From Planctomycetaceae bacterium (lineage in GTDB: Bacteria > Planctomycetota > Phycisphaerae > Sedimentisphaerales > UBA12454), in the NCBI GenBank assembly GCA_021371795.1, contig JAJFVK010000008.1, positions 1 through 64,000 of the forward strand: 64,000 nucleotides of DNA. Reading direction: 5' to 3'. Shown piece by piece: positions 1 through 64,000 of this stretch. Both the position numbers and the translations under genes were made by a program. The first letter of the stretch is position 1. Every line of letters starts with the position of its first letter. The notes under the pieces are model-generated. The model saw only the letters and a program-made list of their open reading frames with translations. It was not told the DNA's origin and searched no databases.

Positions 1-2537
1 TCGATAACTGCAGCGAAAGTTATACAGGCGATTTAAACAATGACTGTACAGTTAATTTTGACGATTTGGCTATTTTCTCTGGTGAGTGGCTGACGTCTGA
101 TTTAATTACCCCAATAATTTCCGATTTAAATGGCGATAAAATAGTTAATCTGAAAGACTTCGTACTATTTGCCGAACAATGGCTGCAAATTAGTGAGCCA
201 TATATTTTCTTTCCTGTAAGCGATATTGTCTGGCGTGTAGATGACCCTCTTTATAAAGAGCTTTTATCTATAAATCCTGTGGGCATGGCACAGGAAGGCG
301 CGTTCACGTGGGCGCATCTTATGGTGTATGACAACTGCCGTAAAATAGCTAATCAGTTCGGTCTGAAATATGTCTATGAAGATTCCCAGAAAATGAATGC
401 AGAAAATAATCTTATGTACATAGCTAATCAGTATGTCTTTGAGTCTTCGGCGTATAATCTCGCTTATTATGATGATTTATATGGATTACAAAATGTTGTA
501 ACCATCGGCGACCTTACTGCTGTTATACCAGATCATGATTATGGCGGTAAAACAAGTCTATTTCCTGACCCTGTAATTAATCAGGCTGTTATGGACAAAG
601 CCGAACATCTGGTTCAAACATCTCCGCAGTGGATATGGGCATTATATACCGGCGATGAAACACATGAAATAACAGATAAGGGTGGAGTAACGACTTTTGC
701 CAGTTCGACAAAGCCGGCTTATATGACTATTGCAGATGCCGAGGTTAAAACACAATATGGCAATGGCGTGTATGGTATTCCTTTGTCGTTAACCGATACC
801 AATCCCTATCGCTGGATAGCTTATCGCAGATGGTTGAATGAAAAGCTTATCAATCGAATGGGTGACGTATATAATATGGTCAAAGCCGAAGAACCTGATA
901 TTAAGCTTATTTCCTACGACCCTATAGCGGGGCATCATCCTTATGATTTTAGTACGTGGTATGGTAAATGCGATATTCTGACACATCAACTTTACCCTAT
1001 ACAGGATAAGCATTCTGTGAAATTCGGATTTACCACGAAACTTATAAAAGATATTTCAGGAATCGAAGAAGTATGGCCATGCTTCCATGTTGAAAACTAC
1101 GCTACGTCTTTTACGCCTGAAGAGGTGCTGGAACTGGTTAGTCAGGCTTTCCGCAATGGCGCAACAGGATTTCACATTTATCCCGCGGATACAATAGGCC
1201 TGCGCAGCGGTATAAACTACCTCGCCCATGAATACTACGGTGCGCCGGAACGATGGCAGCTTTTGATGAAGCTGGTTGATGAAGCAAGCAAGATGAATAA
1301 ACTGCAATTTCCAGAACCAGATTTTGCGGTTATGTATTCCGGCGACACATACGCAAGTCAGGGTTATTATATTAACTCAAGCGGTGTACATTCCGGTGAG
1401 GTTGAATACGCATATACATTGCTTGGCCCGAATGCAAAGAGCTGGTTTAAGTTTATCGATGACAATCAGATTGAGAGGCAGTCTGCAAACATCGCTGATT
1501 TTAACGCAATTTATATTCCATTCGCCAAGTATGAAAGAGAATCTACGATACAGAAGCTCCAGCAGTATGTGTCTAATGGCGGAACTTTAATTTCAACTGA
1601 CCCTGAAATATTCAGCTATAATGCATGGGGTAATTCGATGGCCAGTTATCGTTCCACTATTTTCGGTGTAACATTAAACGGAACACAATCCGTTTCGACG
1701 ATCAATTATCAAGGCCTTTCAATGCCGGTATATGGCACCGCGTATAATATCAACACAAGCGGTTGTACAGTCCTGGCCACTTTTAACAATGGCAAGCCGG
1801 CTATTGTTTCGCATCCGTACGGCTCTGGCAAAGCAATATTCTTTGCGGCCAATCCCTTTGCCTCAAGTTCCGTAATAAGCAGCGAAAGCTGGATTAGTTT
1901 TTTCAAGAGCTTCCAAACATATTTAGACCTGCGAACCGACCAGGATATCTGGCGATTCAGATTTCCATATTCTTTGGTTAAGCCGGTGGCAAAACCTAAT
2001 GGCCAGTGTCTTACGAACAACTACATTTTCTGGCAGGGATTTGCGCCGATTAACATATTAAATCTGAATACGGGCGGTACCTATAAATACAGTCTGGCTC
2101 CAGATACGTATGCGGATATTAGCGGAGCCGACATAGAAATTCCGTTTAGTTCCGGCAAACTTACCAATAGACGGTCAGCCACGGGTTCGGCCAATAGTCT
2201 GGCCCTTGGTAAAAGCCTTTACTCGGACTGGATAGTGCGATATTCAGCTTCATCGCTGTCTGCATTTACAATCACATTTGATTTGAAGCAATCCTATCCG
2301 ATAGGTAAAGTAAAACTGTTCACTGCGGGACAGTTACCTAAATTAGACCTTTACGGCTCTAATAATGGCACGGACTGGCAGAAACTGAATGAGACCGGAG
2401 GCCCGGTTGCAAATTCATCTGACGTCCTTGATACAACTTTAGACGGCAATGGTCAGTCCTGCAGATATTTGAGAGTTGATTTCTCGGTGAGGGATAATTT
2501 GCTCGGCATATCTGAAGTTGAGATATGGACAAACTGA
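1..2537 (+). CDS. Glycosidase-like secreted protein with internal dockerin pair (5' partial)
   Basis: The reading frame is open from base 3, so the gene begins before the window. The visible part starts with two dockerin-like repeats (about 27-95 and 120-185, each G/S-D-L-N-x-D ending in W-L). A TIM-barrel-like glycosidase region follows (about 225-1450), then a flavodoxin/GATase-like segment as in GH42-type beta-galactosidases (about 1490-1900), then a discoidin-like (F5/8 type C) C-terminus (about 2130-2534). It is clearly paralogous to the protein at 13724-16984; shared motifs include DPLY/NPLY, THQLYP and a HVE(N/E)Y segment. The paralog has a CBM9-like N-terminus and no dockerin. Glycosidase activity is inferred from architecture; no catalytic residues are assigned. 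Confidence 0.75.
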   Translation, partial: DNCSESYTGDLNNDCTVNFDDLAIFSGEWLTSDLITPIISDLNGDKIVNLKDFVLFAEQWLQISEPYIFFPVSDIVWRVDDPLYKELLSINPVGMAQEGAFTWAHLMVYDNCRKIANQFGLKYVYEDSQKMNAENNLMYIANQYVFESSAYNLAYYDDLYGLQNVVTIGDLTAVIPDHDYGGKTSLFPDPVINQAVMDKAEHLVQTSPQWIWALYTGDETHEITDKGGVTTFASSTKPAYMTIADAEVKTQYGNGVYGIPLSLTDTNPYRWIAYRRWLNEKLINRMGDVYNMVKAEEPDIKLISYDPIAGHHPYDFSTWYGKCDILTHQLYPIQDKHSVKFGFTTKLIKDISGIEEVWPCFHVENYATSFTPEEVLELVSQAFRNGATGFHIYPADTIGLRSGINYLAHEYYGAPERWQLLMKLVDEASKMNKLQFPEPDFAVMYSGDTYASQGYYINSSGVHSGEVEYAYTLLGPNAKSWFKFIDDNQIERQSANIADFNAIYIPFAKYERESTIQKLQQYVSNGGTLISTDPEIFSYNAWGNSMASYRSTIFGVTLNGTQSVSTINYQGLSMPVYGTAYNINTSGCTVLATFNNGKPAIVSHPYGSGKAIFFAANPFASSSVISSESWISFFKSFQTYLDLRTDQDIWRFRFPYSLVKPVAKPNGQCLTNNYIFWQGFAPINILNLNTGGTYKYSLAPDTYADISGADIEIPFSSGKLTNRRSATGSANSLALGKSLYSDWIVRYSASSLSAFTITFDLKQSYPIGKVKLFTAGQLPKLDLYGSNNGTDWQKLNETGGPVANSSDVLDTTLDGNGQSCRYLRVDFSVRDNLLGISEVEIWTN

Positions 2538-2679
2538 AAGTGAGGCATTGCTATGCGGGCAGTCGTCAAAGGTTTCTTGACATTACCCTGTACTTCCAAT
2601 GATATATCTGTGATTATGTCGATGTCTGATGCCTAACGCAGAAATTAATATTTATACTTTTCGTTGAATTGGAGTGAAA

Positions 2680-3462
2680 ATGAAATTATCGACATTGTCT
2701 GGCATTGCAATTAGCATCGCATCATTATTTCTGTTAACGTCGTGCAGCAACTCACAAATTCGCAGCAGTTCAGATGCGCAAACCATTACTGTCAATGGGA
2801 AAATATATAATCTGGAATGGAATGACGAATTTAACGGTACTAAACTTGATACTTCAAAATGGGGCTATCGACTTGGAAATCGCAGAACCGGTTTCTGGGT
2901 TGAAGACGCAGTTCGACTTGATGGCAAGGGTAATTTAAACCTGGTTACTTATGAAAAAGATGGACAACATTACTCTGGTGCCATCGAAACCTTTAAAACC
3001 TATATGACGCGTTATGGATATTTTGAAATTAGGTGCAAGTTAAACAATAAGGAAGGACACTGGCCTTCATTCTGGATTCAAACACCAACCTTCCGCAAAT
3101 TCCAGAACGATCCAGGTAAAGGCGGTGCAGAAATCGACATCATGGAATATTGGGTGCAATCGCCGGAAAAAATCCATAATTCGGTACACTGGAATGGTTT
3201 GGATGACGAACTAAATACGCGTACAAAAGCTTCGGACATACCAAATCTAAACAAAGGATTCCACACCATCGGCCTTGAATGGACGCCAAATGAATATATT
3301 TTCTATGTTGACGGTAAAGAAATTTTTAGAGTTGAAGAAGGAATTTCACACATAGAAGAATTTATGATACTAAGCGATGAATGGCCTGGCGAGATAACAA
3401 AAACAAAGTTGCCCGACAAATTTATCGTAGATTATGTCAGGGTCTATAAAGCAGAAAAATAA
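2680..3462 (+). CDS. GH16 family glycoside hydrolase, lipoprotein
   Basis: A 260-residue protein of the GH16 beta-jelly-roll family (laminarinases, agarases, carrageenases, porphyranases). The catalytic E-I-D-I-M-E motif is at about residues 151-156 (nucleophile E151, acid/base E156), inside GGAEIDIMEYW. The N-terminus is a lipoprotein signal with lipobox L-L-T-S-C at about residue 22, so it is probably membrane-anchored and faces outward. Start chosen at ATG 2680 because GGAG at 2671-2674 is 5 nt upstream; an in-frame GTG at 2674 overlaps that site. Length is typical of a single-domain GH16. A TTGACA lies at 2577-2582 but its -10 is poor. The exact polysaccharide cannot be told from sequence. 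Confidence 0.9.
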   Translation: MKLSTLSGIAISIASLFLLTSCSNSQIRSSSDAQTITVNGKIYNLEWNDEFNGTKLDTSKWGYRLGNRRTGFWVEDAVRLDGKGNLNLVTYEKDGQHYSGAIETFKTYMTRYGYFEIRCKLNNKEGHWPSFWIQTPTFRKFQNDPGKGGAEIDIMEYWVQSPEKIHNSVHWNGLDDELNTRTKASDIPNLNKGFHTIGLEWTPNEYIFYVDGKEIFRVEEGISHIEEFMILSDEWPGEITKTKLPDKFIVDYVRVYKAEK

Positions 3463-3538
3463 AGTATCTGTTCATCTGCAAGCATTCAACGCGTATGTTG
3501 AAAAGCTAAAATGCGGGTTAAATTGGAATTTTATAAAT

Positions 3539-4537
3539 ATGAATAATTTTAGAAAAGTTGTTTTTTTGCTTATGGTTTCGAGTGTTGTTTTCCCCAGTTT
3601 TGCCTTGGGCGCCTTGAAAAAAAAGAGTGTGAATTCCTATAATTTTATAAACATTGGTCATCTTGATTACGGTTCCAATGACAATCAAATCGGGCTTCTT
3701 CTGGAGCCCGGTGTTCCTCCCACAGGCCCAGAATCATTCTGGATTGACGATAATGGCCGGATTTATGTCTGTGATACCGCAAATAAAAAGATCAAATTTT
3801 TTTCTGCCAAAGGCGAATTTATAGACCAGGTGTCCGTTAATTTTAAGTGCAATGATGTGGCTGTTGATGACCAAAACAATATCTTTGTTATGGACCGTGC
3901 CAGAAAGCTAATCCACTGTTTTTCTATGAAACAATTGCTTTCTGTCATAGCTGTTGATAAATCCCTGATATCTAACACTAACCTTCTGAATATCTCCGAC
4001 GGCAAGCTTGAAATAATCACCAATGACCAGGAAAGATATCTTATGTGCGAGCCCGAGGGGTTCAGCCTTCTCGATGCCGAAAAAAATAATGGCAATTCGA
4101 AGGATAAAGTGATTTTAAGAAAACCTATAGTAAGAAAAAATAATTCAAGGTTAAGTCTTAAAAGAACTAATGACCGAAAGTTAGAAATAACCTTTTTGGA
4201 TGACGATTCCAATTCTCATAAAGCCCTTCGTAAAAAAACTCCCGGCAAAACTGTCCTTCCGGCAAGCGATGTGGTTTCTTCGACCCTTTTAGGCAGCGAC
4301 CAGACAGGTAACTGCTATATTCAGGTAGAACAGATTGCAGGTTCTGGTTTTGGCATAAATCTTTGTGTATATATTCTCGATTCCGAAGGGAAAACTAATT
4401 GCGTAATAGACAAAATACCTAATAACTATTGGACTTATACCGCCAAGCTCCTTCAAGTTAATGGAAAAGGTGACATTTATCAACTTTTGCCGACCGAGCA
4501 GGGCATAGAGATCAATTGCTGGAAGCGAAGCAAGTAG
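3539..4537 (+). CDS. Secreted beta-propeller-like (NHL/6-blade) protein
   Basis: A 332-residue protein with a clear signal peptide (MNNFRKVVFLLMVSSVVF, then A-L-G-A). The mature part has repeats like WIDDNGRIYVCDTANKKIKFF and VAVDDQNNIFVMDRARKLI, the pattern of NHL or 6-bladed propeller repeats, with weaker blades toward the C-terminus. The frame is open upstream to 3434, overlapping the GH16 gene, but only the ATG at 3539 places the signal peptide at the N-terminus. It ends 1 nt before the next start codon, so it is probably co-transcribed with the gene at 4539. A binding or scaffolding role outside the cell is inferred; no enzyme motif was seen. Confidence 0.65.
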   Translation: MNNFRKVVFLLMVSSVVFPSFALGALKKKSVNSYNFINIGHLDYGSNDNQIGLLLEPGVPPTGPESFWIDDNGRIYVCDTANKKIKFFSAKGEFIDQVSVNFKCNDVAVDDQNNIFVMDRARKLIHCFSMKQLLSVIAVDKSLISNTNLLNISDGKLEIITNDQERYLMCEPEGFSLLDAEKNNGNSKDKVILRKPIVRKNNSRLSLKRTNDRKLEITFLDDDSNSHKALRKKTPGKTVLPASDVVSSTLLGSDQTGNCYIQVEQIAGSGFGINLCVYILDSEGKTNCVIDKIPNNYWTYTAKLLQVNGKGDIYQLLPTEQGIEINCWKRSK

Positions 4538-4538
4538 G

Positions 4539-5909
4539 ATGTACGATATGATTATACTGCCAAATAAGACCATTTGCCGTTTATTATTTATTGCTATTGT
4601 AATGTTGGGGCTTTCTGCCGGTGATGTGCCGGCCTGGAGCGGCGATGCTTTCACATATATAACACGAGAACAGATAGTCAGTAAAGCACAGGAAATGATT
4701 AATTACACCTGGAGTCCATTGCGCGGCATTCGGAACAGGCGTTCTACGGACAATAATTATTGGTATAATTTTTATTCGTATCAGACATATACTGGTATAG
4801 CTTATTCATGGAACGCTCCCCAGGAAAATCTGGAGGAGTTTGCAAATCTTATTGAAAACGGAACGGAGTTTCAGGTTGGTGACAACTTATATGTTAATAC
4901 GCAGTTAAGCCTTAGATCAGGTCCGGGTGTCTCTTTTGATATTCTTGCGAGTGTATCTGCGACTAATACCGTTGAGGTACTCGCCAATGCTGACAATGGA
5001 ATATGGGTTGATGGTTATCATTGGTGGAATGTGAAATATAATGGCCAAAGCTACTGGTGTGCCGGCGGTTCTGCAAGTACTGATTACCTCTTGAGATATA
5101 CCGGCTATGGGAACGACTGCTCTGGTTTTGTAAGCATTTGCTGGAAGCTTCCCTCGCGTTACGTTACATGGACATTTGAAGATGATGCTATTGCTGCCGG
5201 CGGTTGCGTTGATAGTCTTGGTGATGTTGGCTCATGTGCTTCGGCTAATTTGAAAATCGGCGATGCCTGTAATGATGCTGCCGAACACATTATTCTTTAT
5301 AAGGAGACTCTGTCTGACGGCAGGATGATGTCAATGGAACAAACACCCACTGTCGCCAGAGAAAGGGTTTGGTACTGGAGTTCGCTTTCGGATTATCGTC
5401 CTGTTAGAAGAAGGTTGATAACAGAGCCTACTTTGCCTATGGTTGAAACTCGGGACTGCACTAACCTTACCGCGACTTCGATAACACTAAATGCTGTGAT
5501 TACTGATTCAGGCAGTTCTACTATCACCAACCGACTTTTTACATGGGCTGCTAATGAGAACGGTACTGACAATGTTGTGACAGATGTACAGGTAAATGGT
5601 ACAAGCTTTAGTTGCAATATTGCGGGGTTTCAGCCAGATACTGATTACTACTTTAAGGCATGGGTGCGAAACGCTTCCGGCTGGATTAGTACGCCGCCGA
5701 TTAATTTTAAAACTAAGTGTATGGGCGATTTAAATTCAGATAATAAAGTCAATTTTATTGATTACACCCTGTTAACTATCGATTGGAACAATACTTGCTC
5801 TTGTCCTGTTTGGTGTAATGGCGGTGATTTTAATCAGGATGGGCATATTAACATAAACGATTTTCATCTACTAATTCAAAATTGGCTTTCTGGAACAGAT
5901 AATTTTTAA
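4539..5909 (+). CDS. Secreted NlpC/P60-like protein with SH3b, Fn3-like and dockerin domains
   Basis: 456 residues. Order: signal peptide (about 1-32); an N-terminal helical stretch; an SH3b-like segment (about 105-185, containing LSLRSGPG and WWNVKYNGQSYW); a papain-like NlpC/P60 core with nucleophile Cys in NDCSGFVS (about 190) and a candidate His in AEHIILY (about 250); a fibronectin-III-like domain (about 295-395); and a C-terminal dockerin pair with W-N/W-L endings (about 396-453). The SH3b sits just before the catalytic Cys rather than well separated. Probable substrates are peptidoglycan or other amide-linked polymers. ATG 4548 is an alternative start with AGGA 9 nt upstream (4536-4539). 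No gene follows until 6264. Confidence 0.7.
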   Translation: MYDMIILPNKTICRLLFIAIVMLGLSAGDVPAWSGDAFTYITREQIVSKAQEMINYTWSPLRGIRNRRSTDNNYWYNFYSYQTYTGIAYSWNAPQENLEEFANLIENGTEFQVGDNLYVNTQLSLRSGPGVSFDILASVSATNTVEVLANADNGIWVDGYHWWNVKYNGQSYWCAGGSASTDYLLRYTGYGNDCSGFVSICWKLPSRYVTWTFEDDAIAAGGCVDSLGDVGSCASANLKIGDACNDAAEHIILYKETLSDGRMMSMEQTPTVARERVWYWSSLSDYRPVRRRLITEPTLPMVETRDCTNLTATSITLNAVITDSGSSTITNRLFTWAANENGTDNVVTDVQVNGTSFSCNIAGFQPDTDYYFKAWVRNASGWISTPPINFKTKCMGDLNSDNKVNFIDYTLLTIDWNNTCSCPVWCNGGDFNQDGHININDFHLLIQNWLSGTDNF

Positions 5910-5990
5910 TTAAAACGTATCTGTTCGGTCGTACCTACGGCTAATATCTTCTTGGCTCGGCAATCCTGTAAAACCGTTATTTTAAACCAT

Positions 5991-6030
5991 TTAAGCCTGG
6001 TTTTTAAAAATTAAGCCTGGTTTTTAAAAA
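5991..6030. repeat. Exact 20-bp tandem duplication
   Basis: Two perfect adjacent copies of a 20-bp unit (TTAAGCCTGG followed by TTTTTAAAAA) at 5991-6010 and 6011-6030. The second half of the unit is self-complementary. It lies about 70 bp upstream of the promoter at 6103. Confidence 0.9.
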
Positions 6031-6102
6031 AAAGACCCAAAATTATCTTATATGAGAGTTGTATGAAAAATTATCCAAACTACGTAATTTTTAAATTTTA
6101 GC

Positions 6103-6131
6103 TTGACAAGACATGGCATAGCATGTACTAT
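6103..6131 (+). promoter_or_regulatory. Sigma-70-type promoter for the PEP-CTERM gene
   Basis: TTGACA (6103-6108), 17-bp spacer, TACTAT (6126-6131). The -35 is perfect and the -10 is close to consensus. The predicted transcript has a leader of about 125 nt before the gene at 6264. Confidence 0.75.
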
Positions 6132-6186
6132 AGTGGATGTTTACTGTATTACATATAGCCCTAAATAGAATTCTAAGGGAGGTTAA

Positions 6187-6246
6187 ATGGATTTGGGTTT
6201 AGTTCGTTTGGTTGTATCGTTCAATAAAATATTTTATTTTATTTAA
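6187..6246 (+). CDS. Possible 19-residue leader peptide
   Basis: ATG at 6187 is preceded by AAGGGAGG about 4 nt upstream, one of the strongest ribosome-binding sites in the window. The ORF encodes 19 residues, mostly hydrophobic (starts MDLGLVRLVV, ends FYFI), and stops 17 nt before the PEP-CTERM gene. It lies wholly inside the long leader made from the promoter at 6103. It could be an attenuating or coupling leader, or chance. No family is recognised. Confidence 0.35.
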   Translation: MDLGLVRLVVSFNKIFYFI

Positions 6247-6263
6247 TTTGGAGGAATTGGAAA

Positions 6264-7739
6264 ATGAAGAAGTCAAATTTTTTACTCGCGGTTTTAATCA
6301 TTTCTTGCATGGCATCCATGTCTTTTGGTGTGTCGGCCTTTTTTAGAGATGACCTTTCAGAAGCTACTGATGACTATCACTGGTCGGACACAACAGCCTG
6401 GTACCTTATTAACGATGTTGGATCTCCTGCCCTTGGTCGCGTACCGCTTATAACTGATACTGTTTTCCTGTATTTTCAAAGAGAAACAGTTGTCAACAGT
6501 GATGCTTTCTGTAACTCCTTATTCGTTGGATACTGGAATGAAGGTGCAAAGCTGACCCTGGCGCCGGGCGATTACACTTTAAAAGTGAACAGCCAATTGT
6601 TAGGCGGCCGCAGCGGAACTGGCAACGTAATCACTCAAAATGGCGGCACCTTTAGAGCTGATGTCGGTGTTCGCCTTGGTTATGATACCGCAGAGACAGT
6701 TTACAATATGAACGCTGGTACACTTACCACTGCCGGTGCTGGTGTTGTGACAAGAGGTATTGTAGTTGGAACCGGTGGTGATAGCTTGAAAGATGGCTCA
6801 TCCACAACATTCAATCAGACCGGCGGCACAGTAACAACCGGCGAGCTTGCTGTTGGTAAAGCCGGCACGACTGGTATTTACAATCTCACAGGCGGAACGA
6901 TTAATGGGATTTATTGGAGCACTAACTTTAAGATTGGTGCAATTGGTTCTGCTAAAGCGTCAATAAAATCCGAATTTAATTTGGGCAATGCCGTCAGTAC
7001 TGGAACAATTACCGGTTCTGCAGATGCAAGTCTGTATATCGATTGCCGCAACTCGTCCCTGAATGGTTGGGGTGTTATACAGGCAGGCAGCAAGACGAGC
7101 ACCGCAAGCAGGCTGTTCAATGATGGCACGATTAAGGCTGATGGTTTTGGCATTGACCGTACTTTAGATGTTTCAAACTACAACAGAGTTGTTTCAAATT
7201 CCGGCGTTTCCGGAGCTGTCAATACAGGCACAAATGGATACTATGCCGTTAATCATGGCAAACTTCTTTTACCCAGCGTTACAGTGGCTGCCGGCAACGG
7301 CGCTTACAATTGGGGTGAAGATGCCGCACGCAGCGTAACCAGTCTTGTAAACAGTGTACGCGTAACTTTCACAAATGCTTCAGAAGGTTCTTTGGATATA
7401 GCGTTGTTGGCGAATGACCGCACAGATGTTGTCGCTTATGATGGCAAAACTTTCATAGGCATTTGGAGTTTTGCACAAATGACATTTGATAATGCGAATA
7501 TTGCTTTCAGATATGATGAAGCATTGGCAGCCGGACTTGGAATTGATGAAGAATCACTCAATATTTTCAAACTTGAAGGTACTAACTGGGTTGCTCTTGC
7601 GAGTACAGTTGATTCAATTAACAATCGTATAACCGCAAATGTTGACGAGTTTTCAGTTTTTGCAGTAGGTGTTCCAGAGCCTGCAACCGTTATTCTTTTG
7701 GGACTTGGTCTTTCACTTCTTGGAAGAAAGCGTAAATAA
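6264..7739 (+). CDS. PEP-CTERM beta-helix-like surface protein
   Basis: 491 residues. Signal peptide at about 1-25, then repeated glycine/threonine/asparagine-rich segments (NGGTF, TGGTV, TGGTI) like those of autotransporter-type parallel beta-helices, then a C-terminal sorting signal: VPEPATV, hydrophobic LLGLGLSLLG, basic RKRK. PEP-CTERM proteins are processed by exosortase and linked to extracellular polymer. GGAGG at 6250-6254 supports the start. It is paralogous over nearly its full length to the protein at 7858-9513; both share FNDG, NWGEDAA and a terminal 'NDR(T/S)D' region. A strong hairpin at 7758-7786 separates the two genes, so they are probably transcribed independently. Confidence 0.85.
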   Translation: MKKSNFLLAVLIISCMASMSFGVSAFFRDDLSEATDDYHWSDTTAWYLINDVGSPALGRVPLITDTVFLYFQRETVVNSDAFCNSLFVGYWNEGAKLTLAPGDYTLKVNSQLLGGRSGTGNVITQNGGTFRADVGVRLGYDTAETVYNMNAGTLTTAGAGVVTRGIVVGTGGDSLKDGSSTTFNQTGGTVTTGELAVGKAGTTGIYNLTGGTINGIYWSTNFKIGAIGSAKASIKSEFNLGNAVSTGTITGSADASLYIDCRNSSLNGWGVIQAGSKTSTASRLFNDGTIKADGFGIDRTLDVSNYNRVVSNSGVSGAVNTGTNGYYAVNHGKLLLPSVTVAAGNGAYNWGEDAARSVTSLVNSVRVTFTNASEGSLDIALLANDRTDVVAYDGKTFIGIWSFAQMTFDNANIAFRYDEALAAGLGIDEESLNIFKLEGTNWVALASTVDSINNRITANVDEFSVFAVGVPEPATVILLGLGLSLLGRKRK

Positions 7740-7757
7740 TAATTTAATAGATTGTAA

Positions 7758-7790
7758 TTTTGGGAGGACATTATGTCCTCCCAAAAATTT
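7758..7790 (+). terminator. Rho-independent-like terminator between paralogs
   Basis: A perfect 12-bp stem, TTTTGGGAGGAC (7758-7769) pairing with GTCCTCCCAAAA (7775-7786), with a 5-nt loop, followed by a short ATTTT. The run of Ts is brief, so efficiency is uncertain. Confidence 0.75.
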
Positions 7791-7857
7791 TGCTCTCAAA
7801 ATCGTAATTTGGTAGTTCCTGTTTCAAAGAATAGGTTTTAATATAGGAGATTCAGTA

Positions 7858-9513
7858 ATGAAAAACATGTTTTTTCAAAAAAATGTAATAATTGCAATAA
7901 TGGCGATTATGGCAGTTACAACTGTGGTTTCCCTCGCAGGGGATACTATGTTCTTTGAGGATTGGCGATCAGAGGGAGACGACTGGTATTGGGACTGCAC
8001 AACAGCATGGTATGATATATATACTACTCCGTGGTTTAGAATTCCTATTCCAGGTAACGACGATAATATTTATATAGATGATAACAGGACATGTATTTTT
8101 CGAACAAACGATGACTTAGGCAATCCAGTTGCAAGCCCTCTCGTGAGGATTACATATCTTGGCGACTATGAGAGTGGCGGTCATTTATCACTCCAGGCAG
8201 GCGAATATACCTATACCTCAACGCTTGGAATTTATGAAACGGAAATGGAGACCAGCATTACTCAATACGGCGGTGGGGTCATCGGTAGAATTTCCGTTGG
8301 TATGAAGCATGACAGATCCTCTCCGAATCATCATGACGCAAACAGTACCTATAACCTTTATGCTGGTCAAGTTACCGCAAATCCAATCGTTATAGCTGCT
8401 TCTTCTCCAGGTACAGGCCTGAAATGCAAAGGCACTTTCAATATTTATGACGGCTATGTAAAAACCAAAGAGCTGTCCCTGGCGAAGGCTGATTGTAACG
8501 CAGTTGTTAATATGACAGGCGGAACTCTTGAGATTTATGATGTTACCGGCGGAACTCTTCAGGTTGACATAAAAGTTGGATGGGCTGGCGCTAAAGAGGC
8601 GACGTTCAATTTTGGAAATGAAGAATCAACAGGACTTATAACTTCTCTTGCCGGCCAGAACGCCAATATATGGCTATTGAAAGATATTGGTATATTCAAT
8701 GGCTGGGGACAAGTTACACTTGCAAATCGAATCTTTAACGATGGTATCATACAAGCAAATGGTTATGGCACCGAAAGAGATTTGGATATGTCCGCTATGG
8801 CTCTTGTGAGAAATGTTAATGACAATCTTGTCGGCAAGACTAATGGATGGTATGCGATGAACAAAGGCAGGCTTATTCTTCCTCCCGTTGCGGTCGCAGT
8901 AGGGACAAATAGTTACAACTGGGGCGAAGATGCCGCAGATACTGATATTGATTTGATTAACAGTGCAAGACTAACACTAAACGCTGCAGCGGCAGGGACT
9001 CTGTCAGGAAGTTTGCTTGACAATGACCGTTCTGACATCCCAGGCGCACTTAGAGCAACTGGTGTATGGGATTTTGCAGGACCTGCTCTAACAGGTAGTG
9101 TCGGCATTGTAATCAGATATGACGAATTTTTGGCAGCAGATCTTGGCATAACAGAAGCAAACCTGAAGCTCTACCACTATGAAAATAATCAGTGGGTTAA
9201 CGTTACAGGCTCTGTTGATACCGCTAAAAAACAAATTTCCGGTACAGCCGGTTCATTGGGATTATTCAGTGTTGGTATCCCGATTGATACGCCAATTAAC
9301 TGTAGTGAAGTTCACAAAATCGGACAGGGTTATCCCGGCGATTTGGACGAGAACTGTGTAGTTAATCTCGACGATCTGGCTATTTTCACTGATCAGTGGT
9401 TGATGTCAGATCCGTTTGATCCGATAGCTTCTGATTTGAACAGTGATAAGACGGTTAATATGAAGGATCTCGGTATAATTGCTAATGATTGGCTTAAGGA
9501 CAACAATCCATAA
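7858..9513 (+). CDS. Beta-helix-like surface protein with C-terminal dockerin
   Basis: 551 residues. Signal peptide at about 1-28, a beta-helix-like body paralogous to the protein at 6264, then a C-terminal dockerin pair (G-D-L-D-E-N ... F-T-D-Q-W-L and S-D-L-N-S-D ... I-A-N-D-W-L, about 490-545). Where the paralog carries PEP-CTERM, this one carries dockerin, so the same body appears attached by two different means. TAGGAGA at about 7844-7850 supports the start. It ends in a strong terminator at 9541. Function is probably structural or glycan-binding at the cell surface; no catalytic motif was seen. Confidence 0.8.
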   Translation: MKNMFFQKNVIIAIMAIMAVTTVVSLAGDTMFFEDWRSEGDDWYWDCTTAWYDIYTTPWFRIPIPGNDDNIYIDDNRTCIFRTNDDLGNPVASPLVRITYLGDYESGGHLSLQAGEYTYTSTLGIYETEMETSITQYGGGVIGRISVGMKHDRSSPNHHDANSTYNLYAGQVTANPIVIAASSPGTGLKCKGTFNIYDGYVKTKELSLAKADCNAVVNMTGGTLEIYDVTGGTLQVDIKVGWAGAKEATFNFGNEESTGLITSLAGQNANIWLLKDIGIFNGWGQVTLANRIFNDGIIQANGYGTERDLDMSAMALVRNVNDNLVGKTNGWYAMNKGRLILPPVAVAVGTNSYNWGEDAADTDIDLINSARLTLNAAAAGTLSGSLLDNDRSDIPGALRATGVWDFAGPALTGSVGIVIRYDEFLAADLGITEANLKLYHYENNQWVNVTGSVDTAKKQISGTAGSLGLFSVGIPIDTPINCSEVHKIGQGYPGDLDENCVVNLDDLAIFTDQWLMSDPFDPIASDLNSDKTVNMKDLGIIANDWLKDNNP

Positions 9514-9540
9514 TGGGTGCAATAAGTGATGTGACAAAGT

Positions 9541-9577
9541 TCAGGGGGCTGTTTGATACAGTCCCCTGACTTTTTTT
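9541..9577 (+). terminator. Rho-independent terminator
   Basis: 12-bp stem (9541-9552 with 9558-9569, one G-T pair), 5-nt loop TTGAT, then C and seven Ts. This is the clearest intrinsic terminator in the window and closes the 7858 transcript. Confidence 0.92.
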
Positions 9578-9702
9578 GAAATCTTAGTAATAATTTAGAG
9601 AATAAAGTTTTTGGCAAAGGTGATAATTTTATAAAGGCTGTACGATTGAATTGTTGCATAACATTACACTATTAAAGCAACTTCTTTGAAACGAGATATA
9701 TA

Positions 9703-11034
9703 ATGAAATTTGACTGGATAAAAGAGGCTAAATTCGCATCTTGGTGGATGACATGGGAAGACCTTGAATGGCCTGACTATGCGATTGAAAAAAAATGGGA
9801 AAAGCGCGCAAAGATATTTGCCGAAAATGGCGTTAATGCCGTTGTTATATTCGGATTCCATTTCAGGTGGGATTACCTGCCCATATTGGACCGTGTTATT
9901 GAAATACTTGCGAGAATTACAGAAATTTGCCATAACGCAGGCCTTAGAGTAGTTGACCATCACTCCGCGACATTCGTACACCGAGTACGTAACGTAAATG
10001 ACCGTTGGGAGATTAGAAAGAGAAACAGGCATCATGTTCCATTCTACCCGGATAATTGGCAGGATCTAAACTTTAACGGCTCAAAGCTTTCTGATTGGCA
10101 GCAGATATCAGCAAGAGATAATCAACCTGTATATTATGAAGGTTATAATAACGCATGTTTCTGCCCTAACAACCCTGATTACCAAAAGGCATATTTGGAG
10201 TTTATCGCAAGGCATCTTGAAAAGATTAAATATGACGCTTTAATGTCAGATGATTTGCAGTTTATGCCGGATATTTATACGTGCAGTTGTGCGCATTGCA
10301 GGGAAAAGTTTTATAGTGCTACAAAAATGGAATTGCCGGATCAATCAGAAAAAGATTTTTGGGAAAATCATAAAAACACATACTTTCAACAATGGATTCA
10401 ACTTCGCTACCAATGGACGGCGGAACATTACAAAAGGCTTCGTGCCTTCTTGCCGGAAAATATTGCGTTGTGGGGATGCGCTTCAAATTGTATAGGGGCA
10501 AATTTATCAAGTATGGGGTTTTCACCACCACACTATGCGTTTTACTGGGATGCTATTTTTCATGAAATAAATCACAGCTATCATCCCGTTAAGGATAAAG
10601 ATATGATCAGGGCCGGCATTTCGGCGTTTGCATCAATTGCCAGGCAGCATAATAAACCATTGATTGCAGTGTTCTATGTTAAAAGGCTGGAGGATATTAA
10701 ACTATGGACAGGTCTTATAGAACAAAACAATGCGAGGCCTTGGCTGTCCAGGCAAGTCCGAACAGAAGATGCTATCCCGGAAGAAGAGCTTCTTCTTAAT
10801 GGGCTTTATTTGAATAACGGCGGTTCTCCTTGTAAGATAGCCCCTCTTGTATCGCTTAGATTTTCACAGAAATATCGCGACAGTTTACCTATGCCTTTAG
10901 CGGAGCGATATGTCGATGGTTATATGAAAAAATGCAACTCTCTTATTAAGAAGAACTATACTGTAGATGTGATTTTTGATGGATACAAGAAACGTACAAA
11001 GACGGAAGAAGAGCTGCGCTCTATAAATTCTTAG
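9703..11034 (+). CDS. Putative glycoside-hydrolase-like TIM-barrel protein (GHL6-like)
   Basis: 443 residues, no signal peptide, so cytoplasmic. The sequence fits an (alpha/beta)8 barrel: NGVNAVVIFGFHFRW near the N-terminus, the VVDHHSA strand, and a central segment with NPDYQKAYLEF, SDDLQF and a C-x-C-x-x-C triad (CSCAHC). This resembles the 'hypothetical glycosyl hydrolase 6' and GH42 A-domain relatives; the acidic pair in SDDLQF is a candidate active-site element. It lies between surface glycan-binding genes and a GntR/LacI-type regulator. The assignment is by recalled pattern and would need a profile search. The ribosome-binding site is weak. Confidence 0.55.
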   Translation: MKFDWIKEAKFASWWMTWEDLEWPDYAIEKKWEKRAKIFAENGVNAVVIFGFHFRWDYLPILDRVIEILARITEICHNAGLRVVDHHSATFVHRVRNVNDRWEIRKRNRHHVPFYPDNWQDLNFNGSKLSDWQQISARDNQPVYYEGYNNACFCPNNPDYQKAYLEFIARHLEKIKYDALMSDDLQFMPDIYTCSCAHCREKFYSATKMELPDQSEKDFWENHKNTYFQQWIQLRYQWTAEHYKRLRAFLPENIALWGCASNCIGANLSSMGFSPPHYAFYWDAIFHEINHSYHPVKDKDMIRAGISAFASIARQHNKPLIAVFYVKRLEDIKLWTGLIEQNNARPWLSRQVRTEDAIPEEELLLNGLYLNNGGSPCKIAPLVSLRFSQKYRDSLPMPLAERYVDGYMKKCNSLIKKNYTVDVIFDGYKKRTKTEEELRSINS

Positions 11035-11075
11035 TTTACCCCTTGCGTTTCTGTTGTTATTGTTTTGAAAACGTT

Positions 11076-12143
11076 TTATTTTGTAACTATTTTCAGTTGC
11101 AGCAGTATCTGAACCGGAGACGGCATTTTGTCTGCGGTAATTTTTTTAAATAGTATTTCCATCGCCTTAACAGTTCTTTCCATTGATGGGAGTATAATTT
11201 TCCCATAAAAGAATGGTGTATCGTCAAGCGAGCTGTCATTTTGTGATAATGTAATAACGGAAAAGTCTTTAGGCAAGTTTAGCTTTTTCAGGCTTATAAG
11301 TGTCTCGCAGAAGCTTTCCGCAACGGACTCTGACAGGATTATTGCAGCTGTTGGTGGTTGCTTTTGATGCATTAATGTTTCGCAACTTTGATATCCGTAC
11401 ACTTTGCAGTAGTTTTCGCCGTGCATATACCAGAATTCTGTATTAGTTGCGGTTTCGTACCATAGTGTTTTTGGATTAGTCCCTTTTTCATGGCAAAATT
11501 TATTGTAGACATCTCTAAGTTCATCCAATAATCCGGTGAATGTTTGCTTGAAACCTACTAATGCTATGTGCTTATGTCCCTGTGAAGATAGCAGCATAAG
11601 AGCTTCTTTTAAAGCTCTCGGCATGTCATAGTCCACCCAGTCGACACCTCCAGTTTCAAATATGCGGTTGGTTGAAACAAAAGGTATGCCTATTTCACGT
11701 AATACTGCAATTATTGGTTTTCGCAGTATTGAGTTTGTGAAAATTAATCCGTCCACGGGTAATTGAGCGTAGAAATTTGGTGATGCATCGGCCAATTCAA
11801 GGGATGTGCCAATCGTTAATATTCCAAATTTTTGGTTGGCAGCTTCGCTCTCGATTTTTTGGAGCTCCATATCTTCCCCGCGACGGTGCATGAGGCCTAC
11901 TTCGCCAATGACCCCATATCTGGGACGGTTATGCATGGTGTTAGATATAAAAGCGCCTTTTGTGCCTTGAACTGTAACTCGGCCTTTTTGCGACAAGACT
12001 TTTACTGCTCTGGATACCGTAGCGGGTGCAACATTATAATGCTTTCCAAGGGCATGAACGCCAGGAAGTTGTCTTTGCCACTTTTTGGCCTCTATGTCTG
12101 ATTCAATCAGCTCTGCCAAATCTATGTATTTTCTATTTATCAT
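11076..12143 (-). CDS. GntR-type HTH / LacI-type ligand-binding transcriptional regulator
   Basis: 355 residues from the ATG at 12143. The N-terminus (about 1-75) is a GntR-type winged helix (LPGVHALGKHYNVAPATVSRAV, then KGRVTVQGTKGAFIS). The rest is a LacI/periplasmic-binding-type sensor domain (DGLIFTN, IPFVSTNR, GHKHIALVGF). This fusion is typical of AraR-like sugar-responsive regulators. The frame is open to 12206 (TTG), but 12143 has GGA 7-10 nt upstream and leaves a normal N-terminus. It is convergent with the 9703 gene and divergent from the prepilin-like gene at 12679, so it probably controls the surrounding sugar genes. Confidence 0.85.
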   Translation of the reverse strand: MINRKYIDLAELIESDIEAKKWQRQLPGVHALGKHYNVAPATVSRAVKVLSQKGRVTVQGTKGAFISNTMHNRPRYGVIGEVGLMHRRGEDMELQKIESEAANQKFGILTIGTSLELADASPNFYAQLPVDGLIFTNSILRKPIIAVLREIGIPFVSTNRIFETGGVDWVDYDMPRALKEALMLLSSQGHKHIALVGFKQTFTGLLDELRDVYNKFCHEKGTNPKTLWYETATNTEFWYMHGENYCKVYGYQSCETLMHQKQPPTAAIILSESVAESFCETLISLKKLNLPKDFSVITLSQNDSSLDDTPFFYGKIILPSMERTVKAMEILFKKITADKMPSPVQILLQLKIVTK

Positions 12144-12678
12144 TGATGTTCCATTAATTTTTGAGAAAATTGTTGTAACTACTGTAAGAATAACATGTTG
12201 TGACAAAAAACATAGACTTGCTTCCTTTTAAGAAAACGGCGTTTATATTCTTGTGGCAACAACCGAGAAAGAGCCGATCAGGCCAGGTATGGGCGAAATC
12301 CCACAATTTCCTGGTATTGTATTTTTTTTCGATAACGTCTTTATTAAACAAGTACTTACAAAAAATATTTTGCAAACTAAAATTCTTAATTGCATAGCCA
12401 TCTGTTATTATTCAAGCTATGATTGGACGACAGCAACACCAGTTAGCTAAAATATTCAAAATATCATAAAACAACTTGACATCTGCTATAATACATGCTA
12501 TACTAAACCAGTCAATAGAAAACAGTTCTTTGTCAAGGAATATACACGTAACATGACTGTTTGCGTTATGATACTGTTGCACATCGCGAACGTCAATCTT
12601 TTTGCTTCTTTGGGCTTTATTTTTTGAAAGTAGTTTAAATTATTATATTATTTTGCATTTTATGCAAGGAGCTTGGGA
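12144..12678. other. Divergent gene-free region between regulator and prepilin-like gene
   Basis: 535 bp. It holds a strong plus-strand promoter (12476-12504) and an odd dyad AAACG-G-CGTTT (12233-12243), about 90 bp upstream of the regulator start, that could be an operator. A 24-codon hydrophobic ORF (12553-12627) has no ribosome-binding site and is not called. No further coding sequence was seen. Confidence 0.6.
12476..12504 (+). promoter_or_regulatory. Sigma-70-type promoter for the prepilin-like gene
   Basis: TTGACA (12476-12481), 17-bp spacer, TATACT (12499-12504). The leader would be about 165 nt. As in the promoter at 6103, CATG occurs just before the -10 (12-13 bp after the -35). Confidence 0.75.
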
Positions 12679-13485
12679 ATGATAAATGAAAAACGTTTTA
12701 GATTGCCTGGTTTTACACTGGTTGAGCTTCTAGTTGTTATATCTATAATAGCTATGCTCCTGGCGGTTCTAATGCCTGCACTCGGTAAAGCTAAGGCTAG
12801 TGCTGTAAGAGTTGTTTGTGCATCAAATATGAAGCAGACGGGGCTTTGTATGTCTATGTATATCAGTGATAATGAATATTTCCCAACTGATTATATGCCG
12901 CCAAGAGCGACTGATGCAGGTGATTTGACCCAGGACTACTGGCAGCAGAAGCTTATTAAATACGCTAAAAATGGGAAAGTTTTGAGCGATCCGTATTTTG
13001 AGAAGATGGTAAGCTCTGGTAAGACATCTGTAGAAAACATAACCATGGAAAAGCTTTATGGCGCGACGAATGAAAAAGTAAACTGGTATTACTGGTTTTG
13101 CTCAGGTTACGCACAGTCATTTGGTTATAACCATCGTGCGTTCGGTTGCGGTGGTTATGCATCCAGTGGTTTTAGGTGTTATTCGAGAACCGGTATGGGT
13201 GCTGCGGATATAAAGAAGCCAGTGTTGAAAGTTAAACAGTCTTCGGTACGTAATCCTGCCGGGTTATTTCTTGCTCTTACCAATGTTAGTTCATTTGCTA
13301 ATTCGCCCTACGTTGGTGATTATAAAGAGCGATACCATCCGAAGGATTTTCGCCATTCCGGCGGTGTAGTTATTCTATATGCAGATGGGCATAGTGGTTG
13401 GAAAAAGATTGATTCAAAAGAATTCGAACTTGACAGCAACGGTAATCCAGATTCTTGTTGGGGCGATATAAATCAAATACGATAA
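12679..13485 (+). CDS. Prepilin-type N-terminal methylation protein with H-X9-DG C-terminus
   Basis: 268 residues. The N-terminus is a type IV prepilin/pseudopilin leader: short basic stretch, G|FTLVELLVVISIIA cleavage and methylation site, then a hydrophobic helix. The C-terminal part has H-S-G-G-V-V-I-L-Y-A-D-G, the H-X9-DG motif of a large planctomycete prepilin-like family (DUF1559-related). AAGGAG at 12666-12671 sets the start at ATG 12679. Such genes often precede polysaccharide-utilisation genes in this lineage, as here. Its role (pseudopilus, secretion or surface fibre) is unproven. Confidence 0.85.
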   Translation: MINEKRFRLPGFTLVELLVVISIIAMLLAVLMPALGKAKASAVRVVCASNMKQTGLCMSMYISDNEYFPTDYMPPRATDAGDLTQDYWQQKLIKYAKNGKVLSDPYFEKMVSSGKTSVENITMEKLYGATNEKVNWYYWFCSGYAQSFGYNHRAFGCGGYASSGFRCYSRTGMGAADIKKPVLKVKQSSVRNPAGLFLALTNVSSFANSPYVGDYKERYHPKDFRHSGGVVILYADGHSGWKKIDSKEFELDSNGNPDSCWGDINQIR

Positions 13486-13598
13486 TACGATGTTTATTTC
13501 CAATTAAGTTTGCAACGGCACAAGCGGTAGGGCTATTAAGTGGTGCATTTTTGTGATATGAAATAATCTTACCATACTGTATAATTTCCCAAGAAGTC

Positions 13599-13646
13599 GG
13601 ATTGCGCCATTATATGATTGTGGTGATAAAATGTACAGCGCAATCC
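13599..13646. repeat. 9-bp perfect inverted repeat upstream of the CBM9 protein
   Basis: GGATTGCGC (13599-13607) and GCGCAATCC (13638-13646) separated by 30 bp, about 78 bp upstream of the ATG at 13724. It could be a long hairpin in the leader or a paired operator. Confidence 0.6.
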
Positions 13647-13723
13647 ATAAACTGGTTACTCAAATCTATAGATGGTCAGTTTAAACTGTTTAGTAAATCG
13701 CAATAAACATGGAAGGAGTGTTT

Positions 13724-16700
13724 ATGAAAGTTATCTTTAGCTTTGTTTTTTGTTTAGCAGTGGTCTCGGTTTCATTTGCTTCTGTGCGGGTATTGCCAAG
13801 AACTTCTCTCAAGCCGGTTATCGATGGCAATCTGAATGATACAATGTGGCTTGATGCCGGGAAACTTCAGCTTTGTAATATCAATTCCAATCACTTAGTA
13901 AATAATACAGAGGCGGCTATCGCATTTGATAATGAGAATCTTTATATTTCATTCAAATGTTATGAAAGCCGGATGGATATGATGAAAAAGGCCTGGGATC
14001 ACGTTGAGGAGCGTGATAATAGTATATGGGCTGATGATTGTGTTGAGATTTTTATTGATCCTTTGGCGAGCAATACGAGGCATTTCTTTCATATTATTAT
14101 AAATTCATCTTCGGTTATATATGATGCACGGGCCGGCAACATAAGCTGGAATGGCGATATTAATGTGGCGACCAAATACTACAAAGATTATTGGATTGTT
14201 GAGTTTTCTATTCCTTTGATAAATTTCGGATATGCGCCTCAAGGCGGAGAGGTATGGACAATAAATCTTTGCAGAGATGAAAAGCCATCAGGCGAGTTTA
14301 GTGCTTTAAAGCCTGTTGCTTCTTATACTGACTATACAAAGTTTGAGGAATTTGAGTTTGGGACAGCTTCAAAAGCGGTTGATTTTTCTGTGCAAAGCAT
14401 AGCGGAGAATGGCAAAAGCAACCTTAAGCTGAAAATTAAAAACAATCAGGCTGAAGACTGCAATATTGGTGTTTTACTAAATATCTTCTGTAAAGGCGAT
14501 AATGTCTTCAGTGAGAAAAAGCCGCTGGCTATCAAGGCCAATTCAGAGCAAACTTTTGTGATACCCTACAAAAGCGTTGCGGATTTTCAGACTCTCGAAT
14601 TAAAAGCGTTTGACGGCAATAATGTGATTTACTCTAATCAGTTCAATTTTTATCCGCCTGTGGAAGTTTTAACTACCACCGGCAAAAGTGACAGGGTCTG
14701 GAATGTACAGAACCCGCTCTATGAGGAACTGCTTACGGATGAGCCTCCAAAACTTGCCAAACAAGGCGCGATTTACTGGTATGTCGAGCGTGATTACGTT
14801 GGTATGCGGAAATTTGCGATGCAGTACGGCTTTAGATATTCTTATGAGGAATCGTATAAGATGCTTGCCGCCAATAATCTTCATCCAGTAACAACCTTAG
14901 GCTCACTTGAAAGCAAGGTGTATAATTCAGCGGAATATGACCGCAAATATGGTGTTAAGGAGATATTTACTCCCGACTGGCGTGATGCTCCTGTTCCTAA
15001 AGTCGGAGATTCGGCGTTTCTGCTGGATCCGGTTTGTAAAAAAGTTTTTATTGATGATATTAAAAACGCTTTGGGTAAGTATCCTGATGTTATATGGGCG
15101 GTGCTTGCCGGTGATGAGATATTTCCGCGTGTTTCCGTTGAGGGTATAAATGTTTTTGAAAAGAAGAAAGATGAATATCCATATATTGTTGAAGTAGACA
15201 AGCTGGTTAAGGAACAGTTTGGCAACGGCATTTATGGGATTCCGACTTCAATGAATGATAAGAATCCTTTGCGCTGGCTGGCATACAGGAAATGGCTCAA
15301 CAGAGAGTTGGCTGATTTTCTTGCAGAGATTCATACAACAGTTAAAAAGGATTGGCCTGATGTGTTGGTGATTTCTTATGATCCACTTGCTATGGGATCT
15401 CCGTTTGATTTCAGCAGGTGGAGCAATTCGTGCGATATAATAACGCATCAGCTTTATCCGAGAAGAACTTCAGACAGAGCATCGTTTGGCTATATTACAA
15501 AACTGGTTCGAGATATTTCCGGTAAAGAGGAGATCTGGCCTTGTATGCATGTGGAGGAATATTCAGCTTCTTTCACTCCGCAGGAAGCATTGGAATTGAT
15601 AAGTCAGGCTTTCCGTAACGGGGCGACCGGCATTCACTATTACCTTAAAGATACAGTTGGTTCGCGAAAGAAGAGCAAATACCTCTGGACTGAATATTAT
15701 GGTGCACCGGACAGATGGCAACTGGAAATGGCAGCGGTAGAACAAGCCGCCAAACTCAAGAAGCTTAAATTTCCCGAGCCTGATTTTGCGATTTTGTTTT
15801 CCTGTGACAGCTATAATGCGTTACCTGTGAACAGTGATACTGAAAATTTAGAATGTGCATATACTCTCTTGGGTCCCAGAGCGGGCAGTTGGTTCAGGTT
15901 TATAAATGATTATCAGATAGAGAGAGATGAGATAGACCTGAGTAAATTTAAGGTGATTTATGTGCCTTATGCCCAGTATGAGGGACAGTCAGTGATATTG
16001 AAACTTCAAAATTATGTAGCTGGCGGCGGTGTTCTGGTTGCGGGCGATCCGAAAATTTTTGATTTCGACACCAAAGGTAAAGACGCTTCGGTTGCAAGAA
16101 ATAAACTTTTTGGCGTTAAAGACTTTAATGATTGCAGAGTGAAAAGTATCAATTATGGACAGAATGTTTTACCTGTTGCAGGCAAGGCTTATGATATCGA
16201 GGTGGTTCCGAGAGCGAACGTACTGGCAGTTTTCGATAATCAAAAGCCTGCTCTTGTATCAAATAAATTCGGTAAGGGTAAAACGTATTACTTTGCGACC
16301 AATCCATTTACTTATCAATCTTTGAAAAGCAGTGAATGGATTAGCTTTTTCAGAGATTTCCAAAAAACATTGGATTTAAAACTTGATAATGATATTTGGC
16401 GGTTCAAATTGCCGGAGGGTTTAATCAAGCCTTTGCCTCAACAAGCAGGTAAGTGTCTGACGAATAATTATATTGCCTGGCGGCAATTTAACATTTTAAA
16501 GGATTCTTGTCTTAATACCGATGGGAGCTATTGGTATAGTGTTGCTCCTGATGAAGTTGGCGAGCAAAAACAAAGCGAAAAGATTAGCTTTGCTGATGGT
16601 GATCTTACTGACAGGCATCAAGCGTCTGCAGCAGGAAATGTAGATAAAGGGCAATCAAATCTTAACGATTGGATAATTAAATATTCGAAAGTCAAGATTG

Positions 16701-16984
16701 AGCCGTTTGACATTACTTTTGATTTCAACCAGCAGTTTGAAATCTCAAAATTGGTGATTTATTATTCCGGCCAGTTGCCGCGTGTTGTGGTTGCTGCATC
16801 TAATGACGGCCAGAATTGGCAAAGCTGTGATAAGGTTATCGATAAAACAGTATTTACTGAAGATGTTTTTGATGTTGAAATCGATGGAATTTCCAGCAAA
16901 GCAAGATATCTTAAGGTAAGTTTTGGTTCAAGAGAGATTGGTAATAGTTTAACTCTTGCTGAGATCGAAGTGTGGGCAAGGTAA
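13724..16984 (+). CDS. Secreted multidomain glycosidase-like protein with CBM9 and discoidin domains
   Basis: 1086 residues. Signal peptide at about 1-20; CBM9-like carbohydrate-binding domain (about 25-215, with DDCVEIFIDP and WIVEFSIPL); a beta-rich linker (about 215-315); a TIM-barrel glycosidase-like region (about 320-720, with VLAGDE, THQLYPR and MHVEEY); a GATase/flavodoxin-like domain (about 740-890); and a discoidin-like C-terminus (about 960-1085). From about residue 320 onward it matches the protein at 1-2537. Start chosen at ATG 13724 with AAGGAG at 13713-13718, not the in-frame ATG at 13709 that overlaps that site. Acidic candidates for catalysis are in VLAGDEI and HVEEY. The substrate is unknown. 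Confidence 0.78.
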   Translation: MKVIFSFVFCLAVVSVSFASVRVLPRTSLKPVIDGNLNDTMWLDAGKLQLCNINSNHLVNNTEAAIAFDNENLYISFKCYESRMDMMKKAWDHVEERDNSIWADDCVEIFIDPLASNTRHFFHIIINSSSVIYDARAGNISWNGDINVATKYYKDYWIVEFSIPLINFGYAPQGGEVWTINLCRDEKPSGEFSALKPVASYTDYTKFEEFEFGTASKAVDFSVQSIAENGKSNLKLKIKNNQAEDCNIGVLLNIFCKGDNVFSEKKPLAIKANSEQTFVIPYKSVADFQTLELKAFDGNNVIYSNQFNFYPPVEVLTTTGKSDRVWNVQNPLYEELLTDEPPKLAKQGAIYWYVERDYVGMRKFAMQYGFRYSYEESYKMLAANNLHPVTTLGSLESKVYNSAEYDRKYGVKEIFTPDWRDAPVPKVGDSAFLLDPVCKKVFIDDIKNALGKYPDVIWAVLAGDEIFPRVSVEGINVFEKKKDEYPYIVEVDKLVKEQFGNGIYGIPTSMNDKNPLRWLAYRKWLNRELADFLAEIHTTVKKDWPDVLVISYDPLAMGSPFDFSRWSNSCDIITHQLYPRRTSDRASFGYITKLVRDISGKEEIWPCMHVEEYSASFTPQEALELISQAFRNGATGIHYYLKDTVGSRKKSKYLWTEYYGAPDRWQLEMAAVEQAAKLKKLKFPEPDFAILFSCDSYNALPVNSDTENLECAYTLLGPRAGSWFRFINDYQIERDEIDLSKFKVIYVPYAQYEGQSVILKLQNYVAGGGVLVAGDPKIFDFDTKGKDASVARNKLFGVKDFNDCRVKSINYGQNVLPVAGKAYDIEVVPRANVLAVFDNQKPALVSNKFGKGKTYYFATNPFTYQSLKSSEWISFFRDFQKTLDLKLDNDIWRFKLPEGLIKPLPQQAGKCLTNNYIAWRQFNILKDSCLNTDGSYWYSVAPDEVGEQKQSEKISFADGDLTDRHQASAAGNVDKGQSNLNDWIIKYSKVKIEPFDITFDFNQQFEISKLVIYYSGQLPRVVVAASNDGQNWQSCDKVIDKTVFTEDVFDVEIDGISSKARYLKVSFGSREIGNSLTLAEIEVWAR

Positions 16985-17142
16985 CAAAGTTGAATTGTAA
17001 TTAGAGTCTATGATTGTGTAAAAGGAGTGGTTTTTGTGTTAAAAAAAGAGCGATTATGGTCTTACCCGCAAAAAATAGAAGCTGATTGAAATTTGTATTT
17101 GGCGGATAAGAGTTTTTTCTATGGTATAACGAAAGGTATTGC

Positions 17143-19146
17143 ATGAATATGCATTTGGTTGATTGGATTATTGTTGGATTTTTTGTTTCGGCGCTCTTTA
17201 GCGTAGCGGTATTTACCAAGCAATATACCAAAAGTGTTGCGGATTTTCTCGCGGCCAATAGATGTGCCGGCCGTTATCTGCTAAGTATTTCCCAGGGCGT
17301 ATCAAGTGTTGGCGCGATATCATTTGTTGCGCTGTTTACGATGTATTATAAGGCCGGTTTTACTCCTAACTGGTGGATGATGATGACCTGGCCTGTAAGT
17401 CTTTTTGTTATGTTATCCGGCTGGATTGCTTATCGATATCGTGAAACTCGTGCAATGACTATGGCACAGTTGTTTGAGATGCGATACAGCAGACGATTTC
17501 GTATTTTTTGCGGCATTTTAGCATGGTTATCCGGCATAATAAATATGGGTGTTTTTCCGGCGGTAACAGCCCGTTTTTTTTTATATTTTTGTGGCTTGCC
17601 CAATACAATAAGTATTTTTGGGCTGGGCATATCAACCTTTGTTTTAATTATGATTCTGGAGTTGTTGACGGCTCTTCTTTTTACGTTCCTCGGAGGAATG
17701 GTTGTTGTTGTGATAACTGACTTTTTGCAGGGTATTTTCTGCAATATTGCTTTTCTTGTGATACTTGTTGTACTGTACTTCAGCTTTGACTGGTCACAGA
17801 TTATAACCACTGTTAAAACCGCACCGGCAGATGCTTCTATGTTGAACCCATTCCATACAAAGAATGCAGAAGGATTTAATCTCGCTTATTTTATGATGAA
17901 CCTCTTTACAGTAATCTATGGAATAAGGGCATGGCAGGGCGCACAGGGGTATAATGCTGCCGCCAAGAATGCGCATGAAGCGAAAATGGCTGGTATTATT
18001 AGTACATGGCGAGGTCTGGTTCAAACAACACTGATTATGATGCTGCCGATTTGTGCTTTCACATTTATGCACCACAGTGACTTTGCTGTCAAAGCTGCGG
18101 CAGTTCAGGAAGCTGTCAATAAAATACCCTCTAAGGAAATACAGGACCAGATGCTTGTACCTTTGGCTTTGGTGGAGATTTTGCCTGTTGGGATTATGGG
18201 GCTGTTTGTTTCCATAATGCTTGCTGCCGCGATAGCCACAGACGATACATACCTGCATTCCTGGGGATCTATATTTGTTCAGGATGTCATATTGCCGTTT
18301 CGTAAGAAAGCATTGTCCCCCCGACAGCATATACGTTTATTGAGGCTTTCAATTGTAGGTGTTACGGTTTTTATATTTTTTTTCAGCCTGCTTTTCAGAC
18401 AAAATGACTACATTCTTATGTATTTTACTTTGACTGGAGCAATATATATCGGCGGAGCCGGTGCGGTTATTGTGGGAGGGCTTTATTGGAAAAGAGGCTC
18501 AACTAATGGCGCATGGCTTGCAATGATAATTGGTGGTGGAATAGCATTGTCTGGCTTAGTGCTGCAGGCTGTTTGGCCTTCGTTGACGCCGCAACTTTTA
18601 AAATGGTTCCCGGATAGCCATTTCATAAGCGATAATATTGAGAAATTTCCTTATAATGGTATGCAGATTAACTTTTTAGCAATAATTTGTGCTGTTACCG
18701 GATATGTTAGCGGTTCTTTGTGGGATTGGCTGGTATTGAAAAAGCCTGAATTCAATTTGGAACGTATGCTGAATCGCGGTAAATACGCAATACAAGGCGA
18801 GCATAAAGGTGGTGTAACTCTGCCGGTAACAGGCTGGCGTACCTTGTTGCCTGACAGGGAATTTACCAGAAAAGACAGGTTCATTCATGCTTGTTTTGTA
18901 ACGTGGATACTTAGCTGGTTCGTATTTTTTGTTGTAGTTACATCGTACCATCTCATTAAAGGTACAACGGATGGCTGGTGGGTTAATTTCTGGTTGTTCT
19001 ATGTGGTTTTTATTGCGGTGTTAGGCGTAATTACCGTAGTTTGGTTTCTTATTGGCGGTATTGGCGATTTGCGATATATGCTTAAGTCATTGCGTACAGT
19101 CATAGCCAATAGTAAAGATGATGGAAGGGTCATTAAAGATGAATAG
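17143..19146 (+). CDS. Sodium:solute symporter (SSS family)
   Basis: 667 residues with about 13-14 hydrophobic helices, in the inner membrane. SSS-family features include the N-terminal helix followed by S-V-A-D-F-L-A-A-N-R and the ISQGVSSVGAISFVA segment. It is likely to take up sugars or other degradation products released by the nearby enzymes. AAAGG about 7 nt upstream supports the start. The last codons overlap the start of the phosphodiester-glycosidase gene (ATG 19139), suggesting coupled translation. The final 36 or so codons are also present as a relic at 20712-20818, showing this 3' end was part of a tandem duplication. Confidence 0.9.
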   Translation: MNMHLVDWIIVGFFVSALFSVAVFTKQYTKSVADFLAANRCAGRYLLSISQGVSSVGAISFVALFTMYYKAGFTPNWWMMMTWPVSLFVMLSGWIAYRYRETRAMTMAQLFEMRYSRRFRIFCGILAWLSGIINMGVFPAVTARFFLYFCGLPNTISIFGLGISTFVLIMILELLTALLFTFLGGMVVVVITDFLQGIFCNIAFLVILVVLYFSFDWSQIITTVKTAPADASMLNPFHTKNAEGFNLAYFMMNLFTVIYGIRAWQGAQGYNAAAKNAHEAKMAGIISTWRGLVQTTLIMMLPICAFTFMHHSDFAVKAAAVQEAVNKIPSKEIQDQMLVPLALVEILPVGIMGLFVSIMLAAAIATDDTYLHSWGSIFVQDVILPFRKKALSPRQHIRLLRLSIVGVTVFIFFFSLLFRQNDYILMYFTLTGAIYIGGAGAVIVGGLYWKRGSTNGAWLAMIIGGGIALSGLVLQAVWPSLTPQLLKWFPDSHFISDNIEKFPYNGMQINFLAIICAVTGYVSGSLWDWLVLKKPEFNLERMLNRGKYAIQGEHKGGVTLPVTGWRTLLPDREFTRKDRFIHACFVTWILSWFVFFVVVTSYHLIKGTTDGWWVNFWLFYVVFIAVLGVITVVWFLIGGIGDLRYMLKSLRTVIANSKDDGRVIKDE

Positions 19147-20608
19147 AAAGCCAGTTTTAAAACACATTATTGTTTTTGTTCTTTTGAGTTATATGGCAGG
19201 CCGGACGTACGCTGCGGATGAGATATGTCATCCTTTTAAAGGAGTAACATACATTCATCAGACGAGGTCATTACCGCGTTTGCTTTCTATGCATATCCTC
19301 ATTATAAATTTACAGGAACAGGGAATCAGCTTTTATGTGACACCTCCTAAAGGTTCAGTCGCCCGTGAAACAAATGCCCAGACTACCAGCAGTTTTTTAA
19401 GAAGCTGCAATGCGCAAATGGCTGTCAATGGAGATTTCTTTGATCATGACCCGGCAGTAGAGCAATATGTAACCGCAAGTGTGATTGGCTTTGCCGCTTC
19501 GAAGGGCAATATATATTCCGGATTTAGTCACGATGGATGGTCGGTAGAGGCGATGAATATTTCGAAGGATAATGATGTAAATCTTATTGTGCCTCTTTAT
19601 AGCGGCAGTATTTATGCCTATTCACCTGCGAATGTTTCAATTTACAATGCTATTGGCGGCGTACCGATAATGCTTCGCAATGGCCGGAAAGTAGAGACTA
19701 ATGATACGATAGCTACTGCATTGCATCCAAGAACTGCAATAGGTGTTACCAATGACAATAAATTAATTTTAATTGTTGTTGATGGAAGGCAAAGTTTTAG
19801 TCTTGGTATGACTACTCCTGAAGTAGCTGATGTCTTATTGGAGTTTGGCGTTGTTGATGCGATAAATTTGGATGGCGGCGGCTCATCTACTATGGTTCTG
19901 GCAGACCCTAATGTTAGAATTGTTAATAGCCCGTCAGATACGGAAGGAGAACGCAAAGTCGCAAATCATCTTGCGGTATTTGCGAATGTTCTGCCTTCAA
20001 AGCCGTCAGTCTTTCTTTATAGTAATTTTGATAACAGCGAGGAAGACGCCTTTAGTTATTTGCCTGCATACGGTGGAAGTACCCAGGGGGTCCTTAGTAC
20101 TTCTACGGCAGACCCTGTAAATATAGGTGGTGATGGGTGGTGTGAAAAGATTGTCATTAAGGATGACCCGTCTGTTTCTACTGTATCTGAATATCCTGAA
20201 GGTGGATGGTTTGTCAGATTTGTTTCCGGTTCTTCGGCAAGTCCGTCTCAAAATGTTGCCAGAACTACGACGGGATATGTTGGTTTCTGGGCAAAGACCA
20301 TTAATGCCGGCATGAAAGTATCATTGGCAATTGACAACGCAGGACAGACCGAGAGAGGTCTCCGTAAGGATTTGGTGAGTGATGGTAATTGGCGATATTA
20401 CGAGTGGAATCTTAGCGATAATAATGAGTGGCAAGGATGGTCTAATGGTAATGGCCAAATTGTGTCTGGTGAATTTACCATTGACTCAATTCAGATTTTT
20501 GGTAATAATTCTGACGGCACAATATACATTGACAATGTTATGCATAATCCTAATGGCAGAATTGGGGATGAGCTTAAAATTCCGGTTTCTGTTGCTCCGC
20601 AGAGATAA
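19139..20608 (+). CDS. Phosphodiester glycosidase (NAGPA) family protein, copy 1, C-terminally truncated
   Basis: 489 residues. Signal peptide at about 1-27 (ends Y-A-A-D-E), then a NAGPA/phosphodiester-glycosidase domain with ALHPRTAIGV, VVDGRQ, GMTTPEVADVL, NLDGGGSSTMVL (about 90-285), then a beta-sandwich domain (about 290-475). Copy 2 (20811) continues into Fn3-like and dockerin domains; this one does not, because one C is missing after base 20600 (CCGCAGAG versus CCGCCAGAG), which shifts the frame into TAA at 20606. The protein is thus probably secreted but lacks the dockerin. GGAAGGG at 19123-19129 fits the ATG at 19139. Family activity: removal of GlcNAc or related sugars from phosphodiesters. 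Confidence 0.82.
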   Translation: MNRKPVLKHIIVFVLLSYMAGRTYAADEICHPFKGVTYIHQTRSLPRLLSMHILIINLQEQGISFYVTPPKGSVARETNAQTTSSFLRSCNAQMAVNGDFFDHDPAVEQYVTASVIGFAASKGNIYSGFSHDGWSVEAMNISKDNDVNLIVPLYSGSIYAYSPANVSIYNAIGGVPIMLRNGRKVETNDTIATALHPRTAIGVTNDNKLILIVVDGRQSFSLGMTTPEVADVLLEFGVVDAINLDGGGSSTMVLADPNVRIVNSPSDTEGERKVANHLAVFANVLPSKPSVFLYSNFDNSEEDAFSYLPAYGGSTQGVLSTSTADPVNIGGDGWCEKIVIKDDPSVSTVSEYPEGGWFVRFVSGSSASPSQNVARTTTGYVGFWAKTINAGMKVSLAIDNAGQTERGLRKDLVSDGNWRYYEWNLSDNNEWQGWSNGNGQIVSGEFTIDSIQIFGNNSDGTIYIDNVMHNPNGRIGDELKIPVSVAPQR

Positions 20609-20810
20609 AAATATTATCTGCCGTAAATATTGCAGCCGCATCTGCAACTTTGAATGCTGAAATAGTCGGCACGGGTAATGATGGAAAGCAGAATTTGCGT
20701 AATTACAACAATTTGGTTTGTTATAGGTGGTATAGACGATTTGCGTTATATGTTTAAGTCATTGCGTACAGCCATAGCCAATAATAAAGATGATGGAAGA
20801 GTCATTAAAG
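20609..20810 (+). pseudogene. Tandem-duplication scar: relics of Fn3, dockerin and symporter end
   Basis: Three joined relics. 20609-20676 matches the Fn3-encoding DNA of copy 2 (about 22283-22352). 20677-20706 matches its dockerin DNA (22575-22604), so about 220 bp has been deleted between them. 20712-20818 matches the symporter 3' end (19040-19146), still readable as I-G-G-I-D-D-L-R-Y-M-F-K down to the stop. The order proves a head-to-tail duplication of a unit running from the symporter tail to the dockerin end, followed by decay of the first copy's tail. Confidence 0.88.
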
Positions 20811-22739
20811 ATGAATAGAAAGCCAATTTTAAAACACATTATTGTTTTTATTCTTTTGAGTTATATGGCAGGCCGGACGTACGCTGCGGATGAGATAGGG
20901 CATCCTTTTGAAGGGGTAACGTATATTCATCGAACCAGAACCGTACCGCGTTTGCTTTCTATGCATATCCTCATTATAGATTTGCAGGAACAGGGAATCA
21001 GTTTTCGTGCAACACCATCTAACGGTCCTTCTTTGCCGGGAGAGACGAATTGTCAGACGACCAGCGGTTTTTTGGAAAGTTGCAATGCGCAAATGGCAAT
21101 TAATGCCAACTTTTTTTATTATGCCCCCGCTGACCAATGGGCGACCACTGATGTTCTTGGATACGCCGCTTCAAATGGTACGGTTTATTCCATATTCAGT
21201 ACCGGTTGGGAGCAGGCAATAAATATTTCCCAGGATAACATAGCCAGCTTTATAGAACCTCTTTATCCTGGTGGTACTGGTAGTGGCTTATTTCATAAGC
21301 CCACAAATGTTTCAATATATAATGCTGTTGGGGGAATGCCGACAATACTTCGCAATTCTCAAATATTTCAAAGCAGCGATTCAATTGCTACTGCACTGCA
21401 TCCGAGAACAGCGATTGGTATTACCAATGAGGGTAAATTAGTTCTATTTGTTGTAGATGGCAGACAGAGCGGTCTTAGCCTTGGTATGACGACTATGGAG
21501 GTAGGGGAAGTATTGCTGGGGTTTGGTGTTGTCGATGCTGTAAATCTCGATGGCGGCGGTTCATCTACGATGGTTCTGGCTGACCCGGAGGTTAGGATTG
21601 TTAATAGTCCGTCAGATGGTACAGAACGCATAGTAGGCAACCATCTTGCGGTATTTGCAGACATTGCGCCTTCAAAGCCATCTGTTTTTGTTTACAATGA
21701 TTTCGAAAATGGCGAAGAAAATACTTTTAGTTATTCCCCCACGCATAGCGGAAGTACGCAAGGTATCCTTGGTACTTCTACTGCTGATTCTGTTGATATT
21801 GGCAGTAATCAATGGTGTGAAAGGATAGTTATTTATGATGATCCATCTGTTTCTACAGTTTCTGAATATCCGCAGGGAGGGTGGTTTGTCAGGTTTGTTT
21901 CGGGTTCTTCAGCAAGTCCGGAACAGAATACTGCCAGAGTTGCGACTGGATACGTTGGTTTCTGGGCAAAAACTACTAATACGGGAATGAAGATATCTCT
22001 TGCGATTGATAACGCCGGCCAAACTGAAAGAGGGAATCTTCTTGACTTGGTTAATGACGGGAACTGGCGGTATTATGAGTGGAATCTTGACGATAACAGC
22101 CAATGGCAAGGATGGTCTAATGGTGATGGGCAGATTTCACCAGGTGAATTTACTATCGATTCAATCCAAATTTTTGGCAGTAACTCTAATGGCACAATAT
22201 ACATTGACAATGTTATGTATAATCCTAATGGCAAAATTGGGGATGAGATTCAAATTCCGGTTTCTGTCGCTCCGCCAGAGATAAGAACATTGCCCGCCGC
22301 CAATATTACAGCCGCATCTGCGACGTTGAATGCTGAAATAATCGGTACGGGCGGGGGTTCGGTGCAGAGCAGGGTATTCACATGGGGACTGACCGAGCAA
22401 TGTAATAATACCGGCATTACAAATGTTACAGTTAGCGATAATCATTTTTTTTATACTTTGTCAAATTTGCAACCAGCTACAGATTACTTTTTTGAAGGCT
22501 GGTTTAAAGTTGGTGGTAGTTGGAGACGTGGTGGGGTTTTGCAATTCAGAACTAATTTTTTGGGAGATATAAATAATGATGGAAAGCAGAATTTGTGTGA
22601 TTATGCAATTTTAAGTCAAAACTGGTTGGATATATGCACGACTCCGCTGTGGTGTAATGGCAGCGACCTGAACTGCGATGGACAGGTAAATATTAAGGAT
22701 TTATATGAATTAGTGAATGTATGGTTGTTAGAGCAGTAG
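20811..22739 (+). CDS. Phosphodiester glycosidase (NAGPA) family protein with Fn3 and dockerin, copy 2
   Basis: 642 residues: signal peptide (about 1-27), NAGPA domain with HPRTAIGI, VVDGRQS, NLDGGGSSTMVL (about 95-295), beta-sandwich domain (about 300-485), Fn3-like domain (about 487-590) and C-terminal dockerin pair (G-D-I-N-N-D ... L-S-Q-N-W-L and S-D-L-N-C-D ... N-V-W-L). It is closely similar in DNA and protein to copy 1 (19139-20608), so the duplication is recent. The start at ATG 20811 is aligned with copy 1; an in-frame ATG at 20790 lies within the symporter relic. This copy keeps the full domain set and is probably the ancestral form. Confidence 0.85.
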   Translation: MNRKPILKHIIVFILLSYMAGRTYAADEIGHPFEGVTYIHRTRTVPRLLSMHILIIDLQEQGISFRATPSNGPSLPGETNCQTTSGFLESCNAQMAINANFFYYAPADQWATTDVLGYAASNGTVYSIFSTGWEQAINISQDNIASFIEPLYPGGTGSGLFHKPTNVSIYNAVGGMPTILRNSQIFQSSDSIATALHPRTAIGITNEGKLVLFVVDGRQSGLSLGMTTMEVGEVLLGFGVVDAVNLDGGGSSTMVLADPEVRIVNSPSDGTERIVGNHLAVFADIAPSKPSVFVYNDFENGEENTFSYSPTHSGSTQGILGTSTADSVDIGSNQWCERIVIYDDPSVSTVSEYPQGGWFVRFVSGSSASPEQNTARVATGYVGFWAKTTNTGMKISLAIDNAGQTERGNLLDLVNDGNWRYYEWNLDDNSQWQGWSNGDGQISPGEFTIDSIQIFGSNSNGTIYIDNVMYNPNGKIGDEIQIPVSVAPPEIRTLPAANITAASATLNAEIIGTGGGSVQSRVFTWGLTEQCNNTGITNVTVSDNHFFYTLSNLQPATDYFFEGWFKVGGSWRRGGVLQFRTNFLGDINNDGKQNLCDYAILSQNWLDICTTPLWCNGSDLNCDGQVNIKDLYELVNVWLLEQ

Positions 22740-22819
22740 GCTTTTAAACCCTTAAGGGATTAGCTGAACACGTGAAATTATGAAAATAAACAAGTTTTAA
22801 AGATTAGGAGCTGAAATAA

Positions 22820-23728
22820 ATGCAAATTACAGGTACATTTCTTGACGAGATAAGTCATGATATCCCATCTGCAAATTGGGGGCCGGAGCAGTGGGAAAAA
22901 GATTTTGATGCAATGAAACATATCGGTATTGACACTGTAATAGTAATTCGAGCCGGCTACAGGAATAAGGCAACCTTTAATTCCAAAGTAATTGCTAAAG
23001 AAACAAATGGCATTTTGCCTGTTCCGTTTGATTTGATTGATATATTTTTGGATCAGGCAGAACGCTGTGGCATGGATCTTTTCTTTGGTACTTATGACAG
23101 CGGTAATTACTGGATGAATGGTAATTATCAAAAGGAAATTGATATTAATAAAGCTTTTGCCGATGAAGTAATCGCAAAGTATGGCCATAGAAAAGCGTTA
23201 AAGGGCTGGTATCTTTGCCATGAAATTGATGCATATAATGAATCGGCGATTAATGTCTACAAGCAGTTGGCATACCATCTCAAACAATTAAAGAAGATGC
23301 CTACGCTAATTTCGCCTTATATTCACGGCAGTAAGCAGTTTTCAGATGATGCGGTTACGCTTGATGAACATGTTTGCGAGTGGGAGAACGTATTTCAAAT
23401 GCTGGATGGTTTGATAGATATAGTGGCTTTTCAGGATGGCAATGTTGATTTTAATGAGTTGCCGAGTTACATAGCAGAAAATCTTAGGCTTGCACAAAAA
23501 TATACTCTCGCCTGCTGGAGTAATATAGAGACTTTCAGCAGAGATATGCCGATAAAGTTCCCGCCCATAGGTTGGCCTGAACTTCTTTCAAAAATGTCAG
23601 CCGCTAACATACCTGGAATTGAAAAGCTCATTACTTTCGAGTTTTCGCACTTTATGAGTCCCAATTCTATTTATCGTTCTGCCGGCAATCTGTACGATAG
23701 ATATGTTAATTGGCTTATGCACGGTTGA
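22820..23728 (+). CDS. DUF4434 family glycoside-hydrolase-like protein
   Basis: 302 residues, no signal peptide. The N-terminal GTFLDEISHDIPSANWG, the IGIDTVIVIRAG strand and the ALKGWYLCHEID segment fit the DUF4434 TIM-barrel family found in sugar-utilisation loci. Acidic residues in HEID and ITFEFSHFM are candidate active-site positions. AGGAG lies about 9 nt upstream. It follows the phosphodiester-glycosidase copies in the same orientation and probably works on the released sugars in the cytoplasm. Confidence 0.72.
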   Translation: MQITGTFLDEISHDIPSANWGPEQWEKDFDAMKHIGIDTVIVIRAGYRNKATFNSKVIAKETNGILPVPFDLIDIFLDQAERCGMDLFFGTYDSGNYWMNGNYQKEIDINKAFADEVIAKYGHRKALKGWYLCHEIDAYNESAINVYKQLAYHLKQLKKMPTLISPYIHGSKQFSDDAVTLDEHVCEWENVFQMLDGLIDIVAFQDGNVDFNELPSYIAENLRLAQKYTLACWSNIETFSRDMPIKFPPIGWPELLSKMSAANIPGIEKLITFEFSHFMSPNSIYRSAGNLYDRYVNWLMHG

Positions 23729-23786
23729 GATGCATTAGGCTTGGATAGACAGACAATTTATTTGTGTTTTTAAAGGATAAATTCAA

Positions 23787-25187
23787 ATGAATAAAGACGC
23801 AGCAAAACTACTAACAGTTTTCCTTTTTTGTCTTGCGGTATCTTTTTGCAAAGCCGATGAATTGGCTCAAATCATCAGCCGGCAAAAACAAGAGAAAGTA
23901 ACAATCACAATTCTGGTCATAGATGCCGAAAGTGGGAAAATCCTGTATAGTAAAGATGCCGACAAACTTATGACTCCGGCCTCTAATATGAAAATTATCA
24001 CTTCATCAGCAGCAATACATTATCTTGGATTAGATTACAAATTCAAAACCAAAGTCGGTATTTCGGATGCGAACCTTATTGTCATAGGAGGAGGCGACCC
24101 GCTTTTGGGGGAGATGAAAGTTGATGGCGCAAATTCACATTGTCCCATGGAAATGTTCAGCCAAATAGCAGATATACTAAAACATAAAAAAATTAACAAT
24201 ATCAAAGATATCATCGTAGATGTTTCTTTTTTTGACCAGGTTATTATGCATCCTGCATGGCCGAAAGATGATTTCAACGAAACATATTCCCCGGAAATAA
24301 ACGCTCTGAATTTTTGCGAAAACTGTATCGGAATCTTTATAAGGCGTAACGACAACAATATTTCTCTTTCGGTTGAACCGGAAAATTCTCTCACTACTTT
24401 GATAAATCAGGTACAAATCATTGAAACAGGAGATAATGATGTAAAAGCTGTCAGAACAGAAATTCCCAATAAATTGATAATTGAGGGGAAAATCTGCAAG
24501 CCTGCTGATTTTATTATGACCACCATTCAAAATCCTGCGGCTCTCTTTGCAGATGTACTTAAAAATCATCTCTCAAAAGAAGGCATTTCCGTCAACGGCA
24601 AAATTATCATCAAAGAAACGCCTGACAAAATCCCAAATGTAAAAATGGTAAAGGTTTTTAAAACGCCATTTAAATCAGCTTTACACAGATGCAACAAGTA
24701 CAGTATTAATCTTACGGCGGAATGCTTTGTCAAGACTATATCAGCGGAGAATGCTGTCGACAGAAGCGGGGGCAACTGGCCGCACGGACTTATGCTTGTG
24801 TCTGAATATCTGCGATCCATAAACATTGACAAAACACAATACATACTCGAAGACGGAAGCGGACTTAGCAGAAAAAATAAACTTTCCGCCGCCGCACTTG
24901 TTGCTGTATTACGAACAATGTATAAAAGCCGGAACAGAAACGCTTTTTTCGATTCTCTGTCCACAAGCGGTGTTGACGGAACAATCGCCAAACGCTTTGT
25001 ACAGCCGCCATATAAGAATAATATTATTGGCAAAACAGGTTATCTTACAGGCATTATTTCGCTTTGCGGCTTATGCAAAGAAGAGCAGGGAGATATAATT
25101 TTTTGCATCCTGACAGAAAACGCCAATGAATTTACGTACCAATACATTGACGAACTTACGGAAGCAATTTATGACAGAAAATTTTAA
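23787..25187 (+). CDS. dacB: D-alanyl-D-alanine carboxypeptidase/endopeptidase, PBP4 (S13) family
   Basis: 466 residues. Signal peptide at about 1-22. Penicillin-binding-protein motifs: S-x-x-K as S66-N-M-K69, the SGLSRKN segment (about 360), and K416-T-G. It trims or cleaves peptidoglycan cross-links in the periplasm. AAGGA lies about 9 nt upstream of the ATG. Its length fits PBP4 homologues. It is a cell-wall gene set between sugar-utilisation genes; no functional link to them is visible. Confidence 0.88.
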   Translation: MNKDAAKLLTVFLFCLAVSFCKADELAQIISRQKQEKVTITILVIDAESGKILYSKDADKLMTPASNMKIITSSAAIHYLGLDYKFKTKVGISDANLIVIGGGDPLLGEMKVDGANSHCPMEMFSQIADILKHKKINNIKDIIVDVSFFDQVIMHPAWPKDDFNETYSPEINALNFCENCIGIFIRRNDNNISLSVEPENSLTTLINQVQIIETGDNDVKAVRTEIPNKLIIEGKICKPADFIMTTIQNPAALFADVLKNHLSKEGISVNGKIIIKETPDKIPNVKMVKVFKTPFKSALHRCNKYSINLTAECFVKTISAENAVDRSGGNWPHGLMLVSEYLRSINIDKTQYILEDGSGLSRKNKLSAAALVAVLRTMYKSRNRNAFFDSLSTSGVDGTIAKRFVQPPYKNNIIGKTGYLTGIISLCGLCKEEQGDIIFCILTENANEFTYQYIDELTEAIYDRKF

Positions 25188-25213
25188 GACTCTTGATGCG
25201 GCTGCATGATGTG

Positions 25214-26059
25214 TTAGTTTTTAAGTTTTTTCTTCCGTGCGCATGATTCAGCGAATTGGGTTGGAGATGTGCCTGTTTTTTTATGAAAAATCCGACTAAA
25301 GTAGTGTATTGATTCAAATCCTGTTTTGTATGCAGTTTCGCCTACTGAAGTATTTTGTGCTAAAAGCAATTTTGCGTTATTTAGCTGTTGATTGATTTTG
25401 TATGATATTGGCGAGCAATTAAAGTATTTTTTAAATATCGCCATCAAATAACTGCTGCTTATATCTACCTGTTCGGCAATTTTATCAATGGTTAGCTTTT
25501 CGGCGAAATGTTGTTCAATGAAATCACGAGCCTGCAGTGTTTTAGCATAAGCAGCAGTGTTGTTGTGGGCAGGGTTGTACCTTATATGATTGAATATAAT
25601 CTCTATGATATTGAGCATAGTATATTTAAGTCTAAGGGGTGCATCTTCAAGGCTTATTGAGGATATTTCAAACAAATTTTCAAAAAGTTGGGGCAAAGAT
25701 TGATTTTTAATATTGATTTTCTGGGGACAGGATTGTGTAAAAAGTTTTTCTGCAATTTTATCGGCTCTTTCAAAAATATAGCAATGCACAAAATATTCGC
25801 GATACGGAATTTCAGCATCGGAAGATTCTGATTTAAGGATTTGGCCTGGTCTGATAATAATTATGTCGCCTGGGAAGTGTTGCAGGTTATTATCATCAAT
25901 TTTGATTTTACCTTTACCGTCTAATACATAGATTATGTCAAAATAATCGCAACTTTCCCTGGTGTAAGTCGCTTCATAGCAGGGGTTGGCAAAATCTATT
26001 CCCACAGTTTTAACTTGGGGATTAACGGCTTTATAAAATTCTTTACTCCAAAGTTCCAT
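25214..26059 (-). CDS. AraC-family regulator with N-terminal cupin-like domain
   Basis: 281 residues. N-terminal sugar-sensing cupin-like half (about 1-140, with IIYVLDGKGKI and FPGDIIIIRPGQ) and C-terminal two-helix-turn-helix AraC domain (about 175-275, with EKLTIDKIAEQVDISSSYL and VGETAYKTGFESIHYFSRIF). The frame is open to 26146, but the 29 extra residues are hydrophobic and precede the natural start MELWSKEF at 26059. It is divergent from the operon beginning at 26181, and their promoters touch back to back. It is probably the activator of that operon. Confidence 0.86.
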   Translation of the reverse strand: MELWSKEFYKAVNPQVKTVGIDFANPCYEATYTRESCDYFDIIYVLDGKGKIKIDDNNLQHFPGDIIIIRPGQILKSESSDAEIPYREYFVHCYIFERADKIAEKLFTQSCPQKINIKNQSLPQLFENLFEISSISLEDAPLRLKYTMLNIIEIIFNHIRYNPAHNNTAAYAKTLQARDFIEQHFAEKLTIDKIAEQVDISSSYLMAIFKKYFNCSPISYKINQQLNNAKLLLAQNTSVGETAYKTGFESIHYFSRIFHKKTGTSPTQFAESCARKKKLKN

Positions 26060-26096
26060 AATTGACTCTAATAAAAAAAGTATTATTGTGCAAATG

Positions 26097-26124
26097 ATTG
26101 TAATATAAGCTAAAGACAAGTCAA
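26097..26124 (-). promoter_or_regulatory. Promoter of the araC-type gene
   Basis: On the minus strand: TTGACT (26124-26119), 16-bp spacer, TACAAT (26102-26097). Its -35 directly abuts the -35 of the plus-strand promoter. ATTGACT (26071-26077) and AGTCAAT (26119-26125) form a 7-bp inverted repeat that could hold regulator half-sites. Confidence 0.6.
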
Positions 26125-26142
26125 TAGTTTTATTGTTATAAT
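26113..26142 (+). promoter_or_regulatory. Promoter of the isomerase-aminotransferase operon
   Basis: AAGACA (26113-26118), 18-bp spacer and a perfect extended -10, TGTTATAAT (26134-26142). A weak -35 with a strong extended -10 suits an activator-dependent promoter. The transcript would begin just before 26151, and translation at 26181. Confidence 0.65.
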
Positions 26143-26180
26143 ACAAGAAAATGAATTATTCATATTATGAGGGTTTTGCT

Positions 26181-27017
26181 ATGAAACTTGGTGTATTTAC
26201 AGTATCTGCTCCGGAGTATTATCCGCTGGAATTAATGGATAAGCTTTCAGGAATTGGTTATGAGGGAGTGGAGTGGCGTGTTACGAATGATAATGGTGAT
26301 CGTTCCAAGCCTACTTTTTGGGCGGGTAATCGTGCTGGAATGACTGCCGATGAATTATTAGAAACTGCGGATTCCCTGATGCAAAAGGCAAAGGAGCTCA
26401 ATTTTGAAATGCCGTCAATAGCCGCTTACATTAATTGTTTTGATTTGGAAGATGTAGAGAAGCATTTTAAGGCTGCTAAAGCTATAGGCGCAAAAAATGT
26501 CAGGATTTGTCCTGCAATGTATGATCCAGAAAAAAGTTTCAACCTTCAGGTTGCCAAAACCAGATATTACTATGCTATGGTTGCACAGCTTGCCGCCAAA
26601 TATAAAGTGCGTGCCTGTATTGAAACACATATGAATTACATTACTCCTTCAATGTCTAAAACAATGGCTATACTTGAGGGCTTAGACCCAAAGTATGTAG
26701 GAATTATGTGGGATCCTGCAAACCAGATATGTGAGGGTCTTGAAAAAATAGAGATGGCAATGGATATTGCCGGCGATTATCTTGCTGAAATTCACGCAAA
26801 AAATCTTATTATGAATAAAATAGAAGTGGACGGCAAAGTAGAATGGCAGCTCAAATCTGTAGCCCTCGATCAGGGACAGGTGAACTGGAAAGCTCTTTTA
26901 GAGTTTCTTGAAAAGAAACAATATGATGGCTGGATATTCTGTGAAGATTTTTCAACGGACAAATCTACAGATGAAAAGCTGATTTATAATTATAAATATT
27001 TGAAAAATATTAAATAG
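26181..27017 (+). CDS. Sugar phosphate isomerase/epimerase (xylose-isomerase-like TIM barrel)
   Basis: 278 residues. AP-endonuclease-2/xylose-isomerase-like barrel: MKLGVFTVS, GYEGVEWRV, ARACIETHMN-type strand, IMWDPANQ and LAEIHAKN carry the metal-binding Glu, Asp and His typical of the family. It is cytoplasmic. Start at ATG 26181 with GAGG about 8 nt upstream; the upstream ATG at 26151 would be leaderless. First gene of a five-gene operon with an aminotransferase, an amidohydrolase, a second isomerase and a dehydrogenase. Such genes interconvert sugars or inositols; the substrate cannot be told. Confidence 0.82.
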   Translation: MKLGVFTVSAPEYYPLELMDKLSGIGYEGVEWRVTNDNGDRSKPTFWAGNRAGMTADELLETADSLMQKAKELNFEMPSIAAYINCFDLEDVEKHFKAAKAIGAKNVRICPAMYDPEKSFNLQVAKTRYYYAMVAQLAAKYKVRACIETHMNYITPSMSKTMAILEGLDPKYVGIMWDPANQICEGLEKIEMAMDIAGDYLAEIHAKNLIMNKIEVDGKVEWQLKSVALDQGQVNWKALLEFLEKKQYDGWIFCEDFSTDKSTDEKLIYNYKYLKNIK

Positions 27018-27087
27018 GCTTCGCTATAGTCTAATGCGAAAGTTTGGATAAAAACAATATAATTGGTTTGATAAAAGGGTGGCAGAT

Positions 27088-28434
27088 ATGAAACAAAAAA
27101 CAAAATTAGCTTTATTGGGCGGAGAAAAAGCGGTACAGTTGCCGGATGAGAATATGTTCACTTGGCCGATTGTAACGAAAGAACACGAAGAAGCTGTTCT
27201 CGATGTGATTCGTAATCGTAATATGTCAGGTATAGATATTACAAAAAAGTTTGAGCAGGAATATGCAAAAAAAATTGGCGTAAAATATGCTCTTGGTTGT
27301 AACAATGGAACAGCCGCGATTCACAGCGCTCTTTTTGGAATGGGTATAGGAGTTGGTGATGAGGTTATTGCACCGAGTATAACATATTGGGCATCCTGCA
27401 TTCAGGTTTTTAGTCTTGGAGCAACAGTCCGATTTGCTGATGTATGTCCTGATACTCTTTGTATTGACCCGGATGATATTGAGCGTAGGATAACTCCCAA
27501 AACCAAGGCAATTGTGGTGGTGCATTATCTTGCGATGCCTGCCGATATGGATAGAATTATGGCCATTGCAAATAAGCACGGCATTATGGTTTTTGAAGAT
27601 ATTTCACATTCTCACGGCGCTAAATATAAAGGTAAAGAGGTCGGTACGTTTGGCGTCGCTTCAGCCGCTTCGCTTATGACCGGCAAATCTTTGGCAATTG
27701 GTGAAGCTGGAATGATGTTCACAAATGACCAGAAAATTTATGAAAGAGCTGTTCTTTTCGGTCATTATGAAAGACATGGCGATATCGAAATCGAAGAACT
27801 AAAGAAATTTGCTGGTTTGCCTTATGGTGGTTATAAGTACCGTATGCATCAGGCCAGCGCCGCATTTGGCCTTGTGCAGTTAAAACTTTACGACCGGCAG
27901 ATGGCAGAGATAGATAAGGCGATGAATTATTATTGCGACCTTCTTGAAAAGGTGCCGGGCTTATATCCGATAAGGCCCGAACCAAACAGCGGGACGACAA
28001 AGGGTGGCTGGTATATCCCGGGCGCAAAATACCGCGCAGAAGAGCTTGGGGGGCTTTCGCTAAAAAGATTTACTGATGCTGTTAACGCCGAGGGCAGCGC
28101 CTGTTTCGCCGGCATAAATAAGCCGCTGCATACTCACCCTGTTTTTACTGCTGTTGACGTTTATGGTCATGGAATGCCGACTCGTGTTGCAAATATGAGC
28201 GAGCAGGATAGACGGAATTTCACTACTGAAAGCCTGCCGGTTACCGAGCGAATAAACAATGAAGCTCTTATGACTCCATGGTTTAAACACTATAGACCTG
28301 AATTTATTGAACAGCACGTAAATGCTGTTAAAAAGGTAGTAGAAAACTATCGTGAGCTTTTAGACGGAGATACCAAAGAGCAAATTAAAGGTGAATTAAG
28401 TAATAAAAAAGCTCGTAAAGTTGCCCAGAAGTAA
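27088..28434 (+). CDS. DegT/DnrJ/EryC1/StrS-family PLP aminotransferase
   Basis: 448 residues. Fold-I PLP enzyme with GCNNGTAAIHSAL, VVHYLAMPADMD, VFEDISHSHGA and the PLP-lysine region SLMTGKSLAIGEAGM (about 192-206). Family members aminate keto-sugars or keto-cyclitols. Start at ATG 27088 with AAGGG 8 nt upstream; a GTG at 27079 is in frame but badly spaced. The C-terminal tail (about 15 residues, Lys-rich) looks disordered. Together with the isomerases and the dehydrogenase it suggests amino-sugar or amino-cyclitol metabolism, but this is inference. Confidence 0.85.
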   Translation: MKQKTKLALLGGEKAVQLPDENMFTWPIVTKEHEEAVLDVIRNRNMSGIDITKKFEQEYAKKIGVKYALGCNNGTAAIHSALFGMGIGVGDEVIAPSITYWASCIQVFSLGATVRFADVCPDTLCIDPDDIERRITPKTKAIVVVHYLAMPADMDRIMAIANKHGIMVFEDISHSHGAKYKGKEVGTFGVASAASLMTGKSLAIGEAGMMFTNDQKIYERAVLFGHYERHGDIEIEELKKFAGLPYGGYKYRMHQASAAFGLVQLKLYDRQMAEIDKAMNYYCDLLEKVPGLYPIRPEPNSGTTKGGWYIPGAKYRAEELGGLSLKRFTDAVNAEGSACFAGINKPLHTHPVFTAVDVYGHGMPTRVANMSEQDRRNFTTESLPVTERINNEALMTPWFKHYRPEFIEQHVNAVKKVVENYRELLDGDTKEQIKGELSNKKARKVAQK

Positions 28435-28473
28435 ATTAAGATTACAAAAGGGATTAAACCGGAGTTTTAAGTT

Positions 28474-29370
28474 ATGATTATAGATATTCATTCCCACGTA
28501 TATGTTGGTACTAGGGTCAATTTTTATCCTTACAGTCCTTTTATGTCAGCGAAGCAATGTATTGAGATTATGGATAAGTTGGGCATTGACAAGTCCGTCA
28601 TTCTGCCGCTGAACAATGCAGAAACTCCTTGTGAGCCTCAAAGTTTTGGCGAAATTATGGAAATTATGCAACGCTATCCCGGCAGATTTATTCCATTTTG
28701 CTGTCCGGATCCCAGACTGCCGATTAATCCTGAAAAGGGTGATGTGGATTGTTATGTTAATCTGCTTGGTAAATATAAAGCCTTGGGATGTAAGGGCGTT
28801 GGTGAGTTGACCGCAAGAATTCCCTGGGACAATCCTTTGATGCAGTTTTATCTTGCAGCGTGCCAGCTGCTCGAACTTCCAGTTATTTTTCATACGACAA
28901 CAGTTGATTCCAATTCCTATGGCCTTATCGATGAAATCGGTTTGCCTAAGCTCGAAGCCGTTTTAAAAAAATTTCCAAAACTTAAGATGATAGGCCATTC
29001 TGCCGCTTTCTGGTCGGAGATTAGCGGAGACATCAAAGGTTTGGCAGAGAAGAACGGATACCCCGCCGGCAAAGTTGTAGATGGTGGCGCTATCCCCCGA
29101 TTATTGCGGCAATGTTCTAATTTATTTGTGGACATTTCAGCGGGCAGTGGTTTAAATGCTCTAAAGAGAGATGAAGATTTTGCATATAAGTTCATAGAGG
29201 AATTTCAGGACAGAATAATGTTTGGTCTCGATATTTGTAATGCTGCGCAAATACCTCCTCATCTGGATTGGCTAAAAAACGCTAAGGCGGGCAGTCATAT
29301 TTCGGAAATAGCGTATGAAAAAATAATATGGAAAAATGCAAACAGAATTTTGAATCTTGAATTGGAATAG
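28474..29370 (+). CDS. Amidohydrolase-2 family protein
   Basis: 298 residues. MIIDIHSHVYV at the N-terminus is the metal-binding H-x-H of the amidohydrolase-2 (TIM-barrel) family; VIFHTTT, MIGHSAAFW and FGLDICN supply further His and Asp positions. Members hydrolyse or decarboxylate a range of small substrates. It is the third gene in the operon and ends 19 nt before the next start. Confidence 0.8.
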   Translation: MIIDIHSHVYVGTRVNFYPYSPFMSAKQCIEIMDKLGIDKSVILPLNNAETPCEPQSFGEIMEIMQRYPGRFIPFCCPDPRLPINPEKGDVDCYVNLLGKYKALGCKGVGELTARIPWDNPLMQFYLAACQLLELPVIFHTTTVDSNSYGLIDEIGLPKLEAVLKKFPKLKMIGHSAAFWSEISGDIKGLAEKNGYPAGKVVDGGAIPRLLRQCSNLFVDISAGSGLNALKRDEDFAYKFIEEFQDRIMFGLDICNAAQIPPHLDWLKNAKAGSHISEIAYEKIIWKNANRILNLELE

Positions 29371-29389
29371 TAATATGGAGGAAAATAAT

Positions 29390-30226
29390 ATGGCAAAACT
29401 AAGCGCCTTTGCTGATGAAGTTACGTATGAATTTGCAGGCCAGATAGATTTTCTGGTCAAGCAGGGCGTAAATTATATTGAGCCTCGGTTTTTTGACGGT
29501 CATGAAAATATAATGAACCTTACTGATTATCAGCTAAGGGAAGCCAAAAAAATACTTGACGACAATAATATTGGGGTTAGTGCAATTGGTTCTCCTATTG
29601 GCAAGGTAAAGTTGGATGAGCCGTTTGAGAATCACCTGGAGAAATTTAAACACGCTGTTGAATTGGCTGAGTTTTTTGATACGAAAAATATAAGAATGTT
29701 CAGCTATTATGCCCCGGCAGGCAAAAATATTTTTGATTATCATGACGATGTAGTTGAGCGTATGCTCAAGAAGATTGAGTTGCTTAAAAATATTGATATT
29801 GTAATGGTTCTTGAAAACGAAGCTGATATTTATGGCCAATTACCGGACAGGGCAGTTGAATTGGTAAAAGCTGTGGATTCTCCCAAGCTGCGTCTCTGCT
29901 ATGACCCTGCTAATTTTGTTGTTGCTTTTGGCACAACTGACAATGTTCAGTCTTGTTGGCCGATTATGAAACCATATGTCAGCCATATACACATAAAAGA
30001 CTGGAAAGTTGCTTCACCTTTGGGAAGTATGCCGGGTCAGGGCGATGCGCAGATAAAGTTGTTACTAAAAGAGCTTGCTGGTATGAATTATGTCGGCTTT
30101 GTTACAATGGAACCTCACCTGCAAAAAGGCGGCCAGTTTGGAGGAGTTACAGGGCCGGAATTGTTTGCACAGGCTATAAATGAAACTAAAAGAATGGCAC
30201 AAGACGTCGGCCTTATAATGGAATAG
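29390..30226 (+). CDS. Sugar phosphate isomerase/epimerase, second copy
   Basis: 278 residues. Same barrel family as the first gene of the operon but not a close copy: MAKLSAFADEV, VNYIEPRFFDG, MVLENEADIYG, LCYDPANFV, HIHIKDW, FVTMEPHL. The Glu, Asp, His, Glu pattern at strand ends is complete. GGAGG (29377-29381) is 8 nt before ATG 29390, so the earlier in-frame ATG at 29357 inside the amidohydrolase is not used. Confidence 0.84.
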   Translation: MAKLSAFADEVTYEFAGQIDFLVKQGVNYIEPRFFDGHENIMNLTDYQLREAKKILDDNNIGVSAIGSPIGKVKLDEPFENHLEKFKHAVELAEFFDTKNIRMFSYYAPAGKNIFDYHDDVVERMLKKIELLKNIDIVMVLENEADIYGQLPDRAVELVKAVDSPKLRLCYDPANFVVAFGTTDNVQSCWPIMKPYVSHIHIKDWKVASPLGSMPGQGDAQIKLLLKELAGMNYVGFVTMEPHLQKGGQFGGVTGPELFAQAINETKRMAQDVGLIME

Positions 30227-30244
30227 TTCACAAAGGATAAAATA

Positions 30245-31291
30245 ATGAAAAAATGGAGATTTGGTATCGTAGGCGCTGGTTTGATAGCGGAGTTTCATAT
30301 AAAAGCCATCGCGGATATAGATGCACAGTTGATTGCGGTTTGTGATATAAATAAAGCACGTGCTGATAAAATGGCTTCTAAGCATAACTGCAAATCTTAC
30401 GGTTCATATCAGGAGCTTTGCCAGGACAAAGAAATAGATATTGTAACGATTGCTACTCCGAGTGGTTTGCATATGGAACCTTCAATTGCTGCTGCCCAGG
30501 CCGGCAAACATGTTATTTGCGAAAAGCCAATGGAAGTTACAACCGAAAGAATAGACGAAATACTATGTGCCCATAAAAAGGCGGGTACTCGTATTTGCAC
30601 AATATTTCCCACACGTTTTCATAAGGCATTTAAGCCAATCAAAGAAGCTGTTGCAAAAGGGCGTTTTGGGCGGATAACATTTGCATCAGTATCTGCTCCA
30701 TTTTGGCGTACTGATGAATATTACAATGGTACATGGCATGGAACATGGAAACTTGATGGTGGCGGGGCATTGATGAATCAAACCATTCATACGATAGACC
30801 TTCTTTGTGCTGTTATGCCGCAAGTTGAGTCAGTTCAGGCTTACATGAATAATCTTGCTCATCCGCAGATTGAAGCCGAGGATACCGCGGTAGCCGTACT
30901 GAAGTTTGTAGATGGAACACTCGGTTCTATATACGGCACTACGGGTTCGTATCCCGGCGAACAAAGATGTTTTACAATAACTGGAACAAATGGAACAGTT
31001 GTTCTTCGAGATGATATGATTACAACATGGCAGTTTAGAGATGAATTGTCTGAAGATGAACAAATTCGCCAAAGATTTGCTAAAACTGATGGCAAGTCGG
31101 GCGTTGCCGATCCTGCTGACATAAGCCATCAAGGCCATACCGATAATTTCAAAGGATTTATCAATTGTCTTGAGTCTGGCGAAAAATTTGAATTGGAAGG
31201 CAATGAAGGCCGAAAATCTGTACAGCTTATCCGGGCGATATATCAATCTGCTAAGGATATGAAAATGGTAAAACTATGCATAACTAAATAG
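30245..31291 (+). CDS. Gfo/Idh/MocA family dehydrogenase
   Basis: 348 residues. N-terminal Rossmann fold with GIVGAGLIAEFH (about 6-18), the VICEKPMEV motif (catalytic Lys region, about 90), then the C-terminal substrate-binding domain with GGGALMNQTIHTIDLL (about 175-190), which carries the family's His and Asp. It oxidises or reduces a sugar or inositol with NAD(P). Last gene of the operon begun at 26181. Confidence 0.88.
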   Translation: MKKWRFGIVGAGLIAEFHIKAIADIDAQLIAVCDINKARADKMASKHNCKSYGSYQELCQDKEIDIVTIATPSGLHMEPSIAAAQAGKHVICEKPMEVTTERIDEILCAHKKAGTRICTIFPTRFHKAFKPIKEAVAKGRFGRITFASVSAPFWRTDEYYNGTWHGTWKLDGGGALMNQTIHTIDLLCAVMPQVESVQAYMNNLAHPQIEAEDTAVAVLKFVDGTLGSIYGTTGSYPGEQRCFTITGTNGTVVLRDDMITTWQFRDELSEDEQIRQRFAKTDGKSGVADPADISHQGHTDNFKGFINCLESGEKFELEGNEGRKSVQLIRAIYQSAKDMKMVKLCITK

Positions 31292-31322
31292 TCGGCTCGC
31301 TTCTCTTTTCGAATTCGCAAAC

Positions 31323-31388
31323 GCGAAGCCGGCAAATAAATTAGCAAGCCTCGCGATGCGTGAGTAATTATACCAATTGGTATTATTC
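31323..31388 (-). repeat. 66-bp dispersed palindromic element, copy 1
   Basis: On the minus strand this 66-bp stretch matches 58655-58720 with 58 of 66 bases identical and no gaps. It includes the near-palindrome around ACCAATTGGT. Its bases 4-6 are the TAA stop codon of the E2 gene, exactly as copy 2 supplies the stop of the gene at 57860. Confidence 0.85.
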
Positions 31389-32366
31389 CGTCAGTTTTTT
31401 GGGTTCCTGGAGAATTTCAGCGACATAGTTCAGGAATTGTGCTGCTTCTGCGCCGTTTGCGATTCTATGATCAACCGCAATCGTCATTTTCATAAGTTTG
31501 CGAATCACGATATTTCCGTCGTGTGCAACGCAGCTGTCGGCGATTCTGCCAACGCCGAGAATACTGCACTGGCCCGGCACAACAATCGGAATAAATGAAT
31601 CGATGCCGTATGCGCCGAGATTGCTTACTGTTATGCAGCCGCCTTCGAGGTCAGTCGGCGTAAATTTGCCCGCCTTTGTACGTTCGATGAGTGCTGTGCT
31701 ATACTGTGCGACTTCGGCAAGAGTTTTCTTGTCAACGTCTTTGACTATCGGAGCGATAAGGCCGCCTTTGACAGAAATCGCAAGGCCCACGCCGATAGAC
31801 TCGGCAAGTTGAATCGAATCGCCTTCAAATTTGCCGCTCATAATCGGCCACTTCGCCATTCCCAGCGCGAGGGCTTTGATTATCATATCGTTGAAGGATA
31901 TTTTCACGCCGCCGCTTTTGTTCAGTTCGGAGCGAAGCGCAGCCATCTCTGTTACATCGACAACGACATTCAGATAGAAGCACGGAATTTCACGCTTCGA
32001 TTGAAGCATTTTTTCCGCGATGATTTTGCCGAATTTGTTCAACGGCACTTTCTGGCCGGGTTTGTATGCCGGAGCGTCTGTTGTTTTCGCAGCGGCCGCA
32101 GGTTTTTTCTCCGCGACAGGAGCTTTAACTTCATCTTCGAGCGTGAAAAGCACTTCGCCGACCGGAACAGTCTGGCCTTCTTTAACGAGAATATCTTTTA
32201 CAATGCCTTCGACCGGCGATTCCATTTCGAGCGTCGCCTTATCGGTTTCCACTTCAAAAAGTACTTCGCCTTTGCTGATTTTCTGTCCTGCATTAATTTT
32301 GCAGCTTACAATCGTGCCTTCTTCCATTGTCTGCCCCATCAGCGGCAGTTTTACTTCGCGTGCCAT
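31383..32366 (-). CDS. 2-oxoacid dehydrogenase acyltransferase (E2), short form
   Basis: 327 residues. N-terminal lipoyl domain (about 3-78; lipoyl lysine K43 in ETDKATLEMES), an Ala/Pro/Lys linker (about 80-105), then the CoA acyltransferase domain (about 108-327) ending in DHRIANGA. The peripheral subunit-binding domain that normally docks E1/E3 is absent, and the usual H-x-x-x-D-G is H300-R-I-A-N304-G. No E1 or E3 gene is nearby. It may dock with a complex encoded elsewhere, or have another role. The stop codon lies within the 66-bp repeat. Confidence 0.83.
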   Translation of the reverse strand: MAREVKLPLMGQTMEEGTIVSCKINAGQKISKGEVLFEVETDKATLEMESPVEGIVKDILVKEGQTVPVGEVLFTLEDEVKAPVAEKKPAAAAKTTDAPAYKPGQKVPLNKFGKIIAEKMLQSKREIPCFYLNVVVDVTEMAALRSELNKSGGVKISFNDMIIKALALGMAKWPIMSGKFEGDSIQLAESIGVGLAISVKGGLIAPIVKDVDKKTLAEVAQYSTALIERTKAGKFTPTDLEGGCITVSNLGAYGIDSFIPIVVPGQCSILGVGRIADSCVAHDGNIVIRKLMKMTIAVDHRIANGAEAAQFLNYVAEILQEPKKLTE

Positions 32367-32396
32367 GTCTCAATCCTAATTTAATTTTTAAAGGTG

Positions 32397-33239
32397 TTAT
32401 TTTGCTCTTTTACAAACAAACAAACGATAAGTTTTGGTTTCCATAAAATCTTTGCCGGTACGTTTGCCGTAAAGATATTTATTGTGAGCCTTTTCAAGTT
32501 TCTTGCGATATTTCCATTTTACAAGTTTCGTAATCCATGGATTCCTGCTCATCAGAAATCTGTCAACAGCGCCTGCGATTGGAATCATTACTTCCTTAGT
32601 GGCTCTGTCGAGGATATCCATATTCGGTGCTGTCTCGGCGGTGATGTCGATATCTTCGATAATCTTGAAATTAGAGTTTTTCATTATGCCCATAAATTTT
32701 TCGAATCTGTGTCCGCCTTTAAGCCCGTACTCAACCTGCGATTGTTTCTTGAAAAAGTCGCAGATAAGAATATATCCGTTCGGATTCAGCAGTGATTCAG
32801 CGATATCGATTACTGTGTCGAGTTCGATGTACTGAAAACTTTCGCAGAACTGAATCATATCGTATTTTTTATTGGTTTGAATTTCTTCGAATTTGCATTT
32901 GAAGACTTCGGTGGTTTTTGGCATTCTCTCCTCGACGAGTTTATTCTGATAATCCGTCGGGCAAACGCAATCGACTTTGTAGCCGAGGTCAGAGAGCTTT
33001 TTGGAAAAAGCACCAGTTCCGCAGCCGACGTCAAGAATCGATTTCACTTCAGCAGGGATATGCGAGATGATAAATTTGCAGTATTCATCCTGCGCCAGAT
33101 GCATATTAAGAATCTCCGGCTCAAGTCCCTTTTTCCAGAGTCCGTAGTGCAGATGCTCAAGTTTAAACAGTCCCTTACCGGCTATATGGCCGATTTCAAG
33201 GCCTATTTCGCGTGATACGTGTCTTTTTTTTTCTGCCAA
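32397..33239 (-). CDS. Class I SAM-dependent methyltransferase
   Basis: 280 residues. The SAM-binding motif I is ILDVGCGTGAFSKKL (about 77-91), followed by VDCVCPTDYQ and the post-motif region ILICDFFKK. The N-terminal 60 residues (EIGHIAGKGLFKLEHLHYG) and Lys/Arg-rich C-terminus are outside the core. The substrate is unknown. It is 30 bp upstream of the E2 gene on the same strand, so they may share a transcript. Confidence 0.82.
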   Translation of the reverse strand: MAEKKRHVSREIGLEIGHIAGKGLFKLEHLHYGLWKKGLEPEILNMHLAQDEYCKFIISHIPAEVKSILDVGCGTGAFSKKLSDLGYKVDCVCPTDYQNKLVEERMPKTTEVFKCKFEEIQTNKKYDMIQFCESFQYIELDTVIDIAESLLNPNGYILICDFFKKQSQVEYGLKGGHRFEKFMGIMKNSNFKIIEDIDITAETAPNMDILDRATKEVMIPIAGAVDRFLMSRNPWITKLVKWKYRKKLEKAHNKYLYGKRTGKDFMETKTYRLFVCKRAK

Positions 33240-33602
33240 TTGTCATTCCTTTATGTTTTTTATCATTGTGAGGAAGTTTACCCCCGCGCAGGCAGGGGAA
33301 GCAATCTCTTGCTTTCTATTTAGACGAAACCGAAAAATGATAGTCGTTTCCCACCAATCCCGCAAGCAAAAATCGAAATTGGGAAGGGTTTGTTTGTGTT
33401 CAATTGCCCCAACCATTCACAATGCAACAAAGCAGGAAAAATTGGGACTGGCCCAAGTTTAGCCGCTTCCGGTATTTTAATCCTCGATCTTTCAGGATTT
33501 TTTATTCCTTGAAAAGAAAAATCAGAGAGGACGGAAGCGAGTAGGGTGGGCTTTAGCCCACGCGGTCGTACTTTTATTTTTAAACTTTGATTTTTGATTT
33601 AT
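33240..33602. other. Gene-free stretch with palindromic repeats
   Basis: 363 bp. It contains CCCCCGCGCAGGCAGGGG (about 33281-33298), an inverted pair GATTTTT ... AAAAATC near 33495-33525, and the GTGGGCT/AGCCCAC hairpin at 33541-33566. An ORF at 33253-33462 is made mostly of this repeat material and is not called. Confidence 0.6.
33541..33566. repeat. GTGGGCT/AGCCCAC palindromic repeat, short form
   Basis: Stem GTGGGCT (33546-33552) and AGCCCAC (33555-33561), flanked by GTAGG and GCGG. The same flanks and arms occur in inverted orientation at 45841-45895, there with about 30 bp between the arms. Confidence 0.75.
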
Positions 33603-34379
33603 TTACAGTCTTTCGTATTTTATAAACGCGCGGTACAGGCCGTTGATTCGGATGCCTTCGATAACCATCGGCGGATATTTTTCATTTCTCGGCTGAAGTC
33701 GGATTTTATTTTCGCTTTCGAAAAAGACGCGTTTAAAAGTCGTCTCGTGCGGCTCGGCCATACGCACAAAGCAGTCGTCGCCGTTTCGCACTTCCAGCCC
33801 AGGCGAAAAGATTACGATATCGCCCTCGACAAATTTCGGCTGCATTGAATCGCCGATAACCCGCACAGCGAACGCGTGCGCATCATCGACATCCGGACAG
33901 CGGACATAATCATCTGCAAACCCCGCTGGATACTGCAAATCGTCAAAATCGACCGGATAGCCCGCTGCGACGCGGTTTATTATAGGGATAAGATTGCCCG
34001 GCTGTTTGTCGGTGATTTGCATATCGAGTTGCAGCTGGCCTTCCGAAAGCAGGTCGTTAAGCTCCCTGTTCTTGACTTTCTTGTCCATCAGGCCGCGTAC
34101 GAGTTTTCGCCAGCGTTCGTTTTCAGCCTTTGACGCCTCGAACTGCTCCCGCACATCCGCAGGTGCGCGGTCGAGGTTGGCCATTTGACGAAGACTGCCC
34201 GGCGTTACACCAAAAGCCTCTTCGAGTTTGCGCAGCAGCTCATCGCTCGGCGGATTCTTGACCTTTTCATTTTCAATTGTCGAAAGATACGGCTTTGAAA
34301 ATCCCGTCTTTGCGGCGACTTCGTCCAGCGTCAGCCCCAATTCACGGCGTTTATTGCGTATTACCTGACCTAATGACAT
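33603..34379 (-). CDS. XRE-type HTH repressor with S24 (LexA/CI-like) peptidase domain
   Basis: 258 residues. N-terminal XRE helix-turn-helix (about 1-65, RRELGLTLDEVAAKTGFSKPYL), linker with charged coiled-coil-like segment (about 75-115), then an S24 self-cleaving domain: catalytic Ser in VIGDSMQPKF (about 172) and Lys in TTFKRV (about 211). AAGGAAAA lies just upstream of the start. Its promoter (34446-34419) overlaps a dyad that could be its own operator. Such repressors respond to DNA damage or control mobile elements; it sits next to a tRNA and island but has higher GC than the island. Confidence 0.88.
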   Translation of the reverse strand: MSLGQVIRNKRRELGLTLDEVAAKTGFSKPYLSTIENEKVKNPPSDELLRKLEEAFGVTPGSLRQMANLDRAPADVREQFEASKAENERWRKLVRGLMDKKVKNRELNDLLSEGQLQLDMQITDKQPGNLIPIINRVAAGYPVDFDDLQYPAGFADDYVRCPDVDDAHAFAVRVIGDSMQPKFVEGDIVIFSPGLEVRNGDDCFVRMAEPHETTFKRVFFESENKIRLQPRNEKYPPMVIEGIRINGLYRAFIKYERL

Positions 34380-34418
34380 TTTTGTTTTCCTTAACTATGT
34401 AGGTATATTTGTTTGATA

Positions 34419-34446
34419 AGTATATAACTTTTCTGTGTTTTTGCAA
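34419..34446 (-). promoter_or_regulatory. Promoter of the XRE-S24 gene with possible operator
   Basis: Minus strand: TTGCAA (34446-34441), 16-bp spacer, TATACT (34424-34419). AAGTATATAACTT (34418-34430) overlaps the -10 and has 4-bp inverted arms, a candidate autorepression site. Confidence 0.6.
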
Positions 34447-34637
34447 GAAATATATTATGGTATAAGCAAAAATTAAGATAATTTGCAGGGTGGGTTTGGG
34501 ATGTTATTGGTATAGGTATCGATAATGTCGCGTCAGGCGTTATTGTTTTCGGTTGACGTTGTCAGCACGAAGCACATTACACCAGAACCGACACCGAGAC
34601 GTTACCGTTACCGATACCCATAACTCAATTAAATTCT

Positions 34638-34666
34638 TTGTGTCTTAGTGCCCTGGTGGCTATAAT
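34638..34666 (+). promoter_or_regulatory. Promoter of tRNA-Val
   Basis: TTGTGT (34638-34643), 17-bp spacer, perfect TATAAT (34661-34666), 10 nt before the tRNA. It is embedded in the CTTTGTG...GGTGGCTA dispersed-repeat sequence also seen near 39231 and 55700. Confidence 0.6.
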
Positions 34667-34676
34667 ATTGCGGAAA

Positions 34677-34750
34677 GGGCGTTTAGCTCAGTTGGTTAGA
34701 GCGCACGGATCACACCCGTGAGGTCACAGGTTCGAGTCCTGTACCGCCCA
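34677..34750 (+). tRNA. tRNA-Val (CAC anticodon)
   Basis: 74 nt fold into a cloverleaf: D stem GCTC/GAGC, anticodon stem CACGG/CCGTG with loop ATCACAC (U33, anticodon CAC), T stem ACAGG/CCTGT with TTCGAGT. The acceptor GGGCGTT/ACCGCCC has one mismatch (6-67). CCA is not encoded. The accessory island begins about 100 bp downstream of its 3' end; no repeat of the tRNA 3' end was found at the island's far side. Confidence 0.92.
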
Positions 34751-34856
34751 GTTTGGTGCGTTTCAAAACTGTTTTTATTCTCGCCTCAACCTTTCCAGCA
34801 TCCTTCTTTAGTTCGCATTCCCAGATAACATTCCCCGCAGACGCCGAATCTTAATT

Positions 34857-35093
34857 TTATTTATTAATGATAAAGTATTTTCTACCTTTTCTTTCAATTA
34901 TATTTTCGTTTAGCAATAAACCAATTATAGACCAGGATAAGTAATCTTTGTTAGCTCCTAAAAAATCAGAACGAATATCTAAAATATTGGCTATATCTAC
35001 GTTACGTAACCCTTCAGGGTGTATCTTTAATGTTTCAATGATCGCTTGCTTTAGTAAGTTTACTCCTTCTTGAGCTTTGTCATTTGGCGTCAT
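34857..35093 (-). CDS. Small winged-helix-like protein of the restriction island
   Basis: 78 residues from ATG 35093, chosen because GAGG lies 10 nt upstream; ATG 35102 has only 1 nt spacing. ETLKIHPEGLRNVDIANILDIRSDF followed by ENIIERKGRKYFIIN resembles a winged helix-turn-helix with a C-terminal beta wing. It is the last gene of the four-gene island, after the methyltransferase. It could be a controller of the island or a specificity or accessory factor. No family name is offered. Confidence 0.55.
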   Translation of the reverse strand: MTPNDKAQEGVNLLKQAIIETLKIHPEGLRNVDIANILDIRSDFLGANKDYLSWSIIGLLLNENIIERKGRKYFIINK

Positions 35094-35115
35094 AAAAAAC
35101 ATGCCTCAATACAAA

Positions 35116-36375
35116 TTATATTTTTAAAAGGTTTTTAAGAACAAGATTTGCAACTTTTACATTAACAGCATTTCCAAGTGCAGTCATTGCTGCAGAGCCC
35201 GCAGGAAAATATTTCAATTTATCCATAGACTGTAATCGAGCACATTCTTTTACAGTCATATAACGTCGTTCCCATCCAATAATTGGAACCTGAGTGGTAG
35301 TCATAGCGACTAATGAAGGTGAGGTTGTCGGTCGTTTAACCCTTACACCAGATGCTCTGAATTGAATTACGTAATCCCAAATATTGCGTTCCCCACCTTT
35401 GCAATTCCACTCTAGCTTTTGCAAACTTGGAGGAAATTTCATAATCTTCTCAAGCCAGCAATCAATATTTTTCTTATGATTTTTGTAAAGTTCTCTATTA
35501 TGTTTTATAAATATTTGTTTCCAGCCAGGGAATGAATTCTCTTCATATCTTGCATAGCTAGGTACATGTGTGATCAAATCTTCTCTGGAATGATAATTAA
35601 GTGATTTACCAAAACTCCCTTTTTTATTACGAAGCTTTGCCAACTCAATCTCAAATAAAGAATCATATTCATATGGATAGGTAGCTTTAAATTCCATGCT
35701 CCATATAGGGGATGGCAACTCTTCAGTTTTAGGGAATTTTGTAATAAAATCTTGCCAAGTTTCTAAACAAGTTGTTACCTGCGTACTTAACCCGATCGCA
35801 TCCTTGGGATTTTTGTCAAGTATGTTATGAATAGATATATCTTCGTCTGTTGTCTGCGGTTCGGGCCATTCAAATTTCTCCAGTCCTCCTAATTGACCTA
35901 CCATATACATTCTTTCTCGAATTTGTGGAACGCCGAATCTATGGGGTGAGAGTTGAGCATGTTTCACTTCATAACCAAGTTTTTCTAATGCAAGTTTTAC
36001 TTTTGTATAAGTATTGCCTTTATCGTGTCTAACAAAATGCGCAACGTTTTCTAGAAGAATGTATTTAGGCTGACAATGTTTTAATATTTCTACAATATTA
36101 AAAAAAACTGTTCCCCTTACGGCATCTTTCCATCCCATCTGATCTCCTGCCTTTGAAAATGGTTGACAAGGAAAGCCGGCACATAATAAATCGTGACGAG
36201 GAATTTCATAAGGATTAATTTTTTTTACATCGCCTGCTGGCGTGATTCCAAAGTTTGCTTCGTAAGTTTTACGAAGTTTTTCATCTATCTCACATGCAAA
36301 TACACATTTAGCCCCTAACTTTTTAGCTGCTAAATGAAATCCGCCTAATCCTGCAAATAAATCAATAAATTTCAT
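35116..36375 (-). CDS. DNA cytosine-5 methyltransferase
   Basis: 419 residues. Motifs in order: I (FIDLFAGLGGF, about 3-13), IV with catalytic Cys (GFPCQPFSKAGD, about 68-79), VI (LLENVAHFVRH, about 107), VIII (QIRERMYMVG, about 150), IX-X (LQSMDKLKYFP, GNAVNVKVA). The target-recognition region (about 190-330) is unlike anything I recognise. Type II methyltransferase length. It follows the PD-(D/E)XK-like gene by 3 nt. AT-rich codon use differs from the flanking core genes, suggesting transfer. Confidence 0.93.
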   Translation of the reverse strand: MKFIDLFAGLGGFHLAAKKLGAKCVFACEIDEKLRKTYEANFGITPAGDVKKINPYEIPRHDLLCAGFPCQPFSKAGDQMGWKDAVRGTVFFNIVEILKHCQPKYILLENVAHFVRHDKGNTYTKVKLALEKLGYEVKHAQLSPHRFGVPQIRERMYMVGQLGGLEKFEWPEPQTTDEDISIHNILDKNPKDAIGLSTQVTTCLETWQDFITKFPKTEELPSPIWSMEFKATYPYEYDSLFEIELAKLRNKKGSFGKSLNYHSREDLITHVPSYARYEENSFPGWKQIFIKHNRELYKNHKKNIDCWLEKIMKFPPSLQKLEWNCKGGERNIWDYVIQFRASGVRVKRPTTSPSLVAMTTTQVPIIGWERRYMTVKECARLQSMDKLKYFPAGSAAMTALGNAVNVKVANLVLKNLLKI

Positions 36376-36378
36376 ATA

Positions 36379-37203
36379 CTAAATTTTCTTCTTACACCAA
36401 TTTAAAATTTCTTTTCGTAAAGTAGGATCAGATAAGTTTTTATTATATACAGCCTTAAAGATTCTTACTCTATCAAAGACTAAACTATAATCATCTACTA
36501 AATCACTTAAAGTTTCATTCGGAGGAATTGAAGGTATCATAATTCCTTGTAGCGGATCTACGGACCAATGAATAAAATTACGCCAAGCTTTGATTGAAAT
36601 AGGCTTTTTGTCTGGGAAATTAATACCAGCACCACATTGTAACAGAAGAATTATTTGATTAGGTCTTGAATCTTCATGCGATTTCCATGCAATAATATCC
36701 ACTCCTTTGTCTTTATCCTTTGGTTTTGGAGTTTTATGACCTATACTTTCTGATGTTTTTAATGATATAGATTTTATCTGTTCTTTTAAACTTCTTGCGT
36801 TGGGAAAACCTATGACTTCTGATTCGCCTCCTAAATATACTTTAGCAGCTTCATTTGATAATCTCTCAAATAATTTAGTACCATCATTAATTCCCTTCTT
36901 TTTCTTAACGCCTTCAAGAGAAAAAATTAAACACATTAAGAGTTCAGGAATATTCTCTAATTTTTTTATTGGTTCTATGATTTTACCATTTACAACAAAT
37001 GGAGATGCTTTTCCATATAATCGGTTCCGAAGGGTTAACTCACTAAAAATGCTATCTATGGTTTCTTCTTTCAAATCTTGAACGTATGCTTGTAATAAAT
37101 CTGTAATAGTAGACTTAGAAAGCGATTTATTTTTGGAAATAATATAATATTCAATCCAATCAGCCATGATGTAAATGGACGTTGTGTCTTGCAAATCAAT
37201 CAT
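36379..37203 (-). CDS. Probable PD-(D/E)XK nuclease-like restriction protein
   Basis: 274 residues. The central segment KDKDKGVDIIAWK, then about 10 residues, then IILLLQCGAGIN is a PD-(D/E)XK-like pattern: Asp in G-V-D, then a beta strand ending Q-C-G-A-G with a nearby Lys, as in divergent type II restriction or repair nucleases where Glu is replaced by Gln. The N-terminal half (about 1-110) is helical. Start (37203) overlaps the end of the ParB-like gene by 4 nt (translation coupling). Assignment is from pattern and context; a fold prediction would be decisive. Confidence 0.5.
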   Translation of the reverse strand: MIDLQDTTSIYIMADWIEYYIISKNKSLSKSTITDLLQAYVQDLKEETIDSIFSELTLRNRLYGKASPFVVNGKIIEPIKKLENIPELLMCLIFSLEGVKKKKGINDGTKLFERLSNEAAKVYLGGESEVIGFPNARSLKEQIKSISLKTSESIGHKTPKPKDKDKGVDIIAWKSHEDSRPNQIILLLQCGAGINFPDKKPISIKAWRNFIHWSVDPLQGIMIPSIPPNETLSDLVDDYSLVFDRVRIFKAVYNKNLSDPTLRKEILNWCKKKI

Positions 37204-38393
37204 TTTAATATCGCTTTTTTTAATTCACCGATAGCTTCATCTAATTCTCTCCATAAGGGGACAATTTCTTTATCTCCCTTATACTTATAAGCAGTTTGTA
37301 AAGCGTTTTTTATTGCCCTAGTAGCAACTTTTATTTTCTTTTTAAGAAATTCTTTGTCGCCCCCACTTCTTTCATAAGCTTCTTCTAAGCTGTTATAATC
37401 TAGTAAATATTTAGTTGCCTCTTTATCTGCCAATATAGGTGCAAGGTGACTCGTAATTTTTCTCGAATCTGTAAGTATGGGGGTTTTATCTTTACCATTA
37501 CCAAAAATCCATGTTAAAAGAATTTCTAAATTCTGTAATTTATTTTTAGGAATCAATGGTTTTTGAAGATTTGCTTCTTTATATGAAGGCACTCCTATAT
37601 ATTCTCTAATAGATGGTGAATTAATTGCAACCGTAATTAGCGAAAATCGATTTATAATTTCTTTAGCATCGATCGAATCTAATTCATTTTTAGCTTGGTC
37701 GAAAATTTTATAATACATATATTGTTTTTTTATGGTATCAGACCTATCCCCAATTTTTTTTTGAACATTTTGAATACTCTGTTCAATATTTTTATTCTTT
37801 TTGCTTTCCTCTTCAATTCTCGCAGCTATATATTTTGCCTTTGCATATGCCTCCCATTTTAACACGCCTGTAATATGCCTTACGCCTAAATAAGGGGATA
37901 CATCTTTTAAATTCTTATAGATTATCGAAGGTATTATTTTTAGGTCTGATTCGATAGTTGAATTTTTGGGACTTGGAAAATCTGCAGTTCTAATTTGGAC
38001 TTTGTCTCTCAGCACTTGATCCGTCAGTAGTTTGGCCGTGGCAATTCTTCGATTGCCTTCAATTACAATGAATCTAATATTTTGATTATTTTTAATTAAT
38101 TTTTCAAATTCATCCTGTAGTTTGTCAATATCAAGATCCCAATTAAATGAACTTGGAATATTTTTGGGGACGGCAACAATGGGTTCCTCCTCAAAGTACC
38201 CATTTTCAGCCATAGAAAATGCAATTTCTTCCAAATCAAATTCATTATAAAGAACTTTTAAAATATCTAATTGGGTACCACTCTGATGTTCTTCTGCAAG
38301 ACGTGGATTTTGGCTGTCTAGTTCAATTCTATCTAAAGGAATGTTTATTTGCGGCTTTTTTCTGCCAATTTCATAATCTGTTTTTTTAGGCAT
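37200..38393 (-). CDS. ParB/Srx N-terminal domain protein of the restriction island
   Basis: 397 residues. N-terminal ParB/sulfiredoxin-like domain: IELDSQNPRLAEE (about 17-29), LEEIAFSMAENGYFEEEPIVAVP (about 55-78) and the nucleotide-binding FIVIEGNRRIATAKLL (about 108-123). The remainder is Lys-rich and helical. GGGAGG is 7 nt before ATG. It is the first gene of the four-gene island and is not a partition protein by context (no parA). ParB-like domains bind CTP or ATP and occur in several defence systems. Confidence 0.78.
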   Translation of the reverse strand: MPKKTDYEIGRKKPQINIPLDRIELDSQNPRLAEEHQSGTQLDILKVLYNEFDLEEIAFSMAENGYFEEEPIVAVPKNIPSSFNWDLDIDKLQDEFEKLIKNNQNIRFIVIEGNRRIATAKLLTDQVLRDKVQIRTADFPSPKNSTIESDLKIIPSIIYKNLKDVSPYLGVRHITGVLKWEAYAKAKYIAARIEEESKKNKNIEQSIQNVQKKIGDRSDTIKKQYMYYKIFDQAKNELDSIDAKEIINRFSLITVAINSPSIREYIGVPSYKEANLQKPLIPKNKLQNLEILLTWIFGNGKDKTPILTDSRKITSHLAPILADKEATKYLLDYNSLEEAYERSGGDKEFLKKKIKVATRAIKNALQTAYKYKGDKEIVPLWRELDEAIGELKKAILK

Positions 38394-38699
38394 TGGTAGC
38401 CTCCCAAGTTAACAGTACTACTCTTTTATCACACAGAAAAGTGAATTACTATATTTGTAACTATATATTTTCAGCTTATTCTAACCTGCGGCTACAGAAA
38501 ATGGAAAGAAATTTTCTTTTAAATGAGTAAGCCGATTCATTATGTTTCACAATTTGGATAGGAAATGAATCTCAATAGACTATAAAGAAAACAATTTGCT
38601 TATAGGCAATTTAGTGTTGGAATTCAGAGTAAGTCGCTCCTTTAAAAAGATTTTTTGTGTGCTGTACTTTTGCCGTGTTAATCCGTGTCTGAAAAAAAC

Positions 38700-38728
38700 T
38701 TGATTTACCGACAAAAATATGTTATAAT
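38700..38728 (+). promoter_or_regulatory. Promoter reading into the repeat region and pheA
   Basis: TTGATT (38700-38705), 17-bp spacer, perfect TATAAT (38723-38728). The first plus-strand gene downstream starts at 39316, so the leader would be nearly 580 nt, or the product is a separate RNA. Confidence 0.65.
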
Positions 38729-38778
38729 ACCCCCATAAAATTAAAGATTAAATTCAACTTCTAAGTTCTATTTCTGTA

Positions 38779-38801
38779 CGCTTCACACTTCACGAGATGC
38801 G
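38779..38801. repeat. CGCTTCAC-type dispersed repeat, partial copy
   Basis: CGCTTCACACTTCACGAG, resembling the right arm of the nested inverted repeat at 53061-53126 (CGCTTCACGCTTCACG...). Confidence 0.6.
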
Positions 38802-38927
38802 TTTACGATTTTTGGCTTTTTTTTACATTTTTCTGTCGTTTTCAGTGCATTTCACTGTCATTTACTGTCTTTTAGTTGCGTTTAGTTGTTGAAAATTGCT
38901 AAAAACGCAGGCTTTTGGGCCATTTTA

Positions 38928-39075
38928 GCGCGTGAAAAAGCGCAATTCGAGTGTTTTTGCGTGTAAATATGCGCAATTTGATGTTTTTTTCATGTAATAT
39001 CGCGCAAGTTGACTGTAAATTTATGCAGGTTTGTTATAAAAGAGCGCAGGTTTGACATATTTGCGCACGCGAATA
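38928..39075. repeat. Degenerate tandem array of about 30-bp units
   Basis: About five units share the pattern GCGTGTAA-A-TGCGCAATTTGA followed by T-runs: around 38928-38958, 38959-38990, 38991-39014, 39015-39035 and 39036-39060, then GCGCACGCG. Units vary in length and identity, so it is an old or degenerate array. Confidence 0.55.
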
Positions 39076-39255
39076 CTGGCGCGGATTTTTGAGAACTTGC
39101 ATTCCCAAGCTCTTCACTCTTAACTTTTCACTATTAACTCTTAACTTTTAGTTTACTTTCATCGCTGTTTATGGTAACTACTACAGGTTTATAATGCGGA
39201 AATACTCTATACAAGAGACGCTTTTGGTTAAATCTCTGTGAACTCTGTGGTCTTG

Positions 39256-39288
39256 AGCCGTAGCGAAACCCCTTTGGGGTCGGTGGCT
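39256..39288. repeat. Hairpin element inserted in a CTCTGTG repeat
   Basis: AGCC ... ACCCC-TTT-GGGGT ... GGCT (39256-39288) interrupts sequence that elsewhere reads CTCTGTGAACTCTGTGGCTAA without a break. It lies just upstream of pheA's ATG. Confidence 0.55.
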
Positions 39289-39315
39289 AAATTAAAATAT
39301 ATCTCTGTGGCAATA

Positions 39316-40386
39316 ATGAATTTAGAAGACTTACGCAACCAAATAGACCAGATTGATGCAAAGCTCGTTGAGCTGTTAAATCAGCGTGCGCAGGTAGTTA
39401 TAGGAATCGGCAAGCTCAAGGGCGATGGCCCTGTTTACGCTCCCGACCGTGAGAAAAAGGTACTCGAACGGATAGCGAAGTTGAACAAAGGCCCGTTGCC
39501 GGACAAGACGTTATTCGCTGTCTGGCGGGAACTTATGAGCGGTTCGTTCTTTCTTGAAAGGCCGTTGCGGATTTCATATTTGGGCCCTGAAGGCAGTTTT
39601 ACGCATACAGCCGCCGTTCGCAAATTCGGCCAAAGCGTTGACTACGAACCAGTTACGGACATTCGCGGAATCTTCGACGAAGTTACCCGCGGGCATTGCG
39701 ATTTGGGTGTTGTACCGGTTGAGAATTCCGCCGGCGGAGGCGTTATCGAAACGCTGGATGCTTTCGCGGATACAAGCGCGATGATTTGCGCCGAAGTTTA
39801 TATGCCGATTCATCATAACTTATTGGCTAACTGTACTTTAGAGCAGGTGAAAAAGATTTACTCCAAGCCGGAGATCTTCTCCCAGTGTCGTCAGTGGCTA
39901 AGCAAGACGTTCAAGGAAGCCAATACGATAGCGGCCGCATCGTCAGCAAAGGCTTCGCAGATGGCTGCCGAGGAAAAATTTTCCGCCGCGATAGGTTCGG
40001 ACATTGCCGCCGAGTTGTACGGCTTGAAGATTATCTGTGAGAACATTGAAGACATTGGAAACAACGTAACACGTTTCCTTATAATAAGTAAAGAAGATGC
40101 TCGCCCGACCGGCGAAGACAAGACCTCGATATTGTTTAGTACTGCTCATAAGGCCGGTGCTTTGGCGGATGTGCTGAATGTGTTTAAGCAGCGTGAAGTC
40201 AACCTGACGAATATTGAATCGCGGCCGAGTAAGAAGCGTCAGCGTGAGTATTATTTCTTTGTCGATTGTCAGGGGCATCGCAAAGATGAAAAATTGATTG
40301 AGTGTCTAAAGGAAATTAAACAGCACTGCCTGCAGCTTTCGGTGCTCGGCAGTTATCCGAAAAACGATTTAATTTTAGAAGCATAG
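39316..40386 (+). CDS. pheA: Bifunctional chorismate mutase / prephenate dehydratase
   Basis: 356 residues. N-terminal AroQ chorismate mutase (about 1-85, MNLEDLRNQIDQIDAKLVEL), prephenate dehydratase domain (about 92-270, YLGPEGSFTHTAA, VVPVENSAGG), and C-terminal ACT regulatory domain with the ESRPSKK phenylalanine-binding motif (about 315). Makes phenylpyruvate for phenylalanine. The frame opens at 39238, but residues before the ATG at 39316 are translated repeat sequence, so 39316 is chosen. It begins a plus-strand run of core genes. Confidence 0.93.
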   Translation: MNLEDLRNQIDQIDAKLVELLNQRAQVVIGIGKLKGDGPVYAPDREKKVLERIAKLNKGPLPDKTLFAVWRELMSGSFFLERPLRISYLGPEGSFTHTAAVRKFGQSVDYEPVTDIRGIFDEVTRGHCDLGVVPVENSAGGGVIETLDAFADTSAMICAEVYMPIHHNLLANCTLEQVKKIYSKPEIFSQCRQWLSKTFKEANTIAAASSAKASQMAAEEKFSAAIGSDIAAELYGLKIICENIEDIGNNVTRFLIISKEDARPTGEDKTSILFSTAHKAGALADVLNVFKQREVNLTNIESRPSKKRQREYYFFVDCQGHRKDEKLIECLKEIKQHCLQLSVLGSYPKNDLILEA

Positions 40387-40398
40387 GAGCTTATCAAA

Positions 40399-41169
40399 AT
40401 GAGAAAACCATTTATTGGTGGTAATTGGAAAATGAATACCGACAGCAAGTCGGCGGCGGAACTGGCAAAAGGCGTTGCTGAAAAGTGCGCGAATTTTCTT
40501 GGTAAAGTGGATGTTGCCGTATGTCCGCCATTTGTTTATTTACTCGCTGCGAAGGCTGCTTTGGGCAGTTCAGCGGTTGGTTTGGGCGCACAGGACGTTT
40601 ATTTTGAAGCCAAAGGCGCATTCACCGGCGAAGTAAGCTGTGGAATGTTAAAAGACGTTGGCTGCAAATATGTTCTCGTCGGCCATTCTGAACGCAGGCA
40701 CGTGATAAAGGAAACCGATGCCCTTATCAATAAGAAACTTACAGCCGCTATTGACGCGGGATTGCTTCCGATTTTCTGTGTCGGCGAACTTCTTGAGGAA
40801 CGCAACGCAGGCAAAACAGAGGCTGTTGTAACGGAACAAATCCAAAAAGGCATGGCCGGTATATCCGCTGAAAAGGCGAAATTAGTTGTTATCGCTTATG
40901 AGCCGGTTTGGGCGATTGGAACGGGCGTTAATGCTTCGCCGGAACAGGCACAGGACGTTCATTTTATGATTCGACAGTTGATTGCGAAAATGTATAATAA
41001 AGGTTTGGCTGATGGTATGATAATTCAGTACGGCGGCTCGGCCAAACCGGACAACGCAGCGGTGCTGATGGCAAAGCCGGATATTGACGGCTTGCTCGTA
41101 GGCGGCGCAAGTTTGAAGGCTGACGATTTCGCGGCGATGATTAAAGCCGCAGCCGAAGTAAAAAAATAG
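40399..41169 (+). CDS. tpiA: Triosephosphate isomerase
   Basis: 256 residues, normal length. Catalytic residues are visible: Lys in GGNWKMN (about 12), His in VGHSERR (about 97), Glu in AYEPVWAIGTG (about 170), and the QYGGSAKPDN phosphate-binding loop near residue 215. Interconverts glyceraldehyde-3-phosphate and dihydroxyacetone phosphate. Follows pheA by 12 nt. Confidence 0.97.
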   Translation: MRKPFIGGNWKMNTDSKSAAELAKGVAEKCANFLGKVDVAVCPPFVYLLAAKAALGSSAVGLGAQDVYFEAKGAFTGEVSCGMLKDVGCKYVLVGHSERRHVIKETDALINKKLTAAIDAGLLPIFCVGELLEERNAGKTEAVVTEQIQKGMAGISAEKAKLVVIAYEPVWAIGTGVNASPEQAQDVHFMIRQLIAKMYNKGLADGMIIQYGGSAKPDNAAVLMAKPDIDGLLVGGASLKADDFAAMIKAAAEVKK

Positions 41170-41225
41170 TCATAAACATTTTGTTTTTAAAGAGATAAAG
41201 AAAAACTTTTTTCAGGGATTTTAAA

Positions 41226-41642
41226 ATGATGCAATTGACATTAGCGGCTGTGCCGTTCGTAATGAAGATGGTAGTCGGGCTTTGGGCGATGATTGCTGTG
41301 GTTCTGATTCTTGTAGTATTAATTCAGAAGGGCAAAGGCGGTGGACTGGCGAGCGCTTTTGGCGGCTTGGGCGGTTCACTGCTCGGCACAAAGACAGGCG
41401 ATTTCCTTACATGGGTTACGATTTGTCTTGTCGCGGTATGGCTTCTTTTGAGTGTTGTCGCGGTAAAGTATTTCAAGCCGGCCACGAGCGAATATTTGCA
41501 GCCGACGCCGGTACAGAGTTCTGTTCCAGCGACGACTCCGACAGCTCCTGTTCCGCCTGCGCAGACACCGGAAAACACACAGCAGCCGGCTGCCGAAACA
41601 CCTGCGCAAGTTCCGCAGGCCAATACACCCGCAAATCAATAA
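41226..41642 (+). CDS. secG: Preprotein translocase subunit SecG
   Basis: 138 residues. Two membrane helices (about 15-40 and 62-85) with the KGKGGGLASAFGG linker typical of SecG, then a Pro/Thr/Gln-rich tail (about 95-138) longer than in most SecG proteins. Part of the SecYEG channel. tpiA-secG adjacency is common in bacteria. ATG at 41226 or the adjacent ATG at 41229 could be used. Confidence 0.9.
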   Translation: MMQLTLAAVPFVMKMVVGLWAMIAVVLILVVLIQKGKGGGLASAFGGLGGSLLGTKTGDFLTWVTICLVAVWLLLSVVAVKYFKPATSEYLQPTPVQSSVPATTPTAPVPPAQTPENTQQPAAETPAQVPQANTPANQ

Positions 41643-41651
41643 AGGAATTTT

Positions 41652-42536
41652 ATGTTAAATAGTATGACAGGCTTTGCGCGTGTTTGCCGGGAGATTGACG
41701 GCGTAAGTTACGCTGTTGAAATTCGTTCGGTCAACAATCGCTATTTTAAACCTTCGCTGCGCGTTCCTGAAGCGGTATCGTTTCTTGAGCAGGAAATAGA
41801 AAAGATGCTTCGCCAGAACGTTTATCGCGGCGCGGTGAGCTATATGTTGCGTTTCAAAAATGTCAGCGGCGAGCCGATGTACGAAGTCGATTCCGGCGCG
41901 ATGAAGAGTTACATCGATAAACTGAACAGCATTCAGTGCGGTTCGGGTGTGCAGTGCAGAATAAATCTTGCGGATTTGCTTGTGCTGCCTGGCGTTATCA
42001 GGCCGCAGGAGCCGGATGTTGAGAAAGCGGAATATCTAAAGAAAGCTGTCTTTGCGGTAACAAGCGAAGCGATTGAGCAGTTCAAAAAGATGCGAGCTGT
42101 TGAAGGGCAGTCTTTGGCTGACGATTTGAAACAGCAGTGCAGCCGGATTAGCGATTTGCTCGAAGAAATCAAGACGCGCTCGAAAGTTGTTGTAACTGAA
42201 TATCAGGTCAGACTTGCGTCACGTGTAAAAGATTTGATGGCGGCAGTCAGACTTGAGCTTGATAAGGATTTACTGGCGCGTGAAGTTGCGCTTTTTGCTG
42301 ATAGAAGCGACATAAGCGAAGAAACGATTCGATTAAGTTCGCACATCGAGCAGTTTTTGTCTAACTGCGATACGGGCGAGTTCGCCGGCAGGAAACTGGA
42401 TTTCATTTCGCAGGAAATGCTGCGAGAAGCCAATACAATAGCAAGCAAAGCGTCTGATTCGCAAATTTGTCTTAATGTGGTTGAGATAAAAACTTGTATT
42501 GAACGTATTAAAGAACAGGTGCAAAACATTGAATAA
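41652..42536 (+). CDS. yicC: YicC/YloC family endoribonuclease-like protein
   Basis: 294 residues, full family length. MLNSMTGFARV at the N-terminus and KLDFISQEMLREANTIASKASD near the C-terminus are family signatures. Members are implicated in RNA cleavage. AAAGGA precedes the ATG. Followed directly by gmk, as in many bacteria (yicC-gmk-rpoZ). Confidence 0.93.
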   Translation: MLNSMTGFARVCREIDGVSYAVEIRSVNNRYFKPSLRVPEAVSFLEQEIEKMLRQNVYRGAVSYMLRFKNVSGEPMYEVDSGAMKSYIDKLNSIQCGSGVQCRINLADLLVLPGVIRPQEPDVEKAEYLKKAVFAVTSEAIEQFKKMRAVEGQSLADDLKQQCSRISDLLEEIKTRSKVVVTEYQVRLASRVKDLMAAVRLELDKDLLAREVALFADRSDISEETIRLSSHIEQFLSNCDTGEFAGRKLDFISQEMLREANTIASKASDSQICLNVVEIKTCIERIKEQVQNIE

Positions 42537-43131
42537 CACAAGCCAACAGTCGAATGCAACCGGGAAGATTATAGTGATAAGCGGCCCCAGCGGAGTCGGT
42601 AAAAGTACGATTTGTCAGCGTATTATAAAAGAGTTCGGCGAGGGACTTTACTCAAGCGTCTCGGCGACCACTCGCGCCAGAAAAAATGGTGAGACCGAAG
42701 GTGCTGATTACTTTTTTATAAGTCAGGACGAATTTAAGAAGCAGGTCAAAGCCGGCAACTTTCTGGAATGGGCCGAGGTGTTCGGGAATTTTTACGGAAC
42801 GCCGAAGGACAGAGTGCATCAGGCACTGGAGCAGGGCAAAATTGTTCTGCTTGAGATTGATGTTAAAGGCGCCAAGGCTGTGAAGAAACTTTATCCTGAT
42901 GCGGCGCTGATTTTTATAATGCCTCCGCGTCATCAGGAGCTTCAGCAGCGAATCATCAGCCGCGGAAGAGACGAGCAGGCAGATGTCGAAACACGACTTG
43001 CCGGCGCAAACGATGAAATCGAAGCAGGCTGGCTTATTTATGATTTTGTGATAATAAACGATGAACTTGAATCTGCGGTCGCAGAGACAATACAAACAAT
43101 TAAAAAAGCAATTGGAGTAAAAAATGATTGA
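42529..43131 (+). CDS. gmk: Guanylate kinase
   Basis: 200 residues from a TTG start at 42529, which overlaps the yicC stop; an AGG at 42517-42519 fits as a ribosome-binding site. An upstream TTG at 42499 would add 10 residues. P-loop ISGPSGVGKST (about 17-27), SATTRARKNGETEGADYFF (GMP-binding) and the lid region PPRHQELQQRI. Phosphorylates GMP to GDP. Overlaps rpoZ by 8 nt. Confidence 0.94.
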   Translation: MNNTSQQSNATGKIIVISGPSGVGKSTICQRIIKEFGEGLYSSVSATTRARKNGETEGADYFFISQDEFKKQVKAGNFLEWAEVFGNFYGTPKDRVHQALEQGKIVLLEIDVKGAKAVKKLYPDAALIFIMPPRHQELQQRIISRGRDEQADVETRLAGANDEIEAGWLIYDFVIINDELESAVAETIQTIKKAIGVKND

Positions 43132-43351
43132 CGAATTAAAGAATAAAGCGATTTTTGAAAAAGTCGGCGGCGCATTTAAGGTTTCAGCGCTTATCCAGAA
43201 AAGAATGGTTGAACTTATGGAAGGTTCACGCCCGCTTATCGAAAATACCGAAGGTATGACGATGATGGAAATAGTCGTTGAAGAGATTATGCAGGATAAA
43301 ATAGCGGCAGATTTCTCACCTCCTGAAAAGGCTGAAATGCCAAAACTGTAG
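43124..43351 (+). CDS. rpoZ: RNA polymerase subunit omega
   Basis: 75 residues. FKVSALIQKRMVELMEGSRPLIE (about 18-40, given here in part) is the omega signature. GGAG lies 7 nt upstream. Small size and gmk-rpoZ-coaBC neighbourhood support the call. Confidence 0.88.
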   Translation: MIDELKNKAIFEKVGGAFKVSALIQKRMVELMEGSRPLIENTEGMTMMEIVVEEIMQDKIAADFSPPEKAEMPKL

Positions 43352-43358
43352 GTATTGA

Positions 43359-43919
43359 ATGGCAAACGAATCGACGATTAATGGATTGAAAATTTTGCTC
43401 GGCGTAAGCGGCGGGGTCGCTGTGTATAAAGCAGTTGACCTGGCCAGCAAACTGACCGCAGCCGGCGCTGTTGTCGATACCGTTATGACCGACAGCGCGT
43501 GCAAATTCGTTTTGCCAAAAAGTTTTGAGGCTGTAACGGGCAGACCGGTTTATACCAGTATGTGGGAAAACCCGCAGGAATTGGAAATCAGTCATATCAG
43601 CCTTGCTGACAGTTGTCAGTTTGTTATCGTTGCGCCAGCCACGGCGAACATCATCGGCAAAATGGCAAACGGCATTTGCGATGATTTGTTGAGTACGACG
43701 CTTTGCGCCTGCTGGCAGAAGAAAATTCTGTTTGCGCCGGCGATGAACGAAAAAATGTGGACGAATCCTGCTGTGCAGAAAAATGTCGAAACGCTGAAAA
43801 AAATGGGCGCTGAAATAATCGGGCCGGAAAAAGGAAGATTAGCCTGCAAAACCGTCGGCATCGGAAGAATGACAGAGCCGGCGGATATAATAAAACATCT
43901 CGAACAAATTGCGAAATAA
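43359..43919 (+). CDS. coaC: Phosphopantothenoylcysteine decarboxylase (CoaC)
   Basis: 186 residues. Flavoprotein fold: ILLGVSGGVAVYKAVDL (His normally in this region is replaced by the GGVAVYK sequence), IVAPATANIIGKMANGICDDLL, and FAPAMNEKMW (substrate clamp). Makes 4'-phosphopantetheine. It stops at TAA 43917-43919 with the ATG of coaB immediately after, so the usual CoaBC fusion is split here into two touching genes. Confidence 0.88.
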   Translation: MANESTINGLKILLGVSGGVAVYKAVDLASKLTAAGAVVDTVMTDSACKFVLPKSFEAVTGRPVYTSMWENPQELEISHISLADSCQFVIVAPATANIIGKMANGICDDLLSTTLCACWQKKILFAPAMNEKMWTNPAVQKNVETLKKMGAEIIGPEKGRLACKTVGIGRMTEPADIIKHLEQIAK

Positions 43920-44573
43920 ATGAAATCAAAGCGATTGCATTTCTTAATTACAGCAGGGGGGACGAGAGAATATATCGACCCTGTTCGCTTCATCACTAAC
44001 GCAAGCAGCGGTAAAATGGGCTGTGCTTTAGCGAGTGCTGCGTTAAAGGTCGGGCATCGAGTAACACTCATAACGACTGTAAAAGATTTAAAATTTAAAA
44101 TTGAAAATTTAAAATTGTACGAAGTTGAAACGGCCGAGGATATGTTTAAGGCTGTAAAAAAGCATTTCCTAAAATGTGATTGTCTGATTATGGCCGCGGC
44201 GGTTTCGGATTACACGCCGGCGAAAAAATCCAAAATAAAAATCAAAAAATCCAAACAAGATTTAATAATAAAGTTAAAACCAACCACCGACATTTTAAAA
44301 TGGGCGGGAAAGAACAAGAAGAAAAATCAGTGCGTTGTCGGCTTTGCGCTTGAGGATAGAAATTTACGCAAAAACGCAGAGAAGAAACTGCAAAGCAAAA
44401 ACCTCGATATGATTATCGCCAATGAACCTTCGGCAATCGGCAGCGAGAAATCAACTGTTCAAATCAAACGCAAAAACAGCGATTGGCAAATATTACCAAA
44501 GGCGGATAAATCTTTTCTGGCTAAAAGGATTATTAATCTTCTAAACAAACAAAACAAAATTGCTAATCGATGA
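43920..44573 (+). CDS. coaB: Phosphopantothenate-cysteine ligase (CoaB)
   Basis: 217 residues. LITAGGTREYIDPVRFITNASSG (about 9-31, shown in part) and IMAAAVSDYTPAK are the ligase signatures; NEPSAIGSEKSTVQI near residue 180 fits. Adds cysteine to 4'-phosphopantothenate. Zero gap to coaC (TAA-ATG). The stretch around 44085-44115 is very A/T-rich (K-F-K-I-E-N-L-K-L) where other CoaB proteins are Pro-rich. Confidence 0.88.
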   Translation: MKSKRLHFLITAGGTREYIDPVRFITNASSGKMGCALASAALKVGHRVTLITTVKDLKFKIENLKLYEVETAEDMFKAVKKHFLKCDCLIMAAAVSDYTPAKKSKIKIKKSKQDLIIKLKPTTDILKWAGKNKKKNQCVVGFALEDRNLRKNAEKKLQSKNLDMIIANEPSAIGSEKSTVQIKRKNSDWQILPKADKSFLAKRIINLLNKQNKIANR

Positions 44574-44633
44574 TGTTTTGAATAATGATGAAAGAAAAAG
44601 CTATCTTCACGGTAGTACAATAAAGAATTTCTT

Positions 44634-45725
44634 TTAATATCTTTTCCTTATAGCCATTGCACCGAATGTTAAAAGAAAAATCGTCGCAGGTTCTGGTATT
44701 ATTGCAATCCATGCTTCCGGACTGCTGCCGTTATATCCATAACCCACAATAGTTTTACCATCAGCGGATATTCCTGTTGCCGCCGTTAAAGTCCATTGTT
44801 GTATTCCGTTCCAAGCGGTCAGGTCTGCTCCCAAACTTATAAGTAAATCTTTCAAATTCTGCATACCGCCAGACTCTGTCCAATAAAAAGCACCTGCTGA
44901 ATTGGTACCAACCACGACTGAACCATCTGCGGAAACCGCAGTGGCATAGCCTCCGCCTATATTTATCATGCCGTCTCCAGCGGTGTAGATGAATGCTTCC
45001 TGTCCCAAAGCAGAATAGCCATATCCTACTATAACAGAATTATCTGCAGAAACCGCGTTGGCACGGCTTTCGAATTTTCCACCTTCAAAATCACCCAAAC
45101 CAACCATACCTGTAGCTGATGTCCAGCGAAACGCCTCGTTACCGGAAGCTGATGTACTTTCGCCGACCACTATCGTTCCATCCGCTGAAACTCCACGTGC
45201 CCAACTCGAATCAGTGCCTCCGGGCAAATAGCCGAGTCCGACCATTCCACCTGTTGATGTCCAGTGGAAGGCTTCTGTGAAAAGCGGGCTATAGCCATAG
45301 CTCACGCCAACCACAACTGAACCATCGGCTGAAACTCCCCAGGCACTGCTTTTAGTTGCCTCTGGCAAGAGGCCAATATCTGTGTTGCTGCTTGATGTCC
45401 AGCGATATGCTTGTACTTGTCCTGACCATGTACGTAATTCACCAACAACTACAGAGCCGTCACCTGAAATTGCCTTGCCAAAGCTATATGAATTTGCAGT
45501 AGTGTTGAGATTTTGTATTCCTCCTTCGGCTGTCCACTGAAAGGCGTCATAATAATTAGTGGAACCACTCTCTCCGGCAACTTTTGAACCACCGGCTGAA
45601 ACTCCATATGCTTTGCTTTCATATGTGCCACCCGGTAAATCGCCTAATCCATGTAAGCTTGCTGCAGAAAACGCCAAATGCGTAAATGCCAATAGGAAAA
45701 CTATAATAATTGACTTGTGTTTCAT
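44634..45725 (-). CDS. HAF-repeat protein with PEP-CTERM sorting signal
   Basis: 363 residues. Signal peptide at about 1-21, then HAF-type repeats with the recurrent ...GLGDLPGG...A.GVSADGSVVVGES...AFRWT pattern across the protein, and a C-terminal PEP-CTERM (IPEPATIFLLTFGAMAIRKRY). Extracellular or surface. AGAGAGAAAGAG precedes the ATG. Convergent with coaB. Isolated from the other PEP-CTERM gene at 6264. Confidence 0.88.
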   Translation of the reverse strand: MKHKSIIIVFLLAFTHLAFSAASLHGLGDLPGGTYESKAYGVSAGGSKVAGESGSTNYYDAFQWTAEGGIQNLNTTANSYSFGKAISGDGSVVVGELRTWSGQVQAYRWTSSSNTDIGLLPEATKSSAWGVSADGSVVVGVSYGYSPLFTEAFHWTSTGGMVGLGYLPGGTDSSWARGVSADGTIVVGESTSASGNEAFRWTSATGMVGLGDFEGGKFESRANAVSADNSVIVGYGYSALGQEAFIYTAGDGMINIGGGYATAVSADGSVVVGTNSAGAFYWTESGGMQNLKDLLISLGADLTAWNGIQQWTLTAATGISADGKTIVGYGYNGSSPEAWIAIIPEPATIFLLTFGAMAIRKRY

Positions 45726-45840
45726 CTCTTTCTCTCTTTCCTTTAATTAGGCGGTATTATATCAAACAAATCAAAATTGTCAATAGAAAAAAAGACAGTT
45801 ACAAATTGGTGATATAATTTAATCTTTTAGCTAAAGATAA

Positions 45841-45895
45841 CCGCGTGGGCTTCCATCTTCGCTAAAGCTACGACGGACAAGAAAGCCCACCCTAC
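45841..45895. repeat. GTGGGCT/AGCCCAC palindromic repeat, long form
   Basis: CCGCGTGGGCTT (45841-45852) and AAGCCCACCCTAC (45883-45895) are the two arms. The intervening 30 bp has its own short complementarity. In reverse orientation the arms equal those of the short form at 33541-33566. Confidence 0.75.
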
Positions 45896-45921
45896 AGATC
45901 TGCAAAAAAATTATCAAGTGC

Positions 45922-46377
45922 CTAATCTGCAGGAATACAAAAATCCATATAACATGCTCCTGCTTCGCATCGTTTTTCCTGTTCTTCTATCCATTTCAGC
46001 AACCCTATTTCCTTTTGCCTTTTTACGTCCGCAATAAGATTTGGATATTTTTTGGTAAGTCTGTCAAAATGTTCACATGGAAACTGCTCGCAATCAGCAC
46101 AGACTTTTAACTTTTTTTCTTCTATACATTTTCTTATTGGGCACTTGGGGTTGCCGCAACCGCCTCTACAGCCAGGGCAAGTCTCGTTAAGTTTGCTGAA
46201 AAAATTCAATGCTTTGCAAAAAACTTTAAACTCAGGCACTTCTTCATGGCCAAAAATCTCCCATCCGCTTTTTTTGAGGGTCTGCTGTAATGCCGAGGCT
46301 TGTGCAGGTATTCGAGCTATCTCTGCACAAAGTTTGCAATACAGCCCGCAATATGTAACATATTTCAAATTATCCAT
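45922..46377 (-). CDS. DUF3795 family cysteine-rich protein
   Basis: 151 residues with about 15 Cys: YCGLYCKLC, CPGCRGGCGNPKC, CADCEQFPC. This spacing is the DUF3795 pattern, a small probable metal-binding protein of unknown function. It follows pyrE by 23 nt on the same strand and is probably co-transcribed with purB-pyrE. Confidence 0.85.
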   Translation of the reverse strand: MDNLKYVTYCGLYCKLCAEIARIPAQASALQQTLKKSGWEIFGHEEVPEFKVFCKALNFFSKLNETCPGCRGGCGNPKCPIRKCIEEKKLKVCADCEQFPCEHFDRLTKKYPNLIADVKRQKEIGLLKWIEEQEKRCEAGACYMDFCIPAD

Positions 46378-46400
46378 TGCACACCTTTAACAAAAAATTT

Positions 46401-46925
46401 TTAGTCTTTAATTCCTAAATCTTCTTTGGTTAAGATGCTCTCGAATTTATAGCCGGCAGTTGTAATGTTTTCGGATGCGCCTTGTTTGCGATCAATCACG
46501 GCGACAATCTTCTTAACTTTTGCTCCCGCTTCTGTGATTATTTTTGCCGCTTCAAGAACCTGGCCGCCGGTGGTTGCGATATCCTCAACGAGCAAAACGA
46601 CATCGTCAGCTTTCAAAACGCCTTCGACCATTTTGCTTGTGCCGTAATCTTTTTTGCTGTTGCGGACGATAATCCATTTTTTGCCGGTCTGCATTGCTGT
46701 CGCTGCGGCAAGTGCAACTCCGCCGAGTTCTGCGCCTGCGATTAGCGTAACATCGCTCGTTGCGTGTTTTGCGAATTCTTCGCCGAGAGCTTTCAAAATA
46801 TCCGGCTGCGTCTCGAATAGATATTTATCCATATAATATTTGCTTTTTTTACCACTTCTTAATGTAAAATCGCCTTCGAGATACGATGTTTCTTTTACGC
46901 GCTTTGTCAGTTCCTGTTTTGTCAT
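46401..46925 (-). CDS. pyrE: Orotate phosphoribosyltransferase
   Basis: 174 residues. PRPP-binding motif VLLVEDIATTGGQVLEAA (about 110-127), plus KYYMDKYLFETQPD near the N-terminus and the flexible-loop RNSKKDYGTSK. Converts orotate to OMP in pyrimidine synthesis. It starts 4 nt after purB's stop. Confidence 0.92.
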   Translation of the reverse strand: MTKQELTKRVKETSYLEGDFTLRSGKKSKYYMDKYLFETQPDILKALGEEFAKHATSDVTLIAGAELGGVALAAATAMQTGKKWIIVRNSKKDYGTSKMVEGVLKADDVVLLVEDIATTGGQVLEAAKIITEAGAKVKKIVAVIDRKQGASENITTAGYKFESILTKEDLGIKD

Positions 46926-46929
46926 TGTT

Positions 46930-48363
46930 TTAAACTTTCAATTCTGTTTTTTTGTTAATTTTGCCGCGATATTTTCTTATCGCAGGTTTGACTGCTTCAT
47001 TTATAAAATCAACTACCTGTTCTGGCGCTCTTCCGACATAATCTTTCGCGTTCAGCACTTTATTGAAATCGACTTTCGCAAAAGCGGTGTCGCCTTTGAG
47101 TCTTTCAATCAAATCGTTTGCTTTTCCAAATTCTTTAACCTGCTGTGCGGCTGCCTGTGAATGCACTCTGATTTTTTCGTGGAGCATTTGGCGATTTCCG
47201 CCTGCTTTTACCGCTGCCATCAAAATATTTTCCGTCGCCATAAAGGGCAGTTCGGAATTGATTCTTGCCGCGATGACTTTCGGATAAACCACAAGGCCGC
47301 TGGTAACGTTAATCAAAATCTCAAGTATTCCATCTGCCGCGAGGAACGCTTCCGGCAATACAACTCTTCTGTTTGCAGAATCGTCAAGCGTTCTTTCGAG
47401 CCATTGCTCGGCTGCGGTCATTTGCGGACTGCTCGACAGACTAATCAATAATCGTGAAAGTGCCGTTACACGTTCACAACGCATTGGATTGCGTTTATAC
47501 GCCATTGCGCTGGAGCCGATTTGCGATTTTTCAAACGGCTCTTCGATTTCCTTTAAATTTGCCAGCAGGCGGATATCATTGCACATTTTGTGTGCGGATT
47601 GTGCGATGCCTGCGATTGTATTGATAATAAGCGAATCAATTTTTCGTGAATATGTCTGGCCGGTAACGGGGCAGAGTTTGTCAAAATCAAATGCCTTTGC
47701 GACCATTTTGTCTAACTGTTTTACTTTTTTGTGATTGCCTGCGAACAGTTCGAGGAACGATGCCTGTGTTCCGGTTGTTCCTTTAACGCCTCTGAAAGGA
47801 ATATTCACGATTCTATATTCTATTTCCGCCAGGTCGCTGACGAAATCGTTGCACCAAAGTGTCGCGCGTTTGCCGACAGTTGTTAATTGTGCTGGCTGAA
47901 AATGCGTGAAGCCAAGTGTTGGCATTTTGCGGTATTGCTTTGCGAATCCGCTTAATGCGTCAATCAGGCTTGCGAGTTTGGCAGCGATAATCTGCATTGC
48001 GTTTCGCATAATAATCAAATCAGCATTGTCGCCGACGTAACAGCTTGTCGCGCCGAGGTGAATAATCGGAGCGGCTTTGGGTGCAGCTTCGCCGAATGTG
48101 TGGATGTGTGCCATTACATCGTGGCGGAATTTCTTTTCGAATTCTGCGGCCTTGTCGAAATTAATATCGTCAAGGTGCTGCGACATCTGGCTGATTTGAG
48201 CGGAGGAGATTTTCAAGCCGAGTTTTTTTTCAGCCTTTGCCAGTTCCAGCCAGAGTTTTCGCCAGGTCGAAAATTTTGTTTGATTCCCAAACAATTCCGC
48301 CATTTCCTTTGAGGCGTTGCGTTCCACTAACGGCGAGTTGTAAATGTTTTGATTTTTAACCAT
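46930..48363 (-). CDS. purB: Adenylosuccinate lyase
   Basis: 477 residues. Fumarase/aspartase superfamily signature [15 protein letters not shown] (about 280-294), with [15 protein letters not shown] near residue 105 and [12 protein letters not shown] near residue 155. Works in purine synthesis at two steps. First gene of a minus-strand operon with pyrE and DUF3795. A TTGACA-16-TAGACT promoter and a 14-bp palindrome lie upstream. Confidence 0.94.
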
Positions 48364-48394
48364 ATCTTATCCTGAATATAATATTTATATTACA

Positions 48395-48408
48395 TACTAC
48401 AAGTAGTA
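48395..48408. promoter_or_regulatory. TACTAC-AA-GTAGTA palindrome just downstream of the purB -10
   Basis: 6-bp perfect arms with a 2-bp centre, lying 3-16 bp downstream of the -10 and upstream of the purB start codon (48363). Position fits an operator or a leader hairpin. Confidence 0.45.
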
Positions 48409-48410
48409 AT

Positions 48411-48438
48411 AGTCTAATTGTAAACTTCTTGTTGTCAA
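48411..48438 (-). promoter_or_regulatory. Promoter of the purB operon
   Basis: Minus strand: TTGACA (48438-48433), 16-bp spacer, TAGACT (48416-48411). Confidence 0.6.
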
Positions 48439-48492
48439 GCAGTTATAAAATACAATAATGCGCAAATAATAACGATATGCGATATAAGTACA

Positions 48493-50121
48493 TTATATTT
48501 TGGCTCCATAAACCCATTTTCCTGAATTTGTAGCTCCTTGAGGATGAATGCGGTTATCGTTTTTTAATTCCTGAAGCATTCGTTGTATTTGGTACTTGGA
48601 ACACGATGGTAACACGTCCTGCAGTTCCTGAAGTTTGCAGCCGTCAGTGCCGTTGCTTTTAATATGTTTTACAAGTAATTCTTTCTTTTCATTTCGGTCA
48701 AGTCCTCGTTTGCGTGTGTATATTCCTTCTTTGCCGAGGAAAGTGTAGAAACGACGAGACAATAAATACTTTGTGCCCCGACCTCTGCCTACGACTTCAA
48801 CTATACCATGCTCAACAAGAGAATGTAATATTGGCAGCATAGTTGGAGTAATTTCTTTATTGCCATTAATGGCATTAAGTGTCAGCAGTTCATTTGTGCC
48901 GAAAGATATGGATTTTTCCTGTCCGACTTTTTCAAGGAATTTTAAAAAGTTGACGTCCTGTATTTCTCCGTTTAGCACCAGCGAAACCTGATATTCATCG
49001 GTATCTGAAAAGTCAGGGAGCGGTTTGCTTTGTTTGATACTTTCTACGAACATTCGGTCTGCGCCTTGACCTGCACGTTCGATGAAGCCGCATTTGGCAA
49101 GTGTTTCTGCGATTCTGCGATTGCGGGGGAACTGACGATTCAAAATGTTTTCTGCTGTAATGCCCGTAGGGAAGCCGCCCGAACTTACTATTTCAATCTT
49201 TCTTGGAAACTGGCGAATAAAAATAGACCCCGCATTCCTATAGTCTCTATGGCTGACAGCGTTTAATATTGCTTCTCGAACAGAACCCTCACTGAAAGTG
49301 GGAATGTCCTGCATAAACAAACCATCCTGATAGTGTTGAATGTCATTGCGAAGATTTATTAACTCCCAAAGCCTGTTATAGCAAAGCAGAAATCCTTCTC
49401 TGAATTCTTCTCTTTGATTAGCTGGGCCGGCGATATTGTTGGAACGATATTCAAATACTATTTCACTTTGTGCGAGATATTTACCAAGTGCCTGCCGAGT
49501 TCCCATAAGAATTAAAGCTGCGTAAGTAATACCGTTGTTGACGCGAAGCTCTGCATCATCAAGAATTTGTTCGTGTGTCCAATCTGACAACGCCTGGTTC
49601 CTGGATTTTTTTTGCCACCTTTTGCGAAATTCCTCAATGGCGTCAGGCGAGAGGTCGTTAATGGTTGTGTTTGGACAAATTTCTGCTGAAAAGTCATTGC
49701 CGCTTTCATCAAAAATTCGTTTCAGCATATCAGGAGTCATTGCCACAAGAGCATCATTGCGACGCATCCAGTATGCTCCTTTGTACTGTATTGGTGTACC
49801 TATCGGTCTTGATGGAATATCAAAAATAACAACGCGGCAGTTATTGTATGTGATTTCTTCAGCATATATTCTGATTGGAAGACGTTCCATTAAGCCAGCT
49901 TTCGTTCTTCCTAAATCACCGAAAGCATTACTGCCAACAACGTGTCGCGGTTTTTTGTCAGTAACACCAAGTATTATTTTGCCGCCGTGTTCATTGGCCA
50001 GAGCGACACAATAATTTACAAGTTCCTCAAAATGAAAATTTTCTTTTGCCTCCTTGAATTCAAGATGCTCATCTTCTTTGGAATTCAACAAGACTTCAAA
50101 TTGTTCAGTAGAAATAGTCAT
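48493..50121 (-). CDS. AlbA_2/Schlafen-type ATP-binding transcriptional-regulator-like protein
   Basis: 542 residues. N-terminal AlbA_2 (divergent AAA_4) domain (about 5-130, HLEFKEAKENFHFEELVNYC, GGKIILGVTD), a central region with ATPase-type motif (EGSVREAILNAVSHRDY, about 290), and a C-terminal winged-helix-rich part (about 400-540, with LLSRRFYTF and KLQELQDVLPSCS). Often annotated as RecG-like helicase but without helicase motifs. Starts immediately after the stop of the aldo/keto reductase (TAA-ATG), so it is co-transcribed. Such proteins are seen in both regulatory and defence settings. Confidence 0.78.
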   Translation of the reverse strand: MTISTEQFEVLLNSKEDEHLEFKEAKENFHFEELVNYCVALANEHGGKIILGVTDKKPRHVVGSNAFGDLGRTKAGLMERLPIRIYAEEITYNNCRVVIFDIPSRPIGTPIQYKGAYWMRRNDALVAMTPDMLKRIFDESGNDFSAEICPNTTINDLSPDAIEEFRKRWQKKSRNQALSDWTHEQILDDAELRVNNGITYAALILMGTRQALGKYLAQSEIVFEYRSNNIAGPANQREEFREGFLLCYNRLWELINLRNDIQHYQDGLFMQDIPTFSEGSVREAILNAVSHRDYRNAGSIFIRQFPRKIEIVSSGGFPTGITAENILNRQFPRNRRIAETLAKCGFIERAGQGADRMFVESIKQSKPLPDFSDTDEYQVSLVLNGEIQDVNFLKFLEKVGQEKSISFGTNELLTLNAINGNKEITPTMLPILHSLVEHGIVEVVGRGRGTKYLLSRRFYTFLGKEGIYTRKRGLDRNEKKELLVKHIKSNGTDGCKLQELQDVLPSCSKYQIQRMLQELKNDNRIHPQGATNSGKWVYGAKI

Positions 50122-51087
50122 TTATTTCAAAGTACTTTGTCTTATTTTTATAATTTCTTCGATTTCTTCTATTTCATCTTTTGTCAGTATTATATCAGCC
50201 GCGGGGGCGGTATCGGTAATTTGGCCTTTGCGTCTTGCGCCGGCAATCGCGGCGGTAACTTCCGAATTCCTTATTACCCACGCTGTCGCTAACTGTGCCA
50301 TTGTAATCTTCTTGTGCTTTGCGATTTGTGTTAAAGCATCAATCGCTTTCAAATTTATTTCAAGCTGCGGCGATTTATAATTCTGGTCTTTATGCCGAAC
50401 GTCATCAGCGGGCAGGGCGGAGATTTTTTCAGCGGTGAATTTGCCGCTTAACATTCCCTTTTGCAGCGGACTATAAACTATCACGCCAATATTATGTTTT
50501 TTGCAGAACGGCAGAATATCCGTTTCAATATCCCGGCGAAACATACTATATGGCGGCTGGAGCGAGACAAGCGGATGAATTTTCATTACCTTTTCCATCT
50601 GTTCGATGGTGAAATTCGACACGCCGAGGAAGCGTACTTTGCCGGCCTTGACACATCTTGCCATCGCGTCATAACCTTCTTCTATATCTTTCTCCGGCTG
50701 ATTCCAGTGCATCTGGTAAAGGTCGATAACGTCAACGTTCAATCTTTTCAATGACGCATCGCATTCGGCCAGAATACTTTTTGCCTTGAGGCATGGAATT
50801 CTTTCATTTTTTTCATCCCACGTCAAACCGCACTTTGTGGCGATAATCGGCTTAATGGAAGTTTTTTTGAGTGCCTTGGCTATAACTTCCTCGCTGTGTC
50901 CGTGGCCGTAAATTGCTGCCGTGTCGAGCCAATTCACCCCCGCTTCCAGCGACTCAAGAATCGCTTCTATCGAATCGTTGTCATCCTGTTTGCCCCAGCC
51001 GTAAAGCCACGGGCCTCCGATTGCCCATGTGCCCAGGCCGACCTTTGTGATTTCCAGGTCTGAATTGCCAAGTTTCGATTTTCTCAT
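50122..51087 (-). CDS. Aldo/keto reductase
   Basis: 321 residues, family length. Catalytic tetrad candidates: Asp in NWLDTAAIYG, Tyr in the same segment, Lys in IIATKCGL and His in YQMHWNQ. VVYSPLQKGMLSGK follows. NADPH-dependent carbonyl reductase family; the substrate is unknown. It is upstream of, and translationally adjacent to, the AlbA_2 gene. Confidence 0.9.
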   Translation of the reverse strand: MRKSKLGNSDLEITKVGLGTWAIGGPWLYGWGKQDDNDSIEAILESLEAGVNWLDTAAIYGHGHSEEVIAKALKKTSIKPIIATKCGLTWDEKNERIPCLKAKSILAECDASLKRLNVDVIDLYQMHWNQPEKDIEEGYDAMARCVKAGKVRFLGVSNFTIEQMEKVMKIHPLVSLQPPYSMFRRDIETDILPFCKKHNIGVIVYSPLQKGMLSGKFTAEKISALPADDVRHKDQNYKSPQLEINLKAIDALTQIAKHKKITMAQLATAWVIRNSEVTAAIAGARRKGQITDTAPAADIILTKDEIEEIEEIIKIRQSTLK

Positions 51088-51165
51088 TTTTTTGTTACCC
51101 TTTAAAGAACATTAGTTTATCATATCTGTATTAAGTAGAAAAGCGTTTTTTAAAGGTGTGATTAA

Positions 51166-51906
51166 GTGGAAAATAACAAGAAAGTTTGTGTAATCGCGTG
51201 CAAGATTATAAAGCCGGATTTAGAACGGGCAGCGAAAAAACTCGGCCTTGATGTCGATTTTGAGTTTCTGCATTTCGGGCTGCATAATACTCCGACTAAA
51301 CTCGGCAGCGAAGTTCAGGTTGTAATAAATAAAATTTCCGCAAGCGGCAAGTACAGCCGAATTGTTCTGGGTTACGGTATTTGCGGCAAGGGAACAAATG
51401 ATATCAAAGCTGTTGAGGTGCCGATGGCAATTCCGCAGGCTCACGATTGCATTACGTTTTTCCTCGGTTCAAGGGAGGCATACAAAGAGCAGTTTGAAAA
51501 ATGTCCCGGCACATACTATTTTACCAAAGGCTGGTTCGACGAGAATCCTAATTATGAAACGACTCTGCGAATCGGGCTGAATGTCGAAACGCCGGGCAAA
51601 ACGTACACCGAAGATGAATTGAAAATCTTGGAAGAGTTTCTCGCGGGCTGGCAGAAAAATTATAGCAGGGCGGTTTTTGTAAGAGATTCGCTCGATGCTG
51701 ACGATGATAGTTACAGGCAAATCGCTAAAAGAATGGCGGTGGGTTACGGCTGGAATTATGAGGAAATGGTCGGCAGCGGTGAATTGTTCGAGAAAATGCT
51801 GGTCGCGGAAAAAAGCGATGATGATATTCTCGTGATTGAGCCGGGGCAGAGTATTGTTTTCAGTGAAATCAATGGGAAACTTGAAATAATAAAAGGTAAT
51901 TGCTAA
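51166..51906 (+). CDS. DUF1638 family protein
   Basis: 246 residues from GTG 51166 with AAAGG upstream. VIACKIIKPDLERA at the N-terminus, IVLGYGICGKGTNDI and AHDCITFFLGSREAY are DUF1638 hallmarks. A small protein with conserved Cys and His; function unknown. It precedes prfB by 28 nt. Confidence 0.85.
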   Translation: MENNKKVCVIACKIIKPDLERAAKKLGLDVDFEFLHFGLHNTPTKLGSEVQVVINKISASGKYSRIVLGYGICGKGTNDIKAVEVPMAIPQAHDCITFFLGSREAYKEQFEKCPGTYYFTKGWFDENPNYETTLRIGLNVETPGKTYTEDELKILEEFLAGWQKNYSRAVFVRDSLDADDDSYRQIAKRMAVGYGWNYEEMVGSGELFEKMLVAEKSDDDILVIEPGQSIVFSEINGKLEIIKGNC

Positions 51907-51934
51907 AAATGCCAATTTTGGTATAAATAATATT

Positions 51935-53057
51935 ATGGAAACAATAGAAATTAAAACATCGGTAGCAAACCTAAGGGCTCGGATAACAAAAATCCGTGAC
52001 TGGCTTTGACATCCCTACAAAATTAGCGGAACGGCAAAAACTCGAACAGCAAATGTCTCAACCCGGCTTTTGGGATAATCAGGACACCGCAAAATCAGTC
52101 GTCTCAAAGGTAAGCGTCTTAAAGCCATTTATAGACCCTGTTCTTGATGCGGAGAAAAAAATCACCGATGTTTCTGAATTGCTTGAGATTGCTCTTGAGG
52201 AAAACGACCAGCAGATTTTGGCCGATATTGAAAAAGACCTCGGCCCGCTTGAAAGAAAATGTGCGCAAATCGAGCTTACCGGTCTGTTAAGCGGCCCCGA
52301 TGATACGAAGAATTGCTTTTTCAGTATTCACGCAGGTGCAGGCGGAACTGAAAGCTGCGATTGGGTAAGTATGCTTCTGCGAATGTACACGAGATATTTT
52401 CAGTTGAGTGGATTGAATTACGAAGAGCTTGATATATTGCCAGGCGAAGAAGCGGGACTGCGTTCAATAACTCTCAAAGTGAATGGTCCGTTCGCGTTCG
52501 GAAAACTTTCCTGCGAATCGGGCGTTCATCGATTGGTACGTATCAGCCCGTTTGATTCAAACAAACGCAGACATACGAGTTTTGCCGCTGTTGACGTTTT
52601 GCCGGAATACGATGACGATATTGATATCGAAATCGACGAAAAGGATTTACGACTGGATTTTTATCGCGCAGGTGGCGCAGGCGGCCAGCACGTTAATAAA
52701 ACAAGCTCGGCTGTTCGCATTACGCATTTCCCAAGCGGAATTGTAACGCAATGTCAGAATGACCGCAGTCAGCATCGCAACAAGGCCGAAGCGATGAAAA
52801 TGCTCAAGGGCAAATTATATATGCTCGAGCAGCAGAAACGCGATGCCGAACTTGCCAAACTCTACGGCAACAAAGGCGAAATCGCATGGGGCAACCAGAT
52901 TCGCAGCTATGTGCTTCAACCCTATCAGTTGATTAAAGACCACCGCACGGATTTTCAGACCGGAAATATTCAACCGGTGCTTGATGGCGAAATCGAAGGC
53001 TTTATAGATAGTTACCTGCAATATCGTGCAGAGAAAAAACATAAACAAAGTAAATAA
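51935..53057 (+). CDS. prfB: Peptide chain release factor 2 (RF2), programmed +1 frameshift
   Basis: About 373 residues. Translation starts at ATG 51935 (METIEIKTSVANL) and meets TGA at 52007 after codon 24 (CTT). The slippery CTTTGAC (52004-52010) is the conserved RF2 site, and the +1 frame continues from GAC at 52008. RF2 features: tripeptide SPF (RISPFDSNKRR) and the catalytic GGQ (GGAGGQHVNKTSS). The usual AGGGGG stimulator 3 nt upstream is absent; only GGGCTCGG lies further upstream. The frame alone opens at 51996 (GTG), which is not the true start. Confidence 0.93.
52004..52010 (+). promoter_or_regulatory. RF2 +1 frameshift site CTTTGAC
   Basis: CTT-TGA-C with an in-frame TGA at 52007-52009. 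The reading frame changes so that GAC (52008) follows CTT. Low RF2 slows termination at TGA and favours the shift, an autoregulatory loop known from other bacteria. Confidence 0.9.
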
Positions 53058-53060
53058 ATT

Positions 53061-53126
53061 GTGAAGTGTATCTCGTGAAGCGTATCTCGGTTTTTTTCGC
53101 TTCACGCTTCACGAAATACGAGATAC
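53061..53126. repeat. Nested inverted repeat (CGCTTCAC family)
   Basis: Outer arms GTATCTCG (53068-53075) and CGAGATAC (53119-53126), inner perfect arms CGTGAAGCG (53074-53082) and CGCTTCACG (53098-53106), with a T-run in the loop. It fills most of the gap between prfB and the DUF502 gene, and may end prfB transcription. Related sequence is at 38779-38801. Confidence 0.75.
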
Positions 53127-53143
53127 AAAATTAGGGAGCGAAT

Positions 53144-53683
53144 ATGAAACGATTAATAGGATATTTTCTTAAAGGGCTTTTGGTTTTTGTGCCGGCGGCC
53201 ATAACGGTTTTGATTGTTGTTTTTGTAATAAAAAAAATCGACAGCTTTTTGAATATTCCAATTCCGGGGCTTGGCTTGGTTGCCGCGATAGCGTTAATTA
53301 CGCTGATTGGTTTTCTGGCGTCTAATTATCTGGGCGGCAAATTGTTTGTTCTGATAGATAAACTTTTCGCTAAGCTGCCGGTCGTTAAAATGCTCTATTC
53401 GTCGATTCGCGATTTAATCAGCGCGTTTGCCGGCGAACGGAAAAGTTTCGATAAGCCGGTAATTGTCGAGATTACAGTCGGCGGGCCGAAAGCGGTCGGC
53501 TTTATTACGCAGCAGGATTTGGAATTTCTGGCTCTGCCGGGCAATGTCGCGGTTTATTTTCCGCAGTCGTACAATTTTGCCGGCTCGGTTTTGATTTTTC
53601 CAGCCGAAAGAGTTACACCTCTGAATATCGACAGCTCAAAAGCGATGGCGTTTGTCGTTTCCGGCGGCGTTTCAGGAAAATAA
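53144..53683 (+). CDS. DUF502 family membrane protein
   Basis: 179 residues. Two membrane helices (about 8-30, 43-63), then the IRDLISAFAGERKSFDKPVIVEI segment and FPQSYNFAGSVLIFP typical of DUF502. Inner-membrane protein of unknown function. GGGAGCG upstream of the ATG. Confidence 0.88.
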   Translation: MKRLIGYFLKGLLVFVPAAITVLIVVFVIKKIDSFLNIPIPGLGLVAAIALITLIGFLASNYLGGKLFVLIDKLFAKLPVVKMLYSSIRDLISAFAGERKSFDKPVIVEITVGGPKAVGFITQQDLEFLALPGNVAVYFPQSYNFAGSVLIFPAERVTPLNIDSSKAMAFVVSGGVSGK

Positions 53684-53800
53684 AAGCAAAGCAATCTCGT
53701 TTGTCATTCCTGTAAGACTTATAAATTGCGAAACTGCTTTAAAGCGAACAATTTGAGGTATATTACGTATTGTACAGCGGAATGGTTGTTATTTTGTTTG

Positions 53801-53829
53801 TTGACAATGTATAATTTTCCATATAAACT
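53801..53829 (+). promoter_or_regulatory. Promoter of the TIGR04255 trio
   Basis: TTGACA (53801-53806), 17-bp spacer, TAAACT (53824-53829). TATAAA at 53822 with 15-bp spacing, or TATAAT at 53810 with TTGTTA upstream, are alternatives. About 70 nt upstream of the first gene. Confidence 0.6.
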
Positions 53830-53897
53830 GTGCGCATGGATGAGTCGGTCTCTGGTGGTTAAAATTATGGAATTTTTTAATTGAGAATAATATAGTA

Positions 53898-54662
53898 ATG
53901 GCATCTATAAATTTTAATGAAGCGTTCCCGCATTTGTCCAAAGCTCCCATTGTTGAAGCTGTTATTGCTATTAGCTTTGCTCCCGATGTAGCTTGGAACG
54001 AAGCCAATTTACAGAGAGAATTAAAACAGCGTCTCCCAGATTTCCCCAAAGTTGAGTCTTTACATGCTGCCAGATATCAGTTGGATGTAGGTAAGCAAAC
54101 TAATTCCAAAGTGGAAAATTTTGGATGTGTCGGTTTCAAAGTATGTTCGATTGACGGATTGCATATTGCTCAATTTAATAAAGACGCTTTCGTTTTTAGT
54201 CGTTTGAATCCTTACCAAGATTGGGAACAGCTTAGTGGTGAAGCATTTCGGCTGTTGAGTGTTTACAATGAATTGATAAAACCTAAGAAAGTTATGAGAA
54301 TTGGTTTACGTTTCATAAATCGCATAACCATAAAGCAAGAAAAGGTTGAACTCGCGGATTATTACAAATATCCACCAGAATCATTAAAAGAATTGGATTG
54401 GGCACTCACCGGATATCTTCATCACGATTTGATGCAAGTTTCTGGAACAGCATATAGCGTGAATTTAATTAAAACCGTTCAGAATAATGTTCCTGGGGAA
54501 ATAGGTTTGATATTGGATATAGATGTTTTTATGCAGAATATGCAGGATTCATTTGTATATAATGAACGAAATGTAAAAGAGTGTTTGGAAGAAATGCGAT
54601 GGGTAAAAAACAAGATTTTTTTCGGTAGTCTAACAGACAAAACCATACAGGAGCTTAAATAA
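53898..54662 (+). CDS. TIGR04255 family protein
   Basis: 254 residues. HLSKAPIVEAVIAISF near the N-terminus, MRIGLRFINRITI in the middle and a C-terminal FVYNERNVKECLEEMRWVKNKIFF are features of the TIGR04255 family: sporadically distributed proteins of unknown function, often in two- or three-gene sets. No signal peptide or catalytic motif. Its stop overlaps the next start by 1 nt (TAATG), so translation is coupled. It stands alone among core genes, consistent with transfer. Confidence 0.75.
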   Translation: MASINFNEAFPHLSKAPIVEAVIAISFAPDVAWNEANLQRELKQRLPDFPKVESLHAARYQLDVGKQTNSKVENFGCVGFKVCSIDGLHIAQFNKDAFVFSRLNPYQDWEQLSGEAFRLLSVYNELIKPKKVMRIGLRFINRITIKQEKVELADYYKYPPESLKELDWALTGYLHHDLMQVSGTAYSVNLIKTVQNNVPGEIGLILDIDVFMQNMQDSFVYNERNVKECLEEMRWVKNKIFFGSLTDKTIQELK

Positions 54663-55138
54663 TGACCTCTATTACGATGCCATTGTCTATTTCTGGCTAT
54701 GCGGCGAGTCCAACCGGCGATTTTATTGATAAGGGAATAAAAAAGATTCGAGATATGTTGCAGAAATCGAACGCATTGGGAATTCCTGCAAGAGTTTTTC
54801 AGCAATTAGGGAATGTTTTTGAAGAATGTTCTTCTGATGGTTGGGATGGCGAGCAAGCAAAACCAATTTCTGGAGAGGTTGTGCGTTATGCTGAAAGATT
54901 TCTGAATTCATTACCTTTTGGTATGGAAGCTCCAGAAGTTGGTGCTGAACCAGATGGTGCCATAACTTTGGAATGGTATCGATCTCCGAGTAAAGTTGTA
55001 TCTATTAGTATTGATGATAGCGGTTGGCTGTATTTTGCTGCTATAATAGGCAATCGAAAAAGACATGGGGCAGATTTTGCGTTGTTAGGAATTTCAGACG
55101 ATTTGCTTGGTTTGATTTCACAAGTTGCCAAGGGATAA
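54662..55138 (+). CDS. Uncharacterised partner of the TIGR04255 protein
   Basis: 158 residues, no recognised domain. A helical N-terminus (KIRDMLQKSN, RVFQQLGNVFEECSSDGWDG) is followed by beta-rich sequence (GAITLEWYRSPSKVVSISIDDSGWLYFAAII). It is coupled to the upstream gene by a 1-nt overlap and to the downstream one with a 3-nt gap. Confidence 0.65.
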   Translation: MTSITMPLSISGYAASPTGDFIDKGIKKIRDMLQKSNALGIPARVFQQLGNVFEECSSDGWDGEQAKPISGEVVRYAERFLNSLPFGMEAPEVGAEPDGAITLEWYRSPSKVVSISIDDSGWLYFAAIIGNRKRHGADFALLGISDDLLGLISQVAKG

Positions 55139-55141
55139 GAA

Positions 55142-55528
55142 GTGGACTTTGTTGCTAACGATGAGCTTTTGGCAAGATATATTCTTCATTCGAATCGTGT
55201 TAGAGCCGATCGAACCGTTAAGCCGGATGCTTTTATACCGCCAGATAATTTAGAACTTTCAGTGACTCGTCATATAAATTTTACCGAAGATGACATCTGG
55301 AATGCAGGAAAAGAAGTTGCCAGGTGTAGCAGTCGCCGATTATATGGTCGGGCTGATGTAAAAACAGAACATTTAAAGAATAACAATCTTGATGTGAAAC
55401 CTCATCCAATCGAAAACAATCCCAATCATGCTAATATCATTGGTTGGCCACTTGAGAAAAATGCTAGAAAAATGATTGCTTTGGAAATAGCAAATGCTGC
55501 CCGTTTCATTGCTACCCCTGAAGTATAA
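55142..55528 (+). CDS. Uncharacterised third gene of the trio
   Basis: 128 residues from GTG 55142, with AGGGATAAG upstream. DELLARYILHSNRVRADRTVKPDAFIPP at the N-terminus (quoted in part), then NNPNHANIIGWP and KMIALEIANAARFI near the C-terminus. The N-P-N-H-A-N-I-I-G-W-P segment with acidic and His residues might be a small catalytic or binding core. No family name is offered. Confidence 0.65.
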   Translation: MDFVANDELLARYILHSNRVRADRTVKPDAFIPPDNLELSVTRHINFTEDDIWNAGKEVARCSSRRLYGRADVKTEHLKNNNLDVKPHPIENNPNHANIIGWPLEKNARKMIALEIANAARFIATPEV

Positions 55529-55651
55529 ATTTAGTAAGTAATAAAGTTCTAATGTTGTCCAGCTAATGACCACAATTTTTCGGTTTTATATTTGGTTTTT
55601 GCTGTTATTTCCCCACTTGCCAAAACCTCTTTTTCCGCTTATAGTTATGTT

Positions 55652-55740
55652 AAATTTAATCCGTGAAATTTGCGGAATCTGTGATTAAAATATAGTTATA
55701 AATGTTTTCTTTGTGACTTAATGCCTTTGTGGCTAATTTA
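55652..55740 (+). repeat. CTTTGTG/GTGGCTAA dispersed intergenic sequence
   Basis: Contains ATCCGTGAAA, ATCTGTGATTAAAAT, CTTTGTGACTTAATGCC and TTTGTGGCTAA. Close relatives occur at 34632-34664 and 39230-39313, each just upstream of a gene. Confidence 0.55.
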
Positions 55741-55749
55741 GGAGTAAAA

Positions 55750-57270
55750 ATGGCAAAGCAAATTATAAAGATTGATGTCAAGGCCGCCAAAGCGGATGTA
55801 ACGAAAATTAAAGTCGATTGTCTGGCTCTCGGCGTTTACAGCGATGATAAGAACAGCGATATTCTCAATACGCTCGACAAGAAACTTGGCGGGGCGATTG
55901 CGAATGTAAAAAAAATAGGCGATTTCAAAGCCAAGGCAAACAGCAGTATATTCATCTATACACAGGGCAAAATCGCGGCTGAAAGAATCCTGCTGGTCGG
56001 GTTTGGCGAAAAGAAAAAAGCGACGATGGATATTTTCCGCAGAGCATCAGCCAAAGCCGCTTACGAGGCGGTCGGCATAAGCGCGAAGTCTCTTGCGATT
56101 GCGATGCATTATGATGAGCCGAAAACAGATTATGAAAAATTAGGGCAGATTGTCGCCGAGGGTGTTCACTTCGGCGCATACAGATATGATGAATTTCTGA
56201 CGAACGGCGAAAACGGCAGAGCGGAAAAATTTTCAGCCCGTGTAATTTCTGATAATCAAGTTGTTGTGAAAAAATTACAGGCCGGTATCGAAGTCGGCCA
56301 GTTAATCGGCGGCGCGCAGAATTATTCGAGGACATTGTGCAATCGTCCTGCGAATTATGTTTATCCGCAGCAGCTTGCCAGTGAGGCAAAGAAAATGGCT
56401 TCTTCGGTTGGTTTGGGCTGTACGATTATCGACGACAAAAAAATGGCGAAAATCGGAATGAACGCTATTTTAGCGGTCGGCAAAGGCTCTATCAATAAGC
56501 CGAGAATGATAATTCTCAAACACACTGCCAAAGGCAGAGCCAGAAATTCTGCTCCGATTGCTATTGTCGGCAAGGCGATTACTTTCGACACCGGCGGTAT
56601 TAGTTTGAAGCCGGGCGCCGATATGCACGAGATGAAAATGGATATGACCGGCGGCGCAGCGGTGCTGATGACAATGCAAATTATCGCGAAACTGAAACTG
56701 CCGCTCAACGTTTATGGAATTATCTGTGCAGCGGAAAACAGGCCGGATGCTGCCAGCTATTTGCCAGGCGATATTATCACGACATACAGCGGAAAGACAA
56801 TCGAAGTGCTGAACACCGACGCAGAAGGCAGGGTTGTTTTGAGCGACGGTCTTGAACAGGCACGCAGATTAGGATGCAAAACCGCGGTGGATTTGGCGAC
56901 ATTAACCGGCGCCTGCGTTGTAGCGCTTGGCAAATCCAGAGCGGGCCTTTTCAGCAATGACGACAAACTTACCGAAAGACTCAAAGCCGCCGCTGCCGAT
57001 ACGGACGAGCCGTTGTGGCAGATGCCTTATGGTCAGGAATACATCGACGAGATTAAAGGCAAAATCGCAGACTTGAAAAATATCGGAAGCAGATGGGGCG
57101 GCGCTTGCAATGGCGCAGCCTTCATCGGCGAATTCGCGAAAGACATTGCATGGGCGCATTTGGACATTGCGGGCAAGACGGATATTTGCGATTCTATGAA
57201 AAGTTATACGCAGCCCGGCTCAATCGGATTCGGCGTAAGACTGCTGACCAGTTTCCTTATGAATTATTAA
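55750..57270 (+). CDS. pepA: Leucyl aminopeptidase (M17)
   Basis: 506 residues. Catalytic core with [16 protein letters not shown] (metal-binding Lys and Asp, about 275) and [14 protein letters not shown] (about 350, the M17 signature with Asp and Glu). A less conserved N-terminal domain (about 1-165). Removes N-terminal residues from peptides. Start at ATG 55750 with AGGAG 5 nt upstream; ATG 55729 is in frame but is repeat-derived sequence. Confidence 0.94.
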
Positions 57271-57284
57271 AGGTATTAAAAAAA

Positions 57285-57857
57285 ATGGCAAAGAAAAAAA
57301 TAAATACCGCGCGAATTGAAAAAGCTGTTAAGGATATTCTTCTTGCTGTCGGTGAAAATGTGAATCGCGAAGGTATAAAGCAGACACCAAAACGTGTCGC
57401 CGCGATGTACACGGAATTGCTTGCGGGAGAATCTGAAAATCCAAAGCAATTTATAAAGAGCGTCTTCAATGAAAAATGCGATGAGATAGTTTTGCTGCGT
57501 GATATTCCATTTTACAGTATTTGCGAACATCATTTAATGCCGTTCATCGGCAAGGCTCACGTCGCGTATCTGCCGAGCGATTGTGTTCTGGGCGTTAGCA
57601 AACTGGCGAGGATCGTGGATTGTTTCGCACGCAGGCTTCAGGTTCAGGAAAGACTGACGGCGCAGATTGCCGATTTTCTGACCGAGAATTTGAATCCGCA
57701 GGGCGTTGCGGTTGTGATTGAGGCTTCGCATTCGTGTATGACGATTCGCGGAATTAAAAAGCCCGGCTCGGTTATGGTTACAAGCGCTCTTCGCGGAATA
57801 TTCAAAAAAGACCCGCGCAGCAGAGCTGAAGTTTTGAGCCTTATGCATAACGCTTAA
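57285..57857 (+). CDS. folE: GTP cyclohydrolase I
   Basis: 190 residues. [20 protein letters not shown] (Zn ligands Cys and His, about 80-95), [23 protein letters not shown], and [13 protein letters not shown] with the second Cys. Makes 7,8-dihydroneopterin triphosphate. Start is ATG 57285; the frame is open upstream inside pepA only as a shadow. AAAGG precedes it. Followed 2 nt later by the pterin-synthase-like gene. Confidence 0.95.
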
Positions 57858-57859
57858 AA

Positions 57860-58660
57860 ATGCACCTGCTTTCACGACAAATTCGTTTCGCGATAGACCC
57901 GTTTACTGATTCGCAGCAGACAGGCAGCAATTCATATTGCGCAAAACCAACGGCGGAAGGTCTGGCGTTTTTTTTTACGCTGTATGTTGAACTCAAAAGC
58001 AATGTTAATAAAGATACCGGCTTTGTGGTCAACGTTGCGGAAATCGATAAAATCGTAAGAGGTAAAACCATCGGTCTTTTTAACGATTTTGTTGCTGATA
58101 AGTGTCATTCCCGCGAAAGCGGGAATCCAATTCAATTCGCGAAATTGCTCACGAAAGTCTGGCGGAAAATTGAAAATGATTTCCTGCCGGCAGAAATAAA
58201 TTCTCTTTCACTTGAATTAATGCCTGCGAGAAAAATTACCGTAAAAGAAAGGACAGGCGATATGCTTTATTTTTCTGAAAAATTTGAATTTGCCGCAAGT
58301 CATACTTTATGGAACACAAAATTTTCTGAAGATGAGAATTTCAAACTTTTCGGCAAGTGCGCGAACAAATGCGGACACGGCCATAATTATATTGTTGAAA
58401 TTACAATTAAAAAACAATCAGCGGGCAAACAAATTATTGCCGGCGATTATGAACGCATTGTCGATGAAAATTTTATCAGCGTCGTTGACCATAAAAATTT
58501 AAACGCCGATGTGGAATATTTTAAGAAGGCAAATCCTACGGTTGAAAACATTGCCGAATTTGCGTATAAAAGTCTGGAAGGGAAATTCAAGCCGGCAAAA
58601 CTCGACTGTGTAACCGTCTGGGAGAACGACAGGACGTTTTGCTGTTATCGAAATGAATAA
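57860..58660 (+). CDS. 6-pyruvoyl-tetrahydropterin synthase/QueD-like protein, duplicated domain
   Basis: 266 residues, about twice the size of a single QueD/PTPS. The N-terminal half (about 1-125) resembles a PTPS fold without the zinc His set; the C-terminal half (about 142-266) has FAASHTLWN and CGHGHNYIVEI, the three zinc-binding His, plus VDHKNLN. It follows folE directly, so it uses that enzyme's product, for queuosine or pterin synthesis. A palindromic repeat (58104-58128) is inserted in frame and encodes CHSRESGNP (residues 82-90). Its stop codon lies within a 66-bp repeat. Confidence 0.85.
   Translation: MHLLSRQIRFAIDPFTDSQQTGSNSYCAKPTAEGLAFFFTLYVELKSNVNKDTGFVVNVAEIDKIVRGKTIGLFNDFVADKCHSRESGNPIQFAKLLTKVWRKIENDFLPAEINSLSLELMPARKITVKERTGDMLYFSEKFEFAASHTLWNTKFSEDENFKLFGKCANKCGHGHNYIVEITIKKQSAGKQIIAGDYERIVDENFISVVDHKNLNADVEYFKKANPTVENIAEFAYKSLEGKFKPAKLDCVTVWENDRTFCCYRNE
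58104..58128. repeat. Palindromic repeat inserted in frame in the pterin-synthase-like gene
   Basis: Stem ATTCCCGC (58107-58114) and GCGGGAAT (58119-58126) with a GAAA loop: an 8-bp stem and a common tetraloop. The GTCATTCCCGC...GCGGGAATCC core matches a palindromic repeat known from many bacterial genomes, here read as protein C-H-S-R-E-S-G-N-P. Confidence 0.92.
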
Positions 58661-58720
58661 TACCAATTGGTATTATTACTCGCGCGTTGTGAGGTTTGCT
58701 AACTTCTTTGCCGGCTTCGC
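58655..58720 (+). repeat. 66-bp dispersed palindromic element, copy 2
   Basis: 58 of 66 bases identical to the minus strand of 31323-31388, ungapped. The first part is a perfect palindrome centred on CCAATTGG (arms extend to AATAATA/TATTATT). Bases 4-6 are the TAA stop of the gene at 57860. Confidence 0.88.
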
Positions 58721-58795
58721 TTTACCCCCCTGCGGGGACTGGCGCCGCGGATAAACGCACGAGTAATTTTTAGAATCCGTATAAGGGTAATGCCG

Positions 58796-61177
58796 ATGGT
58801 TGCAAAAAATGAATACCAACCGGAAGAGGTGATTGAACAACCGGGAAATCAAAGCCGAGGCTACTTAATTGCTGCACTTGCGCTGGCTGCATTTGCAATA
58901 ATCATGTTTGCAGATGTGCTTTTTAAAACCAATCCGCAGATTCTTTCATATCTCGGCAGCGATCTTTCAAAAGAATTTATCGACTGGCGTTGTTTTGGTT
59001 TTGAACAGTTAAGGCATGGAAATCTGGCACTATGGAATCCTCACGTGTATTGCGGCATTCCATTCTTTGGCGGGTTTCAATCGGCTCTTTTGTATCCGCT
59101 TAATTTTTTGTTTATGATACTTCCACCGGCCAGGGCTTTTAATGTAAGTATAGTGCTGCATATAATATTGACCGGTTTGTTTATGTTTCTCTGGGCCCGA
59201 CATCGCGGGTTAAAACCGCAGGCGTGCTTTTTCTCCGCAGTGCTGCTTATGTTTTGCGGGCCGTATTTTATGCATATTTGTGTCGGCCATGTATCTAATC
59301 TTTGTGCAATGGCGTGGGTTCCGCTTGTTTTTCTTTGCATCGACGGCATCTTCGATAAGCGTTCATTGAATTGGGTGATTACTGGTATAGCGGCTGTTTC
59401 AATGCTTATTCTGGCAGGCCATCCGCAATATGTGTTCTACACTGCCGTGACTGCCGCTGTTTATTGTATGCTGCTGCTGGTAAATCATCCGTATCGAATT
59501 CGTGTTTTGTCCCTTTTGGGGATTATGTGTGTTTGGGCCGGCCTGCTTGTTTCTGTACAGCTTTTGACAGGGTTGCAGGAATCAGCTTATTCAATTCGCG
59601 GTGATGAGGGACTGGGATTTAATTTTGCCGCCTTTTTTTCGTTTCCTCCGGAAAATCTTCTGACTCTAATTGCTCCTAATTTTTTCGGTTCGATTTCTGA
59701 CAACTCTTATTGGGGCAGATGTTACCTTTGGGAGATGTCGCTGTTTTTCAGCGTAACAGGATTTGTTCTTGCCATATACGGTCAGGTTTATGGCTCCGGC
59801 AGTCAGCGTCGCTATTGTATGACATTGATAATCGTATTATTTATTCTTGCGATGGGTGCGCATACGCCATTATTAAAATTTTTATACAACTTCGTACCGG
59901 GTTTTGATAAGTTTCGCGGCAATTCAAAATTTATTTTTCCCATGACAGTCTTTGCCGTGATGCTTTCCGGTATCGGGCTTCACCGGTTAATCACGTTAAA
60001 CAGTAAACCTTGCCTGCGGTGGATAATAGGCATTGGATTTGCGGGTATTTGTTTGTTTGCGGTAGCGGGTGCCATTGTCGGTTCAGTTTCAGAATACCGC
60101 GCAGATGGCTGGTGGCACGATTTTATGAAATTTGTACAATCTGCGGCAGCGGAATTTCACGAGTCGTATTGCGAATCTTCCTTATATGATAATTCCCGTT
60201 TTGTTTTTTTTGCAGCGTATCGGGCATCAATTTCATTAGTTATCGCCGCAGTAACACTGGTGCTTTTATCCTGCCTTTTTGCGTTGAAACGGCGATGGCA
60301 TTATGCGGTTTATGCAGTTATACTGCTTGCGATGTCTGAACTAATTATGTTTGCTTTTCCGCTTCGTCCGACATTTGATTCGGCAGCGATAAAAATGCCG
60401 CAGCAATTCCAAAAAAATATTCCCTCTAAAGGTGATTTTCGGATTCTTAATATGTTCGACAAAAATGCGGCGATGATAGATGGCATGTTCGATGTGTGGG
60501 GTGACGATCCGGGAATCCTGCGAAGATATGCTTATTTTATGGATTTCGCGGAAAATTTAGATCATGACGCAGTAACGAAAAGTTTTTCACATCGTTTCTT
60601 TTCGTTATTGCGGTTGCGATATGTGATTGTGCAGGAAAATAATCAGCCGCGTTTGCTGACATTAAGCAATCCGGTTCTTCCTCGTTTGACGCTGGTTCGT
60701 GATTTTCAGGTAATGAAGGACCGTGATGATATTCTGAATCTGCTGGCTTCGCCTGAATTTGACCCCAATCAAACTGTTATTCTCGAATCACAGCCGGAAC
60801 CTTTGCCGCAGCGGTCATGCACGTCATGCAATCAGGACACTGTAAAAATCATTGATGAATCGACTGACCATCTGACTATTGAGGCTGACATCAATAGTCC
60901 GGCAATTTTGCTTGTTACCGATGCGTATCACCCCAACTGGAAGATAACGGCGTTGGCCGGAAGCTCTCAATCAAAATATGAGCTGCTGCCTGCCGATTAT
61001 GTTTTGAGGGCGGTTCCGCTGGATAAAGGTGTGCACAGGTTTCGTATGGAGTACCGTCCCACAGTTTTTATTGCGGGTATGTGGATTTCAACTGTATCTC
61101 TTGCGGCTTACTTTCTTTTGTGTCTACAGAGATTGTATTCGTTATGCAAAAAAAGAAAAAATACTGAATTGCATTAA
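58796..61177 (+). CDS. YfhO-like multi-pass membrane protein
   Basis: 793 residues. A short cytoplasmic N-terminus, about 12-13 membrane helices (from about residue 25 to 560), and a soluble outer C-terminal domain (about 570-750) ending in another helix. Architecture and motifs (SDLSKEFIDWRCFGFEQL, GNLALWNPHVYCGIP) fit the YfhO/GT-C-type family, implicated in glycosylation of cell-wall or lipid-linked glycans. AAGGG is 8 nt before ATG 58796; ATG 58790 is too close. The 3' end overlaps the convergent kinase-like gene by 4 nt. Confidence 0.82.
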   Translation: MVAKNEYQPEEVIEQPGNQSRGYLIAALALAAFAIIMFADVLFKTNPQILSYLGSDLSKEFIDWRCFGFEQLRHGNLALWNPHVYCGIPFFGGFQSALLYPLNFLFMILPPARAFNVSIVLHIILTGLFMFLWARHRGLKPQACFFSAVLLMFCGPYFMHICVGHVSNLCAMAWVPLVFLCIDGIFDKRSLNWVITGIAAVSMLILAGHPQYVFYTAVTAAVYCMLLLVNHPYRIRVLSLLGIMCVWAGLLVSVQLLTGLQESAYSIRGDEGLGFNFAAFFSFPPENLLTLIAPNFFGSISDNSYWGRCYLWEMSLFFSVTGFVLAIYGQVYGSGSQRRYCMTLIIVLFILAMGAHTPLLKFLYNFVPGFDKFRGNSKFIFPMTVFAVMLSGIGLHRLITLNSKPCLRWIIGIGFAGICLFAVAGAIVGSVSEYRADGWWHDFMKFVQSAAAEFHESYCESSLYDNSRFVFFAAYRASISLVIAAVTLVLLSCLFALKRRWHYAVYAVILLAMSELIMFAFPLRPTFDSAAIKMPQQFQKNIPSKGDFRILNMFDKNAAMIDGMFDVWGDDPGILRRYAYFMDFAENLDHDAVTKSFSHRFFSLLRLRYVIVQENNQPRLLTLSNPVLPRLTLVRDFQVMKDRDDILNLLASPEFDPNQTVILESQPEPLPQRSCTSCNQDTVKIIDESTDHLTIEADINSPAILLVTDAYHPNWKITALAGSSQSKYELLPADYVLRAVPLDKGVHRFRMEYRPTVFIAGMWISTVSLAAYFLLCLQRLYSLCKKRKNTELH

Positions 61178-61971
61178 TACAGTTTTACTTTTCTTCTTGC
61201 TGAAAACTTCCTCGAGTATTTTTCCACTCTGCGAATTAGATTTTCAATTTCTCTTTGTTTTTTTTCATCGGCATAAGCTTCAATAAGCAGTTTTCGCAAA
61301 GGTTTGTCGAAATATTTGTCCAGCATACTGTGATGCAGCCTGCCGAGGTTTTCAACTTTTTCGCCTTTGTTCCACATATTTCTTTTCATTCTGTTCAAAT
61401 CTATAAACGCGAAATTATAATCGTTGTTTGCGTTTGGACTGATGAATATGTGCCAGACGTATAAATCCGGCAAACTGATTTGAGCATCGTGAATTTTTCG
61501 GATATTTTTCGCAAGCGAAATTATGATTTTCTCTTTTTCCAACTGCGGCAGCATTGCCCAGTTTTGCGCGACAAAATCCGTCAAACACTGTCCGTCAAGT
61601 TCCTGCGTTATGATAAATGATTTTCGTTCAATGCCGAGCAGAAGCTTTTCGCCATAACAGGCAAGCGTTGGTGCGCCAACGCCAACTTTGGCAAGGCGGC
61701 TGATGTTGCCCCATTCATAAGCGGCCTGACTGACAATTTTGCCGGTGTTCATAAACACAAAGAGCATATCCTTGAAGTGCGAATCGTGCAGCCGTTTGAG
61801 GAAAAACTTTTTTTCGCCGTCTTTTGTTTTAAACCGAAGTACGCTGACATTTCTTTTGGTGTTTTTGTTGATTTGCTGACCGTCGTCGCAATTATAAATG
61901 TCATCAAAGGTTTTCAGGCCCTTGTCGGCAAAAACCTGCTCGTATGAATCGGCAAAAAAAACTCTTTCCAT
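61174..61971 (-). CDS. Lipopolysaccharide kinase-like (WaaP/Kdo kinase family) protein
   Basis: 265 residues from ATG 61971, with AAGGA 5 nt upstream; the frame runs on to 62091 but without a ribosome-binding site. Kinase-like features: Lys in KKFFLKRL (about 57-64), SFIITQELDG hinge, and LPDLYVWHIFISPN ... FAFIDLNRMKRN (about 170-205), the WaaP catalytic and metal-binding pattern. Phosphorylates sugars of the lipopolysaccharide core. This suggests a lipopolysaccharide-containing outer membrane. Confidence 0.82.
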   Translation of the reverse strand: MERVFFADSYEQVFADKGLKTFDDIYNCDDGQQINKNTKRNVSVLRFKTKDGEKKFFLKRLHDSHFKDMLFVFMNTGKIVSQAAYEWGNISRLAKVGVGAPTLACYGEKLLLGIERKSFIITQELDGQCLTDFVAQNWAMLPQLEKEKIIISLAKNIRKIHDAQISLPDLYVWHIFISPNANNDYNFAFIDLNRMKRNMWNKGEKVENLGRLHHSMLDKYFDKPLRKLLIEAYADEKKQREIENLIRRVEKYSRKFSARRKVKLY

Positions 61972-62076
61972 AAAATCCTTAAAAAACACAATGCCGTATA
62001 TTCTATTGTATTGGCCGTAATTTTCAATCTCTATTTTTGCTTTGCTTTTTTGGGCGTTTTTAATTATTTTACTTTT

Positions 62077-62511
62077 ATGCCTAACACCCATCTTGTCATA
62101 TTGAAAAAATGCTATCTCGATAAGATACTTGACGGCAGTAAACCAGTTGAATTGCGTTTGCTCAAAGCCGCTTGTGCGCCTTATGGTGCAGTTGCTATCG
62201 GGGATAAATTGTTTCTCAAGCAGTCCAGCGGGCCGGTATGCGCGGTTGCTCGTGTCTCATCTTTTCAGGAATATAATAATCTGACACCTGCAAAAATCAA
62301 ACAGTTGAAATCTATTTATAATCATCTTGTTTTCGGCACCGACGAATACTGGGAAATGAAAGCTGATAGCAAATACGCGATTTTCATCTGGATGAAGGAT
62401 GTTAAAAATATCAAACCGGTGATGATTGACAAAAAAGACTGGCGTGCGTGGGCGGTTTTGAATTCAAAAAATGATTTTGGACTACTTGGTTCGGCCGATA
62501 TTATTGACTAA
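62077..62511 (+). CDS. ASCH-domain-like protein
   Basis: 144 residues from ATG 62077 (an upstream ATG at 62011 would add a hydrophobic stretch and overlap the divergent kinase gene). HLVILKKCYLDKILDGSKPVELR and GDKLFLKQSSGPVCAVARVSSF fit the ASCH fold, an RNA-binding beta barrel; the K-P-V-E-L-R and G-D-x-L-F pattern is typical. No clear ribosome-binding site. Its 3' end overlaps the convergent rodA gene by 30 nt. Confidence 0.7.
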   Translation: MPNTHLVILKKCYLDKILDGSKPVELRLLKAACAPYGAVAIGDKLFLKQSSGPVCAVARVSSFQEYNNLTPAKIKQLKSIYNHLVFGTDEYWEMKADSKYAIFIWMKDVKNIKPVMIDKKDWRAWAVLNSKNDFGLLGSADIID

Positions 62512-63714
62512 CCCGACGGACATAATATTTACCACAAGGCTCGACCCGCCGTAGCTGATCAGCGGCAGTGTAATTCCCGTAATCGGCATCAGGCCGGTAT
62601 TCATACCGATATTTACAATCACCTGAATCGCGAAAATGATGCTGATTCCCGCAGCGACGTAACTGCCGAACATATCGGTACTGGCCGATGCGATTTCCAG
62701 TCCGCAGGCGACTAACATCGCATACAAACCTATAACCAGCAGGCCGCCTCCAAAGCCCCATTGATGACTGATAAACGCGAAGATAAAATCGTTATGTTTT
62801 TCCGGCAGGAAGGTATAATATTTTACAAAAGGCCCGCTTCTGTATCCTTGTCCGCTCAAACCTCCGGAGGCGATTGCCAGTTTCGACCTTGTCAAATGAA
62901 AGCCTTCGTCCGCTTCCCATGTGCGGAGCCGTTCGGCAGAAACGCCGAGCAGTTTCGCCAGCCAGGGTTTTTCCATACATTGCTGTTTGAGCCAGTTGTC
63001 GCTGCCGTCAAGTCGGCTCTGTAAAAGAACAGAGCTTACGCGCATACGCTGATAATCGTGCATATTGAGCCAGAGGACCGGTAGTGCGATTGTTCCGGCC
63101 AGAATTATCAAGACTAAATGCTTAACTTTTGCGCCGGCAAGAAACAGCATTGTCAAAAAGACAGGAAGCATCAGAAGAACCGTGCCCAAATCAGGCTCCA
63201 GAAAAATCAGGCCCATCGGTATAATCGTGAGTATGAACGGCGGCACAAGAGAAAATAAATTTCGATAGTTGCTTCGGTATCGCAAATGCCAGCCGAGCGC
63301 GATGATGTAAATAAGTTTAAAAAATTCCGAAGGCTGAATCTGCAAAAACGAGCCGAACGTTATCCACCGCCGGGAACCTTTCTTGACAGGTACAAAAGGT
63401 ATATCGACGAAACTATCGACAAGTAAAAGAGCGAGCAGGATAATGATGCCGATGTAAAGCCAGCCGCTCATCGCGCCGAGTTTTTTGTAATTGAAGGAGT
63501 TGATGAAAATAAAACCGAGAAATCCGCCGGCAGCGTAAATTGCCTGCTTTTTCCAGATGTCGGTAACTCCGCCCAATGATGCGCTTGAGTCGTAAGGATT
63601 GCCGGAAGCGTAAATCATCATAATACTGATAGCGACAAGACCGGCCGCGGATGCGAGCATTACCATCCGTGTCAAAAAAAGCCTTCCGCGCAAAAAATCA
63701 AACATATCAAACAT
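62482..63714 (-). CDS. rodA: Rod-shape-determining protein RodA (SEDS peptidoglycan polymerase)
   Basis: 410 residues from ATG 63714 (an alternative is 63705). About ten membrane helices. RWITFGSFLQIQPSEFFKL, FLEPDLGTVLLML, KHNDFIFAFISHQWGFGGG and GITLPLISYGGSSLV are the SEDS signatures. Polymerises peptidoglycan with a class B PBP. Planctomycetes vary in retaining these genes; this one keeps the core motifs. Start choice is not supported by a clear ribosome-binding site. Confidence 0.9.
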   Translation of the reverse strand: MFDMFDFLRGRLFLTRMVMLASAAGLVAISIMMIYASGNPYDSSASLGGVTDIWKKQAIYAAGGFLGFIFINSFNYKKLGAMSGWLYIGIIILLALLLVDSFVDIPFVPVKKGSRRWITFGSFLQIQPSEFFKLIYIIALGWHLRYRSNYRNLFSLVPPFILTIIPMGLIFLEPDLGTVLLMLPVFLTMLFLAGAKVKHLVLIILAGTIALPVLWLNMHDYQRMRVSSVLLQSRLDGSDNWLKQQCMEKPWLAKLLGVSAERLRTWEADEGFHLTRSKLAIASGGLSGQGYRSGPFVKYYTFLPEKHNDFIFAFISHQWGFGGGLLVIGLYAMLVACGLEIASASTDMFGSYVAAGISIIFAIQVIVNIGMNTGLMPITGITLPLISYGGSSLVVNIMSVGLVNNIGRTK

Positions 63715-63819
63715 GAAACAGATGATAACAAAAAAGTTAAAAAGAAAAAGCAAGAAAAAGCGTATTTAAAATCTTTATTGGTAAATATTTATAAGAATAG
63801 CGAAGAAAAATCAAATCCC

Positions 63820-63855
63820 TACGAATTTTTTCGTTGACACTACGAATTGTTTCGT
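63820..63855. promoter_or_regulatory. Paired ACGAA-TTCGT dyads overlapping a promoter
   Basis: TACGAATTTTTTCGT (63820-63834) and TACGAATTGTTTCGT (63841-63855) differ at one base and are 21 bp apart centre to centre, two helical turns, so a dimeric regulator could bind both on one face. Each is a 5-bp inverted repeat. They flank and touch TTGACA (63834-63839). Confidence 0.75.
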
Positions 63856-63860
63856 ATAGG
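63834..63860 (+). promoter_or_regulatory. Promoter of the second prepilin-like gene
   Basis: TTGACA (63834-63839), 15-bp spacer, TATAGG (63855-63860). The short spacer and weak -10 suggest an activator or regulator is needed. About 35 nt upstream of the ATG. Confidence 0.5.
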
Positions 63861-63894
63861 CTGTCTTCTACCGGATTGTTTATAGGAAATATAA

Positions 63895-64000
63895 ATGATT
63901 AAAAAGAGCGGCTGCAAACTAAGAGTTGAGTTTGGCTTTACTTTAATTGAATTGCTTGTGGTAATTTCTATCATTGCAATGCTGCTTTCAATCCTTATGC
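63895..64000 (+). CDS. Prepilin-type N-terminal methylation protein (3' partial)
   Basis: The first 35 codons are visible. After a basic stretch (MIKKSGCKLRVEF) comes the prepilin cleavage site G|FTLIELLVVISIIAMLLSILM and hydrophobic helix, similar to the protein at 12679. AGGA is 7 nt upstream. The rest is off the window. The dyad pair at 63820-63855 sits directly upstream. Confidence 0.85.
   Translation, partial: MIKKSGCKLRVEFGFTLIELLVVISIIAMLLSILM

What the first reader, a model, noticed from the sequence alone, without database searches (positions are those of the whole stretch)
34677..38393. Four-gene AT-rich island behind tRNA-Val: ParB-like, PD-(D/E)XK-like, C5-MTase, winged helix
Seen: four minus-strand genes, tightly spaced (4-nt overlap, 3-nt gap, about 20-nt gap), clearly more AT-rich than the core genes on both sides, placed about 100 bp behind a tRNA 3' end. 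The methyltransferase motifs are complete. The partner at 36379 has a D...QCGAG nuclease-like pattern, and the operon leads with a ParB/Srx-like protein, which is not a normal part of a type II restriction system. Known: ParB-like domains bind CTP or ATP and occur in defence systems. Inferred: a nucleotide-gated restriction-modification or defence system in which the ParB-like protein regulates or loads the nuclease.
Basis: partly seen in the sequence, partly recalled or inferred. Interest (0 to 1): 0.88.

Follow-up and report, generated by a model that had tools for sequence, protein, structure and literature searches.

The report
Restriction system built around ParB-like protein
The island encodes a DNA-cutting defence in which a relative of the chromosome-partition protein ParB is always paired with a nuclease and normally sits beside a protective DNA methylase; the same trio recurs across many bacterial phyla and in P2-like prophages of E. 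coli, yet the nuclease family is unnamed in the family and defence libraries searched.

Summary
In detail: a 33% GC operon encodes a ParB-like protein (397 aa), a 274-aa protein and a C5-cytosine methylase. The fourth, winged-helix ORF has no relative in anything searched. The 274-aa protein is predicted (pLDDT 95) to be a winged helix plus a PD-(D/E)XK nuclease. Its catalytic lysine sits at one of two alternative positions, exactly one per protein in 74 of 74 relatives. The ParB-like protein models as a ParB NTP-binding domain plus a KorB/Noc-like DNA-binding domain. The two genes form a near-obligate pair: 49 of 50 full-context loci have a clear adjacent nuclease, and the exception has a divergent one. 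Their distance matrices correlate at r=0.89. A methylase lies within 6 kb in 46 of 50. The ParB tree splits cleanly into a C5 branch and an amino (m6A/N4C-type) branch, and inside the amino branch unrelated methylases are exchanged repeatedly. The trio also occupies the P2 prophage defence hotspot, including phage Wphi of E. coli W. PADLOC, Pfam and NCBIfam do not name the nuclease; the closest named system is PD-lambda-5. Best reading: a restriction-modification system with an obligatory ParB-like specificity or loading subunit. NTP gating, cleavage and phage defence are untested.

The parts
37200..38393 (-). ParB-like protein, 397 aa: N-terminal ParB/Srx NTP-binding fold, middle KorB/Noc-like DNA-binding region, helical C-terminus; first gene of the operon
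   Evidence: AlphaFold2 pLDDT 94.5; VIA-align Z 9.2 to ParB-CTPgS 7bnr (93 residues) and to KorB 8qa9 (205 residues); PADLOC PD-Lambda-5_A 1e-12 and PDC-M38A 8e-15
38046..38060 (-). EGNRR motif (residues 112-116), invariant in 77 aligned ParB-like proteins; lies where ParB has its GERR-type Box II (motif equivalence from my own knowledge)
36379..37203 (-). 274-aa nuclease: N-terminal winged helix (about residues 7-80) plus PD-(D/E)XK domain (about residues 82-256)
   Evidence: AlphaFold2 pLDDT 95.0, pTM 0.92; Foldseek and VIA-align matches to MspJI, AspBHI, FokI, Nt.BspD6I, BsaWI, SdaI
36865..36867 (-). codon of E113 (helix A acid), invariant in 74 of 74 genomic relatives, but A or T in 26 of 79 viral relatives
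36697..36699 (-). codon of D169 (active-site D), invariant in 74 of 74 and in 78 of 78 readable viral relatives
36634..36639 (-). codons of Q189-C190 (Q 68/74, C 71/74)
36607..36609 (-). codon of K199; this lysine is replaced by one at position 191 (QCK) in a minority of relatives, exactly one of the two in 74 of 74
35116..36375 (-). C5-cytosine DNA methyltransferase, 419 aa
   Evidence: PF00145 2.3e-68; closest solved relative M.HhaI, E 3e-50 over the N-terminal catalytic half
38400..38405 (-). probable ribosome-binding site GGGAGG, 6 nt before the ParB-like ATG
   Evidence: sequence
34857..35102 (-). 81-aa winged-helix-like ORF; neighbour, membership doubtful
   Evidence: no family match; no relative in 40 related genomes or in the fetched loci
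34677..34750 (+). tRNA-Val (CAC); flanking landmark, not part of the system
   Evidence: same gene order without the island in G002

Best explanation
This is a three-gene restriction-modification system. The methylase marks the host's copies of a short target (m5C here). The ParB-like protein binds DNA through its KorB/Noc-like middle domain and closes as an NTP-dependent clamp at, or sliding from, unmethylated targets. It licenses or delivers the wHTH-PD-(D/E)XK nuclease, which cuts incoming unmodified DNA. Shown here by computation: the gene trio, the near-obligate and co-evolving ParB-nuclease pair, the predicted folds, a conserved nuclease active site with an interchangeable lysine position, and the match between ParB lineage and methylation chemistry. 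Inferred: that methylation protects, that the ParB-like protein supplies specificity or loading, that a nucleotide gates it, and that the target is phage or plasmid DNA.
For: Pair and methylase: in 50 loci with full flanks the nuclease is clearly adjacent in 49 and a methylase lies within 6 kb in 46 (28 C5, 10 D12, 8 N4/N6-type); the genomic loci were found from the ParB-like protein alone. The one apparent exception (L086) has a divergent nuclease directly downstream. Background: PF00145 hits in only 16 of 40 related genomes. Viral contigs: 79 of 80 carry ParB plus nuclease and most carry a methylase next to them. ParB and nuclease distances correlate at r=0.89 (0 of 2000 permutations), ParB and C5-methylase only at r=0.40. 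ParB tree: 40 C5 and 0 amino loci on one side, 29 amino and 0 C5 on the other, support 100/99; D12 and N4-type swap repeatedly inside the amino side. Nuclease fold and motif. ParB fold with DNA-binding domain. P2 defence-hotspot location. In five loci a PD-lambda-5_A homologue lies by the pair and a D12 methylase.
Against: No biochemical or phage data for this trio. Where ParB has its ENxxR motif the family reads GxRHxxG, so nucleotide identity, hydrolysis and even binding are unproven; a 2025 survey states that neither sequence nor AlphaFold3 reliably predicts specificity in this fold (PMC12704722). Foldseek for the nuclease is best at E 1.9e-3 and its PD-(D/E)XK matches have VIA-align Z of 6 to 7.5, below the level the tool calls unambiguous. 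Some loci (L003, L004, L042, L049, L077, L082) show no methylase within reach in the stretch held; most of these carry a Z1-type system.
Confidence: 0.62

Rival explanations
1. Abortive-infection guard: the ParB-nuclease pair does not discriminate single sites but is an indiscriminate nuclease held off while the methylase keeps the chromosome marked, fired when a phage or anti-restriction protein disturbs methylation.
For: The relative PD-lambda-5 was described as a compact RM+Abi system (PMC9519451), and its A protein shares the ParB-like half. Several loci combine the pair with PD-lambda-5_A beside one D12 methylase.
Against: The nuclease keeps an intact active site and the ParB lineage follows methylation chemistry, which fits site reading better. 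The pair is found without PD-lambda-5_A in most loci.
Confidence: 0.2
2. The ParB-like protein is only a transcriptional regulator (like KorB or a controller protein) of an otherwise ordinary Type II system.
For: KorB is a ParB-family repressor and a close structural match; the gene leads the operon.
Against: ParB and nuclease co-diverge at r=0.89 and stay adjacent across many phyla while the methylase class changes, which suggests a physical complex. In most viral loci the methylase is transcribed from the opposite strand, so ParB-nuclease is the conserved unit.
Confidence: 0.1
3. Modification-dependent (Type IV-like) system: the pair cuts modified DNA and the methylase is only a neighbour or a sensitiser.
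For: Several of the best fold matches are modification-dependent enzymes (MspJI, AspBHI).
Against: The methylase is present in 46 of 50 loci and matched to ParB lineage; a nuclease cutting its own methylase's mark would be suicidal.
Confidence: 0.06
4. The genes are a mobile or phage partition module with a passenger methylase, not a defence system.
For: ParB fold; frequent on prophages.
Against: No ParA partner recognised among the recurring neighbour families (ParA was not searched for as such); a PD-(D/E)XK active site; the P2 defence-hotspot position; Vsr, Z1 and DUF4420 restriction genes as neighbours.
Confidence: 0.02

Closest known systems
PD-lambda-5 (Vassallo et al. 2022, PMC9519451)
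   Same: Its A protein shares the ParB-like N-terminal and middle region with ours (hhalign probability 99.8%, 241 columns). Its B protein is the same D12 methylase found beside part of our family (PD-Lambda-5_B 2.6e-113).
   Different: PD-lambda-5_A carries another C-terminal domain and no match to our nuclease. Our system has a separate ParB-like protein and a separate wHTH-PD-(D/E)XK nuclease, and in the window a C5 methylase.
Type II restriction-modification
   Same: Separate methylase and PD-(D/E)XK nuclease genes, normally side by side.
   Different: A near-obligatory ParB-like third protein co-evolving with the nuclease; methylase class exchanged under a constant nuclease pair.
GmrSD / GrwAB Type IV restriction (DUF262 + DUF1524; PMC4619093, PMC12137116)
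   Same: A ParB/Srx-like NTP-binding module next to or fused with a nuclease.
   Different: Our ParB-like protein has a KorB/Noc-type DNA-binding domain; the nuclease is PD-(D/E)XK, not His-Me; a methylase is present.
Z1 / DUF4420 / MORC-type RM operons (Iyer et al. 2008, PMC2292703)
   Same: About a fifth of the loci of our pair (20 of 91) also carry Z1, several of them with DUF4420, GHKL ATPase or Vsr genes.
   Different: Those genes are absent from the window operon; the ParB-nuclease pair is not mentioned in that paper's text.
ParB-CTPase fold proteins (survey PMC12704722; KorB, Noc, ParB)
   Same: Predicted N-terminal fold and DNA-binding middle domain.
   Different: Family mostly outside Pfam ParB_N (3 of 77 members at E 0.01), which that survey used; split pairing with a PD-(D/E)XK nuclease was not found in the passages read.
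PADLOC candidate PDC-M38
   Same: Its A model matches our ParB-like protein over about 280 residues at 8e-15.
   Different: The model is 715 residues long; no PADLOC model matches the nuclease.

Membership tests
Type II restriction-modification | DNA methyltransferase with complete catalytic motifs | tested here: met
   PF00145 over full length; GFPCQPF and ENV in the sequence
Type II restriction-modification | restriction nuclease with a recognised nuclease fold and conserved catalytic residues | tested here: met
   predicted structure and fold matches, conserved E/D/Q-C/K; fold is predicted, not solved
Type II restriction-modification | nuclease and methylase recognise the same sequence and methylation blocks cleavage | not testable with these tools
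   needs methylome and cleavage assays
Type II restriction-modification | nuclease acts without further subunits | tested here: inconclusive
   near-obligate co-evolving ParB-like partner argues against it; not shown biochemically
PD-lambda-5 | A protein: ParB-like domain plus its own C-terminal domain, about 450-500 aa | tested here: not met
   window protein is 397 aa; matches PD-Lambda-5_A models only weakly, best 1.1e-12 over residues 101-202, against 1e-142 to 1e-183 for three long ParB neighbours
PD-lambda-5 | B protein: D12-type adenine methylase | tested here: not met
   window methylase is C5; D12 occurs only in other members of the family
PD-(D/E)XK nucleases | alpha-beta core with acidic residues and lysine at the active site | tested here: met
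   mutual exclusivity of K191 and K199 in 74 of 74
ParB-CTPase fold | ParB/Srx nucleotide-binding fold with Box-II arginines | tested here: met
   Z 9.2 to ParB-CTPgS over 93 residues; EGNRR invariant in 77
ParB-CTPase fold | binds and hydrolyses CTP (or another NTP) | not testable with these tools
   needs DRaCALA or isothermal titration calorimetry
GmrSD/GrwAB Type IV | DUF262 plus His-Me (DUF1524) nuclease | tested here: not met
   no DUF262 or DUF1524 match in the window proteins; only 2 of 77 ParB-like relatives match GmrSD_N weakly
Z1/MORC-type RM operon | Z1 helicase with GHKL ATPase and DUF4420 | tested here: not met
   none of the four window proteins matches and no further operon genes lie between the tRNA and the next core gene

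The most novel reading that the evidence does not exclude
A distinct class of restriction system in which a ParB-type NTP-gated sliding clamp, not the nuclease, reads methylation status and carries the nuclease along DNA. The clamp lineage is tuned to the chemistry of the mark (5-methylcytosine versus exocyclic amino methylation) and can accept any methylase that makes the right kind of mark.
Probability: 0.35. Interest if true: 0.87.

Novelty: new variant of a known kind. Interest (0 to 1): 0.72.

Why it matters
If right, a ParB-like DNA clamp, known mainly from chromosome and plasmid segregation, is a standard working part of a widespread restriction system. A single peptide pattern already finds 484 ParB-like relatives in one-per-species genomes, and two patterns 104 in viral contigs, though the pair was checked only in the loci retrieved. 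The trio is in E. coli W and in phage Wphi, so the idea that ParB-like proteins act as nucleotide switches in defence becomes testable in a laboratory strain. It also gives a function to unannotated cargo of the P2 prophage hotspot and places PD-lambda-5 in a larger family.

Tried and rejected
Direct Pfam, NCBIfam and PADLOC scans of the nuclease found nothing; scans of 74 relatives against Pfam and PADLOC gave only one weak Mrr_cat hit. PDB sequence searches with nuclease profiles found nothing; the six-row ParB profile matched a solved ParB, but the 77-row profile matched only designed helical proteins. tRNA-linked integration was considered and rejected: no repeat of the tRNA 3' end, no integrase. 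The 81-aa ORF was considered as a fourth subunit and set aside. 'PD-lambda-5 member' was rejected because its A and B features fail in the window. The literature search found no description of the trio, but subscription papers, figures and supplements are not held. Rousset 2022 and Vassallo 2022 draw P2-hotspot content in figures I could not see, so the trio may appear there unlabelled or as a restriction system.
Full report
What is there. The window holds a tight minus-strand operon: ParB-like (37200-38393), 274-aa protein (36379-37203, 4-nt overlap) and C5-methylase (35116-36375, 3-nt gap), followed after 13 nt by an 81-aa ORF. GC is 32.6%, against 41.7 +/- 2.1% for equal stretches elsewhere in the window, none of them as low. 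The ParB-like gene has a good ribosome-binding site (GGGAGG, 6 nt before ATG). The tRNA-Val is real, but nothing points to tRNA-linked integration: no repeat of its 3' end and no integrase. In relative G002 the regulator gene and tRNA-Val lie together without the island, so the island is lineage-specific.

The 274-aa protein is a nuclease by prediction. No library named it. With 74 aligned sequences, AlphaFold2 gives pLDDT 95.0. The fold is a winged helix (VIA-align Z 8.4 to 2vqc, 66 residues, 1.9 A) followed by a PD-(D/E)XK domain: FokI Z 7.5 over 134 residues, MspJI 7.2, Nt.BspD6I 7.2, SdaI and BsaWI 6.6, AspBHI 6.1. Foldseek also ranks VC1899, MspJI, Can2, Card1 and AspBHI at the top, with modest E-values (best 1.9e-3). 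The scores are moderate, but the motif evidence is independent. E113, D169 and R245 are invariant and Q189-C190 nearly so. Exactly one lysine is present at either position 191 (QCK, the canonical place) or position 199 in 74 of 74 proteins: 9 use 191 and 65 use 199, none both, none neither. In 79 viral relatives 73 use 199 only, 3 use 191 only, 1 has both, 1 aligns with neither and 1 is truncated. A lysine that moves but is not lost is what an active nuclease would show.

The ParB-like protein is more than a Srx domain. Its model (pLDDT 94.5) matches ParB bound to CTPgS (7bnr Z 9.2, 93 residues). Over 205 residues it matches KorB (8qa9, Z 9.2), and over about 200 it matches Noc (Z 8.4), that is, the nucleotide-binding domain plus the DNA-binding domain. 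EGNRR is invariant. Where ParB has ENxxR, this family reads GxRHxxG (motif comparison from my own knowledge), so the nucleotide and its hydrolysis are open; a 2025 survey found ATP, GTP and CTP binders in this fold and no reliable predictor (PMC12704722).

The pair is the unit. A scan with the ParB-like alignment alone found 484 relatives in 84,980 species genomes through one peptide pattern. In the 80 best, plus other loci, the nuclease follows directly in nearly all. Of 50 loci with full flanks 49 have it, and the last (L086) has a divergent version directly downstream. The two proteins' distance matrices correlate at r=0.89, while ParB and C5-methylase correlate at r=0.40. This is what a complex with an exchangeable methylase would give, though it is not proof of contact.

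The methylase changes class. Neighbour families are C5 (47 loci), D12 adenine (16) and PF01555-type (15), plus Z1, Vsr, DUF4420 and GHKL genes. The PF01555 members carry SPPY (N4C-type motif, from my own knowledge) and the D12 members DPPY or DPPF. Within 6 kb of the ParB-like gene 46 of 50 full-context loci have a methylase, 28 of them C5. PF00145 is found in only 16 of 40 related genomes, so chance adjacency is very unlikely. On the ParB tree one side of a 100/99 branch holds 40 C5 and no amino methylases, and the other holds 29 amino and no C5. D12 and N4-type then exchange repeatedly inside the amino side. The ParB-like protein (or its nuclease) therefore seems matched to the chemistry of the mark rather than to one enzyme.

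Relation to known systems. The D12 methylase in our loci is PD-Lambda-5_B (2.6e-113), and three of four neighbouring long ParB proteins tested match PD-Lambda-5_A at 1e-142 or better, the fourth more weakly. PD-lambda-5_A shares 241 columns with our ParB-like protein (probability 99.8%) but has a different C-terminus and no nuclease match. [quoted passage not shown] coli and was called a compact RM+Abi system (PMC9519451). Five loci carry a PD-lambda-5_A homologue near the pair and a D12 methylase. The window system is not PD-lambda-5 (A and B features fail) but a sister arrangement with a separate nuclease. GmrSD-type systems differ in both domains.

Phages and E. coli. In IMG/VR 79 of 80 loci carry the adjacent pair, most with a C5-methylase convergent and touching. 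In E. coli the trio sits between portal and replication genes of P2-like prophages, which is the known P2 defence hotspot (PMC9519451, PMC9122126). One type is in 84 of 5,426 complete genomes. The Wphi type (orf98, orf96, mth) matches 139, 103 of them covering at least 80% of the trio, including E. coli W, KO11FL and LY180. This gives a laboratory test strain. No text in the papers searched mentions the trio, but figures and supplements could not be read.

Mechanism. Most likely the methylase protects host sites, the ParB-like protein recognises or slides from unprotected sites as an NTP-dependent clamp, and the nuclease is recruited to cut. Shown computationally: architecture, folds, active site, co-evolution, mark matching. 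Inferred: protection by methylation, gating by nucleotide, phage DNA as target. The main rival is an abortive-infection guard.

Noticed in passing
L005:4716-9555 (phage-like contig MT835579): Two oppositely oriented ParB-nuclease pairs on one human-gut phage-like contig, with a Z1 helicase and C5-methylase upstream.
   Followed up: partly
L077:7938-12829: Two tandem ParB-nuclease pairs behind a Z1 helicase in Cellulomonas endophytica.
   Followed up: no
L063, L067, L070, L078, L086: A PD-lambda-5_A homologue lies near the ParB-nuclease pair and a D12 methylase, suggesting restriction and abortive arms that may share one mark.
   Followed up: partly
L032, L040, L045, L054, L062, L087 (directly after the nuclease): A conserved protein of about 95 aa (MSTGSTEPR...FESRGGTVT) follows the nuclease in Z1-containing loci, mostly actinobacterial; in L062 it is fused to an AspBHI-N-like domain.
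   Followed up: no
window 38780-39160: AT-rich non-coding stretch with a 10-nt-period repeat (TTTCACTGTCATTTACTGTC...) between the island and the next gene.
   Followed up: no
L012:10005 onward: Three related ORFs of about 470-530 aa in tandem right after the ParB-nuclease pair; no confident Pfam match.
   Followed up: no
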